Shown: positions 1-64,000 of the stretch, piece by piece | Layout of the letters: each line of letters opens with the position of its first letter | Position numbering within the stretch: the stretch's first letter is position 1 | NCBI GenBank assembly: GCA_944474755.1 | Contig: OX104115.1 | Span: forward strand, 65,764,605-65,828,604 | From: Limnoperna fortunei | Taxonomy: Eukaryota; Mollusca; Bivalvia; Mytilida; Modiolidae | Length of the DNA stretch: 64,000 bases | Direction of reading: 5' to 3' | The notes under the pieces: model-generated | Databases searched by the model: none | Seen by the model: only the letters and a program-made list of their open reading frames with translations | Told to the model about the DNA's origin: nothing | Made by a program: the position numbers and the translations under genes

Positions 1-2940
1 TACACATGGATTATGTTTAAGAAATAAATCTACCATAAAATTGTAATTTTAAGAGGTGAGTAAAAATTATTTATGAACAATATTTATACCTTTGGATGAA
101 GTGTATTAATTTGCTACTTTAAAGTTGGGGGAAAAAATCAGGTTTTGATAATTAAAACTGATAAAAATATTACGGAAATTTTAATTCAGGTTTTGTGTTA
201 ACCTGCAGTACTCGGCTCCACCTGACTTCATTTTTAGAATCCCCTACAATCCAATGACTTCCCTGTTCATGTCCAATACAAACAGCATGTTAGATGCCCG
301 AGGATTCACTGCCTTATTGTTGTTATTTTCTGAAACTACATTCTTTGAAGATCAATTTATTGTCAGAACTATATAGAACTGAAATCATTCATAAATATAT
401 TATATTGCATCCAGGGAAGAGATTGCTTTGTTTTAATGCTCATTCATTATTTTGCCATATATTCACATATCCTATATTAATATAACCTCATCAGCCCCCT
501 CTTTTGTTTTTTATGAGGCAGTCTGTATATTTTTGAATTGTGACCTTTGTGACCAATAAAAGACGCTTACCCATGGTAACATACTATTATTGAAGACAAA
601 CTTGCATTCTGATTGGACAAATAAGTTAAAAATTCTAGGTTCGAACAATCTACATGCACTATGGTATACTCTGAAAATCATCCTTATTTGCATTTCTCAA
701 TAATTATTCCAGCAGATTGGTGTTTTTAAACAATTGGTAGTCATAATTACACTTAAGAAAATGATTTTTATGCCGTAGAATGCCATCTAGAACTGATAAA
801 CAATAATTACATAATAAAACCATACGTTGTGTAATTTTTGCACATTTCCTCTGGGGTATTATATTTACTTTGTTGGTCATCACATCTGTGAACAATTCTC
901 AGGCCAGTGTTGCAATTTACTCCATATTTTCTTGATTTGACCGCCTGACAAAGGCACTCTCTATCAAATGATCCTACACATCTCCCCAGTTTTATATACA
1001 GTTAATATGTTTATTGTTAACTCTATGATTTTTAAAGCCATAAATTTTCTTTCTTTGCATTCGTCGTCATTCACGTGCAGAAAGTAGATGAAGCTCTAAT
1101 TGCAAAGTCTTTTTTTGATAATACACTATTTTTATTCACATGTGTAAAAAATCTATCATGAATACATCAATGTAGCAACCTTCTAATATAGCCTTATTTT
1201 GTTTATTTACCCCCACATGCATTAACGAAAGAAAATGTTAATGTTTCTTGTCTTTTTCTTTCGTTTAATAATTTTTTTAAAAGTTTTTTCTATTGTTGTT
1301 TGTTGAGTTTCAGTTCTTCTTTTAATACATCTCTATGAGTTAAATTAGTCGACTAACATAGTACTTGTTTTTTAATTAAAAAAAATACATGTACAAAAAA
1401 CTTTAAAAAACCAACAAGGACACTTTTTCAAAGCACCAACAAGTACGCATTTAAATTTAAATCACAAGGTCCCTATGCATTTTTCTATCAGGGTTATAGA
1501 CAGTTTATCATGATTTTTGTAATAAATACCGGTGCATACCAGTAGGACCAGTTGTGGTACAATGCAGTTTTATGTAGTCATGAATGAATTTTGTGTTCAT
1601 TTAGAGGGCCCAGTCTGTAGTGTATGTAAATGCCAATTATTTGAGTTATCCAGTTCATTCCACTTGTTTTGAAAGTTAAATCCACAGACCTTCAGTTCCA
1701 GATTTGTTCTGAACAAAATACTTTCAAGTTGAACCAAATAAAAACCACAGATTTTGAGTTCTAGATTTATCCTGAAAAACACTTTTAAGTTTGAAAAATA
1801 GATCAAACTGTATACATACATTTAAATTGTAATGAAACATAAAGAAATTAATATAAATTATATAATAATAATGTGTCATTAGCACATATTTTTCATAGCG
1901 TAATTAATATGTTTAGTTATTGCCTTACTTCAGAGGGTAATAATAGTATGATACTGTCTTACTAGTGAGAGTAATTGGTATGTATATATTGCTTTACTTC
2001 AGAGGTAGTTCATATTAATATGTACCAATGTGCTATGCCCAAGAAAACATACCTGATAAATAAGAGGCATGGATCACCTTGTGACCTCAAATTGCTTTCG
2101 TTTATAGCGCAAATAGCTGCTAATCTTGATGTAGGCAATAATTTGTCAGAGCAAAAGTACCTAAGTGATGCACTGAAGCGTTGAATCCTTTCCTTTCGTT
2201 TATTTGGAGTAGGTTCCCTAGTAGGCAGGGAAGTGTGTTTTGTTTGAGATGTTTATTTATGGACATAAAATAGTTTATCAGCTCACAGTCAACACATAAT
2301 ATTTTTTCAAAACTTTTATATGTGTTTAAGGTCACATTTAAATTTTGACATAAAAATTCTGTAAGGATAAGCAGATAAGATCTTTTTTCCTGTTTTGTAA
2401 TCATGTAAATAGGATTTAAGATTTTAATCAAATACAATACCTTAGTTGTCAATGTCAAGGTTCAACATCATTATTTGTAAACAATTGTAATAGTATTGTT
2501 TGATGTAATACAGAGTCATTGTGGGGTCAAGGTTACATTAGTACATATGGGATGGACCTTGTGGTCACTGTATGTTATGTCATATCTTTATCTAGTTTTG
2601 GTTCCTTATTGCAAGTGCTTTTTCTGTTTAATTTATCTTTCATTATTTTGTTATAATAATACATTAGAAGATGGTAGAAAAATGTTTAATAATAATGAAC
2701 TACATTAGTTGCTGGTTATTTTTTTCTTAAACTTTACTAAATTCTGTAAATGGGACAAAGTATTCATGTAAAAAAAGACTGATCAGATCCATAATTTTTA
2801 AAATTATTTTGACAGCAAGTGTAAGGCCAAATTTAAATGTACATAAGACTTAGTTCAGGTCAGTATGTAGAGAGTGTAATAATAAAGAAATGAATCAGCT
2901 TTTCTCAATTTGAGTGGTAAAAATGCCCTACATTACTTTA
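1..2940. other. no recognisable gene
   Basis: AT-rich sequence with only short random open frames. The only structure I see is a diverged tandem duplication of about 64 bp (1681-1716 resembles 1745-1780). This region may hold the promoter and 5' untranslated exon of the NIPA-like gene, because the first coding exon at 4359 starts right behind a splice acceptor. I cannot place that exon. Confidence 0.5.
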
Positions 2941-2960
2941 ATCAGCAATTGTCTATTTCT

Positions 2961-3173
2961 GGGTCACTGGCGGCAGATTGGTTAAGGAAGTGTTCTTTAT
3001 TGATCGTGCCTATCAACAATGAAGTTGCGGCTTTAAGGCTTACTACAGGCACAATGTGTTTAGCTTTAACTTAATTGACAATGATTGCCAGTTTCCTGTC
3101 ATAGGCTAAGGGTTTTTGCCTGGTACTCTGGCTACCTTTAACAATAGCTGAAAATTGCTTAAACATTCAAACA
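2961..3173 (+). mobile_element. diverged tRNA-derived SINE copy
   Basis: The copy follows the order of the intact SINE at 14797-15059: a box-A-like start near 2969, a box-B region near 3030, then the motifs ttgacaatgattgccagttt, tactctggcta and agctgaaaattgctt. It is clearly diverged. It ends directly against the inverted-repeat element at 3175. Confidence 0.6.
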
Positions 3174-3174
3174 T

Positions 3175-3279
3175 CTGGGTGCCGTTTCATAAAGCAATCG
3201 CTAATTAATGTGCTCGTTATCCCATGCAATTTAAATTTTTAAAAAAAGCTAACGATCGCTTTATGAAACAGCACCCTGG
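3175..3279. mobile_element. 105-bp MITE with near-perfect terminal inverted repeats
   Basis: The left end reads ctgggtgccgtttcataaag and the right end, on the opposite strand, reads ccagggtgctgtttcataaa. The match continues inwards for about 30 bp, so the whole element can fold into one hairpin with an AT-rich loop. An identical copy lies at 3529-3633 because of the 354-bp duplication. I see no clear target-site duplication. Confidence 0.8.
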
Positions 3280-3528
3280 ATTCTAAGTCCGAAAGCCCTT
3301 GGTACCCATTTGGAATACTGTCTTGCCTTACATATATCAATGTAGTCTTTAACTGTTTATAAATTGGTTTGTAACTGAATTTTAGAGAGTAAGAGAAAAA
3401 TTTTATTTACAGCATTTCACAATTAATGGTTTGTTCTCAATTCCTTTATAATTTACTACGGTGCTATGTATATTGGTAGTGTTCAATGAAGATCAGAATA
3501 TAAATGTACAAATATTGATAAAAAATAT

Positions 3529-3633
3529 CTGGGTGCCGTTTCATAAAGCAATCGCTAATTAATGTGCTCGTTATCCCATGCAATTTAAATTTTTAAAAAA
3601 AGCTAACGATCGCTTTATGAAACAGCACCCTGG
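3529..3633. mobile_element. second copy of the 105-bp MITE
   Basis: Same sequence as 3175-3279, carried by the tandem duplication rather than by an independent insertion. Confidence 0.8.
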
Positions 3634-4358
3634 ATTCTAAGTCCGAAAGCCCTTGGTACCCATTTGGAATACTATCTTGCCTTACATATATCAATGTAGT
3701 CTTTAACTGTTTATAAATTGGTTTGTAACTGAATTTTAGAGAGTAAGAGAAAAATTTTATTTACAGCATTTCACAATTAATGGTTTGTTCTCAATTCCTT
3801 TATAATTTACTACGGGGCTATGTATATTGGTAGTGTTCAATGAAGATCAGAATATAAATGTACAAATATTGATAAAAAATATAAACATTTTATTAGTGAT
3901 ACGTGTGCCATCTGTTTTAAGATTCTTGGATACATGATATCTTATAGATATATCATTAATATAAAACAAAGATTATGAAGAATGAAGGAACAGTTATAAA
4001 TATAACAGGAAAGAAGAACACGAGGATCCAAGTTAGGTTTCATATATGGGGTTTCAATAAACAAGTATGATTGTCAAAAAGTCGCGAGTTGTGGTTTAAA
4101 TTTCCGGTTATATACTACAACAGTATTACTTATGGTAAGAAATACAGATCTGTATTGAGTAGTGTCTCAGTCTTTGTTTCTTTCATACAGATGACATGAC
4201 ACATGATGGCGAGAAACCCTGACATGATGTTAAGTAATCTGCAGATTAGTGGTCACAGATATTTTATTGAATGAAAAAATAACTTGTGTGTGTTTGACAT
4301 TAATGTTGTTGAAAGTGTAATACAATACATATTTTAACTTTGACGAGACCTTTTTCAG

Positions 4359-4551
4359 ATGCTACAGACTGTGACAATGGTTTCCAGTAATTCTTCTAAA
4401 ATGTCAAACTCACAGACAGTCAGCCCAGAGGATATAACAAGCTTTTGGATTGGGTTTGGATTGGCGTTTAGTTCCACCATCTTTATTGGGACAAGCTTCA
4501 TCTTCAAAAAATTGGGCTTACGACGATTGGCAAGTCAGGGTACCAGAGCAG
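4359..4551 (+). CDS. NIPA2-like Mg2+ transporter, first coding exon
   Basis: First coding exon of a NIPA-family membrane protein. Family members are multi-pass (about nine membrane segments) divalent-cation, mainly Mg2+, transporters of plasma membrane and early endosomes. The exon follows an acceptor (ttttcag at 4352-4358) and ends at 4551 before gtatgagt. The ATG at 4359 gives 64 codons plus one base, with membrane segment 1 in FWIGFGLAFSSTIFIGTSFI followed by the family motif FKKLGLRRLA. ATGs at codons 7 and 15 could also serve as the start. Five exons (4359-4551, 9850-9906, 10806-10896, 11390-11550, 12445-13061) join in frame to about 372 codons, close to vertebrate NIPA2 at about 360. 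RADQGGYGYLKEWLWWAG across the first junction fits NIPA2 better than NIPA1. The 5' untranslated exon was not found. Confidence 0.93.
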
Positions 4552-4679
4552 GTATGAGTTGATATAATACATGAAGATTTTATACAGGGTAACATTTGTT
4601 AAACAAACAAATTAGATAAACATGTATTGGTATAGATCAGTTATGTCAAAGCAGCTTTATTTATTTTCAGAATATTTAG

Positions 4680-5460
4680 TTTTTTATACCCAGCCACAAA
4701 AAGTGGTGGGGTATAATGTTATACCCTCCAAATGGATGAGTATCCGTCCCTCCATCTGTCATGCCGTCCATCTGTCCAGGCCTTGGTGGTTTCCAGATGA
4801 TAACCTGAAAACATATCAACAGATTTTGTAAAAACTTGCACAGCTGTTAAGTACTGTATAATGAAGATTTAGTTTAATTTCAGCGTGTAGATTTTGACTG
4901 ATTCCCAATTCAGATTTTTTTTTGGTCCTCATATGGTGGTTTCCATATGATAACTTGAAAACATGTCAACAGATTTTTTTTTAAACTTTGCACAGCTGTT
5001 AAGTACTATAAAATGAAGATCAAGTTAAATTTTCAGCACAATTCATTTTGTAGTTTTTGACTTAGGCCTATTCAAATTTTTTTTGTTCAACAGTTGGTGG
5101 TTTTTAGATGATTATAACTTGAAAATGCATCTACAGATTTTTTTTTAAACTTTGCACAGCTGTTAAATACTATAAATGAAGAGTAAGTTCAATTTTCAGC
5201 ACAATCAAGTTTGGACTAAATGCTATAAAATGAAGGTCAAGTTCAATTTTAGAACAATCCAATTCGTAGTTTTCGACTTAGGCCAATCATATTTTTTTTT
5301 TGTCAACAGTTGTCGGTTTCCAAATGGTAACTAGAAAAAAATTTGACAGATTTTGTTGAAACATTGCACAGCTGTTAAGTACTATAAAATTAAAATAAAG
5401 CTCAATGTTCAATTTTTTTTTGAGTAAGGCAAATTAAAAAAAATTGTCCAAATTAATTTT
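4680..5460 (+). repeat. diverged tandem repeat, unit about 150-210 bp
   Basis: Units share the motifs tggtggtttccagatgataac, acagattttttttt, gcacagctgttaagtacta, aaatgaagatcaagtt and ttttcagcacaat. Unit starts lie near 4785, 4930, 5095 and 5300. A further piece of the same unit at 6228-6325 follows the 146-bp array, so that array seems to be embedded in this repeat. It begins with a small imperfect inverted repeat (ataccc...ggggtat, 4684-4712). Located in intron 1 of the NIPA-like gene. Confidence 0.75.
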
Positions 5461-5489
5461 TTCAAAAAATTTCTTGACAAACAGATTTT

Positions 5490-6110
5490 TGTCCTCTGTA
5501 ACTATGCATGGTAGGATGAAAATATTTGGTGTATAGGTTGCTGATGACTAGTACATGACTGTCTGGTAGGTGTCACTTGACCTTGACCTCAATTTCACGG
5601 TCCAGCCACTACGTTAAAGTTTTTGGGTTACAACAGTTCCTCTGTAACTACGCGTGGTAGGATGAAAATATTTGGTGTATAGGTTGCTGATGACTAGTAC
5701 ATGACTGTCTGGTAGGTGTCACCTGACCTTGACCTCAATTTCACGGTCCAGCGACTACGTTAAAGTTTTGGGGTTACGACAGTTCCTCTGTAACTACGCA
5801 TGGTAGGATGACAATATTTGGTGTATAGGTTGCTGATGACTAGTACATGACTGTCTGGTAGGTGTCACCTGACCTTGACCTCAATTTAACGGTCTAGCGA
5901 CTAGGTTAAAGTTTTTGGGTTACGATAGTTCCTCTGTAACTACGCATGGTAGGATGACAATATTTGGTATATAGGTTGCTGATGAATAGTACAAGACTGT
6001 CTGGTAGGTTCCACCTGACCTTGACCTCAATTTCACGGTCCAGCGACTACGTTAAAGTTTTTGGGTTACGGCTGTTCCCCTGTAACTATGCAGGGTATGG
6101 TGACAATATT
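5490..6110 (+). repeat. 146-bp tandem repeat array (about four copies)
   Basis: The motif cctctgtaacta recurs at exactly 146-bp spacing (5495, 5641, 5787, 5933, 6079), and tgaccttgacctcaa recurs at 5578, 5724, 5870 and 6016. Units differ by only a few bases. The same 146-bp unit forms a five-copy array at 60110-60790, and both arrays run into the same downstream block of about 100 bp. The reverse strand of each unit has the direct repeat AGGTCAAGGTCA. Confidence 0.92.
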
Positions 6111-6117
6111 TTGTATA

Positions 6118-6226
6118 CAGGCTGCTGCTGATATTTAATGCTATTTACGTAATGCTTATGACGAAATTTATTTTCGTTACTGATGCGGAATGCAGGCGAG
6201 ATGTTTTTCTGTGTCCACACTTGTGT
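6118..6226 (+). mobile_element. terminal block shared with the repeat at 60830-60930
   Basis: The block from gctgctgatatttaatgcta through gatgcggaatgcaggcgaga to gtgtccacacttgt also occurs, almost unchanged, downstream of the 146-bp array in the kinesin intron. It is probably the end of one transposon family, with the 146-bp units as its variable interior. Confidence 0.75.
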
Positions 6227-6329
6227 TAATACTTTGCACAGTTGTTAAGTCCTATAAAATGAAGATTAAGTTGAATTTTCAGCACAATCCCATTGGTAGT
6301 TTGAGTTGGGCCAATTTGAAATTATGTGT

Positions 6330-7100
6330 ATAGGTCCAATGTCTAGGTAAACATTTTCTTCTGAGATGGATGGTTATCATGCTCAGTTGTTCCATAGGCT
6401 GATTTATAATTCAGTAAAATGTGTTAATGAATATTAAAAACAAGGCAACATGGTCCTCGGTCATTTAATGTCCCATTAGATGCCATATTTTTCACCTGAA
6501 GTCTGATTGAAGATATGATTATTATATGTGTTGTTTGATCTTCTCTTTGTCATTACTAAAACATGCTATGGGTACACTTTAAGTATACAAAAACTTCAGT
6601 TTCATTGTTAGTCTCCGCACAAGAATGTTTATTTTATTTACCTTTGTATTACAGACAAAAGAATTTAATGATTTTTTGGTAACACTTTTTCCATTGTTGA
6701 TCAGAATTAGTTTGTTCTATATTGATTTAGTTCTCATTTTCACTGGTAAAATAATATGTTAATAATACATGTACATGAATGTAACAGTGACATGAAGTTA
6801 AAAGTATTTTTGGTTTTAAGCAAAACTGATTTTTCACATAATCTAAGCCTTAATTTTAAAAATAATAATAAATTTGCGTAACTGGACTTTAGCATTTTCT
6901 CATGCATGTCATAATATAGAATTCATAACATGTAAGAAGTTTGTTTAAATCTATCCCACAGTTAAATTGCTCAAACATGCATTAATCTACTCTAGTACAT
7001 GTAGTTTGTTTATTTTTATAAATGTATAACATTCAAACAATCTTATATTTTGGTTTCTTCTTGTAAATTACTAAAAAAAAAAACCAAAAGAATTCGATAA
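6330..7100. other. intron sequence, nothing recognised
   Basis: AT-rich part of intron 1 of the NIPA-like gene. I see no exon, repeat unit or inverted repeat of note. Confidence 0.5.
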
Positions 7101-7173
7101 CACACCAATGTCCACTCATTCACCTTTTGCTATCCCACCAATGACCACCAGTCAACCAGTCATCATCACAGTG

Positions 7174-9374
7174 GTCAGACCACCAATGTCCACCCCTCCA
7201 CTATGGGCAGCCAACCAATGTCCACCCCTCCACTATGGGCAGCCCACCAATGTCCACCCCTCCACTATGGACAGCCCACCAATGTCCACCCCTCCACTAT
7301 AAGCAGACCACCAATGTCCACCCCTCCACTATGGGCAGCCCACCAATGTCCACCCCTCCACTATGGGCAGACCACCAATGTCCACCCCTCCACTTTAGAC
7401 AGCCCACCAATGTCCACCCCTCCACTATGGGCAGCCCACCAATGTCCACCCCTCCACTATGGGCAGACCACCAATGTCCACCCCTCCACTTTAGACAGCC
7501 CACCAATGTCCACCCCTCCACTATGGGCAGCCCACCAATGTCCACCCCTCCACTATGGGCAGGTCACCAATGTCCACCCCTCCACTTTAGACAGACCACC
7601 AATGTCCACCCCTCCACTGGGCAGCCCACCAATGTCCACCCCTCCACTATGGGCAGCCCACCAATGTCCACCCCTCCACTATAGGCAGCCCACCAATGTC
7701 CACCCCTCCATTATAGGCAGCCCACCAATGTCCACCCCTCCACTATGGGCAGACCACCAATGTCCACCCCTCCACTATTGGCAGCCCACCAATGTCCACC
7801 CCTCCACTATGGACAGCCCACCAATGTCCACTCCTCCACTATGGACAGCCCACCAATGTCCACCCCTCCACTATGGGCAGACCACCAATGTCCACCCCTC
7901 CACTATAGGCAGCCCACCAATGTCCACCCCTCCACTATGGGCAGCCCACCATGTCCACCCCTCCACTATGGGCAGGCCACCAATGTCCACCCCTCCACTA
8001 TGGGCAGCCCACCAATGTCCACCCCTCCACTATGGGCAGGCCACCAATGTCCACCCCTCCACTATAGGCAGCCCACCAATGTCCACCCCTCCACTATGGG
8101 CAGCCCACCAATGTCCACCCCTCAACCCCTCCACTATGGGCAGCCCACAAATGTCCACCCCTCCACTATAGGCAGCCCACCAATGTCCACCCCTCCACTA
8201 TGGGCATGCCACCAATGTCCACCCCTCCACTATAGGCAGCCCACCAATGTCCACCCCTCCACTATGGGCAACCCACCAATGTCCACCCCTCCACTATGGG
8301 CAGCCCACCAATGTCCACCCCTCCACTATAGGCAGACCACCAATGTCCACCCCTCCACTATAGGCAGCCCACCAATGTCCACCCCTCCACTATGGGCAGA
8401 CCACCAATGTCCACCCCTCCACTTTAGGCAGCCCACCAATTTCCACCCCTCCACTATAGGCAGCCCACCAATGTCCACCCCTCCACTATAGGCAGCCCAC
8501 CAATGTCCACCCCTCCACTATAGGCAGCCCACCAATGTCCACCCCTCCACTATGGGCAGACCACCAATGTCCACCCCTCCACTATAGGCAGCCCACCAAT
8601 TTCCACCCCTCCACTATAGGCAGCCCACCAATGTCCACCCCTCCACTATGGGCAGCCCACCAATGTCCACCCCTCCACTATAGGCAGCCCACCAATGTCC
8701 ACCCCTCCACTATGGGCAGCCCACCAATGTCCACCCCTCCACTATGGGCAGCCCACCAATGTCCACCCCTCCACTATAGGCAGCCCACCAATGTCAACCC
8801 CTCCACTATGGGCAGCCCACCAATGTCCACCCCTCCACTATAGGCAGCCCACCAATGTCCACCCCTCCACTATGGGCAGACCACCAGTGTCCACCCCTCC
8901 ACTATGGGCAGCCCACCAATGTCCACCCCTCCACTATGGGCCGCCCACCAATGTCCACCCCTCCACTATGGGCCGCCCACCAATGTCCACCCCTCCACTA
9001 TGGGCAGCCCACCAATGTCCACCCCTCCACTATGGGCAGCCCACCAATGTCCACCCCTCCACTATGGGCAGACCACCAATGTCCACCCCTCCACTATAGG
9101 CAGCTTATCAATGTCCACCCCTCCACTATGGGCAGACCACCAATGTCCACCCCTCCACTATAGGCAGCCCACCAATGTCCACCTCTCCACTATGGGCAAC
9201 CCACCAATGTCCACCCCTCCACTATAGGCAGCCCACCAATGTCCACCCCTCCACTTTAGGCAGACCACCAATGTCCACCCCTCCACTATAGGCAGCTTAT
9301 CAATGTCCACCCCTCCACTATGGGCAGACCACCAATGTCCACCCCTCCACTATAGGCAGCTTATCAATGTCCAC
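7174..9374 (+). repeat. 32-bp minisatellite, about 69 copies
   Basis: A 32-bp unit with core ccaccaatgtccacccctcc followed by actat(g/a)ggcag repeats for 2.2 kb. It is GC-rich within an AT-rich intron. Variants recur in patterns: actatggg, actatagg and actttagg, cagccc or cagacc, and a cagcttatc variant at 9101, 9293 and 9357 (spaced 192 and 64 bp, whole multiples of 32). A few units carry indels, near 7615, 7950 and 8120. Since 32 is not a multiple of 3, the array gives apparently long reading frames in all forward frames, broken only where tatagg or tttag adds a stop. These frames are not genes. The array sits inside intron 1 of the NIPA-like gene, 476 bp upstream of exon 2. Confidence 0.98.
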
Positions 9375-9849
9375 CGCTTCTTCATTGATCTTTGTAAAAG
9401 TTGCCCTGAACATAAATAATTGGGACTTTTAAATGTTTATACTTATCAATATTGTAAGGCAAAAGTTCAATCCAGAAGGTGTGAAAGTTTAACAAGTCCT
9501 CCATCCACACACACACACATGTGCTCACTTTCACTGATGATAGGTGGAAAAAGCAAACTCCTGTGTAATTCATCTGTTAAAAACAACATTGTAGCTTACT
9601 TCAGTAACCAAATAGTTACTGGTTTTCTAAAACTGAATTGAATTGTGGGTAATTTGAATGTTTATCTTACCACAATGCAAAATACATTGTGTCTTTGGTT
9701 AGAAACTTTCAGTTGTTGAATAAAACATTCAACACCTTTTACTGTTTGACATTTTAAAAGTAATGATGCAACTGTGCATTGTTTTAAACCAGTCAAATGA
9801 CCACTGATTATTGTTCGAATTAGCTATTTGAAATTTTATTTATTTTCAG

Positions 9850-9906
9850 ACCAGGGTGGTTATGGGTATCTTAAAGAATGGCTATGGTGGGCAGGCATGT
9901 CTCTTA
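9850..9906 (+). CDS. NIPA2-like Mg2+ transporter, exon 2
   Basis: A 57-bp exon behind ttattttcag and before gtaagtaac. With the base carried over from exon 1 it reads DQGGYGYLKEWLWWAGMSL, a highly conserved stretch of NIPA2-type proteins (QGG-x-x-YLKEWLWWAG). It ends in phase 1. The intron before it is 5.3 kb and holds the minisatellite and the 146-bp array. It is too short and lacks an ATG in the right place, so a plain reading-frame search would miss it. Confidence 0.93.
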
Positions 9907-10422
9907 GTAAGTAACACAGTGTCAGTTTAATGTCTTAAAATCATGTTAAAGTAAATTGTTCAATGATATATTGTCTACTTTCCCTGTCAATCATATTGGA
10001 GAAAGATGTTAAAACTGCAGTTCCAGTATTGTAGAAAAAAGTCTCCTTTTCTTGCATACTTAGTAGATTACATATAAACAAAATGGAATTTAGTGCCCAG
10101 CATACTTGTACTAAGCTTACAAACTTAATAAGTGGCTCAGTACTTGCAAAGTCTACATGTTGTATCTGGGTGCTGAAGTTTTCTTAAGCATTGTTGAGAT
10201 ACAGATGAACAAGTTCTTTATAATTAGCCATGCTTTCATCTACATGTACCAGGTAATTTCAATTATCTATACACTGTAATTGGCTCATTTTGTGCCTTAA
10301 AATTATCTCATCAGTCTATTGACACTTATACACAAATGTTGAATAACAAGCCCATTCACTTATTATAAGAAGTCATACCTAATAATGATACTAAATCACA
10401 TGAAATTCTACATTAAAAGTTT

Positions 10423-10560
10423 GTTTGGGGTTTAATGCCACTTTCAGCATTTCTTTCAGCTATATTGTAGTTTTCAGTTTAATTGGGTGGAGGGAGCTGA
10501 AGTACCTTGTGAAAACTCGACATTCGGCAGGAAAACTGGGAGTTCAGGTTGTTGTCAAGC
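10423..10560 (-). mobile_element. diverged SINE copy, reverse orientation
   Basis: On the - strand the 3' half of the SINE family is recognisable. Read on the + strand it runs gtttggggtttaatgccact, tttcagctatattgtagttt, ggtgg, tcggcaggaaaactggga. Located in intron 2 of the NIPA-like gene. Confidence 0.55.
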
Positions 10561-10804
10561 AGTCTGACTACAGAAAAGCTCAAACCTAAAATTTCAGAGT
10601 AGAAAACATAAACATGAATAAACTAACTAATTGTCAGTAAAGTGGATAATAAATTAATGAATTAATTCTTGATAAAACCTCTTTGTTTGATGTTGTATTC
10701 CAAGTAAATAATAGCTTATTTGCTGCTTTTACATTTTTTTTTCTTGTTTTTTTATTTTTATTATTTTTTGTGAATTTGATTAATTTGCTGCTGTTTTTAT
10801 TTAA

Positions 10805-10897
<93 letters not shown>

Positions 10898-11389
10898 TAG
10901 GTATTAAAACAATCGACACTAGTTATACCAAACAATTAATGTGAAGAAAAAGAAATTATAGTTACTGCATATATATACTAGTAGTTAAGCCCAGTGCATA
11001 ACAGGTGGCAATTATTGGAGCCCCTGTCATTTGGAAGGTTATTAATTCATAATACAGAAAGCCTGGATGTGGACATGAGTAAATGTTTTGGCGAGTACTA
11101 CACACCTTTTCTAAATTAGCCATTTGTTTATATCAGTTGTGACCAGTTAAAAAAGATGGATTTTAAAAGCGTGCCAAGATGTTCGGTCATGTTCTAAGGG
11201 AAACAACTCTAATTTTTCAGCTGCTTTTCTGACAAGCCATTTATTTGAAATTGCCACTGATAAAAATAAACAAATTGAGCTAGTTTCAAACTGAATTTTG
11301 GAGAAAAAAAAATAAAAATCTTAGAAAATTAGAAAATAGTTTTTAAAAATGTGCAATTGGTGACATTAAATTTTCTTATTTCATTGCAG

Positions 11390-11550
11390 CTCTGTTTTAT
11401 CGTCGATATTTTTGCGAGAGAAGTTAAATTTACTTGGTAAAATGGGATGTGCCTTGTGTGTGATCGGGTCCACTGTCATGGTTTTACATTCACCACAAGA
11501 ACAGACAGTTGACAATATGGATGCCTTAAAATCAAAAGTTCAAGAGCCAG
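11390..11550 (+). CDS. NIPA2-like Mg2+ transporter, exon 4
   Basis: A 161-bp exon from tttcattgcag to the donor gtaataaa. It reads SVLSSIFLREKLNLLGKMGC, then ALCVIGSTVMVLHSPQEQ, then a hydrophilic loop ending VQEPG. The motifs ReKLNLxGKxGC and GSTVMVxHxP are family hallmarks. It ends in phase 1, and the last G joins GA of exon 5 to make the glycine in EPG-FIVYA, matching the DPGFVVF junction of vertebrate NIPA2. Skipping the candidate microexon at 12273-12296 keeps the frame. Confidence 0.94.
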
Positions 11551-11768
11551 GTAATAAAAAGTTTGTCTTAGAACACTGATCAATACTAGTAGTAATTCAC
11601 GTTTAGGACTGGACATTTAACAGCCGGGCTTAAAATCTTAGGTTATTATTTCCAATATTGGCTTCAATATATAATTTTATTTATTTTATAGGTTACTTTT
11701 CAATATAAATGGACATAAACCAAACATCCAAACAATCAATCAATCAATATAAATGTGTTTTTAAACTT

Positions 11769-11900
11769 AAGATGGCCGAGTGGTTAACATAGTTAGCCAT
11801 CTACTATTGATCATATCGGGTCTAGTCTCACTGCAGGCAAGGTGTACTAGACTCTAATCTTAATTGACAAGGATTGCCAGTTTTGCCTCCAAATGTTTTC
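11769..11900 (+). mobile_element. 5' part of a tRNA-derived SINE
   Basis: The head aagatggccgagtggttaac resembles a tRNA box A, and the copy goes on through ctactattgatcat, tctcactgcaggcaaggtgt and cttaattgacaaggattgcc. The 3' tail typical of the family is missing. It lies in intron 4 of the NIPA-like gene. Confidence 0.65.
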
Positions 11901-12272
11901 TCAGGTGATTTTATGAATTTCTTATCATATAGATCTTTACACATGAGTTTGTGTGGTTGAGAAACCAGCATTTGTTTACAAAGACAGATAGAAAAATATA
12001 GTGGCATTTAAACAGTCAGAGAAATCATATTTCATTGATGAGAGATCGATCTGCCTTAATTTGACCATATATCCTTTCAGTTTACACCTGAAAACTGTAA
12101 ATAAAAAGTACTTTAAAAAAATTAATTAGGATTGGATTACAATGAATGTATTTAATTCTGCTTTTAATTAAATTGTTTATTGATGGATTGATGTCCAGCA
12201 GCAATATTTCAGATGGCTGTAACTTGTAATCCTTATTACTTCAGCCTGTTCATCATGACTTTATTTTCAGAG

Positions 12273-12296
12273 GTGAGCCACTACAAAGAACAAACA
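12273..12296 (+). CDS. possible 24-nt microexon of the NIPA-like gene
   Basis: A pyrimidine-rich tract and tandem acceptor (ttattttcagag at 12261-12272) are followed by 24 bases and a consensus donor gtaagttt. With the second AG the exon is exactly 24 nt. It has the same phase as the exon 4-5 junction and would insert the residues EPLQRTN, plus a changed junction residue, between VQEPG and FIVYA in the hydrophilic loop. With the first AG the exon is 26 nt and would shift the frame. There is no transcript evidence, and chance occurrence is possible. Confidence 0.35.
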
Positions 12297-12444
12297 GTAA
12301 GTTTCAAGTCATCTTATATTAGCCCAGAAGCTTTTAATATCTTTAGAAACTTCATAAATTTTCTACCTATTAATGCTATTTTATTGTAGAATTTTTTCAA
12401 ACAAACAAAAAATATCAATCATTCTTCTTTTTCTATTTGTACAG

Positions 12445-13061
12445 GATTCATTGTTTATGCTTTGCTAATGGTAGGAACAGCAGTAGCGTTCATGATATTT
12501 TTAGCACCAAAGTATGGAACCCGTACAGTGTTAATTTACGTCACAATATGTTCCACCTTAGGATCATTCACTGTTATGGGTTGTAAAGGTGTGGGTGTGG
12601 CCATTCAGCAGACAATTCATGGCCAAAACCAATTTACAAACTGGATTACGTATGTTTTCCTAGCTGTGGTTATTGTGTGCATCCTCGTACAGATGAACTT
12701 TTTGAATCGAGCTTTAGATATTTACAATACTGCAGTAGTGACACCTATATATTATGTGTTTTTCACTACGTGTGTAATTGTGGCATCGTTAGTTTTATAC
12801 AAAGAATTTTTCTCAATGTCTGTTAAAGACATTTTTGGGTTTATATGTGGGTTTTTGACTATAGTGATGGGTATATTTCAACTGAATGCTTTTAGAGACG
12901 TGTCAATCTCACTACAGAACATGACAAAGGCTCGTAAAGACAGCTCAGATAATATACATTCAAATGGAACATTATTAACACACATCCAAGATGGTGATGA
13001 AAGGGGACTGCTTGAAAACATGGAAATCAAGGAATATCGTGATGATCTAGATTCTGCATGA
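12445..13061 (+). CDS. NIPA2-like Mg2+ transporter, last exon
   Basis: Starts behind ctatttgtacag and runs to TGA at 13059-13061. It encodes the C-terminal half: FIVYALLMVGTAVAFMIFLA, PKYGTRTVLIYVTICSTLGS with FTVMGCKGVGVAI, then LNRALDIYNTAVVTPIYYVF with FTTCVIVASLVLYKEFFSM, then the last hydrophobic segment before VMGIFQLNAFRDVSISL. NRALDIxNTxxVTPIYYVFFTT and the closing AF-K/R-DVSxSL motif are typical of NIPA2-type proteins. A short acidic cytosolic tail follows. I see no frameshift or stop in the joined reading frame, so the gene appears intact. Confidence 0.96.
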
Positions 13062-13411
13062 CGCTATGGGGAAAAAATCTCAGGAAATTAATACAGGACA
13101 GGAAGCAATGTAAGGGAGATAATCTCTATATTTTTAACTGTGTACAGTAACCTACCAAATTTTGAATGGAAATAATGGATCCACACATATCAGTGAATCT
13201 TGATTTCGCCACATCAAGTGTTCAGTTAAATATCCATTAATTTATGATTATTTTATAATAAAAAAAAGACCAATTAGTTATAACAATCAAAGGAATGATA
13301 TTTTCAGAAACTGAAATTGTGTATTTCAAACAGGTTTCTTGATTGAGTTTATGTATATTTATTACTGTTGTGTTGGTTTTATGTCTTTCTGTGGTAAATT
13401 TAACTGTGAGA

Positions 13412-13417
13412 AATAAA
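13412..13417 (+). other. candidate poly(A) signal of the NIPA-like gene
   Basis: AATAAA 351 bp after the stop codon, in gagaaataaagattg. It is the first well-placed canonical signal I see downstream. The transcript end near 13435 is an inference. Confidence 0.5.
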
Positions 13418-13439
13418 GATTGATGTAAAATGTTTATTT

Positions 13440-14450
13440 TATATGTAGTTGTAGCAAGGGTAACTAAGTAATGTTAAACATGAACAATTTTACCAAAATC
13501 TTGAATCCAAAGATTATATATATTTTTACAAATCATTATGTTAAAATATGTTATATAGAGTTTAATCCAAATTTGTGTGTACTTTATAGAGATACTGGAA
13601 CAACATTCTTAAAATAAAAAACTGTCCAGTAGTTTTTTTATTGGTGGGTACAAAGAGGAAGCTAGTTTGCTCAATGAATTCACCAAAATTATAACATTGT
13701 ATGATACCATTATCAAGAATTAAGAATCACATGATAGACTCAGAAAATGTAAATATGTATTAAACTTTGATGACACAATTTGATTGTTTGTTATTAGAGT
13801 GACATAAGCAAGATTTTATCATTTTTAACAAAAATAAGCTAATTTAAAAAAAAAAGAATAAAAAACATGTTAAATTATTGTAGATGACAAGCATCATCCA
13901 GTATAAGTTTTTATCAGTTAATAGAGTCTGATAGTCAGAAATAGTTTACTATATTTTTATACAATAATTCTGTTATTATTACTAATATTCATTTTTATTT
14001 TTATTTTTACTATGAATATTCATTTTTTCTAAAAATGTTTAATATGCCCCGCCAACATATGGCATGCAATATGCCATGTAACATGCATATGCATAATACT
14101 ACCGTGCTATTTGTTCTTTGTTTAAATCTGCCAGAATAATAGAACTGCAATTATAATGAAATTTGTTACACGAATAGTAATAAATAAGTATTAGGACAAA
14201 ATTGGGAACAAATCAAAATTTCAAACTTACTAATTCATTAAATTTAATATTTGTTAAGTTTGAATATAAACCTAATGCTGTGGTATAAATACATAGTGTT
14301 GCATATTAGCAGTTATTTTTATGTAGATTTTATATATTTGTTTTAATAATTTATTTTTTTGTGTGCCATATTCTATTGATGACACACACTAATAGTATAA
14401 ATATTCATTTTAGTTGAAACTGAACCTTTAGATTTTCATCACAGTCTTTC
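13440..14450. other. intergenic, nothing recognised
   Basis: AT-rich sequence after the NIPA-like gene. It has short A/T runs and no reading frame or repeat that I can support. Confidence 0.5.
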
Positions 14451-14465
14451 TAAAATCAGGGTGGG

Positions 14466-14692
14466 GGAGGCCTTGGTGCCTGTGAGGCTGCGGGTTTAAG
14501 TCTCAATGTGGGCAGGGTGTGCTCTAAAATCCAATCATAATTGACAAGGATTGGCAGTTTTCCTACCCAACATCAGGGTTTTGTCTTGGTACTCCGGTAC
14601 CCCCACCCTTTCCAATAAAAACTGGACACCATGATATAGATGTAAAATGTCTTAAAGTGACTTTATAAACACCATTCAAACAAACAAACTCT
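14466..14692 (+). mobile_element. SINE copy with degraded tRNA head
   Basis: Contains gaggccttggtgcctgtgag, gcgggtttaagtctcaatg, aattgacaaggattggcagt, tactccgg, caataaaaactggacaccat, and a tail ending ttcaaacaaacaaact. Part of the region between boxes A and B is missing compared with the copy at 14797. Confidence 0.75.
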
Positions 14693-14796
14693 GAAATCTG
14701 ATCTAATGACTATATTTATTGTATATTAGTTTTTAAATGACTATAATGAAACTGAACATGTGCATGGCATATACATGTATTTTCATATTACATGGC

Positions 14797-15059
14797 GGGG
14801 CCTCGGTGGCAGAGTGGTCAAGGTAGTTCGTCTGCTATTGATCACCTGGTCTGTCAACACTGAGGTTGCGGGTTCGATTCTCACTGCAGGCAGGGTGTAC
14901 TCCACTCCAATCTTAATTGACAAGGATTGCCAGTTTTCCTACCGCAGGTCGGGGGTTCTCTCTGGGTACTCCGGCTTCCTCCCCCAATAAAAACTGGATG
15001 CCATGAAATAGCTGAAAAATTGCTGAAAGTGGCGTTAAAACAACATTTAAACAAACAAA
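14797..15059 (+). mobile_element. intact tRNA-derived SINE with 13-bp target duplication
   Basis: A 263-bp element flanked by the perfect direct repeat catattacatggc (14784-14796 and 15060-15072), as expected for target-primed insertion by a LINE. The head has a pol III box A (tggcagagtgg, 14807-14817) and box B (ggttcgattc, 14871-14880). The wide spacing between the boxes fits a Ser/Leu-type tRNA ancestor with a long variable arm. The body has attgacaaggattgccagtt and tactccggcttcctcc, and the tail ends aaacaaacaaac. It is the best reference copy for the many older family members in this window. Confidence 0.93.
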
Positions 15060-15382
15060 CATATTACATGGCTAGTAATAATACTTTGAAAAAGTTTGTC
15101 TCATTGATAACAATTATGATTTAATCATTGTTAGAGTCCTGGTATACAATAAAAGGGTTATTGCCTGAAGATTGGTTTATATTTTTACTTGCAGAATATA
15201 AATCCAGTCACAAGCACGTGCATTATAATATTTGGCACATAACAATATTTACCAGAAATTTACAATAACCAGACTGTTTTGTATACTGGAGAAAAGCTTA
15301 ATATATAAAGTATAATTTTATTAAGTTATTAAAAAATTAAAGTACAGTTATACATAAAAATGTGTTGTCATTAGCAACACCA

Positions 15383-16144
15383 CAGTGGTGGAAAAATTTT
15401 CTCCTTAAGGTCAAGCCCAGGGCTTTTAAAGATTTTTAATGCCAAAGCCCAGCTGTTTTCATTCAAAGCCCAATTCATACCAAGATATTTTGTAACTGGT
15501 ATATAACAATAAAATGTATGCATATTATTTTTCGGTGTGTAATAAAAACAGTTTATGTTATCCAGCTGTTTAATTTATTGCATGTAATAAAGTATTGGTT
15601 CAGATTTTGTAGATTTTAGTCTTAAAGATGTTTTGAAAGTTCAGACTCGTTTTTCACGGTCATACTTTTTATCTTTAGATTCACGATAATCATCATCGTC
15701 ATCAGTTGACTTTCTTTTATTCTGTTCCTATCCCGTAGTCACGTTATGTTTACTTGAAGTAAACTTGAAATTGAAGAGCCACATTTATCATTCACGACCC
15801 CATCAACTACATTTAATAAAGCAACAACAAGTAAGCGCTTGAATCGAAACCCAAAAACCGGTTACTTTCAAACGCAAAAATGATTCAGATTCTCATTAGA
15901 ATATTCATTTATTTATTTCCGATATCGTAAATAGACTAAACCAGGAAGTAATCTCTCCATGTTGTTATGATAAAATTAATACAAAATTAAAGGCAAACTA
16001 TCAATCAAGATGTAAAATGAAATTAAAGAAACCTTTTTTATTTGAAAAGAAAGGCCCGACGGACTTTTTTTAATGGAAAAAAACGTGCCCGTAGATACAG
16101 CTGCAATGCCCCGGGCATCGGACTAACACATTTTTCCACCCCTG
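15383..16144. mobile_element. possible non-autonomous hAT-like element
   Basis: The left end cagtggtggaaaaattt and the right end, read on the other strand, caggggtggaaaaatgtg form a short terminal inverted repeat of the CAGNGGTGG type seen in hAT elements. I see no convincing 8-bp target duplication (caacacca versus ctgaccag). No transposase is visible inside. Confidence 0.45.
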
Positions 16145-17909
16145 CTGACCAGTCCATATTCTAGAGTAGCTCATGCTGAGATCTACATATGCTGAGGTGG
16201 TCAAATATTCACATTGATTTTGCTTTTTTAAACTTTCCCACATTAGTTCTTTTTATTAAAAATATGCTTGGAACCTGGTTATTTGATAAAGGTTTTTGAT
16301 CATGGGCTGTTCATGTAAAAATTCTACTTGACCCCATTAGTCTTGAAAAAATACATTCCTCCATGGCTGGCTATTGTGTGGTTTCAATTTTTTAAAAGTT
16401 TCTAGTAAGCTTACCCTATAATACAAGCAGATGTCAAGTGGTGGATAGGAATGAAATTTAAATGGCCCTTATTACATGTATATCTTATTGTGGAAGTTGG
16501 GAACCATTGGCAAATGAAAATCCAGAGTTTTTCTGAGAAATCATTACATTGTATATTAAACATTTCTTTCTGGCCTTCCAACATGGAGCACAATAATTTC
16601 CATATCATGTTTTTAACAAATCACCCAGAGTCACAAATATATAAATTTCAGTCTGTGATTATTGTTATGTTTTACATAGATATTGTTCAGTAGGTGTTTA
16701 TAGTGCTAAAAGTTTTACATGTGCGGAAATATTTGTTCGCTTATTATTGTCCCAGAAATGTTTTGTCAATTAGATTGGCAGTTTATGTTTGTTTGGTGGA
16801 AGCATAAAATATAGTTTTTCTTTTGTGTTCTGTATTAATATGTGTTTTACTTCCATCAGAAATACTCTGTGTTTATCTGATTTATATTTTATTGATTAAT
16901 ACATGAATCACTGAAGTGACACATTAAAATTTTATTTGTATTAAAAGATGTTTTCTGTAAACCTATATATAATCGGTCATGTTGAATATCACCACATATA
17001 CATTGTAGAAAAAAATAATCAACTTTGTGTACCAGGTCATTACCTGTCTCACACTTTTATTAAAAGGGAAATCAGTTGTCAATAGATGTAGTAGCTTGTT
17101 GAATATAATACATATACAGATCATATTTTTAAGGATGTTTTGTGATGCTAGTGGATATTTTTAATTTAATTTACTTAAATGTAACTAAAATCTCTATCTG
17201 ACTTCAATAATATTTTGTTTGCATTTTTGTGACAAAACAATGCTAACTTCTAAATTTAAAATTTAGTTGTTTTTCTCTTCTCCATAATTTAAACAAAAGA
17301 AAAAATGCTTGATATGTAGTAGTAAACATTGGCACGAAATCTTGGACTATTGACATTCCAAGAAACATTCCATTCCAAATTGTCTACAAAAAAGTATGAC
17401 TGTTTTATGTCAGTAGATGTAAAATGCCACCCATATGTATATAATTGATGCAGCATTTCGTATAAATGTCAATAGCATCTTTTTTAACACATCATTGAGT
17501 GAATTTTAATGATCAGTAAATTCAGTTGCATTAGCACAGGTTTTTGGGGTCTTATAATTTTTGAATTTGTTGACCACATTTAAATTTGTGCGATAAGGTA
17601 GATTTAAAATCCAACAAACAAATCATATTATTAATCAAATTGAAAAAAAAACTTGAAATGGTGTTGGAACATAATAAAGCTTATGTTACATTTCCACAAG
17701 TTTCAAATATTTATTTTGGCACACTTTTTATGGTAAAAAATATTTTCCTTCCATTTCTTAGCTGTAGTCATTTATATTATGTCATGTAAATTTTATGATC
17801 TGGTTTCTTGTAATTGCCACACAAAAACCAAAACATTTTTTTTATAAAGTGGATAAAATCCTTATGATCAACTATACATGTACGGTGAAATAGTTACTTT
17901 TCTTTTCAT
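16145..17909. other. intergenic, nothing recognised
   Basis: AT-rich sequence with short open frames that lack any domain or splice context. Confidence 0.5.
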
Positions 17910-18155
17910 GGGACCTTGTTGACCAAGTGGTCTATGTTGTTGGCCCTCTACAAATGATCACACCTCCTACTGCTGGTAGAACTTAATGGAGGTACAGAGG
18001 TAAAATTTCTAAACTTCAAAATTAGAAATTTTCATGTCTATTATGAAAGAGACAATTTTGGTTGCAAGACATACAGTTTAGCATCCCCTTCAATAAAAAC
18101 GGACACCATGATACAACAGAAAATTTGTTGTTAGTGAGATAAAGCTCTATTCAAA
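17910..18155 (+). mobile_element. old diverged SINE copy
   Basis: The head gggaccttgttgaccaagtg and the tail aaaaacggacaccatgatac followed by tgagataaagctctattc recall the SINE family, but most of the body has diverged. Confidence 0.4.
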
Positions 18156-18902
18156 AAACAAATCTTGTTTTTAGTTTAAATATTTAAAATAAGGATGATT
18201 TAACCAACTTTTATTGGTGTTAGATCGAAGTAGTCAGAATAAACACTCATAGCAATGTGGTGAAAAACCAGCCTCTTCTTTCTTTTTTTCTAGAATCAAA
18301 ATATTTAAAACAGATGTTTGGTACTTTACAGCAATATGTGCATGTTTAAGTTTTCATGATAAATTCTCATGTTTGGGTTTTTGTGATTAGATCTCTTTAA
18401 AGTTACAAAATATGCTTTTTACGGATATTAATAGTTTCATTTGAAGGTCAGAAAGCTTTTATGTGTTTCAGTAGAAAGTAATTTACACCCAAGCATAAGT
18501 AATGTAAATCCTCCTTATTTCATGTGACATTGTTGATTCTTTGCAGGCATTTTATCATAATACTATATTCATCATTCAAGAATATTGATATTCAAGATAA
18601 CAACATTATGTTTATATTTCATTTATATAAGTGGCTACTAGTTAAACCCTAGTCTAGTCTACTTTCATTATAAATGTAAGAAAATTGTCTCGATTTGAAT
18701 CAACATCGAAACAAACTGCCAAAAGTATTTGGTCAAAAATTATTGTGAAACTATGTGTTGAATTTGAAATGATTTGTGTATTTATGAAATATTGTGAAAA
18801 AATAAATTATTTTATTTATACATGTTTGTGTCTTTACCACTACACCAATGGTCTGACTGTATGTCCTTGTCATCACTTGATTGATTTTGTTCACAATGCA
18901 TT

Positions 18903-19085
18903 TTTATACCACCGCGACGACGAATTTCCGTCAAGCTTTTCTCAGAAACCGTACATAAGAACAATTTGAAATTTGGCAGGGTGGTTTAGTATCACAAGTT
19001 GTATGTCATAAGGAACTTTAAGACCTGTCGGACAACTACTTCCTGTTTGGGACTTCATTTAGCAGGGGCATCTGTGTCCCATGGA
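18903..19085 (+). repeat. dispersed repeat, same family as 62200-63140
   Basis: Contains the family motifs ataccaccgcgacgacg, ccgtcaagcttttctcagaa, tttgaaatttggcagggtgg and gacaactacttcctgtttgg. One unit here, about five units at 62200-63140 and a partial unit at 63885-64000. Confidence 0.8.
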
Positions 19086-20140
19086 CACATTCTTCGATTT
19101 TTTTTGTATGTATGTTGAATCTAGACTGCAGATTTACATTGTATGAACGCTGTGTTTGATGTCATATAGGAAAACGTTTTCCTCAAATCGGATTTCTAAT
19201 GTGGCTACCACAGAATTTTCTGTGTCTGATTTGATGAATTTTGAAAAAGTCCAGATGAACCAAAAAGAAACCTGTTTTGTTTTGTGTTGATATCCTGTTT
19301 ACCATGTGAATGATACCAACCTTCTAGTTCTATATTTGAATATTTATCTTTGTTAAAGTTTAGTTATCCATAGTACTATTATCTGACAGCAGATTTTAGG
19401 TTGAAGTCTGAATGGCCTCCACTGACCAGAATTCTTGTATCTTGCAAATAATTATGATCAATAGATCATTCATATAGTTTGTGATTGAAAATACTTCCAA
19501 ATTATCCTTTTGCACACAGGACATACTAAACAGAACGTTATAGTATTTAGAGTTTTGCATGAACATGAATTGTACAAATCAAAAATTGAAATTCCTACCG
19601 CTAAAACGATAACACTGGCCATATTCTAAATTTAACTGTTAGCCAATATTATTTACAATATAATAGAGCTTTACAACTTACAACTTATGAACACCGGGGT
19701 CGATTCAACATATCCAAAATGCCACTTGTAATCTTTTATTTAAGCTTATGAAAGGTATAGATAAGTAAAACGAATGTATATTATTGCTTCCTACATTATA
19801 AGCTAGCTATTATCGCCCACAGAGCTGCCCAACCCTTTCTCATGTAGTTGCTCACTTGTTGGTGGTATCCAGTTTATAATGCGGTAAGCCTTGCCGTAGA
19901 CCAAAAAGATGACGTTTTGGACATTCCTGGTACTTGCACGTGTAAACCGTGTCTTCAGATTTCAACAAGATATGTCTCATTGCTGTTGATGAAACGGTCT
20001 CAATTCTTCATAAAAGTACTATTTAGTCATTAATGTCGCTCCAACAATTTTCCACTTCACAAAGTAATGCAAAATCTTGGAGTATATATTAACAAAAGTA
20101 AAGCCTGAGTGTATTATGATAAGAATGCAGTCGGCTAACG
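19086..20140. other. intergenic, nothing recognised
   Basis: No exon or repeat that I can support. Confidence 0.45.
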
Positions 20141-20159
20141 ATAATTTATTTGCCACATG

Positions 20160-20267
20160 AGTAAGCCGAATTTTACTGTCGTTCTAATCGAAGTAAGTTT
20201 TGTGATTTGTCGGATTAACCTCGCCAAAAAAACGAGGGTACGATTATTCGTTCTACCACATGAGATG
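20160..20267 (-). mobile_element. partial copy of the 63142-63880 inverted-repeat element
   Basis: gtaagccgaattttactgtc, gtaagttttgtgatttgtc, then cgccaaaaaaacgagggtac and gattattcgttct match, in rearranged order, the two ends of the element at 63142-63880. It contains a partial inverted repeat around cgagggtacg. Confidence 0.5.
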
Positions 20268-20274
20268 CTACCAC

Positions 20275-21435
20275 ATTCTATCATCCATCTTGGAAGATGT
20301 TGGTTTGGAAATATGCCTTCTCATTTCGATCCTGGTGAACATGGCAATGTTTGGAAAAGTGTCGCACACCTTCAACGTTAAAACCTCGTTTTGAAGATAT
20401 CGATAAGACTAGGCTCATTTCAAATTTAATAGTACATAGTTTTTCAATATTGTTGCAAAATATTTTTTTCACAATTTGTGTCTATGGTGATAGAACTGAA
20501 GATTAGTTTCTTGCATTTATCATAATGAGAAGACGTGACTAGGTTTGATATAGAAGCTAGTCTGTAATAGAAATATCAATGATACTATAAGAATATTCAA
20601 TAGCATGATTTTATTGCTTGAAAATGTGTATGTGATAGACAGATCATACAATCTGAGCAAACAGCAAACATGCTGAACAAGAATTTATACTAAGGCATAC
20701 ATGTACATTATATTGACTTCATTGGGAAATAGCAATAGCAATCATTTTAAGATACAAATTATTTGTTTATTCTACACTCAAGGAAACAATTTAATAGCGC
20801 AATAGTTTCACTTTTTATAAGCAGGTAATTTGGTAATTTTCAAAACAATTTGCATCTTAAAAACTTTACAAAACTATGTTGGTAAACGTAAATTTAAAAA
20901 TTATTTTTCCTCGTTTAATTATCATATCAGTAGACTATTATTGTCCAAATAGCTGAGTCCAAGCGTTAGGATGCTGTTTTCATTATGCTCCAAGTTTTTA
21001 TTTTCTATACTACTATAAAGATTAAGCGGGAAAATATGTTGAGAGCGACATTTAATTCATTTTATTCACTTACTTTTTCATGATTATCAGTATAGCATAT
21101 GAAAGAAATACAATTTTTCAATCTTTATTTCTACGACTAACATTATGAGTACAAGAAAGTAACATAGACACTGACTGAAAAACAAAAGTCATAATGTCAA
21201 GGGAAATTACAAATCCGAATAGAGACAAACATATACTAATACACAACGCACAACAAAACAAAACAAATAAAAATACAAAAACAGAAAGTGAGTAACCCCA
21301 AACCCAATAAAAAAACACAGGTGCGCTCGGGTGCGCCGGACGAGTAAGTTACTCATTGTCATGTCTAGGGAAAAGTCAAATACAGGAATAGAAAAGACTA
21401 CCTATAACTCCGCGAAATGTCTGGTCGTATTTGCG
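20275..21435. other. intergenic, nothing recognised
   Basis: AT-rich. The stretch 21120-21320 is unusually A-rich with few T, but I see no repeat partner for it here. Confidence 0.4.
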
Positions 21436-21438
21436 AGA

Positions 21439-21660
21439 CAGGGGCGGATAGAGGATTTTCGAAAGGAGGGGCGTAAAAAGGGGATATCGGAAAGGAAGGC
21501 CACGAACAAGGTTTTTATAGTGTTCAGTAACTTTTATTTGGTACAGGATATACAACAAAGATATCATAATAAACGAATTAGAACCGTTAATGCATTAATT
21601 TATGGCGAGGACGACCGGGGATTACGCCCCTACGCCCCCCCCCCCTTGGATCCGCCACTG
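21439..21660. mobile_element. 222-bp MITE with CAGNGGCGGAT ends
   Basis: The left end caggggcggatagagga and the right end on the other strand, cagtggcggatccaaggggg, form a terminal inverted repeat. Both sides are flanked by cgaga (21434-21438 and 21661-21665), a possible 5-bp target duplication. A C-run near the right end (21636-21645) is part of the element. No coding capacity. Confidence 0.7.
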
Positions 21661-21665
21661 CGAGA

Positions 21666-22252
21666 TGGATTTCCAATAACGATCAATTAAGTCATAAAAC
21701 TTCTGAAAGGATACATATGAAGAACTTGCCAGATGTCTACTACTTTGGGTTGTCAATTGCATCAACATTACAGCAGCCTCGTTGTGCGGTGTTTACATTT
21801 CAAAACGTAGACGTAATGTTAGATCTTGTGATCGGTATACTAATTTTCTAGACGAGAAGCGGATGTTGACTTTTAATGCAGTCAACAAATTTGTACAGAC
21901 AGAAATAATTGTTTGGGAGTTGTGTTATGGGTTGTTCAATGTAGTCTGATAAAAACCGATTTATTTCATCAACGACTAAATGTAACTATCACGAAACGCA
22001 GAAATGTTCAATAAGTTTTCTGCAAGAAATATTTTGGTAAAATTTAAATGACTGTAACATAAATATACACCAATTTCTTATTAAAAAAATACATAATTTG
22101 ATATTTTAAAGCTTAACAGCGCAGAAGCGAAATGTAACGGGATAAGCATTTAGCAATTAACATTTAGCAAAATTAATTTCTGTTTCATTTAGACACATTT
22201 GTTAGCTAAAAAAGCGTATTGTTTTGTCTATTTTCTGGATTGTCTTCAGAGA
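21666..22252. other. downstream flank of the TLR pseudogene
   Basis: No gene or repeat recognised. It would hold the 3' untranslated region of the former TLR gene on the - strand. Confidence 0.4.
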
Positions 22253-23182
22253 TTATGAAATGGCTGTCGGAGGATTGGTTAGAGATTTTTCGACGCCTGC
22301 TATAATCGCGTTCCAAAACAGATTCTCTCCAAATCCTCGTTTATAGGTCAAATATGGAGTTGTATCAATCAATGTTCGCAGAGAGCTTGTCATGTGTCTG
22401 GAGTCGATTATGATACTAAGCCTCTTTTCCGTGACGTCGTCTTCGTTCTTGAACTAATTCTATCTCCCATTTACAACATTCGCTCTTAGCAAAATTATTC
22501 GACATAACAACTATTATTTTCCAACATTTTGTCATGTATCTGTCTATATTTGAAGTAATTGGTTCACCAGGATCGAAATTACGATGGTGAATGCATATTT
22601 TCAAACCAGCATCTTCAAGGCGTTTCAGTAGAACGGTATGCACCCAATGGCGGTCGGAGTCACAGTAAACAACGAATGCATCAAACTCGAAATCTTCTGT
22701 AGATTCAAGTTTAATGTATCCCTTTCTCAAGTTTCTGCGCAAACGAATGACATAAAGGGAATTTAAAATGTTGGTTCGACATCTAATCGTTACAATAATT
22801 ACAACAACTATAAGGAGAAAAGCAGAGGATGCCGATATTGTCACAACTAATAGTGGGGTCCAAGGTTTGCACTCTTCATCCGTTGGATTATAATTTGCAA
22901 GTAATGAATTCTTTCGACTCTCTGGATATGAACATGTATATCCTTTTGGCCACCCGGAAAGTTTTCCCGTAAATTATGTGAGCGAAGTCTGTCCAAAAAC
23001 CATTTCTGATCACAGGTACAAAAGAACGGATTGTCTACCAGTTCTAAGCCTGTAAGAGATTTTCTGAAAACGAGGTTTTATTAATAATATGGATTGAGTT
23101 TCCTCCAAGATACAATTCTCTAAGAGACGACATATTCTGAAATGCTGATGAATTCTCTAAGAGACGACATATTCTGAAATGC
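22253..23182 (-). pseudogene. Toll-like receptor pseudogene, 3' part (LRRCT, membrane segment, TIR)
   Basis: Read on the - strand, this part continues the LRR array (SAFQNMSSLRELYLGGNSI), then an LRR C-terminal cap (LELVDNPFFCTCDQKWFLDR, later YTCSYP). A membrane segment (TPLLVVTISASSAFLLIVVV) and a full TIR domain follow. TIR box 1 is FDAFVVYCDSD, the BB loop is NFDPGEPI, and box 3 is GENLFWNAI before the stop at 22253-22255. Intact TLRs bind ligands through the LRRs and signal through MyD88-type adaptors. The frame is broken at about 23060, 22960 and 22420, each by what looks like a one-base change, plus a 37-bp duplication at 23114-23187. The longest uninterrupted piece is 22416-22844. With one LRRCT before the membrane, this is a single-cysteine-cluster TLR, usually intronless in molluscs. 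Some breaks could be assembly errors, but not all of them. Confidence 0.9.
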
Positions 23183-23187
23183 TGATG
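23114..23187. repeat. 37-bp tandem duplication inside the TLR pseudogene
   Basis: 23114-23150 (aattctctaagagacgac...) is repeated exactly at 23151-23187. Because 37 is not a multiple of 3, it shifts the TLR frame right after the leucine-rich motif MSSLRE. Confidence 0.95.
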
Positions 23188-23188
23188 G

Positions 23189-23787
23189 TACGGAAGCCTT
23201 GGAGGGCCATTTTGACTTTTAACTTAACACCGAGCACAAAAGAAAGAGTTAGAATGAAGTGTGTTACAGAAAGATGCGACTATTGAAATCTCATATTACG
23301 ATTGGTTAATACACCTAGATGTTATACAATAGCATAAAGAAGTAAATCCATTCGTTTTTGTTATATTCGTGTTTTTTTTACATATTTTGTCTTATATGGT
23401 TTTGATACCGAAATTTGCACTTTTCCTGAAGATATTTTTGTCAGAGAACTCACATGATTTTTATAATGAATACGTTTTAGTTAATCTAACGAAGGTGAGA
23501 TTGTCTTTGAACATTGTTTCCCGCCTTGAAAGTCATTAGTTGAAAAGTAAAAAGTCAATTGTAAGAAGTTGAAAGACAAAAATGTCCCTTTACGGCTTAC
23601 GTAAAAAGTCATTAGTCAAAAGTCAAAAGACAAAATTCAATAATCAAAAGGCTGAAAGTCAAAAGTTAAAAGTGAAAATGTCCCCAGTCGGCTTGAATAA
23701 TAAGTCAAGAGTCAAAACTCAAGACAAAAAAGTCAGAAGTATTAAGTTCAAAGTTAAAAGTCAAAATGGCCCTCCAGGGCTTCCGTA
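23189..23787. mobile_element. 599-bp MITE inserted in the TLR pseudogene
   Basis: The left end tacggaagccttggagggcc and the right end on the other strand, tacggaagccctggagggcc, extend as an inverted repeat of about 38 bp. The element is flanked by tgatgg at 23183-23188 and 23788-23793. Removing it with one tgatgg copy rejoins the TLR frame exactly (IELWSPS then AFQNMSS). The inner right half is built of imperfect repeats of aaaagtcaaaagtc. No transposase is present. The six-base duplication does not let me name a superfamily. TA next to CGGAAGCC would be a Tc1/mariner-style alternative. Confidence 0.88.
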
Positions 23788-23793
23788 TGATGG

Positions 23794-24545
23794 AGACCAT
23801 AATTCAATGTTGTTATTTTGTAAAACTAATTTTTCTAAGGAAACCATTCTGCTAAATACTTTTTCTGGTACCTTTACGTTTATATTTGCACTCTGTAAAA
23901 CCAGTTTAGTCACTTTTCTTAGCGGATAAAACATACTTATCAAACTGCTGATTCTGTGAGGCAATTGGTTTTTTGAGAGGTCCAGTTCTCTTAAATTTGG
24001 CGTTGAAGCAAATATTTTCTTAGCATCATACCTATGATAATTAAAACTGAAATCATTTTTAATAAACTGAAAAAGCTCTAAAGATGAACTGTTCAAGGCA
24101 TGTGCACTTATAAAATTTATTTGTGGGTTCCAGCTGATAAATAGTTTTTGTAGGTTTGGCAGGCATGAAAAGATATTGTCATCGAGTTTTCTCAGAGAGT
24201 TTCTGTCGAGATTTAAAACCCGAAGATTGTATAAGCATCTAAATGAATTTACAGTTAGATAGCTTATGAAATTATCTGTTAATTTTAACGATGTCATTCG
24301 AGGAACTAAGATGTCGCTTCCGTTGCAAAACTTCGGCACCTTGGATATATAGTTTGTTGTCAAATCCAATATTTCCACGTTGTGCAGTCCAGTAGCCTCT
24401 ATCTCCTGAATTGTGTTATTCTCTAAAGAAAGTATTTCAATAAAACTAAAAACTCCAAACCCGGCAGTATTCATTTGAAGAAATGTATTCTTGTCAAGTG
24501 ATAATAATGTAATGTTAGCATCCGTGAAGGAAAAAAACATATCTT
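23794..24545 (-). pseudogene. Toll-like receptor pseudogene, middle part (LRR array)
   Basis: An uninterrupted frame of about 250 codons with tandem leucine-rich repeats: ILSLENNTIQEIEATGL, ILDLTTNYISKVP, LKLTDNFISYLTVNSFRCL, LRVLNLDRNSLRKLDDNIFS, LQKLFISWNPQ, LRELDLSKNQL, LVLQSANINV and LEKLVLQNNNIELWSPS. It is separated from the N-terminal part by the 12.8-kb insertion and from the C-terminal part by the 599-bp MITE. Its apparent start (MFFSFTDAN at 24540) is an internal methionine. The true upstream residues ELPED bridge the insertion. Confidence 0.92.
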
Positions 24546-25559
24546 CCGGTGTCGTATTAATACCGAGCTACCTATGAAAATTAGCTACGGTAGTAAATTT
24601 TAATACCGCGGAGCTATTAAAAATTGACTACTCATGTAATCAAGCTACCTAATGACATAAATTAATTAGATTTATCTCCCTTATACCGTAAGGTGGAGTT
24701 AGAAAGGCGTGAGCTATTAAAATACTTATTTTTATAAACAAACTTATTTTTATAATGTTATTTATTATCTACAATGCCATAACGGCATAAACTGGGTTCT
24801 GTTACTAAATAATTTACCAAACGTTTGTTCTACAGTCCGTAGATTTGCTCTGAAAACATTTGTGAGCGAAATGATTGTTGGAATTGTGTCTTCAGGTATG
24901 CTTTTGACTATCTCCCAATTATCGCATAATTACAAAAGATAAATTTAGCACCAATTAATTTTAATTGTTCAAAGAAATAAAACTTCACCTAAATTTTACG
25001 TAATTTAGTTTATGTAGTTTAAAATGGAATTAAACATTTTTCATTTTCATTTTTATACGCCTGTCAATGACAGAACCCCCCCCCCCCCATGCGTGCGTAT
25101 TATGGTATACAAATGTCTATCCTTCGTATCTTGCAAATAAGATTCACAGATTTTTTGTACAAACTGCACATGTTTGTTTATTGTATTAGTGTCATAGTCT
25201 GTATACTTCGGTGTTGGTAATCTCTGATTTATTGGACTTGGTGCATGAAAAGGGGGTGGGGTTGTTTTCATAATCTTGCTCAAAAACTTTCGGTTTTCAT
25301 CAAATTTTCTTGAATCTTTGGGGAATTTTTAATTTGATAGATATGCGCTTCCTTTTTCGTGGTAAAATTCGGATTTTTAATGGTAGTTAATGGGACTTGT
25401 TTGTGGAAAGCTTTCATAAATTTTCTTAAAATATTGAGACAGTGTTGATATTGATAGATGATCAGTGTCGATAGTATGGGGGAAGATCTTTTCTGTTAAC
25501 GTGTTTTGGTCATTTTTACACGTCTGTAAATAAAGTAGCTGGTACATGTTTTTCAACCA

Positions 25560-27260
25560 TTAGATGAGATACTGTTGTCTGGTTTTTTCGATTTTTTAAC
25601 TCGCTTGTTAGTTAAAACATATTTATTAATATAAATTTCAATAATATGTACAAAATACATCATACAAAGAATAACATACAGGATTCGGAAATAAGCATGT
25701 AAGCTTTTGTTAATCCGTCTCCTTACAATTTCGACAAAATGTAATATCAAAACTATAAGCATGCTTAGAGAATGAGTAGAAAAAGACAAAGGACATGTAA
25801 ATGTTGTCAGGAAGTGTAATCAATAAAAGAAACAGTCAATGTGACAATGGAAATGATGAAATAGTGAAATGCAGTTAAAAAAGCGTTTGCTTTGAAGAAT
25901 ATATTTTTGAACAAGATTAAAGACATTAATATTTTCATCTAATGTTAGAAGATCTGACCCATACAATAATTAGTTCACATCGACAGGTTGGTTTAAATTA
26001 AGAGTATGTATGGTACTATAACGAAGCTGATCGTACTTATAACATTCAAAAATAAAATGATAGGTTGATTCGACATGACCACATGTACATTTTGGAGAAT
26101 CCACATGGTTTCGCAGAAACAGATGCTCATTTAGTGAACTACTGTTCATACGAAGCCTTGCATGTAGAATCTGCCCTTTTCGAGTTCCGACGTAATAGTA
26201 TTTTGGGGTTTCTTTGCTACGAGTCACCAATTTATTTTTAAATATACTTAACGAGGTAGACCTTCTTACATCTAATGGCAAATTATTCCACATGTTAATG
26301 GTCGCAGGCAGAAAATATTCAGAGTAGAAGTTCGTTCTTGTACGAAGATTAACAATATTTTCAAATTGGCGAGTAAAATGACTATGTCGATCACCAATTG
26401 ATCTAGGAACAAGTTCCCATAAATAATTTGGGGATTCCTTGTTTATAATCTTGTATAATTGAATAAGTCGATGTTTTTCCCTCCTAGCCGAAGGTTTTTC
26501 CCGACCTGTTTCTTGATAAAGTTTTTCTAACGACGTCAATTCTGTCCCTCCCGTAACAATGCGCATAGCGTCTATCTGGACACTCTCTAACTTGTTAACT
26601 AAGTATTGTGTATAGTTATGCCATACCACATCGCCATATTCCAGATTGGTCTAATATTAGAAAAGTAAATTCTTTCCAGGACATACCTGTCAAGGACAAA
26701 TCGTACCCTACGAAGGAAATTAACTCTATTATAAGCTTTTTTAACAATGTAATTAATGTGGTCATGCCAAGAACCATTACTTGAAAAATAAATGCCTAAG
26801 TGTTTGTTTGAAGCGACTTCTTGAATATTGAGCCCGTCCATAACAATAGGTGGATGAATTGGCTTGATTAATTTACGAGATATAGTTTTCATTTCAGTTT
26901 TATGTGGGTTAAATTGTACTAACCACTTTTCTGAACAGCTATTAATTTTAGCTAGATCCCTATTTAATATGTCAGCAGTGACTTTGGGACTATCTACTAT
27001 TATATAAATGCTAGTGTCGTCTGCAAATAGCTTAACACAAGCATTAATATCTTCTACAATATCATTAATAAATAAAAGAAACAATAAAGGCCCCAAAATG
27101 GAACCCTGAGGAACACCTGCATTAATAGATGTCCAGTCAGAACTACCACCGCTTAAAACCACTCTTTGTTCCCTCCCTGAAAGATAGTTTTTTAAACCAG
27201 TGTAATAAATTTTCATCAATACCATAATTCTGAAGTTTGAATAAGAGTCCTAAGAGAAAA
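25560..27260 (-). mobile_element. 5'-truncated, frameshifted LINE (reverse transcriptase fragment)
   Basis: Non-LTR reverse transcriptase on the - strand, starting inside the RT domain (LLFKLQNYGIDENLLHWFK). It holds GVPQGSILGPLLFLLFINDI and the catalytic motif FADDTSIY. The C-terminal region runs from VWHNYTQYLVNKLESVQIDA through ILHARLRMNSSSLNEHLFLR to a Cys/His motif (CTCGHVESTYHFIFEC) and a stop at 25970. An extra A in a run near 27190 and a one-base change near 26648 break the frame, and no endonuclease or ORF1 remains. The likely 3' untranslated region is 25560-25969. It resembles jockey/RTE-type elements often annotated in molluscs, but I cannot assign the clade. Confidence 0.85.
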
Positions 27261-27884
27261 TCGCTTGTTTCTGTTTCAGTGATATCTGTTTTTTTTTCGA
27301 TTTTTGAAGTCGCTGTTTTCTGTTTTCTCATGTAAATTGCTGTTATCTGTTATCATTATTTTAAATCTACTGTTAACCTGTTAATAGAATGAAAGAAAAG
27401 GAAACAACCCTATTGTTCCCGGGGAAATAAAACAAAAGGGAAACAACTCTATTGGTCACCGGTAAATAACCTTTAAGGTAAAAAAACAAATAAAAAGGTC
27501 AACAATGCAGAAGTTTAGATGAGAACAACACAAATTTCAGTAAATTAAAATGTACATGTACATGTTTAGTGTTAATTGGCGTACAATATAATAAAACAAG
27601 TACGACCCTCTCTTATTGAGGGAGACATTCATATTTGTAAACTAACCCTCGTTGAAGTTGTTTGCCTCGGGTTCGGGTTAAGAAATTTGATTGTTGCCCT
27701 CAAGAAGGTGAAGTCAAGGTGAAAGTACTAGATTGATTATTTCATTAGTTTATTTATTTATTCCATAGTTCTGCTCTACATTCTCATTTCTTACTTTTGC
27801 TACCATTCACTTTCTCCTATGACTTCACTGCCACCTTTATTGTTATTATTTACCTAACAATATACCGGTATATTTATGCATGAC

Positions 27885-30735
27885 AAATGTCAGAAATATG
27901 ACCCATTAAAATAGGATACCTTACAGCTATGTATTGCATGATGGGTAAATAAGAATTATAATCCTCGAAAAAAAGTAACCTTACCCTGTAGATTTTTGTA
28001 AGCATCTATAAAACTATTACCTATGAAAAATCGGCAACATTTCATCTATACATTACAACAAAGTGAGTAATCAGAAAGATGACCCATGAAATAAGATACC
28101 TTATATCTATGTATTGTATGATAGAGGTATAAAACTATTATCCTTAAAAAAGCATCTCTGTATTGTATTATAGGGGACCAAGAACTATACTCCTTGACAA
28201 AAGCGACCTTACTCTGTAGATTATATTAAACATGTTTAAAACTATTACTCATGAAAAATCAGCTACCTTACAAAAAGAGGAATCAGAAAGATGACACATG
28301 GAAATAAGATACCTAAAATTTCTGTACTGTTTGATAGAGGAATAAGAAATATATTCCTTGAAGAAGCAAGCTACCCTGTAGATTATATATTAAAGATAAA
28401 TAAAATTATTACCCATGAAAAATCAGCTACCTTACATCTTTATATTGTATAACAGAGGAATCAGCAGTATGTCCCATGCAAATAAGATACCTGAAATTTC
28501 TGTATTGTATGATAGAGGAATAAAAATTAAAATCGTTGAAAAAAAGAAAGCTTACCCTGTAGATTATATAATTAAATGTATAAAACTATTACCCATGAAA
28601 TATCAGCTGCCTTAAATCTATACATTGTACAAAAGAGGAATCATTAAGATGACCCATGAAAATAAGATACATTATATCAATGTATTGTATGACAGGAGTA
28701 TAAAACTATTATCCTTAAAAAAGCAACCTTCCCCTATAGATCATATTAAACATAAAACTATTACCCATGAACAATCAGCTACCTTACATCTATATATTGT
28801 ACAAAAGAGGAATTAGAAAGATGACCCATGAAAATAAGATACCTGAAATTTCTGTATTGTATGATAGAGGAATACGAAATATAATACTGGAAAAAGCAAG
28901 CTACCCGGTAGATTATATTAAAGCTAAATAAAACTATTACCAATGAAATACCAGCTAACTTACATCTACACATTGTGCAACATAGCAATCAGAAATATGA
29001 CCCATGAAAATAAGATACCTGAAATTTCTGTACTGTATGATAGAGGAATAAGAAATATTATCCTTGAAAAAGCAAGCTACCCTGTAGATTATATTAAAGA
29101 TAAATAAAATTATTACCCATGAAAAACCAGCTACCTTACATCTTTGCATTGAATAACAGAGGAATCAGCAGTATGTCCCATGAAAATAAGATACCTGAAA
29201 TTGCTGTTTTGTATTTTTTATTAAAAATAAGACTATTACCCATGAAAAATCAGCTACCTTACATCTAGTATACATTGTACAAAAGAGGAATCAGAAAGAT
29301 GATCCATGAAAATAAGATACCTTATATCTCTGTATTGGAATATTGGAGAACAAGAACTATACTCCTTGAAAAAAACAACTTTACCCTGTAGATTATATTA
29401 AACATGTATAAAACTATTACTCATGAAAATCAGCTACCTTACATCTATACATGTACAAAAGAGGAATCAGAAAGATCATCCATGAAAATAAGATACCTTA
29501 TATCTCTGTATTGTATTATGGGGTAACAAGAACTATACTCCTTGAATAAAGCAACTTTACCCTGTAGATTATATTAAACATGAATAAAACTATTACCATG
29601 AACAATCAGCTACCTTACATCTCATCCTCACAAGTCAGGGTTTCTGTGTCCACGAAACGATGACGCCGTTCCTTCAAAATAGCAACCAATGAAATTGCTT
29701 GAAAGAAGAAAGTGTTTGGCAGTAGTCATTCGTACTCATTCTTGAGTTGGAAGAAAACGTAACGCAACTAATAAATAACGCGGTAATAACAAACTATTAA
29801 CATTACTGTACAAATACACTGATTTACACATGGTCTATGCAACACATCCGTTTGGTTTATTTACAATCGACATCGGGATATCCCCTAACCAAGTCGTGAA
29901 TGAAAGCGGGCTTTTGATTGGCTACATCAAGGTATGATGTAGCCAATCAAAATAGTAACTTATAGCCCAGGAATTTCCTCACTAAGTTTGTCAGGGTTTC
30001 GTCACGGGGGGGGGGGGGGGGGGGGGGGGGTAACTTCCTATATAAAGGTATATGTATATGTGCCAAAAATATGGGTAGGCTTTTTTTGAAAATTTATATA
30101 AAAATGGGTATAGTTTTTACAACAATCTTATATAAAAATGGGTATGCTTTTTAATCTTAATTGAAAAAAAAATCTGGTCTCATATAAATATGGGTGATGT
30201 TTATAATATAATAAAGTGTAATTTTAATAATGACATTGTGTTTTCTTCTTCACTATGTTATCATTTTGTGTATATAAATATGACCTTCTTTTAAGTTTCC
30301 TGAATATAAATATGGGTTATGAAAATTGTTCATTTTATATAAATATGGGTCATGAAAATTGAAATTTTATATAAATATGGGTCATGAAAATTGGAAATGT
30401 TATATAAATATGGGTATTGAAAATTGGAAATTTTATATAAATATGGGTATTGAATTCAAATCAAAAATGGCACATCCCCACCCTAAAAATTACCAAGTTA
30501 CCCCCCCCCCCCCCCCCCGTGGGTTTCGTGGACACGTGTGGACACAGAAACCCTGACTTGTGAGGATGCCTTACATCTATACATTGTACAAAAGAGGAAT
30601 TAGAAAGATGACCCATGAAAATAAGATACCTTATATCTCTGTATTGTATTACGGGGGAACAAGAACTATTCTCCTTGGAAAAAGCAACTTTACCCTGTAG
30701 ATTATATATAAGATGTATAAAACTATTACGTGTTA
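27885..30735 (+). repeat. satellite-like tandem array, unit about 176 bp
   Basis: Motifs recur in order: gacccatgaaaataagatac, tctgtattgtatgatagagg, cttgaaaaagcaa, taccctgtagattatatta, aaaactattacccatgaa, cagctaccttacatctatac and attgtacaaaagaggaat. The gaccc motif starts at 28651, 28823, 28999, 29175, 29301 and 29477, giving a unit of 172-176 bp with one shortened unit. The array is interrupted by the MULE-like element at 29623-30568 and goes on to 30735. All of it lies inside the 12.8-kb insertion. Confidence 0.88.
29623..30568. mobile_element. MULE-like element, 946 bp, with 10-bp target duplication
   Basis: The left end catcctcacaagtcagggtt and the right end on the other strand have the same sequence, and the match goes on through tctgtgtccac. 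It is flanked by ccttacatct (29613-29622 and 30569-30578), a 10-bp duplication as in Mutator-like elements. The site is inside a satellite unit, and the duplicated bases belong to it. Internally there is a G25 run (30006-30030), a C18 run (30501-30518) and a short repeat of tataaatatgggtcatgaaa (30295-30460). No transposase. Confidence 0.8.
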
Positions 30736-33700
30736 CACACAACAAAAATGAAAAAAATGATTCAAAAAGTGTTTAAATAAATAACATTTTATATTCAAAT
30801 GTTTCAAAGGGGCGATTGGTTCTATTAAGGCGTCTCTGTGAAATTTTTTTGGAAAGGTAGAAAAGTGGAAAGCGAATATCAGAAGAAACGTTGAAAAAAC
30901 AATATGTCGCCAAAACTTAGATTTGGGCAACGTTATCAAGAAATTCCATTTTATTGGGATATTGATTTAAACAGTTTGTTAAACTGGTGGTCCTCCTGTG
31001 AGGATTTTTATTTGCAACAGAAAAAATTCAAAATTATTTGTCTAATTCCTTGCGGAGGGGGGGGGGTCTTCCATTGAAACGGCGACTTTCCATCATTGAC
31101 TATAATAACCGTTTTGCCCTTAAAATCAGACCATTTCGCAATAAAATGGGTCATCGCCCAGGTTTACAAAGTATCTCCTCAATAATACTCTTCTCTATCT
31201 TAATATACTGTCGCGGTTTAGCGAAAATGTTGCTTGATTTGACGCTTTTAAAATGATTATATCTTGTCGTGTGGTTATCCTTAAATTTGACGGGTGGCTT
31301 TCAATTTTGAACTGGCGCTAATGTGGAATTTTATCGTAGAAAGTAATATTGCTCTTCTTCATCTGAGTAGTTTGTCTTTCGTAAAGGTTTGTCGTCAAAC
31401 CATTTATTTTTAACATTTAAACGTTGATAGAAAATTTTTCGGCAGCCATGAAAACGATTATCTATGTTTATAATTTAAATCAGTTTAGTTAACTTTATAC
31501 GTGTATTAAATAAGAATGAGGGACTATTTAGCATGTGAAATTGGTTTATCAGTTTGTTTTGTTTAATCATATTTTATAGAGGTTAATAAATCAATTAATA
31601 TGGGCATGTCTCAATTTCTTGTGTGGCAGAGATGAATTATGACTTAGGAAGACATGTGGACCCTGTTTCGGAAATTGTTTGATTTGTGGATTGTCTTTTT
31701 TGAGTTTCTTTTATTCGGCATTTTGTTATTACCTTCATTTATTGCTGATTAACTACAAAGTACATAGTCACAGAAAAAATAGGTATATATGGTATTAGAT
31801 TTCACACTACACTCAAACCAATCGGAGGAGAGACCCTCGATTTTTTATATTCATGAACATATACAGTTTTGCAAGAACAATAAAATTTCTAAAAACAGTT
31901 ACCTTAGATATATATGGTATACAATATTAATCTAATGATACATGGTAGGCAATAATAATGCAATGACATGACCTCGCCATGATTTGTTTGCTTGTTTAAG
32001 TAGTGTTTAACGCTTGCACTTTCATCAATTTAAAAGCTATATCAAGGGGTCCAGTTTTTTTATTGTCATTTTAATGAGAGTTTGGGTAATACATTTTTCA
32101 CGATCATAAGGGGCTTCATAAGATCGATTTTAACGGCGAAAATTGTCATGATAAATTCACTTTTATAACATTTTCCATCAAAATTATAGTATATAAAATG
32201 CTAAGACATAATAGAAATGCAAAAACATGTTAGTTTAATGTGTGTTTGGGTATAATTTGGGTAAGTTTGGGTAAAAAGTCACACCCATCAATCGTCTCCT
32301 TAACCCAAATACAACACAAGAACTAAAGAATATTTGTTCATATTTAAAAGAATCTTATACACTTAGAAATTTACATCTTTAGAAAAAATATATGTGTATA
32401 ATTATTTAAAAATAATTCTCATCATATTGTACAGCAAAATGCCACTTAGTGTACATCGTCATACTATACAGAAACTTTATATATTTTCACAATTGATTAT
32501 TTCATTATAATTATTGAATACATACCAGTATACTTTTATGTAGATAAACGTACTATCTGTTGTGTATTAGATTACGCAATATTGTAAATATGACTATGCT
32601 TTATCCAATTAAAAAATTTGAATTTGATATTAACACTTAACGTTCGCGGCGGATCTAAAAAAAATATCCGAATGCAAATTTCCATCCTGCATCCAATATA
32701 GTGATCGCATCAATATATATGCCATATTTTTTAAAATGATTAGAAGAAAGGGGGCTGGGGGAAAGATACTAAAATGATCAAAAGTTATCTATTGTTAGGT
32801 TAAGATCGGGACAAACTATAAATTAATTAGAACCTATATCATCTTTTTTAAGAAAATGCTGATAAATTATGTGCAGAAATTAATACAAATGTTTATAAAA
32901 TGTTTGTTTTCAAGGAAAACAATCTCCATCTTTTCTTCGAATTACTTTTAACTAGCACCTAAAACAACTTTGTAAGAGAAACAACGTAATTTAAGCTTAC
33001 ATAACTGTTGTAAGTCAGGGTGAGTTTTTCGTTCGCCGACATCAGCCTAAATAGCTGGTCGGTAAAATTTATTCCCAGGAATTTTACTACATATAAAAAG
33101 GGCCATGTCACCCCCACCCCCCCCCCATATTTCAAATGGTATGGGGCTTAATTCATGTTGTTCCATTTTAGTGATTCTACTCTGTATCACTTCGATGTAA
33201 TAAGTAAATTCATATTCGAATCTAGTTTTCAAATGGACTGCTCGGTTTAACATACCGGTACATATATATACAAATATAATGGTACTTTATTCTAATTTCT
33301 TAACGTGGCGAATTCTATCTACCATAAGTTCAAGATTTCACTGTACTCTAGGTACCTCTCTGACGACTCCTATAGATATACATGTAGTTCTAGAAAATTA
33401 TCCAACAGTGATGAAATCTGAAGGCGGCCATATACAATATCTTGAAGATGGTCAAGATTTTATCTGAATGTTTTCTGCATTAATTACTTTTATGCTGTTG
33501 CACACTGAAACTAATAATGTCAATTTTATTTGTTTACTGCTATAAACATGTAGATAAATTCTTACACATCTAGTAAAGCTACCTCTAGAGGATACTTCGC
33601 CTTCACTAATAGGTTTAATTAAGTTACATTTGTTTTAGTGTTCAATATATAATCATACTAATATATGTCCAAATTAATCTGTCTACCTGTCGTCTTAATT

Positions 33701-33960
33701 TGAATAGAGCAACAATTGATCTAACATTAAAATTGTCACATTAAAGTAATCATAAATAAAATAATTCATTTTATTCATATATACTTAGGAACAATTATTG
33801 TTAAGAATAAATTTTAAGTGGATATAAACTATATTTTAATGCCATTCTTAAACGGAGACATTTCATGAAGGGGTTTCATATAAATATGTTCACCTACTAA
33901 GAAGATGTGTATTGTTGCTATATTTTACGACATGCATTTTTAGAACTAGATCAAGAATAT
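30736..33960. other. AT-rich sequence, nothing recognised
   Basis: Interior of the 12.8-kb insertion. It has short homopolymer runs (G near 31055, C near 33115) and no coding region that I can support. Confidence 0.45.
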
Positions 33961-33965
33961 TGATG

Positions 33966-34097
<132 letters not shown>

Positions 34098-34436
34098 AGG
34101 TTTACTTTTTCCAATATGACGCTTGCTTCCACTTTTGTTATTTTTGCTCTTTTTGCTTCTCATTTTTCCAAAAAGGCAGTGGAAAAAGTAAGAAATATTT
34201 CATTTTTAAAGTTTCGCGATAAATTGTTATCTGAAAAGATTCTTCAGAATCGGCCAGTGAGATCGAAGCAGTATTCCAAATCTCTAAAATATTGATACCC
34301 AAATATATTTTATTTTTATATCAAACATAGCGAAAATGTCAAACACCAAGCGCACTGTACATTTTCTTATACATGATGGTGTACTTAGCCCAGATCAGAC
34401 TTTTAGCAAATAAATTTATCCAATACAGATCGGATA

Positions 34437-34500
34437 TGGCCTATTTAGACGAGTGGTTAATTAGTTCGTCTAAAATTGATCACCGGGTCTGTTAACACCC
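34437..34500 (+). mobile_element. SINE head fragment
   Basis: tggcctatttagacgagtgg, ttagttcgtctaaaattgat and caccgggtctgttaacacc match the first 60 bp of the SINE family. The rest of the element is missing. Confidence 0.65.
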
Positions 34501-34950
34501 TTTTTACAACTAAAATACTTAAACAACTGAACATTGTTAATATTACATACGTTGCTACATTTTACTCAAGAAGGAAAGGGTCTTCATCGCGCAAGAAAAG
34601 CAGTACTCCGCAAACACTTTATCCACTACGGTTCGCGGTCAGGTTTTTTGCCGTTTCGCATGAGACAGGATAAATGATCAAATTCTAAACTGCAGAAACC
34701 AGTTGTACTTCAAGGATAACAGATAAACAATGATGTGTCTTGATTGGCTGCTTAATTTGGGAGATAGCTACCCGATTGGCCAACAAATACTAGTAAGCAG
34801 AGCTAAGTTAGGGATGAAAACCCTTCATTTTTACGGGGAGGTGGCAATCATAATGGGCAGACCGCCGTTCATGCCACTCGAGAAAAGCCGAGAAATCACG
34901 AATCGCTTACGATGAATGAAAAAGGGGGAAAATATGCAAGATAATGGGAA

Positions 34951-35068
34951 TCAAACCAATCTTATTAAAATTATATCTTCACTTGGCTCCCCCTTTTGCT
35001 ATTTTCACGACGACAATAGCAAAAGGGGGTCAAGTGAAAATATGATTTTAATTAGATTGGAATCAAAC
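34951..35068. repeat. foldback hairpin, arms about 53 bp, loop 11 bp
   Basis: The left arm 34951-35003 (ending ggctcccccttttgctatt) pairs with the right arm 35015-35068 (starting aatagcaaaagggggt), with a few mismatches and one 2-base bulge. The loop is ttcacgacgac. It looks like a small foldback element. Confidence 0.88.
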
Positions 35069-35934
35069 TTTTTAAAAAGGAAAGTGGCATTGATTTGTGT
35101 ATGTTTATCATAAAATGTGTATAAAACTTAAACGGAAATTTCCGAAGCGATATGTAGGTCTATATCAACTATTTTTGTGAATATAATGGATCTAGGATAC
35201 TAAACAATGATTTCTTGGATACTGCTTTTGATTTGTATTTTATGGACAAATGATTCCGGTTACAATTCTTTTCCTGCTTACTGACAATGTTAACATCAAC
35301 TATCTTACCACGTATGATGCATCTAGAGATGCTTAGTATAGTGCTGTCTCTCACCTATATTTTACGGTTGCCTGATTTGGATATCTAAACATCGTGTACT
35401 TATACTGAAGTGATGTAAATAATAACAATACATATTGCCATTTAACATTAAAAAAACTACGTATTTTTGTCCACAAAGAAAAATAAAGCTTTGAGACGGC
35501 TAGCTTTTTAGGAAAGATAATACTTGTCGTATTATATACCTCACAACTTTCTTTCCTCTACCGGAGATACTCTGTTGCTCGGACACTGGGAACCATCACA
35601 GTATAGCCCCATGCATGCAGGGATAACAGTTTTACCCATATCGGATAAATAATAATGAAAAAATATTTTATGGGCCATTTCAAAGCTCAAGTTTTGACCC
35701 CAGGATAAAAATTCAAAATTAAAGGTATTTTGGTCCTTTTCTCTTTAAGATCATTTTAATGGCAACATTAAACTTGTAAAAATGGATTTGAATGATTAAA
35801 ATAATAATCTGGAATGCAAACGTCCGATGTAAATCACATGTTTAGATACGTTAATTTTCATTTCTTCCAGCTGATATATGACAATCTTATCATCTGGCAA
35901 GATATGGGGAGGGGGTTTCTATTACAGTGAAACT

Positions 35935-36004
35935 GGACAATAAAAACTGGACGCCACGATATAAGTGAAAAATTGCTGAAATTGGCGTTAAACACAAACA
36001 AACA
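35935..36004 (+). mobile_element. SINE tail fragment
   Basis: ataaaaactggacgccacga, tgaaaaattgctgaaattgg and cgttaaacacaaacaaaca match the 3' end of the SINE family. Confidence 0.7.
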
Positions 36005-36220
36005 TCAATATATTTACGCGCTTGATTTATATAATAGCAAAGACTTTTTTGTTAATGAGGTTTTGGTTGGTGTAATGGGTTTTAACGCCGCTTGCAGAAA
36101 TTGTACAGCTATATCATAGTTCCGAGTTAAAAAATCCACAATAAAGAGGCAAATCCTTGTCAATTATAAGGTTCGGCCATACCATCTCATAATACTTTAG
36201 GCCAGAACACGAACCTACGT

Positions 36221-36372
36221 GTTCATGTTTGTTGGTTTGTTTCAATGGTGTTTAACGCCATTTTCAGCTCAGCTATATCATGGCGTCCAGTTTTTATCGG
36301 GATAAAGCCGGAGTAGAGAAAACCCCCGATCTGCGGGAGTAAAACTGGCACTCCTTGTCAATTCCTAAGTGA
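36221..36372 (-). mobile_element. SINE 3' part, reverse orientation
   Basis: Read on the - strand it carries the family body and tail. The + strand shows gtttgtttcaatggtgttta, acgccattttcagctcagct, atcatggcgtccagttttta, agccggagta and aaactggcactccttgtcaa. Confidence 0.75.
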
Positions 36373-37357
36373 TTACAGGCACAAATAGATCATAAATAAT
36401 CCCTTGTTTTGGAGTTACGTCACAGCGCCATCACTTTGTGGCCATTGGTATTTAATTAACATACACATATGAAAGTTGGTTACGCCACAGCGGCAATACA
36501 TTCTTTATCTATCTTTTCACACAATGTAAAAGTTTTATGAGTTATTGAAGGTTTAAAAAAAGAAAAGGTTTTGTAATAACACATTTAACAAAAGGTTGCG
36601 TTATTTATACAATGGTGACTTACATCGTATATAGAATTTTTAAACAAAACATATTCTTATATTTAAGTGTATTTTACTGTACCTCCACTTTGAAAAAAGT
36701 CCATTTACTATCAAAATGTTTATAAAACAAAAGCAATAAAAATTAAAATGACATATAAAGAATAATATGAATTTGTGTTTCCTGTCTGTTAGAACTTGCT
36801 CTCCTAGTGTTTATTTCCTCAATTGTCTTCACAATGGCACATAATTGCAACTTATTATAACATCTGTGGGCATTCCTATACACATTAACAACCATTTGTT
36901 ATCATTGCATGAAACATGTTTTATTGGTTTATGTAACGACATAAAGACATTAAATGTAATCAAGTGATGTTAATAGAGCACTTTCATTTGCTAAGTCACC
37001 GCGGTTAACCTCAGCTTTAGATGAAAATAAGGGGAATTTACAACTACTCAAATATATATGTTATTCAATGAAAAGAGCAACCTTTTCATATAATTTGGAA
37101 GGGGAAAAAAGAGACCCTTTTGGGCTGCACATCCATATTACCGTACCCCAACTCCAACCCTCTCGTGAAAATTTCACATTTTTGCATTGGTTTTGTTATT
37201 GTAACTTGGTGGAAGGGCGATAATCCAAACACGTTATTATTGGGTAGCAGATTTTCATAACGATCTTTCGGAACACATCGATGTTTTACCGAATAAGTAT
37301 TCCGAACATTAAAAAGCAGCTTGATTGTCATGGTAGCAAAATTTAATACGACACCGG

Positions 37358-37783
37358 CAACTCCATCCAGTCGTTGTGCTTCAATTGAAGTGTTTTAATC
37401 ATTGTCACATTGATGCTTTTAAAGGAATTTTTCAGTGATGTAATGTCCAACTTCTTCTCTGAAGAAATTTCTAATCTTCGTAAATTTTGTAAGTCACAGA
37501 AAGCGTCCGAACTAAAACTGTGAATTGAATTATTGATTAAAATTAAATCTGTCAGCACATTGGTTGATACGTTCTTAAAACTGTATCTTGTTATGTTTGG
37601 TAAAACATTGTGTATAAGTTTTAAGACTTCAACGTATTTTGGAATTTTCGGTATATATGTCAAATAACTGCAGGTCGCATTTTTCTGGATAAATTTGCAA
37701 TTATCTTTCCTCTTTACCATCTCAGAAATCACTAAACTTTGAAACACTAGAAGAAAAGACAGAATCCAAATATTTTTATCCAT
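37358..37783 (-). pseudogene. Toll-like receptor pseudogene, 5' part (signal peptide, LRR N-terminal region)
   Basis: Starts with ATG at 37783. The first 20 residues (MDKNIWILSFLLVFQSLVIS) are a signal peptide. A cysteine-containing N-terminal region (CKFIQKNATC) and the first leucine-rich repeats follow (LTDLILINNSIHSFSSDAF, LQNLRRLEIS, IKTLQLKHNDWMELP). The frame is intact up to the CCGG at the insertion edge, where it reads into transposon sequence and stops after VSY. With the two downstream parts the receptor would be about 690 residues, a normal size for a TLR with one cysteine cluster. The three parts together argue for a single intronless ancestral gene. Confidence 0.9.
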
Positions 37784-37974
37784 TGTAAATGAAGCAATGA
37801 ATAGCGAAACTCGAAATCGTGGAAAACGCGTCTATCACAGACTACAGAAAGATAACGAGTCAGCTCTTATAACATAAACGAATTTCAACTTAAGGAAATT
37901 ATAATTAAGACAACGCATTATATTGAAGTACATGTGAAAGTAATTATGTCCTTTTTCCGTTTTTAGAACTCAAT

Positions 37975-38102
37975 ATGCAAATTGAATTATAGATTAGAAT
38001 TAGATTTGTCAGCACATTTTCTATAAACTGCATCTTGTTATGTTTGGTAAAATATTGAGAATTAGTTCCACTTAGTTGGGAATTTTTGGTTCATATGTCA
38101 AA
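37975..38102 (-). pseudogene. second TLR-like 5' fragment, part A
   Basis: Similar on the nucleotide level to 37525-37680 of the first TLR: shared gattagaattagatttgtca, gcacatt, atcttgttatgtttggtaaa and gttgggaatttttggt. The frame is destroyed. Its continuation is at 45636-45915. The 7.5-kb transposon lies exactly between the two parts. Confidence 0.75.
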
Positions 38103-38438
38103 TAATGGACGGGTCAATTTTAATTGGGGTTGGGACCGGTGCATTTCAAAATTATCAGGTTTAAAAAAGCTGTGTCATATCTCTTTAAAATACAATAAAA
38201 GTTGCTGTCTTCCATCAGATGTGTGATACAAAAGTTGGTGTCCTATCCTGTGAATAATTTATTGGTTACAATTTAGTAATTATGGTTGTGGAACAATGGC
38301 ATTCACCTTCCTAAATTTGCTTTCAGTGTTCCGAGTACTTTTATCAGTTATTATTCGGAACTCCTCGGACAACATCGTTTCATTTCCCGTACTAACAAAG
38401 TTTTTTTAAATCCTGTAAAACTTTCAAAAATCTACAAA

Positions 38439-38637
38439 ATGCCGCAATATTGTTGCGTGCCGGGTTGCACCAACTTCGGGGGACATCTTTTCCCTGAGCA
38501 GAAAGATTTAAATTTGAGGTGGAGGGTCGCCATTAAGAGAAGAGACCCGAAAACGAAAGGCCTATGGAAGCCAGGAAAATATGATGTTGTGTGTTCCTTG
38601 CATTTTAAAGACACCGATTTTAGAGTTACAAAGTCAG
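38439..38637 (+). CDS. THAP-domain protein, first coding exon
   Basis: From the ATG at 38439 the frame encodes a THAP zinc-finger domain: MPQYCCVPGCTNFGGHLFPE, then LRWRVAIKRRD, then YDVVCSLHFKDTDF. The C2CH ligands are C5 (or C6), C10, C52 and H55, with the conserved W28, the FP at residues 18-19 and the HF after the last ligand. THAP domains bind DNA and occur both in cellular transcription factors and in P-element and Kolobok-type transposases. The exon ends at a donor (tcag/gttaga at 38637), before the usual AVPTxF-like segment, so at least one more exon is expected. I did not find it. The frame is open upstream to 38286 but nothing there looks like protein. In context it is probably a gene of the 7.5-kb transposon. 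Confidence 0.85.
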
Positions 38638-39150
38638 GTTAGACCATTGCATACAAATTTTATGCAGTATTAAAGTTCAAATTGTTCCTTTCACAAATAG
38701 ATACAGCGTAATCCGACTTCAGGCTATATTTTTTCAGTTGAAAACGTGACCCCCTTTATAAGACATAGCCAGACCTTTTCTAGTTTATGTAGTTGCTTAA
38801 TCAAAGTCCAGCACCTAGTTAGAATAAGATATTAAACCTTCATTTAGCTTAGGGGGACCGTCTACCTAAGGGTGAATTTCAAATGTGCCATACAGTTGTA
38901 CAGGCTGTGTCAAAGTGCCACCTACAATGTATATATTGACTAGCACTGTACATACATGTAGCCTTGTAGGCTGTATCAGTCTTTATCTGAAATCAATGTG
39001 CCGTCCGACATTCTGCCATCAAGTGCCATTGGTTAGTGTACCTTATTAAAGCTTTTAATGTCATGAATGTTAGGGTCCCCTATACTGTACAGGTAATATA
39101 TCTTACTATACATACATATATGTCACACATACATGTAAATATGATAATGT

Positions 39151-39199
39151 AACCCTCAGTCCACTACAATCCTGTGAGGAACATAGTGGACTGAGGGTT
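39151..39199. repeat. perfect 16-bp hairpin
   Basis: aaccctcagtccacta (39151-39166) pairs fully with tagtggactgagggtt (39184-39199) around a 17-base loop. Located inside the 7.5-kb transposon, downstream of the THAP exon. Confidence 0.85.
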
Positions 39200-39319
39200 A
39201 AGTTATCGTATCTTATGTAGGTCAATATTAGCTGCATGTAATACCTTCATGTACAACACTGTATGCAAACATGTGATAAACATGTACATGTAGTTAGAAA
39301 ATATTCTGTTCAGTTTACA

Positions 39320-39473
39320 CAGTGTTCGAAACTAAATTTTTTCTAGTATAGACATTTGCTCCAACTGCAGAAAATTTTCTACATACTCTATATATACTTT
39401 TCAAAATTTGGCATAGACCTGCTTGATTTATCGTAGACAATGTCTATCGGTCTACCACTAATTTCGAACACTG
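39320..39473. mobile_element. 154-bp MITE with CAGTGTTCGAAA ends
   Basis: The left end cagtgttcgaaacta pairs with the right end taatttcgaacactg. It is flanked by tttaca on both sides (39314-39319 and 39474-39479). The size and the CAGTGTT end suggest a hAT-type MITE, but the duplication seen is 6 bp rather than 8. Nested in the 7.5-kb transposon. Confidence 0.7.
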
Positions 39474-40699
39474 TTTACATACATGTGTACATTTTGTACA
39501 TAAAATGATGCTCTAAAATAAGAATTTACATGTACAAGCTAAATGTTCATTGTAGCCCACCTCATAATTTAAAAACCATGGGCAACTGGCCATGAGCCAC
39601 TGCTTGTTTGGACTCCTAGGCCTATTACACTTGAAAATGTCAAAACTACTCTCACAGTGGATGACTGTATAGATTGATTTTTTAATTATGTGTATGCATT
39701 TGTGATTGGAATAATATTAATTTTAAATCAATTGATAATTACTGACTGAGTGATTGTTGTGGTTTTATGCCTTAGCAACATATCTGCAGATATGCATGTA
39801 CATTGTACATGTACTAGCCCCAAAAAATTTTCACATGTCCTGTTTAATGAATAAACTAGTCTTGAGCATTACAATTAATATGCTAGTGGCTAAATGTACA
39901 GACTAATTAAAAATGTGTACACTTGTATTCACTGAATTCAAGCAAATAATTAATAATGCATACTAGTATGTATGTATATTTGGACATATGTTACTGTTGA
40001 AAAAAGGCTTAAACACTGTATGGAAAGTGTCACGGTAACGGTTGTTTGGTATTATTTCCGGTTTTGGTGGATGTGAAGACAACACAACATGTAGGTCACT
40101 TTAAATGCTATTTTCTTAAAAACTTGCAACCTTGATGAATGTCAGTTAGCAAGGTTTTATTAAGGACATAATTTGTGTCAGATACAGAGCTATTTCCAAC
40201 ATAGCATACCAACAGGCTTTTCAAAAATGACAAAAACAATGCAACTTGTTTACATCGTTCCGCATAACTTTTCGACTTCAACGTCAATTTTTCACAATAA
40301 TATCGACATGATTTCATTTCCATATATTGCCCTTTTTTTATTATATTCATTGGCATCATAAATTAACACTTACCTTGCATATATCTTAATATTATTGGCC
40401 AATGGGCCGTTTTAAGCCCACCGGGGTCTGTATCAAGTGTACGTGTTTGGTAACCAAATAATTTTGATCTTGTGTGCGGTTTGGTTTATTAACTATGTAC
40501 GGTTTGGTACTAAATAATATTACATGAAATGCTCTATTCAAAAACCATTAATCACCCGTTAAGTTATGCCCTGTGGTAGCTAATGAAAAAATGTATAATA
40601 TTTATGGAAGGTGCTAATATGTAGGACATCTTCACAATTCTGGAAATAGTAATTAATAGGTAACATGTATATAGCAATATGAAAGGATATATCGATATC

Positions 40700-40894
40700 C
40701 TAATCTTCCTGCTGCAACAAGGCTCCTCTCTGTAGTGTTTTATTTATTTGTTTTCGAAATGAAGGGGGTATCGGAGTTCCTGGCATTTGCAACCATGAAG
40801 GGTCACCGAACTTTGCATGCTGGTACATCTTGGGACGACTGACAATCTCCATAAAACTAGTTCTCCGAGATTCAATTGTAATCCAATTCAACAT
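40700..40894 (-). CDS. candidate terminal exon, unknown protein
   Basis: A 64-codon frame directly behind a good acceptor on the - strand (tataaactcag before ATG at 40894), ending in a stop at 40700. It reads MLNWITIESRRTSFMEIVSR then PKMYQHAKFGDPSWLQMPGT and a basic tail. Its composition looks like protein (W, P, charged residues, no low complexity). It has no family that I recognise. It may be the last exon of the same - strand gene as 41149-41355 or of the SAP gene. The frame joining them cannot be fixed without a transcript. Confidence 0.4.
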   Translation of the reverse strand: MLNWITIESRRTSFMEIVSRPKMYQHAKFGDPSWLQMPGTPIPPSFRKQINKTLQRGALLQQED

Positions 40895-40963
40895 CTGAGT
40901 TTATATGTCTCGGTCATTTGTACTTACTTTGCATAGCAACTATGATATTACGTTGGCATCCAA

Positions 40964-40995
<32 letters not shown>

Positions 40996-41008
40996 ATATG
41001 GCTAACAT

Positions 41009-41515
41009 TGTTACTAAATTGCCAAACTGTCACATTTTGTAATGTACATGAATACCAAAACCAAACCGTACACATTTTGTAGAGTAAAAATTACCAAACC
41101 GTACACAAGAACAAAACCAAACACGTACACTTGATACAGACCCCGGTGTTGATGTGATCTATAACCAAATTTTCCTGTTTCCAAATTCAGTTCTAAACTT
41201 CTAATTTTCAGAGTTTCATTTTGATGCGTTTCTGAACAGTGTTCAATTATTTGTTTGAAATCATCAAATCCATTATGGCAGTAGTAACACAGATATTGAC
41301 TATTTGGGTAAGAAATTTCCATATCAAGTAAAGAAAGATGAAATAGCAGCCATTCCTAGAAAACAAATAAAATAAATTGTTACTAAATTGCCAAACTGTC
41401 ACATTTTGTAATGTACATGAATACCAAAACCAAACCGTACACATTTTGTAGAGTAAAAATTACCAAACCGTACACAAGAACAAAACCAAACACGTACACT
41501 TGATACAGACCCCGA
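41009..41515. repeat. 140-bp direct repeat flanking a zinc-finger-like exon
   Basis: The block starting gttactaaattgccaaactg and ending gatacagaccccg occurs at 41009-41148 and again at 41377-41515. The second copy overlaps the inner end of the right 440-bp arm. The bases between the copies are the exon-like segment 41149-41355 with its acceptor. Confidence 0.88.
41149..41355 (-). CDS. candidate exon with C2H2-like zinc finger
   Basis: On the - strand an acceptor (ttatttgttttctag) precedes an open frame: EWLLFHLSLLDMEISYPNSQ, then YLCYYCHNGFDDFKQIIEHC, then SETHQNETLKI and KFGYRSHQH. C-x2-C-x(12)-H-x(4)-H spacing (CYYC...EHCSETH) resembles one C2H2 finger. The frame then runs into the 140-bp repeat without an obvious donor. 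It is either a gene fragment captured by the foldback element or part of the transposon's own - strand gene. The start methionine is not determined. Confidence 0.45.
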
Positions 41516-41924
41516 TGGGCTTAAAACGGCCCATTGGCCAATAATATTAAGATATATGCAAGGTAAGTGTTAATTTATGATGCCAATGAATATAATAAAA
41601 AAAGGGCAATATATGGAAATGAAATCATGTCGATATTATTGTGAAAAATTGACGTTGAAGTCGAAAAGTTATGCGGAACGATGTAAACAAGTTGCATTGT
41701 TTTTGTCATTTTTGAAAAGCCTGTTGGTATGCTATGTTGGAAATAGCTCTGTATCTGACACAAATTATGTCCTTAATAAAACCTTGCTAACTGACATTCA
41801 TCAAGGTTGCAAGTTTTTAAGAAAATAGCATTTAAAGTGACCTACATGTTGTGTTGTCTTCACATCCACCAAAACCGGAAATAATACCAAACAACCGTTA
41901 CCGTGACACTTTCCATACAGTGTT

Positions 41925-44900
41925 AAAAGGACAACAAACAATCAGAGATTGAATACATTACCATGATTTCTGACAGTGATTAAAAGATATAGGGTGGGCT
42001 TTTTGAGGACAAAAAATTAGGGTAGGTACATGTAGTATAGGGAAGCAGGAAACAAAGATATACATTTTATTTTGGCCTTATGTGTTTTTTTTTCAAAATT
42101 TTATAAATTAATACATGTAATAGTGATTTTAACAAAATTACAGAACATAATTTTGGCCTAAAACCAGAAAAAAAACCACATTTGTCGTTTGTACATGTAC
42201 AGGAAAATTTATAAAAAAAGGGGTTCAAACAAAACTACCGAACTGGCATTTTTTCTAAAATCAGCATTTCTGTGATATGATTTTAATCTGAAAACAACCA
42301 GAAAGGATACATGCAATACCAGTTTCTAGTTATCTGATTGCTTAGTATTCAGATGGCAACATACATCTATTTTGAAAAGAAATACCAAAAAATATTAAAT
42401 TAATATGTTCTCCCTATGCCCATATAATGCATACCATTATGCTATGTCTCTCCCATGGTGACACATGTACATGTAAGACCTAAAATAAATAATTGTTTGT
42501 TTTCCATACCCTACCCTATGAAAGGTTGGTAGGTAGGTAAAATATTTTATCCTGACAAGGTATCATTTCCAATAAACTTGACTCATTTACTTCATTGGAG
42601 CACAATTCCATGGATTTTGATTAGCCCCCCCCCCCCCCAAAAAAAAAAATTCTTCACAAAACAACAATATAATTTTTCACATTGAAGTGATTTTTTGGGG
42701 GTAGGTCGGATTGGGGAAACAAACATTTTTTTTAATTTTTTGCCTAATTGAAATATTTTCTTTTTTAATTCAAAGAGACCAAAGTGTTTTCAAATCTAGG
42801 TTCTGTAACCATTAAAATGCATAAGCATTGACAGTCTGTGCCATTAGCCCTATGCTCTTAGCTAGTGAAATTTGGTGGGGGCTTGTGAAAATTAATATAG
42901 ACAAATAGACATGATAGAAGACAATTTCAAAATTGGCTTTTCGGGCTAGTAGACAAAAAAGTTTTTGGCACAGACTGCATTGAATTTCACATCTTCTAAA
43001 AATGTCTAGGAAGAACATTAAATTATGAATACTTACATACATAAACCACAACATTGAAGAACCATGCACTCAACTGGCAAACACCAACATCAACATTAAC
43101 ATGAAGAACATTAAATTGCCACAAACAAAGGCAGCACCAGATGTGAAAATTTTATTTCTCGACATGCTAGCACTTCCCTCAGTTGTAACAAAATCAACAA
43201 AAATCAACATTCCAATCAAGTAACTGAAAAATAAAACTAGGAATGCATTTGCAGTCTTCCATGGAAGACTTATGTTGCTTATTTACATCTTTTGTAGAAA
43301 AAAAGAAACCGAAAAAAAAATTAAAGTTTCACTTAAAAATATTAGTTTTGAATATTTTATAATTTTTTTTTACTTGTTTCCACTCTATTCGGCCTATCGG
43401 GGTATTGAGGGAAATCCTACCTTATGTTATAGGAGTAATTCTCAGCTGGGACTAGTATAACTAACGGGATTGGACACTCGCTAAGTCTTCAGCTAAGGAA
43501 GTACGATTTCTTTGTCGCGACGAGACCTGAACGAGATTAAGCGAGAACGCAGAAGTGACATAGACGAATGTAATACGATACCAACATTTTAGTTAAATTT
43601 GTTGCCAATTTTCTGTGACAGTAAATATGTTGTATTTTTTTAGAATTGTGTGTGTCTTATTTACCTAATTGTATTACCATGACCATGTTTTATCAATTAA
43701 AAAATATTAAAATCTGCGAAAATCGTGAGCCACTTTTACCGGTCGCCATTTTGGTATGTCATTTTGGCGAACTTTATATTTTATGACCATGTATTATCAT
43801 AATGCAATATTACACATTTAAAAGGTATAGACCAACCAATTAGGTTTTTTGTGTCGTGCTGCAGCATATAGTTTTTTGTTGTGATTCCCCGTATATTTTC
43901 GGATTAGGTAGCGTGAAATATTTGCAGGTTTTTGGAAAGTCGACGCAGATTTTTAAACGGTCCCCTTGAATACAACCAATATACTTCTGTATTATGAAAG
44001 CAGTATTCATTTTTCTGTCATATTCTGACAGATAAATGTTTTAAGATTGTAAACAGATAGGTCATAATTGAGGACATGAAAAATCACTTTACGTTTAACA
44101 AAAACTTACTTACAGTTCATGGTTGTCCATTATTAAAAAACATCTCAGAGTCTGTTCATTTTGTGTTATGCTTGTGATTGGTAATAAGCATAACAGAAAA
44201 ACTTGTATACACAAACATACATTGGGGGATTAATATCAGCAGTTACAAATTACCTTTTTTATACAAATAATAATTAATTTAATTTCTCTTGATCTTGGGA
44301 ACTCTGATTAAAATGGGCAATTTTAGCAAATTTATTTAAGTTAGTAGTTACTCTAAGTTGTAATTAATTAATACTACAAACGCAATTTTCAAATTTTAAT
44401 TAATATTTATTTCAACCCATTCTCTTAATGTTGTGCCCACCTGTTCGTTATGTAATCACAGGTGTGATGAACAAATGGTTCAATAAACAACGATGTCATA
44501 AGGTGTAAATCCCTAGGTAGCTAATACCCATGTCATCATATTATTTGTCTAATTGGTTAAAGCCATAAAAATCTGGCACTAGTTTAACTGGTATAAGTTG
44601 ATTTATAGGTTCCTGTAAACATCAAAGAAAAAAAAAATACAAAACAGTTTCGATTTTAACTCACTTGGACTAGTTCCTATAATTTTATAATTCATAAAAT
44701 CTGCAATGTGTTTTTCTTTGTTTTTTTCTTTTTTAATTATCTTTCATTAAATACCCAAATTTATTAATATATAAACATAGTGCCGGTAACCAGAGTCTTA
44801 AACAGACATCTTATTGGCGTCTTTCGAAAGCCGAAAACACGATCATATCCGTGTCGACACTTGTTCGGTAATTAAGTATTGGTGCGACAATGAAAAGTAG

Positions 44901-45211
44901 ACGATATCGTTAGATTCCAGTCCCGTTGATTTATAGGTTCCTGTTCTCAGCGGCACCCCCATATATTAGGTGTGGCCCCCGAGGTAGAATCCCATATAAA
45001 GTGTTTAGTAGGAACATTAAACTCCCCTTTAAAAGTAAATATCACATTAATGCCTAATTATTGTTTGACAGGCAACTGGTAAACATGGGGGAAAATGTGC
45101 TAAAATCGTGGAATATTTGCTAATTTCAAAGGTGGAAAGATAGGTCTGTTTATAGCCGACAGGGAGGAAATTCACTATTCTGTCAATATCTTTTCAAAAA
45201 GTTATATCAAC
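41925..45211. other. interior of the 7.5-kb transposon, no exon recognised
   Basis: AT-rich with C/A runs near 42626-42650. Further exons of the THAP and SAP genes are expected in this stretch and in 38638-40011, but I found no frame that I can support. Confidence 0.4.
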
Positions 45212-45312
45212 CTTTCAATTAAATCAGCTTTTCGTCCAGCTGTTGATGCATTTCTTGACGACAATTCTATTTTTAATTTGCCCACTGTCCATTGTCGATA
45301 GTCTTCCGCCAT
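45212..45312 (-). CDS. SAP-domain protein, first coding exon
   Basis: From ATG at 45312 on the - strand the exon reads MAEDYRQWTVGKLKIELSSR then NASTAGRKADLIER and stops at a donor (gaaag/gttgat, exon end 45212). WTVGKLKIELSSR followed by GRKADLIER is a complete SAP helix-turn-helix (about residues 8-33), a motif that binds scaffold-type, AT-rich DNA. The exon holds 33 codons plus two bases, so a phase-2 exon must follow to the left. SAP domains occur at the N-terminus of many large transposon-like proteins in molluscs and cnidarians. That link is from memory and not tested here. It faces the THAP gene. Confidence 0.7.
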
Positions 45313-45635
45313 TTTCCCTATGTAAAAAGACGACGAGTTCCGCAGGAGTATTCCGAATAATAACTGATATTTTTTTGATGCGTCCAACGACCGACGTGAA
45401 AGGTGAAATCCATTGTGCAATTACATTATATTTGTTTGAATTCAAACGTCAGAAATTATTTTGGTTTTTTGCATTGATGATATTGTAATGAAAAACAAAC
45501 TTGCTGTCCTATCAGTGCTGAAAATAACAAAACTTGGAGTACCATATTTATGCCAACATAAAAAAGTGTGTGTTCTTTTGCAATTTGCACCTACTACCCC
45601 AATAAATATTGACCGGTCACGACCCGGTCCCTAAT

Positions 45636-45915
45636 TGCAGTTCGCATTTTTATGGATAAAGTTGCAAGTACATTTCCTATTAACCATCGCAGAGACCACT
45701 TAACTCTGAAAGATAACAAGACAAGGCAGAATGCAAAATAATGAATAAATGAAACAATAAATAGCGAAACTCAAAATCGTGGTAAATACGTCAATCACAG
45801 ACAACATGAAAGATAAAAGGAGTCGACTATAACAACATAAACGAATAACAACTGAACGACATTGATTAAGAGAATGCATTTTGTATTTAAATACATATAA
45901 TTTAAGTATGCATTT
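45636..45915 (-). pseudogene. second TLR-like 5' fragment, part B
   Basis: Matches 37675-37945 (signal-peptide region and 5' flank of the first TLR): ttcgcatttttatggataaa, aataaatagcgaaactcaaa, atcgtggtaaatacgtcaat, cacagacaacatgaaagata and aacataaacgaat. It continues part A at 37975-38102 once the 7.5-kb transposon and one TAAT are taken out. It is too degraded to encode a signal peptide. Confidence 0.78.
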
Positions 45916-47889
45916 CATTGAAATCTGTTATTTTCATTGGTCTATTTCGGTCACGTGGTCATAACACGTGCTCTTTCAATTCGCAATGAAACATCAAAAC
46001 CAGTCCACCATGATAGCAACGTAAACATGGTCGATAACACAACATTTTAGCGTAGTAAAATATCGATGCGAAAACAGACATTTACTTGAACCATGTCATG
46101 TATTTCCCCTTAATGTTAAATTTAATTATTAGAATTGAATGCATTCTTTTGAGAAGTTTCATTGACGCATGAAAGAGTTGACCGTGCACACATTTTCATC
46201 CTTAATCGCTACCGATGTGCTTCGATCTTAGAATGAAAGTAATTACGTAACTTTCCTTTTTTAAATATATGGACAAATGCTTATTTTTTTATACGGTGCT
46301 CAGTAATTGCCACACAGAACAGTATGTTCAACTCGGCTTGCTCACAAATTTATTTGTGAACGAACGTGTTTAATATAGATTGCACACGAGATCCAGAACG
46401 AGATACAAACTTCCGCTCAAGATTGATAAAGGTGGCACTGACCGATTACCTTACAATTTGCAAGACCCAAAAGGGAAACTTTACTTAAGGTTATCTCCTT
46501 CATGAAGTAATTAAAACGTGGAGTGTTATCTTTATGACTACAGAAAATCATTTATATTATTTGTTTAAAATATGTCCGCAACCAATACCAGAAACATTAA
46601 CTGAAAACGAAAGTTATAAAAATGGCATACATGTTATACTAATTCTTATTAGTATTGTGACTGGACTAAGAAATGTCTTTCAAATATTGCTAAGATTTTT
46701 GTATTGCAGTACAATTCTTTCTTTCTGTTTTTCTGACAACTCCTTAACAAAGGGGTCTCCCCTTTCCGCCACCCGGGGACGTGCTGGGCTGCTCTGTGGG
46801 TCGAGTACTGGGAACCATCCCAGTATGGTCTAGGCAGAACAAATTAAAAAAAATTGTCCTACAAAAAATGTACAAAAATATTTATACAAATGCCAGCAAG
46901 GTATTCCAAAGCTTAACAACGAGGTCAGTTTAAAAACGGCAATGACAGAACATTAAATGAAAGATATCAGTTGGTCAACAGAACTAACATTTTCTGGTTT
47001 GCTCGCAACATCAGTCGTGTAAATCAATGAAAATCTTGTAAGGTCATATAAATAGACTTGCTGAGACGAAAAAATCCGAAGAAAAAAAAATCGAAGATAC
47101 CAAGTCATATTCATTAGAGAATACTCGTAAGTCAAGGACAGACACAACTATTGTTAGGGACATCAACAAAAAATAAAAAAGACACGTAACATAAAAATTA
47201 TAAATTGACATGAACCCCACGAAAAACTGGGGACAAGCTCAGGGGACAGGGTATGCAGCTACTGCTCCACGCGTGGCTCCCGTCATATCAGTCAGGTTAA
47301 CATTCTAACTGGGTTGTTATACGGAAATTTCGTAGTGATCGACCTAATTGAGATGACGACCATATAACTTTCAGACTGTGGTACGACTTAATACTGAGAG
47401 CTTCATTTCCTTGTTGTTAACAGCCTCCTTCTCTCTAAAAAACCTTTGTAACGGCATAGGCTGTAATGAATCGTGTTAGTTATGGTACACTTACATCGTA
47501 ACCCAGGGAAGCAGGTTCATTGCTGATAGAAACAAAAATTATTATAAATTATTGTAAAACAAGTGTTATATTAGATGATATTTATTTTAATAATTGCTTG
47601 AATAGCGACATGCTAGTTCATAACTACAACAAATACCTAGACTGCTCAGGGGAAGTACCATAAATATAGACTTCTAAGACAAAGTGCCATGTCCAACAAC
47701 ATAATACTCACTAAGAAAACCCGAAAAGCTTATTATTTTTCCATATTTGTTAGATAAATATTTACTGGAATTCTCAGGTTGCGAGTGTGTGTAAAGTTTC
47801 CACACTAACAGCAGGCAATACTAATAGTTAATAATTATTCATATTAATGGGTGACTAGGAACACGAAACCAATTGTTTGAAACTATTGC
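45916..47889. other. intergenic, nothing recognised
   Basis: No gene seen. The segment 46752-46832 (tactgggaaccatcccagta and flanks) resembles 35560-35625 and looks like a short dispersed repeat. Confidence 0.4.
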
Positions 47890-47939
47890 CTCTGGTTGCG
47901 AGTAATCAAAGTGATTATCCATCTCGTATGAATTAATTA

Positions 47940-48160
47940 CTCGCTTATCAACATATGGGTTGCGGATTCGAGCTCAACTTCAGAAAAGATGTGTTCGACT
48001 CCAATCTTTACTGACAAGTATTACCAGTTTTCCTGCTGACAATAGGGTGTGTGTAACGGGTACTCCGGCTTACTCTCCCAACAAAAATCTGACTCCATTA
48101 TATAGCTACAAAATTGTTACAAGAAGCTTGAAACTATAAACCAACAAACAAATAACAAAA
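47940..48160 (+). mobile_element. diverged SINE copy
   Basis: gggttgcggattcgagctca (box B region), actccaatctttactgacaa, ccagttttcctgctgac, tactccggcttactctccca and a tail with accaacaaacaaa. The head is degraded. Confidence 0.7.
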
Positions 48161-48404
48161 TGATGCGACATAAGCTTACTGTACCAGTAAGTCTGCTTGT
48201 GGGCATGACTTTAATCTTATGTTAAAAATGTTAAAACGAGACATACGGACAAAAACGTGCAAACAGCAGTTAACTGGCCGCTATTACTATTACAACAAAT
48301 ATTAATGGTGGAGTTTTCATTAAAAAGGGGATAGGTAACTCCAACAAATCTGAACAAATTGAAAGCCAAGTAGAAAGGCTTTTGTATATTTTTTAAAAAT
48401 CTTT

Positions 48405-48625
48405 TTGTTTATTTTGTTGAATGGTGTTTGGTGCCCATTTCATCAATCCTTCGGCTATATTATGGCGTCATGTTTTTATTGGGGAGGAGACTGGAGTATT
48501 CAGAGAAACCCGAGACCTTTGGTAGGAAAACTGGCAATCCTTATCAATTAAGATTTGAGTCGAACATACCCTGCCACATCAGACTATAGTGTTGACATGC
48601 ACGTGATCAAGAGTAGTTGTCGGCC
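48405..48625 (-). mobile_element. SINE copy, reverse orientation
   Basis: Starts on the + strand with tttgtttattttgttgaatg, then ggctatattatggcgtcatg, tttttattgggg, aggaaaactggcaatcctta, tcaattaagattt and gtgatcaagagtagttgtcg, which is the SINE family read backwards almost to its head. Confidence 0.75.
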
Positions 48626-48629
48626 ACAG

Positions 48630-51600
48630 ATTCCCTTTATGTATACAGTTATTCGTTCAATGGCCCATTGCGTTGAATATAAGCGGGGAGAATATTTCCA
48701 AAAGTCACACGCACAAACACTTTTTTGCAACCTCAAAGTGATGATGCTAAATGGAATGTATATAAAGGAAAAAATAGTATCTAGTGTCACTTAACATCTT
48801 AGTATTGTGCGTATATTTAAAGAAGCGGAAATCTTAAAAACTACATTTGGTACATTTTCGCCCATCATTTAAATGTGCATGTGAACTGTAGGACAACTGT
48901 GGTGTTGTCAATACCAATAAGCACGAATCACTTCAGCTTGAGGCGGCTAGAATAATAACAGGATGAGCATGGTTTACGAAATATAAACTTATTTATTGAT
49001 AAATTGGTTTGGAAAAGTTAGAAGTCATGCGAAAACGAAGAAAATTACAGATGTACTGAACAGTCTACCATCATCGGAATCGACTGGTAGTTGATGTCCA
49101 GGTACTACGGGTATCTACGTCAGAGACATATAATTAAATGTCTCTGTCTACGTCAGACGCGCGTCTAATCAATACAAAGCCACTTCAGAAGTTTTAACCA
49201 TCTAATTCGTTCACTTTTCAATTGGTACTATTTATGCTTATCTCCTATCCCATCTAATTTTTTACGGAAATGAGGCTGTGTTCATTGAAGGACTACTGAC
49301 GAAGAAAGAAAATACACTAGTCCAGACTTCTAAGTTCTTCTTATATCATGATTGTCACTAAACAAAGCTAAAATCGTAGACTATTGGCATTGTATTAATT
49401 ACTCTAGCTAGCTTCAAATTAAAGACACAACCAATACACATAGGTTAATTGGTCTTACTGAATATTTATTAAACACTGAGGTTTTGGGTATAATTCTTAC
49501 AGTTTCAGGGTGAACTCGACTCCTATGTTCATGGACAAGAATTGCCAGCTTGCCTCCGCTGCCACGAGTACAGCTAAAATTAGCTGAAAGTGACTTTCAA
49601 ATCGTATTAAAACACGTGTGCTTATTCGGTCACAGGAGCACCTAAATAATCAGTGCACCTATGGTTTTAATTGGGTCTGTGTTACATATATTCTGTATTA
49701 GTAACTTTTTTTTCCTTTTTGTTAAATGTTTTGATTGTTATTGTTTTATTTATGTTCGTGTTGTTGTTCGGTCGGGTTTTTTTAATGTTTTAGGTGGTCA
49801 TTTAAAAGTTCTTTAAGGCATCTGTTATTTTTAATACATTACATTCATATATGAATTAAAATTTTACTATAAGTCCGGTGTTGATACTAGATCTCTGTGC
49901 GAACGGGAATGAATCTAATCCGATACGGTTCTACAATTATATTATTGTATACGACATCGTAGCGCCGCCTGGGTTTTAAAGACGAGCGGGAAAGTAATGA
50001 AAACATTCCCATTTTAAAATTAGTTGGCAGGTGTTAGCGGACAGGTGTACATTTTTCTGTAGTTTTATTTGTTAGATGTGAGAAGACGGATCTGAGAACT
50101 TCATGCAAATTCTATGTAAGAAGGATGTTTGTTTTGATTTTTTAAAATTAGGCTCATTTTTAAACCATACAGTGCTCTAGTCTAGTCGGAGTAGGGAGGT
50201 CAGTCAAAAAATGAACATCATGGAATATTTGTCTTGTTTTGATAACTTTAAAGACCTTAAAAAATGAGGAATTTAGCTGAAAAAATTTTGGAAATCGGTT
50301 GAGCGGTTCAAAAGTTATGACCATTTTAAGGGGCTGAAAAATGGCCATTTTCCGATTTTTGCCATAAGTACCAAATTTTGCCAATATTTGAAGTCAAATT
50401 TTGTTGTTGCTTTACCAAGTAAATATGGTTTTTTTATTTCTTTATGTAGTACTCTACTTGTGCTTTCACATGAATGATAATTTTAGGCATGCAGTTTATT
50501 TTGGGAAAAAATTATGAAGCGTCCAAAACTACCAAAAATGACTTTGGACTTAGTCTTTTTTATTTGTGTGTCAGCCACCCCCATGTCTGGACTAGCATGT
50601 TCTAGTACACAAATCTATGTAATGGTTTAACTAGAAAGACTGAATATTTGCGTACTTGTTTAAAGAAGTCCATTTTATAGGAAATATTATTTATAATTGA
50701 ATTAAATTTAATATTTTATAAAATATTTTATATTAATTTTCATTATTTAATCCTTCAAATTAATAGCGGCATTTTTTTGAAAAAAATTCACATTTTTCAT
50801 CATAAAATTAACCAAAAAAATTCTAAAATTTTTTTAATGACAGATTTTTAATGACAAACTAGTTCTTAAACAATTCAACTTAAAATTTTGTGAATAAAAA
50901 ATTTTTGTACGGAAATATTTAAATTTATTTATATATACATATTTAATAAATAAAGGGGCACCAATAGGGAAAAAGGTGACAGGTAAGGCTATATCTCATA
51001 CCATGCTTATGAAACTGTTGTTTAATTGGTAAGTATTAATTGTGTGCATGCACAAATATCTCTTCTTTTCTCAGTCTGTCAAATTATTTATAAGAAATTA
51101 ATGCAAAATGGGTTTTTTTCAGTAGTTTTTCAAAACTCGTGAAAAATCCTGAAAATTCCATTATTTTACTTGTATACAAATAATTAAAGGTGGTATGAAC
51201 AAGCGTATGGTATCATTTTTATCACAGAGCTGTAGACTATCAAAGATACATGAAATACTTTCTTAATCATTATTTTGGAAGTAACTGGACTCCCAGTTAT
51301 CAGCCCTCCCCCAATTATTTACAGTATTAAAAAACTCAATTATTGACCTTTTATCCTTCAGAATAATCTGTCGCAGAAAAACACATCAGTTCAAATAAAA
51401 AAATGATATTATTTTGAATCAAATACACAATGTTTACCCCCAATATTTCAAATAACTGCTAAAATACCTTTAAAAATGTATTTTGACCCTAGTTTTTAAA
51501 TTTTCAAAAAAAATGTGAAAAATTCAGCAATTTAGAAAGTTTAGTAATATATACTGATAAAAAGTACAAGTGTATGGTGTCATTTTGAAGACCAAAATAT

Positions 51601-54140
51601 ACCCAATAAAGAAAATGTAGAATATTTATGTAATTATGACAATAAAAATAGCTGTATTACAGTATATCAACCCTCTACCAAGCAATTTCGATTTTTTAGA
51701 AGTCTAATTGCCTCCCTTTAGTCGTCAAAATGACGTACTGACCAAAAATGGACAATTGTAGTAAAAGTCTCTGCTCAGATTGCTGCTATGAAGAACATGT
51801 AAAGGCTTCAACAGTTAATGTAGATGAAGTTAGTTGCAAGAAATATGTATATTTACTGAAACTATATCAATCTTACACCTCACGCTTTCAGTGAAGTCGT
51901 TGCCATCAAATTTTCGCAAGTATGGAGCTTTCATACACTTGGGTTTTTTTTTTTTTTTTTTTTTGGTTTTTTTTAAATAACAGGTTATCACAAAGTACAT
52001 GAAATGTACCAGTAAATATATGACACAAGCAAATTTGAAGTGCCATAGTCTACTAACTGTAGATTATTTTAAGCAAGAGTAAACAATATAATAAGTTATT
52101 ATTAAAATTATTAACAGAAAAAAATGGCAATAGTTATTGTAATAAATAAAAACTACATGAATACTAAGTTACAGGTAGTTACATAAAACTAATACAATTA
52201 AAGATTAAATGATATTATTCATTTAAAATGTATGTTCCCAGAAGTTCTATTAAAATCTTCATTTTAAACATATTAATAATATTTATTAATGTATTTATTA
52301 TGTTGAAACATAATTGATATTGGTATTAATTCATATTTTTGGACAACATCTACAAAGAATTGTTTGTTTACATTCAATAAAAGTATTAATTCTGTTTAAT
52401 TGTATATTAATATAATTTAAAGTATTGGGCAATTCTACTTTTGTACATCCACCCAATAAATCTTTAAAAAGATAACCAACATGGAAATATTTATTTTCAT
52501 TTCAAACTAAATATAGTATTTTGTATTCTATCGAATATGCAATGTTACCATGTAAATTAAGAAAACACACGAGAACGACGAAAGGACTCTAGTAAGGTGA
52601 ATCGATAGGACATAAGTTATTCCGAATGAATCAAATTGCGTCATACAAATTTCTGATTGGTTCAACTTGTTGTCCTGTTGGGAGAATTTACCTACTTAAT
52701 ATTCATGACTGTTATTTTTAATCTTTTCTCAAAATAATAAATAAATCATGTAAGAACATACATATCTCTACTAAAAAGGATGCAAATTATACATATATTA
52801 TTTGTGTATACAACGTTCAGGTATTTGTATAGATATTTTCTACTTTAGGGGTCAACGTAGCTTGACCCTGCGGTAACACGATTCTGTTTAAGATACTTTT
52901 TAGAGGTTAATCTGCTACTTACCGTTTGTGATTGGCCTCCATGGCCGAGGTCCATCGTTGTTAGTCAATTTGTTCGTCAGTCCATGAAGGAAAACTTCAA
53001 TAACACTAAATTTTGCCAGTCAAACGTTTTTTCAGCGTCTTGGTATCAACTGCGCATCCGGGTGAGCACAGTTCAACGTCCGATAACTCTACCCGCCACA
53101 ACCAGACGATCAATTTCGAAAATATGGTCCATACGTTCAGTGATTTCCGCGAGTTAGCTTAGTTAATCCATTGAAACTATGCAGACATATCTCTAGCTGA
53201 AGGTTACAGTTATTAATATCCGTTTGTGCTGCTATTGCGCTAAAGCGAAAATGACGATTTTGATCACTGTTTTGTAAATTTAATATTTTTTCACTTCGAT
53301 TTCGATTTTCTTTTTAACCAGCACATTCAAAATTAAAAAATTCAAGAAATAATGCAAATTTTAAGCCATCGATGGACAAAATCGGCCGTATAATAGCTAG
53401 CGGATTTAATTTTGAAAACGGGTCATTCATTGACACACAAATCATCATGGCGGCCGATTTTCTGGCAACGACTCCACTTCGGACGTTCGGCAAATATGCT
53501 TCAACATGAATTTATTTAAAAAATATCACATATTCTGAATTTTTAAAAGCTCTACTTTCATCAGATATATTTTTTATAACAAAACTCCGATTTTTTGTTG
53601 GTTTTCTGCTGAAATGAAAAAGTGCTAAAACAACCATTTTCTCGTTTGTCAGAATATAAATAACGTTATCGAGGCCAACCTTCGACCACCCTAGTCGGAG
53701 AATCCTCTGCCGTCCAACGCTTTTTTTTCGTGGGACGTCAGAGAGCTCTCCATAAGCAAAACAGCGGATTTTGCGAAACCGACCGGTCTGGGTCGACACA
53801 TTTCATCGTGTCAAATTTAATAAAACATTTTCATCCAGTTATTATATTTAATTGATTTGTTAGTTAACTTGTTCTTATCCTGAATACAGCTGAAATATTA
53901 CCTGCTGGATGTAAAGGCTAAAGCAGACTTCCAATCAATAAGATTTACTGGTCATGGAGTAGTTCTTGCCACGCGATCTTTTAACAGTTTTAAAAAAAAA
54001 GTCATTTTAAAAGTGAAAAACACAACTTGATTTGGATAGAAAATAGTGAAGTCTATTAAATGAAGCCTTTGCCATCAGTTTTAATGGTAAAATAATAACA
54101 GAGTCATCAAAATGCTGATAATTGCTTCTGTCAGGTAGCT
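48630..54140. other. long stretch without a recognisable gene
   Basis: Very AT-rich from about 50400 to 52600, with a T-run at 51946-51964. A small hairpin lies at 49113-49153 (agagacat and atgtctct around aattaa, both next to tacgtc). A diverged SINE piece is likely near 49530-49600. From about 52860 to 53860 the sequence is richer in CpG and includes atggcggcc, which could be a promoter. An open frame there (53512-53799, - strand) has no recognisable domain. Confidence 0.4.
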
Positions 54141-54141
54141 G

Positions 54142-55013
54142 GTCAAATCGCCCCACAGTAAAATCGCTCCCGTCAAAAACGCCCCCACTTTTTGAAAAAT
54201 CGACCCCTGTAAAAATGCCCCACCTAAAGCAAAATCGCCCCCGTCAAAAATGCCCCCACTTTTTGCAAATTCGCCCCACTTAACACAATCGCCCCCAACA
54301 AAACGGCCCTATCTTCACCAATTTCGCCCCACTTTTAAAAATTACTATAGTATAAAGTTGTTCAAATATTTTCTACTTTCATGAGTTATATTGTCGCTGA
54401 TTAAAATGTAGAAATGTTTTTATTAATAATGATCGATTATGTCGTTATTTTGCTTTAATAATTATACAATTATGATAATTACCTTAATGAACTATATTAG
54501 TAATGATTCTTAATTACGATTAAATAATCAAAGATTTGTTAATCTTAATAAACACATAAAAAAAGAATAAACAAATAAACAAGAAGTCTACAGTCAGCCT
54601 GCAAGCACTAACAACGATGTTGAGCCCTGGCATCGCCGAAGATTAAACCACAGTTGTGGTCACAAAGCCTTTTAAAACATGTCATATTAGAATTATGTGT
54701 TTACCTCTTGTTTAATAGTGCAAATTAAAAAACAATAGTGCATATTGTGTTGTTTGTACACATTGTTATCGTGTTATCTGCTATAATAAAAAAGTTGAAA
54801 TTGTTGTTGTCGTGTCTTCGTCTTTTCAAATAAGAAGAACGATTAAAAACATAAAAAACAAAGAAGACACAGAAACAGTACAAATTTATCATTTATCTAA
54901 CTGAGATCATAACATTTAATCACAGAAAAATGAAATTATGACCTAATAAGCGTTTTTGTAAGTGGGGGCGATTTTGCAAAAAGTGGGAGCATTTTTAACT
55001 GGGGCGATTTGAC
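54142..55013. mobile_element. 872-bp inverted-repeat element with iterated CGCCCC subterminal motifs
   Basis: The left end gtcaaatcgccccacagtaa pairs with the right end aactggggcgatttgac. Both ends consist of short repeats alternating aaaatcgcccccgtcaaaaa and tgcccccactttttgcaaa, on opposite strands. The left block has about six such units and the right block three. No target duplication is clear and no transposase is present. Confidence 0.8.
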
Positions 55014-57122
55014 TTGTATTCTGTCATTCAAATGTCGAGAACTACTCTCGCACCAGTGTGTTGTGGGTCAGTCATGACTCATTGTGTAAAATTTGGCATT
55101 CTCTTCTTAGGAATAATATAACCAACAATCATGTTTTTGCTAAAAAAATTCTTTTATAAGTTTTCTCAGTTATGAATTACCATATAACAGGTAATTTTTG
55201 AGGTTTGAAATTTGTGTGGATTGGGATTGAAATTCTGATATTTTATTTTTTCTGATTTTAATTTTTGCGTAATAATAATGGGGAAACCCATCTATAGAAA
55301 TTATCATGAGGTCATTGATAACCATTTATTTTTATTCCTTAAATTTCAGCTTACTATTATATATTTTATATATTATCAAAGCCAATGATTAAAATAAAAT
55401 ATGTTGAGTTTCAACCCCATTTTAAAGTGTTTGTTTATCAAACAGTAACGATTTTTCTTTAAAGGCCGTTGTAGTTTACTTTTTTTCTGATTTCTCGCTG
55501 TTGGTAAGTAGACGTGTCCATTTGTCAAACTAAAACGTTTCAAAAATGAGTTAAATACGCAGGATCTATGCAATTTTTATTGGTTTTACATATTTACTCA
55601 AAAGTTGGAAGTCTGTATAAATCAGTACTACCAAATATATATAAGTATTTTCTGTGAACGAACAATCAACAACTTCGATTATAACAATGCCAGACTTTCA
55701 GACTGACGAAACACGATTTTTTACCAGTCCAAGCGTTATTATATTGGTTTTGTCCGTCGGACCGACGCATTTCGTGAAGACTGTCTTAAATATTTTTTTA
55801 AAGACCTGGATTGGAGTATAGAAGTTCAAGAGCTTTACATTGCATATCGGACTTGTGCATGATAGCAGAGACAGAGTCCGATGGACCAGTTAAAAAAGAG
55901 ATATGATTTTATTCAGTTATGTTTGTCATTGCTTTTCTGTATTTGTTGGGGATCTGTAATATGCTTGATACAGACAAAGTAAATCAGTTTAGAAACAAGT
56001 GCATCAAAGACCTGTTTTATCTACGTTTTTTCTGCGTTTGGCAGTGATAAGAATTAATTATTGTTGATGATAACGTGTTGGAAACATCGATGAAAACATG
56101 ACCCAGTCATTGGGGACAAAAATTTGAACTCAAAGTCTGTCAAATAATGTGGTCCCAAATGGTGACAAACCAAGTCAATACCCAAAATATTGAAAGATAA
56201 ACAATATGACCAAAATAAACTGAAGTGAATGTTTTAATGAAATGCTGCTGACAAAATTGAGTCCGACAAGCTCATTGATGTATGAAGGCTTTCAGTAAAA
56301 AATACGGTTGAATTGATGATAGTTTTTATCATTTTATATGCCACTATAATACAAATGTTATATATTGAATTTCTTTACAATTTCTTGATTATTTTTTTAC
56401 TTGAGATATTTTAGATTTAAAATTTAAAACAAATAATCCATTTATTACCCCTAGGCCTGTTTCAATTATTGAATCAATATGTTATGAAGCAATGGGCTTA
56501 AACTTATATAGCATTTTACCAAATGGTCATTTAATGAAACAAGTCAATTATTGATAATTTGATATATTTTTATTTGAATCAAAATGTCTTTATCACATAC
56601 TGTGATCTGGCATGATCTGTATCCACTAAATGACATAATTAAAACAAGAATCGAATAGCCGGACCACTGGAAATTTTATCAGGGCTAGTGAAATTATGTG
56701 GTCACAAGTCCTGGACCACTAAAGTGCAGCAATATTTTTTAACACCTGTATTTCTTGAGTCATAAGATTGCTAGTGTGAACTTTTTTTTCAACAATCCAG
56801 ACTTTTTAATGTACTATCCCACTTGTGACCAGAACAATAAAAGGACTTTTCCTGTGCTGAGAAATAACTTTCCATGCTGACAGGGTGGGAATCCTAGAAC
56901 ACGGTGTGATGGAAAGGATTGTTAAGTTGAACTTAAATTAGATTGATTGAAGGCATGATTTCTGTGAGGACAAATACTAGTATCAGCACATGTTCTGCAA
57001 AATCTATGATGGCTGATTGTGAAATCCCACATCAGGACCATCCATTTTTTTATGAGGACTTGATTACGGTCCCAGTGTACATGTATGTATTAATAATGTA
57101 TATTTTGATATTTCATTTTCAG
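55014..57122. other. upstream region of the kinesin gene
   Basis: No coding exon recognised. The promoter and 5' untranslated exon of the kinesin gene should lie here or further upstream, since the ATG exon follows a splice acceptor. Confidence 0.4.
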
Positions 57123-57129
57123 AACCAGC

Positions 57130-57361
57130 ATGGCAGAAGACAAAGTAATTCCAGTCCGTGTAGCTATCAGATGCAGGCCACTGATAACAAAGGAATTAAA
57201 TGAAGGATGTCAAAAATGTGTTCGTTTCGTCAATAATGAGCCACAGATACTTTTGGGATCAAACAGGTCTTTCACCTATGACTATGTCTTTAGTCCAGAC
57301 CATAATCAGGGTGAAGTTTACGATGCTGCAGTGAAGCACCTGGTCAAGCACATCTTCAAAG
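57130..57361 (+). CDS. KIF4-like chromosome-associated kinesin, first coding exon
   Basis: The exon follows cattttcag (acceptor ends at 57122) and begins seven bases before ATG 57130. It encodes MAEDKVIPVRVAIRCRPLIT, KELNEGCQKCVRFVNNEPQI, then SFTYDYVFSPDHNQGEVYDA and VKHLVKHIFKG: beta-1 (VRVAIRCRPL) and the FTYDYVF motif of a kinesin motor. KIF4 proteins are plus-end motors that bind chromosome arms and the spindle midzone, and work in chromosome condensation and cytokinesis. The pattern VRVAxRCRPLxxKExxEGC, with [17 protein letters not shown] in the next exon, fits KIF4 better than the related KIF7/KIF27 or KIF21. It ends in phase 1. Only the first 169 codons of the gene lie in this window. 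Confidence 0.93.
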
Positions 57362-57630
57362 GTATCATATTCTGTAATTTCAGTCTTTCTGAATGTCTTT
57401 AAATATTATTAGGAAAACTGGTAGTGAGTACACATTTTTTTTCACGATAGAAGGAAGTTTGACCATACTAGACACTTTCAGAATTGAAATGAAAAGTATG
57501 CATAACATTTATTTCCAACATATGTTACTTGTAATACCTCAATATGCTGTCAATATTTACATCAGCTGGAAATTTTTAACAAAACTATAATTATAAATCC
57601 TTTTTCTGTTCAATGTTTTCCATTTTTGTC

Positions 57631-60600
57631 TCGCCTGCATCGAAAGTCGCTGGAGGCGAGACATACAGAGGGAACAACGTGTTTTTTATAAAAAACACTA
57701 ACCCACCATGGAAGTTAATCCTTTCCTCTATCACCCACCATGGTATATCCACGCCTACTATCGTGGTTAAGAATCTTCTCAGGTAATCTTACCACGGTGG
57801 ATGCATATGAGGGAGTTCAGTCTACCATGGCATGTCGCCACAGGGGTCCGTCCACGATATCTCCGCGGTGGTACATGTCAGACAACATAAACGTTGTCAT
57901 TTAATTGATTGCGGATTTAAACATCGTTGCCCGAATGAAAAGAGAACATTTTTAAACATTGCTTAAGAATAATTTGCACATGCATTTTATTTGTTGCTCT
58001 TCAATAATGATTAAATGTGCCGGTAGACTTGAAGATCGAATATTTGTTCAACCGGATGCATGTGTTATGCATTAAATATACCCTGAACAAGTTCGGTAAA
58101 TTATCCGGATATGAATTGTCACATTACGTTTTTTTAGTGTATTACAACGTACAGCGAATTGTCCTGAAGTTGTACGCGAACTCTCTTCAATCAATTATAA
58201 ATCCTTTTCGACAGAAAACAGACAGTTGAGCAGCGATCTTTTTCTTTATTTGGTATTTAAAGCCAGAGTTGTTTTAACAAACGCGGACAAAAGTTTACAT
58301 CACGTAACGTTATATAAAATTCGTTAACAGAATGGGATACAACAAATAAATTACTAAAATGAAGCCAACATGCAGCAAGAATAATAAATATGTGAAAAGT
58401 TTATAAACGAGAATCGCCACATACAATATAGTTTAACTACAATATGGTACAGGCGCCTGTTTCAAAAGGTTGAATGAAGTCTTACGTACGCACAATTCTA
58501 AATACACATTTACCTTGGACAATGGCGTTTTAAACTATAACAATTAATATAACAGGTTTATATAAAAAAGTAGTGATGTGCTTCTGAGCTAGATATACCC
58601 TACGCAAAACTGACAATTTTTCAAATGGAATCAGACGTGTTATTTGTATAAAGTTCCCGTTAAAATTAACTCGCAGTTCGGTGTTTTTGCACCACATAGA
58701 ATTTATTGGGATGAATGTTCTCCAGTTCAGAACCCTTTAAGACTTGCCTTAGTTCTCTATATACAAATACTAATTCTTAAAATATTTTGTTGTATTGTGG
58801 TACATTGATTAAACAATAACATATGCATAGTTACTTACGTTTGTTATAACATTAACAAAACAAATCGGAATAAAATTATTTTGAAGACGAAAGAACTGAT
58901 TTGTCCACACTCATATAAATATAAAATAATTGCCAGAATTTACTCAACAGCATGTTTGTTTGTTTTGTTTTGTTCTTTTTTCTTTGTTGGTTTTTTTTTT
59001 TTTTGCGCGCCGATACGAACGTCTGTTTGCGGACATAGGGTCTCGTCGTAATAAAAAAGAAATTATAAGGATGCTACTAAAGTCTTTTCTACAACAAAAG
59101 TTGATGATGTGTCAGGCTTTTAACACTGAAACGACTATTAAGGTTGATTCTATATCACGATTGTATTTTTTTAACACGCGTGGTTTAACGCCGAATACGA
59201 ATCGAGTATAAAATCATTCGTGGAACGATATATTTTGCGACATTACTATTAAGTGATAATTTCGGAAATTTGAAAAATCAAAATGTAGCATTTTAAGCCG
59301 TATTGATTTTAAAGTTTTTAAAACGAATTTCTTTACAAGTCTCGCATTTATTGTGTATTTCTTTACAAGTCTCGTATTTATTGTGAAATGTGCTATTTTA
59401 CCGTTAAAAATGTGAAGCCGCGTGTTCACCTGTTAATTATAAAATTATATAATACACAAGTTTATTGAAATGTTTGAGAGCACGTGCTTGATTAAATGAT
59501 GACAATACTTAGATAATCTATCGAATTAAGGTGTGACACAATTTACACCCGGTAAAAGTTCAAACGGTTGGAACATTAATCAGAGGCGCTGACAGGGAAA
59601 TTTTGACGATAGAATAGCAAAGATTTTGACAATTTTAAGGGCAAAATACGGTGTTCTAACCTTTTAGAACACATTAAGGGAATAATTGTCAATCTAAATC
59701 AGTGACAATAAACTTTGAGGTATTCTCGTATAATGAATAGATTAGCAAGAACGCAGATTAATTTTGTTGTCAAACAAACGTATTAAAACGGCATATTTTA
59801 ACACAAATCTCTAAATTAAATCTAAACATTTTAATTTTTTCTCTGTGTAAGCATGAAAGGAAATTGAAACACGGTGGGTCACGATATGTAGTGGACATAA
59901 CACGATGTACCGCAGAATACCACCGTGGCGTATGGTGGTGAATTTCTAAATGAAAAAACACGACCACAGTATATAGTGGGCAATATAAAAAACACGTCAC
60001 GTCTGTATGTATGGGAAATGGCGGCGGTGGCGTAAACACTTGACATTTTGCTTCATATATTTGTAAGCCCAAGCCCTAGGTCCATCAAATTTGGTACAGA
60101 GGTAGCTTATGATGAGTACTTGCCAGTCACTTGTCACCTGACCTTGACCTCAATTTCACGGTCCAGCGCCTACGTTAAAGTTTTTGGGTTACGGCAGTTC
60201 CTCCATAACTACGCATGGTAGGATGACAATATTTAATGTATAGGTTGCTGATGACTAGTACATGACTGTCTGGTAGGTGTCACCTGACCTTGACCTCAAT
60301 TTTACGGTCCAGCGACTACGTTAAAGTTTTTGGGTTATGACAGTTCCTCTGTAACCACGCATGGAATGATGACAATGTTTGGTATATAGGTTGCTGATGA
60401 CTAGTACATGACTGTCTGGTAGGTGTCACCTGACCTTGACCTCAATTTCACGGTCCAGTGACTATGTTAAAGTTTTTGAGTTACGGCAGTTCCTCTGTAA
60501 CCCCGCATGGTAGGATGACAATATTTGGTATATAGGTTGCTGATGAGTAGTACATGACTGTCTGGTAGCTGTCACCTGACCTTGACCTCAATTTCACGGT

Positions 60601-60930
60601 CCAGCGACTACGTTAAAGTTTTTGAGTTACAACAGTTCCTCTGTAACCACGCATGGTAGGATGACAATATTTGGTATATAGGTTGCTGATGACTAGTACA
60701 TGACTGTCTGGTAGGTGTCACCTGACCTTGACCTCAATTTCACAGTCCAGTGACTACGTTAAAGTTTTTGGGTTACGATAGTTTGTCTGTAACTATGCAT
60801 AGTATGGTGACAATATTTCGTATACAGGCCGCTGCTGATATTTAATGCTATTTACCTAATGCTTATGACGAAATTTATTTTCGTTACTGATGCGGAATGC
60901 AGGCAAGACGTTTTTCTGTGTCCACACTTG
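57631..60930. mobile_element. nested repeat block filling kinesin intron 1
   Basis: The left end has gtctcgcctgcat, which also forms a small hairpin with aggcgagac. The right end has atgcaggcaagac, its inverted partner. Inside, acgtgttttttata (57680-57693) pairs with tataaaaaacacgt (59984-59997), bounding an inner element with scattered ccaccatgg-like motifs near both ends. The right part is the 146-bp array and its terminal block. The interior of the inner element has no recognisable gene. A 31-bp tandem duplication (ttctttacaagtctcg) lies at 59330-59385. Confidence 0.6.
60110..60790 (+). repeat. 146-bp tandem array (five copies)
   Basis: Same unit as 5490-6110. The motif tgaccttgacctcaa starts at 60139, 60285, 60431, 60577 and 60723, a constant 146 bp. 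Units are highly similar. The terminal block gctgctgatatttaatgcta to gtgtccacacttgt follows at 60830-60930, as at the NIPA locus. Confidence 0.93.
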
Positions 60931-61029
60931 TTTATTTTTTATTTTTGTCCTTGCTTACATGTGCTCTACTTTATCTGAATGACAAGGCTTGCAAATATCC
61001 CTGCAAAGGTAATGGTAGGACATTTCAGC

Positions 61030-61128
61030 AGCTGCTATGGCTTCTTTCCCAAATAAAAACTGGATATTAGTCCAGAATATAGCAAAAAATGTTTGTAAAC
61101 CTCATTGAAACAAACAAATTTAAGACAA
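61030..61128 (+). mobile_element. SINE tail fragment
   Basis: ccaaataaaaactggatatt, agaatatagcaaaaaatg and ttgaaacaaacaaat resemble the 3' end of the SINE family. It is diverged and lies just upstream of kinesin exon 2. Confidence 0.45.
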
Positions 61129-61313
61129 GATTTTACAGAAATTTTGGTGAAAGAAGGGGTTTTCACAGGGCACTTAAAACCTGAATAAAAACTGGGTGTC
61201 AGGGTATAACTTAACCTTGTTGACAACTGAAAAACTAAAATTGTTAATGTCAGCATCTGTTTTATGAAGCTTTTTACGTGGATTCTGTATGTTTTATATT
61301 TAATTTTTTTAAG

Positions 61314-61498
61314 GATACAATGCCACAGTTCTTGCATATGGCCAGACAGGAAGTGGAAAGACCCACACCATGGGAGGTTGCTATGATACAAACTCTGACA
61401 CAGATAAGGGTGTTATTCCACGTGTAGTGCAGGAACTGTTTAATGGAATGGATGAAAAACCCGAATATTCATTTCTCATTAAAGTATCATACTTAGAG
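61314..61498 (+). CDS. KIF4-like kinesin, exon 2 (P-loop)
   Basis: A 185-bp exon between an acceptor (ttttttaag) and a donor (gtaagatt). It reads [20 protein letters not shown], then GG, then a variable loop, then [17 protein letters not shown] and [19 protein letters not shown] is the nucleotide-binding P-loop of the motor. The frame joins exon 1 through the split glycine codon and ends in phase 0. The preceding intron is 3.95 kb and is mostly transposon. Confidence 0.97.
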
Positions 61499-62077
61499 GT
61501 AAGATTCCATGTCATTGTAGGGTAGGCAGGTATTCATTTTGATTCATGTGTTGTTTGTTGTCTAGTCAGTTGTCATTAATCACTATAAACAACAAAAAAC
61601 CTGTGGCTGTTGAACATATGGTGTTATCTCACTGAAATCAGTTACATGCATACACTTTCATTGGGGCTTTCTCTCCTTTCTCTTGTGTACCTTGATCTGA
61701 TGTTAACAGCAAAAATCCAACTTTGCACTTGAATTGACGTTCAACACTGGGTATCTCCCTTTGGTGTTTCATTTGTAGTGTTTAATACAGCATTAGAAGC
61801 ACATATGCAGATAGCAGCTTTGGTCATGTATGTATGTATGTTTATGGTTTCCTGACCGAAGCAAGTTTTGGTTGCTGCTCTATCAATTTTTTTTGTTGGT
61901 TCAGGCCTTTACAATTATTTGTGCAAAATCCAGAAAATCATATGCGTAATCATGTGTGGGAATGGCTTGTATGGAAATTATTGTTGTTTTTAAACCTTTT
62001 TATCTTGTGTCTCATTATGAAACAAAAACAAAAGATCATAATATTTTTCTTTCATGTTCAGTTGTTTCTACTTTTAG

Positions 62078-62167
62078 ATATACAATGAAGATATCAATGA
62101 CTTGTTATGTCCTCCAGCAAAAAGAGAACCTCTTGCAATTAGAGAAGACATCACAGGAGGGATAAGG
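62078..62167 (+). CDS. KIF4-like kinesin, exon 3
   Basis: A 90-bp exon from ctacttttag to the donor gtacttatt. It reads IYNEDINDLLCPPAKREPLA then IREDITGGIR. The motif EIYNExxxDLLCP with IREDxxxGI is typical of KIF4 motors. Phase 0 at both ends. The rest of the motor (switch I and II) and the coiled-coil tail lie beyond the window. No coding exon is seen from 62168 to 64000, which is all repeat. Confidence 0.95.
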
Positions 62168-62199
62168 GTACTTATTAATTAATGACAATTAACAATTAT

Positions 62200-63140
62200 T
62201 ATACCACCGCAACGACATGTCGGGGAGCATTAAGTTTTACTTATGTCCGTACGTACGTCCGAACGATTTTCTGTCAAGCTTTTCTCAGAAACTGTACATG
62301 AGAACAATTTGTAATTTGGCAGGGTGGTTCAGTATCACAAATTGTACGTCCTAAGCGACTTTCAGACCTGTCTGACAACTACTTCCTGTTTGGGACTTCA
62401 TTTGTACGTAAATATGTCCGTCCGTATGCTTCACATTTCCGTCAAGCTTTTCTCAGAAACCTTACATAACAATTTTGAAATTTGGCAGGGTGGTTCAGTA
62501 TCACAAGTTGTACGTCCTAAGCAACTTTCAGACCTGTCAGACAACTACTTCCTGTTTGGGACTTCATTAAGCAAGGGCATCAGAGTTGAAAGGTTGTAAC
62601 AGTTTTTATGCCCCCGCGACGACATGTCGGGGGGGGGGGGGGGGGGGGGGGGTGGGGGGGCATTAAGTTTTACTCATGTCCGTACGAATTTCCGTCAAGC
62701 TTTTCTCAGAAACCGTACATCAGAACAATTTGAAATTTGGCAGGGTGGTTCAGTATCACAAGTTGTACGTCCTAAGCGACTTTCAGACCTGTCGGACAAC
62801 TACTTCCTGTTTGGGACTGGGCCGATATGAAAATGTGTTAACATGAGTTTGAAAATTTCCGTCAAGCTTTTCTCAGAAACCGTACATCAGAACAATTTGA
62901 AATTTGGCAAGGTGGTTCAGTATCACTTGTTGTACATCCTAAGCGACTTTCAGACCTGTCGGACAACTACTTCCTGTTTGCGACTGGGCCGATATGTAAA
63001 TGTGAGTATGAAACTTTTGTCAAGCTTTTCTCAGAAACCGTACACAAGAACAATTTGAAATTTGGCAGGGTAGTTCAGTATCACAAGTTGTACATCCTTA
63101 TGAGACTTTCAGACCTGTCGGACAACTACTTCCTGTTTTC
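62200..63140 (+). repeat. tandem cluster of a dispersed repeat (about five units)
   Basis: Each unit carries ccgtcaagcttttctcagaa, accgtacatcagaacaattt, gaaatttggcagggtggttc, agtatcacaagttgtac and gacaactacttcctgtttg. Units start near 62270, 62450, 62694, 62857 and 63017 (spacing about 160-240 bp). The units start with taccaccgcaacgacatgtc or cccccgcgacgacatgtcgg, and a long G-run lies at 62629-62658. The short frames with FEIWQGGSVSQVV are repeat sequence, not genes. Located in kinesin intron 3. Confidence 0.88.
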
Positions 63141-63141
63141 G

Positions 63142-63885
63142 ACTGGGCCGATTTTAGAACGAATAATCGTACCCTCGCTTTTTTTTTGGCGAGGGTACGA
63201 ATTTCGTCCCATTACTCGTAATGTAGCAGAGCGGGAGTGGATCACTCCCGGCACTTTGATATCGCAAAGAAGTTGCATATACAATCAGACGTAGTCGATC
63301 TTGATATCTTTCGACAGTGTCACCATTTTTTCATCGGTTTCGTGTTTAAAATCGATAACTATTGATACATAATGATAGTAAGTGCTGTTTTTAATAACCC
63401 GCAGTGCTTTGTTTATTAATTGACATTTGTGCCTCTTTTTAATTACGTTTACTACATGAAAAACATTGAGAAACCCGAAAATGAATGGCCAGTTGCATCT
63501 TGGGTAATACATATGTAAATTACTGGATTCTTACTACGGAATGGTTGTTATAGTATTCAAATTAGCGCGTTTATAACAAAATTAGGTCACATTATCCATA
63601 TACGGAAAAATGATCAACATAGCATTTTCCACATGCATCTTCCAAGACGAAAAAAGATATTTCTTCAATAAAGATCGTTTCCCGTTTGCTTTGCAATGTC
63701 TAAAGCTTGAATAACGTAAAGAAGATGAATATTATGTTTGAATTTTGTATAAATAGACCGATGTTAGAATTTTGTATTTGCTACATTACGAGCAATAGGA
63801 CTGAATTCTGCCGTTGATCTGACAAATCACAAAACTAACTTCGGATTATGGCAGTAAAATTCGGCCTAGGCCGATTTGAAAATGT
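63142..63885. mobile_element. inverted-repeat element in kinesin intron 3
   Basis: ccattactcgtaatgtagca (63210-63229) pairs with gctacattacgagcaatagg (63780-63799), and gggccgatttta and taggccgattt mark the outer edges. A short inner hairpin cgtaccctcgc/gcgagggtacg lies at 63168-63198. It interrupts the dispersed repeat, which resumes at 63886. A partial relative lies at 20160-20267. No coding capacity. Confidence 0.6.
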
Positions 63886-64000
63886 GTCAACACGAGTATG
63901 AAAATTTCCATCAAGCTTTACTCAGAAACCGTACATTAGAACAATTTGAAATTTGGCAGGGTGGTTAAGTATCACAAGTTGTACGTCCTAAGCGACTTAC
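63886..64000 (+). repeat. partial unit of the dispersed repeat, cut by the window end
   Basis: ccatcaagctttactcagaa, tttgaaatttggcagggtgg and caagttgtacgtcctaagcg match the cluster at 62200-63140. Confidence 0.85.

Follow-up and report, generated by a model that had tools for sequence, protein, structure and literature searches.

Facing THAP and SAP exons in Limnoperna fortunei: a locus best read as an internally deleted ISL2EU transposon inside a Harbinger-type MITE

A locus in the bivalve Limnoperna fortunei carries two first exons, one encoding a THAP domain and the other a SAP domain, that face each other between inverted ends, which raises the question of whether the whole is one transposon of an undescribed kind or several transposons inserted into one another. 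The sequence-only reading of the 64,000-nucleotide stretch that we analysed (the window) had favored the former, proposing a single two-gene element at 38107-45631 that belongs to no named superfamily and is flanked by a 4-bp TAAT duplication. Comparison with other copies in the genome leads us to the latter: we regard it as nearly certain that the locus consists of nested known transposons, an internally deleted ISL2EU element inside an unrelated Harbinger-type MITE.

The left end of the locus reveals its composite nature. A genome search with the left 301 bp yielded 614 candidates, of which 40 were scored as matches, one of them being the window itself. The outer part of the query alone was matched in 19 of the 40, ending at query positions 171-191, and the inner part alone in 20, starting at query positions 174-189. 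All 39 other scored matches stop at a junction near 38296 and none spans it, counts that are lower bounds given the 40 matches scored among 614 candidates. Copies with other borders, named beforehand as evidence against the single element, are thus what the search returned; among the 40 scored matches from these 614 candidates, only the window spans the junction and joins both outer ends to THAP and SAP.

The outer element comprises a left part at 38106-38297 and a right part at 45414-45631, both on the plus strand, which rejoin into a sequence of ~410 bp. In all seven distinct outer-type loci examined (L017-L022 repeat the loci of L002, L003, L005, L006, L004, and L008 and were not counted again), the two halves lie side by side without THAP or SAP, aligning with the joined halves of the window through AACAATTG at 83-88% identity, with the right part aligned up to 45618 at most. 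The target-site duplication in the window is TAA (38103-38105 and 45632-45634), and the right border reads GGTCCC|TAA. The first base of the element is G in six of the seven other aligned copies and T in the window, and the fourth letter of the supposed TAAT duplication is this altered first base of the left end. TTA or TAA lies immediately 5' of the first base in five of these seven copies, and the same TWA stands on either side in three of the five other two-ended copies (L002, L006, and L008), as it does in the window (TAA/TAA); the two sides do not match in L004 and L005, and two one-ended copies show TTA and TAA. No gene was seen in the two parts. By its ends (GGGACNGGTC) and duplication only, the outer element is assigned to the Harbinger-type MITEs, and the GGAC(C)GGGTC inverted ends described earlier, although present in the window, belong to this MITE and not to the element with the THAP and SAP genes.

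The inner element, which we assign to ISL2EU in a non-autonomous form, extends from 38298 to 45411 and not over the wider interval first proposed, spanning 7114 bp with two nested insertions and ~3.7 kb without them. It is flanked by an AT duplication (38296-38297 and 45412-45413) in the target A|AT|T, and its terminal inverted repeats start with GG (GGCATTCACCTT and GGATTTCACCTT). Left ends read AAT|GG in all 13 inner-type loci fetched, and all nine two-ended copies among these are flanked as AAT|GG...CC|ATT; the AT duplication in A|AT|T is found at the window and also at C9:86932106-86951168 and C9:81641138-81650335. The inverted subterminal similarity noted earlier holds up as a perfect 19-bp match, formed by the motif TATCAGTTATTATTCGGAA at 38342-38360 on the plus strand, 45 bp from the inner end, and its counterpart at 45351-45369 on the minus strand, 43 bp from the inner end. 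A divergent relative has a similar subterminal motif at each end, at offsets that are nearly the same, and the motif is likely a binding site of the THAP-bearing transposase.

Both first exons lie within these inner ends. The THAP exon occupies 38439-38637 on the plus strand (66 codons plus 1 nt, donor CAG|GTTAG); the open reading frame with its ATG at 38439 matches Pfam PF05485 (E 8.3e-10), and its phase is compatible with exon 2 in relatives. The SAP exon, the first of the YqaJ partner gene, occupies 45212-45312 on the minus strand (donor AAAG|GTTGAT), with its ATG at 45312 and a match to PF02037 (E 2.8e-10). The ATGs stand +142 (THAP, from 38298) and +100 (SAP, from 45411) from the inner ends; the claim that the two exons are equally far from the ends is roughly true when the inner ends are used, as it is for the motifs at +45 and +43. 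The nearest protein relatives come from Mytilus and oysters, and the THAP exon shares 73% identity with Mytilus edulis P0001, which carries THAP, HTH_Tnp_4, and DDE_Tnp_4 domains. Of three THAP relatives, one (P0003) carries a C48 peptidase in place of the DDE domain. A protein-database search with the SAP exon gave four candidates, none at E <= 0.001. Exon 2 of the transposase gene and the later exons of the YqaJ gene are absent from the window, where no DDE similarity was found with three query proteins at E <= 0.01 and Rfam gave no match at gathering score. Because no DDE sequence was found in the window, this copy is placed in ISL2EU by its ends, by its first exons, and by way of a longer member of its family.

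The longer member, C9:86932106-86951168, is 98.3% identical to the window element over 1719 bp. It has both ends, with HTH/DDE sequence following the THAP exon and a YqaJ match in convergent orientation. It is broken, with its DDE part in more than one frame and a stop in its YqaJ part, and of its SAP exon only the first bases are matched (window 45287-45312), followed by ~2.3 kb of other sequence. In Pfam searches of this copy, the SWIM-like exon gave no domain, and the first of two separately searched YqaJ pieces gave no YqaJ match; the second piece, in L030, matched YqaJ (E 2.5e-9) with one internal stop and is convergent with DDE. YqaJ is likewise convergent with DDE in L032 (E 1.6e-15), and HTH_Tnp_4 and DDE_Tnp_4 accompany the THAP exon in L029 (broken) and L032 (open). 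A downstream exon in L030, R-LKAYDRN, is in phase with the SAP exon. The more distant relative C9:81641138-81650335 (9.2 kb) is complete, with THAP, an open 385-aa HTH-DDE exon, and facing YqaJ, SWIM-like, and SAP exons, between the same flanks. Together with the Pfam domains in the window, it bears out the earlier proposal, made from two first exons, that THAP and SAP genes face each other in a two-gene DNA transposon. The link between SAP and YqaJ rests mainly on this relative, because the longer same-family copy is broken. Among 91 DDE genes related to P0001 (all 99 rows after merging, superseding an earlier hand-picked set of 27 rows with 16 convergent and 11 without a match), a YqaJ match within 8 kb is convergent in 50, divergent in one, on the same strand in none, and lacking in 40, and shifting by 200 kb either way left a YqaJ match near 0 of the 91.

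These copies decide between the nested reading and two others. A single undescribed two-gene superfamily at 38107-45631 would draw on two features that do exist in the window, TAAT on either side and inverted ends with GGAC(C)GGGTC, yet the break near 38296 in all 39 other scored matches, the adjoining outer halves elsewhere, the inner element's own ends and AT duplication at nine of nine two-ended sites, and relatives that are ISL2EU by gene content leave it virtually no probability; what had been called an unnamed superfamily is ISL2EU by gene content, GG ends, and AT duplication, and the genomic copies rule out a new superfamily with a TAAT duplication. It is just as improbable that a MITE-like element picked up THAP and SAP as the first exons of host genes. 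Both domains do occur in host proteins as well, yet both exons lie inside the ends of two-ended copies and of the complete two-gene relative, and the best protein relative of the THAP exon is a THAP-HTH-DDE transposase; host-gene exons are ruled out by the two-gene copies.

A further question is whether copies that keep only the first exons still make something useful. Truncated P-element proteins act as repressors that compete with transposase, and the exon-1-only family might similarly yield THAP-only (67 aa) and SAP-only (36 aa) repressor peptides: both reading frames end right after the exon, that of THAP at a stop just past the unused donor, and both domains are readable in the majority of copies, the THAP exon being free of stops, frameshifts, and insertions in nine of 14 (L012 and L026 have a frameshift, L016 and L028 a stop, and L011 an insertion). 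Against this, exon substitution rates among copies resemble those of the flanks, at 0.0061 for the THAP exon (flanks 0.0076 and 0.0061), with 14 nonsynonymous and one synonymous distinct changes where 73% nonsynonymous is expected under neutrality, and at 0.0107 for the SAP exon (flanks 0.0084 and 0.0063), with five nonsynonymous and two synonymous changes over the 111 nt scored, from one codon before the ATG to a few bases beyond the donor. L001 (the window locus) and L007 (the same locus as L016) were excluded from these counts. There is no sign of purifying selection on either exon among the copies, a result of low power at this low divergence, and we consider functional repressor peptides very unlikely. 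We are also doubtful of the broader proposal of a young multi-copy non-autonomous ISL2EU family that retains precisely these two DNA-binding first exons, one at either end, and whose DNA-binding-only THAP and SAP peptides regulate ISL2EU transposition, with SAP as an unreported module of the YqaJ partner, which we give only a small chance.

Under the nested reading, the locus formed in three steps. A ~410-bp Harbinger-type MITE first entered one copy of a TLR-like LRR gene fragment at TAA. In keeping with the earlier observation that the insertion splits such a fragment, the two flanks of the locus, at 74% and 79% identity, match a single uninterrupted segment of a neighboring LRR paralogue at window 37509-37855 (coordinates converted by hand, L001 rows), overlapping by 3 bp at the junction. 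An internally deleted ISL2EU element (PHIS superfamily) then entered AATT within the MITE, duplicating AT, and two further elements later entered the ISL2EU copy. Of these two, insertion A (40014-41922) has 443-bp near-perfect terminal inverted repeats and a TTAAA (or TTAA) duplication at 40009-40013 and 41923-41927, with the empty site GGCTTAAAAGG in L009, L014, and L028. Insertion B (43447-44943) has imperfect inverted ends and an 8-bp duplication, TTCTCAGC, at 43439-43446 and 44944-44951, with the empty site in L023, L025, L026, and L027.

In a full ISL2EU of this group, a THAP-HTH-DDE transposase gene running from the left end faces a SAP-(SWIM-like)-YqaJ exonuclease gene running from the right. 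The window copy retains its ends, both subterminal motifs, and the two first exons but has lost the catalytic exons; most likely it moved as a non-autonomous passenger, mobilized in trans. Transposase made elsewhere would bind the subterminal motifs through its THAP domain and cut and paste the element into AATT, and any role of the YqaJ protein is putative.

The analysis disposes of the proposed new transposon superfamily and illustrates how a nested insertion can mimic one, with ends and duplication taken from one element and genes from another. It also brings to light a complete two-gene ISL2EU in a bivalve genome, one in which the genes are split and the exonuclease partner bears a SAP domain. 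The subterminal motifs, placed at corresponding distances from the ends, are testable candidate binding sites for the transposase.

A THAP domain is also found in the transposases of the P element and Kolobok, but the gene content, AT duplication, and DDE_Tnp_4 domain of the relatives fit ISL2EU instead. ISL2EU, a group of the PHIS superfamily reported in animals (PMC4482050, PMC9179366), is described in the published text available to us as having two open reading frames (DDE/HTH/THAP and YqaJ), GG ends, and the target A|AT|T (PMC4482050), with autonomous consensus sequences averaging ~4.8 kb. The inner element and its relatives share the GG ends, the AT duplication in A|AT|T, and, at the family level, the THAP+HTH+DDE and YqaJ reading frames, whereas the window copy differs in having neither DDE nor YqaJ exons. 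The complete relative C9:81641138-81650335 is longer (9.2 kb vs. the published mean of ~4.8 kb), and its genes are divided among exons. SAP stands at the start of its YqaJ protein, which also has a SWIM-like exon; the portions of the published descriptions available mention neither feature, and the accessible literature on YqaJ, ISL2EU, and the SAP domain likewise yielded no report of a SAP domain on a YqaJ partner. The outer element is like PIF/Harbinger MITEs in its TTA/TAA duplication, its G-starting ends, and its size of ~410 bp, a TWA duplication being what the available text describes for PIF/Harbinger (PMC4482050).

The window corresponds to C5:65764605-65828604 in the searched 1.335-Gb genome. 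In it, a THAP-domain exon with its ATG at 38439 faces a SAP-domain exon with its ATG at 45312, and the inverted subterminal motifs and the split LRR/TLR-like flank are present, all as the sequence-only reading had described. Both flanks align to a single contiguous stretch of a neighbouring paralogue; therefore, an insertion did happen at the locus. The accompanying claim of one element with outer borders at 38107-45631 did not hold when the left 301 bp were searched against the genome, where the best 40 of 614 candidates were scored, so that counts are lower bounds. The window itself is one of the 40; at least 19 matches cover the outer part only (83-88% identity) and stop at query positions 171-191, at least 20 cover the inner part only (97-100% identity) and begin at 174-189, and none besides the window crosses the junction. 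The left AT duplication of the inner element falls at query 190-191. Two elements lie here, not one: an inner element at 38298-45411 and, around it, an outer element in two parts (38106-38297 and 45414-45631). Elsewhere in the window, an apparently identical 146-bp tandem unit forms two arrays at opposite ends (5492-6131 and 60132-60828), and a 32-bp unit is repeated about 69 times at 7172-9375.

The 20 stretches fetched from the genome comprise seven outer-type and 13 inner-type loci. In all seven outer-type loci, the left part (up to 38289-38297) adjoins right-part sequence starting at 45412-45455, and the right-part match extends to 45618 in five (L002, L004, L005, L006, L008), to 45586 in L024 and to 45528 in L003. 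Joined without the inner element, the outer halves of the window align to these loci across ...AACAATTG..., the empty site. The common left end, GGGACNGGTCAATATTA, is exact in three of the seven (L002, L003, L005), carries small differences in L006, L008 and L024, and has degraded first bases in L004. Identical TWA triplets stand at both sides in L002 (TAA), L006 and L008 (both TTA), the two sides differ in L004 and L005, and only the left end is present in L003 (TTA) and L024 (TAA). This duplication, together with the ends, points to a PIF/Harbinger-type MITE of ~410 bp. The TAAT duplication proposed earlier reduces to TAA at both sides of the outer element: the first base of its left end is G in six of the seven other copies and T in the window, and the apparent TAAT arises because T replaces G right after TAA.

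The inner-type loci all share the left end AAT/GGCATTCACC (13/13; slashes mark borders). The right end is truncated in L025 and was not found within the fetched stretch of L010, L013 or L028; the nine loci with both ends all read AAT/GG...CC/ATT in differing flanks, and the window element has AT at both sides. Apart from one nested insertion, the window copy is collinear to 42148 with a longer copy of the same family, beyond which it skips the DDE and YqaJ exons present there; it is a deletion derivative, and tblastn detected nothing DDE-like either in the window or in L001-L028. Some 1.1 kb at 43278, missing from the window copy, is present in L009, L023, L025, L026 and L027, among others. 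The insertion before 42148 (40014-41922; TTAAA or TTAA duplication) is a young long-TIR element, with 443-bp near-perfect inverted ends (two differences over arms 40009-40451 and 41485-41927) and an empty site in three other copies (L009, L014 and L028). A further insertion of about 1.5 kb (43447-44943), likewise with an empty site in other copies, has imperfect inverted ends and an 8-bp duplication, TTCTCAGC, whose length, the sole guide here, suggests a hAT- or P-like element.

The best of three protein relatives of the THAP exon comes from Mytilus edulis; it is 445 aa long, shares 73% identity along the exon and carries THAP, HTH_Tnp_4 and DDE_Tnp_4 domains. Another relative, Ostrea edulis P0003, has a C48 (Ulp1) peptidase fused in place of the DDE transposase. 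Searching the genome with the Mytilus protein gave 99 rows (95 of 807 DDE candidates scored), the 12 best of which start at residue 64-68, where the THAP exon ends. One DDE match falls in C9:86932106-86951168, the longer copy of the same family, whose left end is 98.3% identical to the window over 1719 bp. After this end follow HTH_Tnp_4 and DDE_Tnp_4 sequence that does not keep to a single frame, a convergent YqaJ match interrupted by one stop, an exon similar to the SWIM-like one described next (no Pfam domain) and the exon that continues SAP; its right end keeps the first SAP-exon bases only, then about 2.3 kb of other sequence. At C9:81641138-81650335 lies a second relative of 9198 bp. It combines THAP with an HTH-DDE exon open over 385 aa and, convergent to these, YqaJ (E 1.6e-15), a SWIM-like exon at 19.0 bits, just below the curated cut-off of 19.6, and a SAP exon (E 4.3e-9) with 65% identity. 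Both are flanked by AAT/GG and CC/ATT. In the longer, broken copy, a fragment (L029, reverse complement 5940-6182) that looks PIF/Harbinger transposase-like by eye separates the DDE part from the YqaJ part.

Splice phases, read by eye, join these exons. In the 9198-bp relative, TCA G/GTAAG at the end of exon 1 and ATAG/AT ACT AGG AAA at the start of exon 2 give ...SDTRKRLLP, in agreement with SRKRLLP of the Mytilus protein; TTTAG/GC ACA AGA AAA, the acceptor of the longer, broken copy, gives TRKRLL in phase, with a frame change afterwards. For the partner gene, the YqaJ exonuclease gene with the SAP exon as exon 1, GAA AG/ of the window and CAG/G TTA AAG of L030 (a YqaJ stretch with one internal stop) give E-R-L-K. 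When the best 95 of 807 DDE and 150 of 312 YqaJ candidates were scored, the DDE genes (99 rows merged to 91) had a YqaJ match within 8 kb in convergent orientation in at least 50 cases, in divergent orientation in one and not at all in 40, some of which may have an unlisted partner since only the best candidates were scored; moving the genes 200 kb either way gave 0/91.

The remaining exons showed no sign of purifying selection in a weak test on little-diverged copies. The THAP exon (14 copies) has 0.0061 changes per site (upstream flank 0.0076, downstream flank 0.0061); its distinct changes are 14 nonsynonymous to one synonymous (73% nonsynonymous expected), and it is broken in five copies (L011, L012, L016, L026, L028); the SAP exon (11 copies) has 0.0107 against 0.0084 and 0.0063 in its flanks, with five nonsynonymous to two synonymous. 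The window copy was most likely mobilised by an ISL2EU transposase produced elsewhere. It carries the motif TATCAGTTATTATTCGGAA at distances of 45 and 43 bp from the inner ends, and the divergent 9198-bp relative has a similar motif at 46 and 43 bp; this position in a THAP-transposase element makes the shared motif a natural candidate for the transposase-binding site.

A SAP domain on the YqaJ partner was not met in the ISL2EU literature consulted, and no paper among those searched combines YqaJ with 'SAP domain'; we regard it as a detail rather than a new kind of element. The new superfamily once suggested gives way to a known group: ISL2EU is described with GG ends and a duplication and target of A/AT/T (PMC4482050), and the inner element matches it in all three. 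It is a new ISL2EU family member, sitting in a Harbinger-type MITE.
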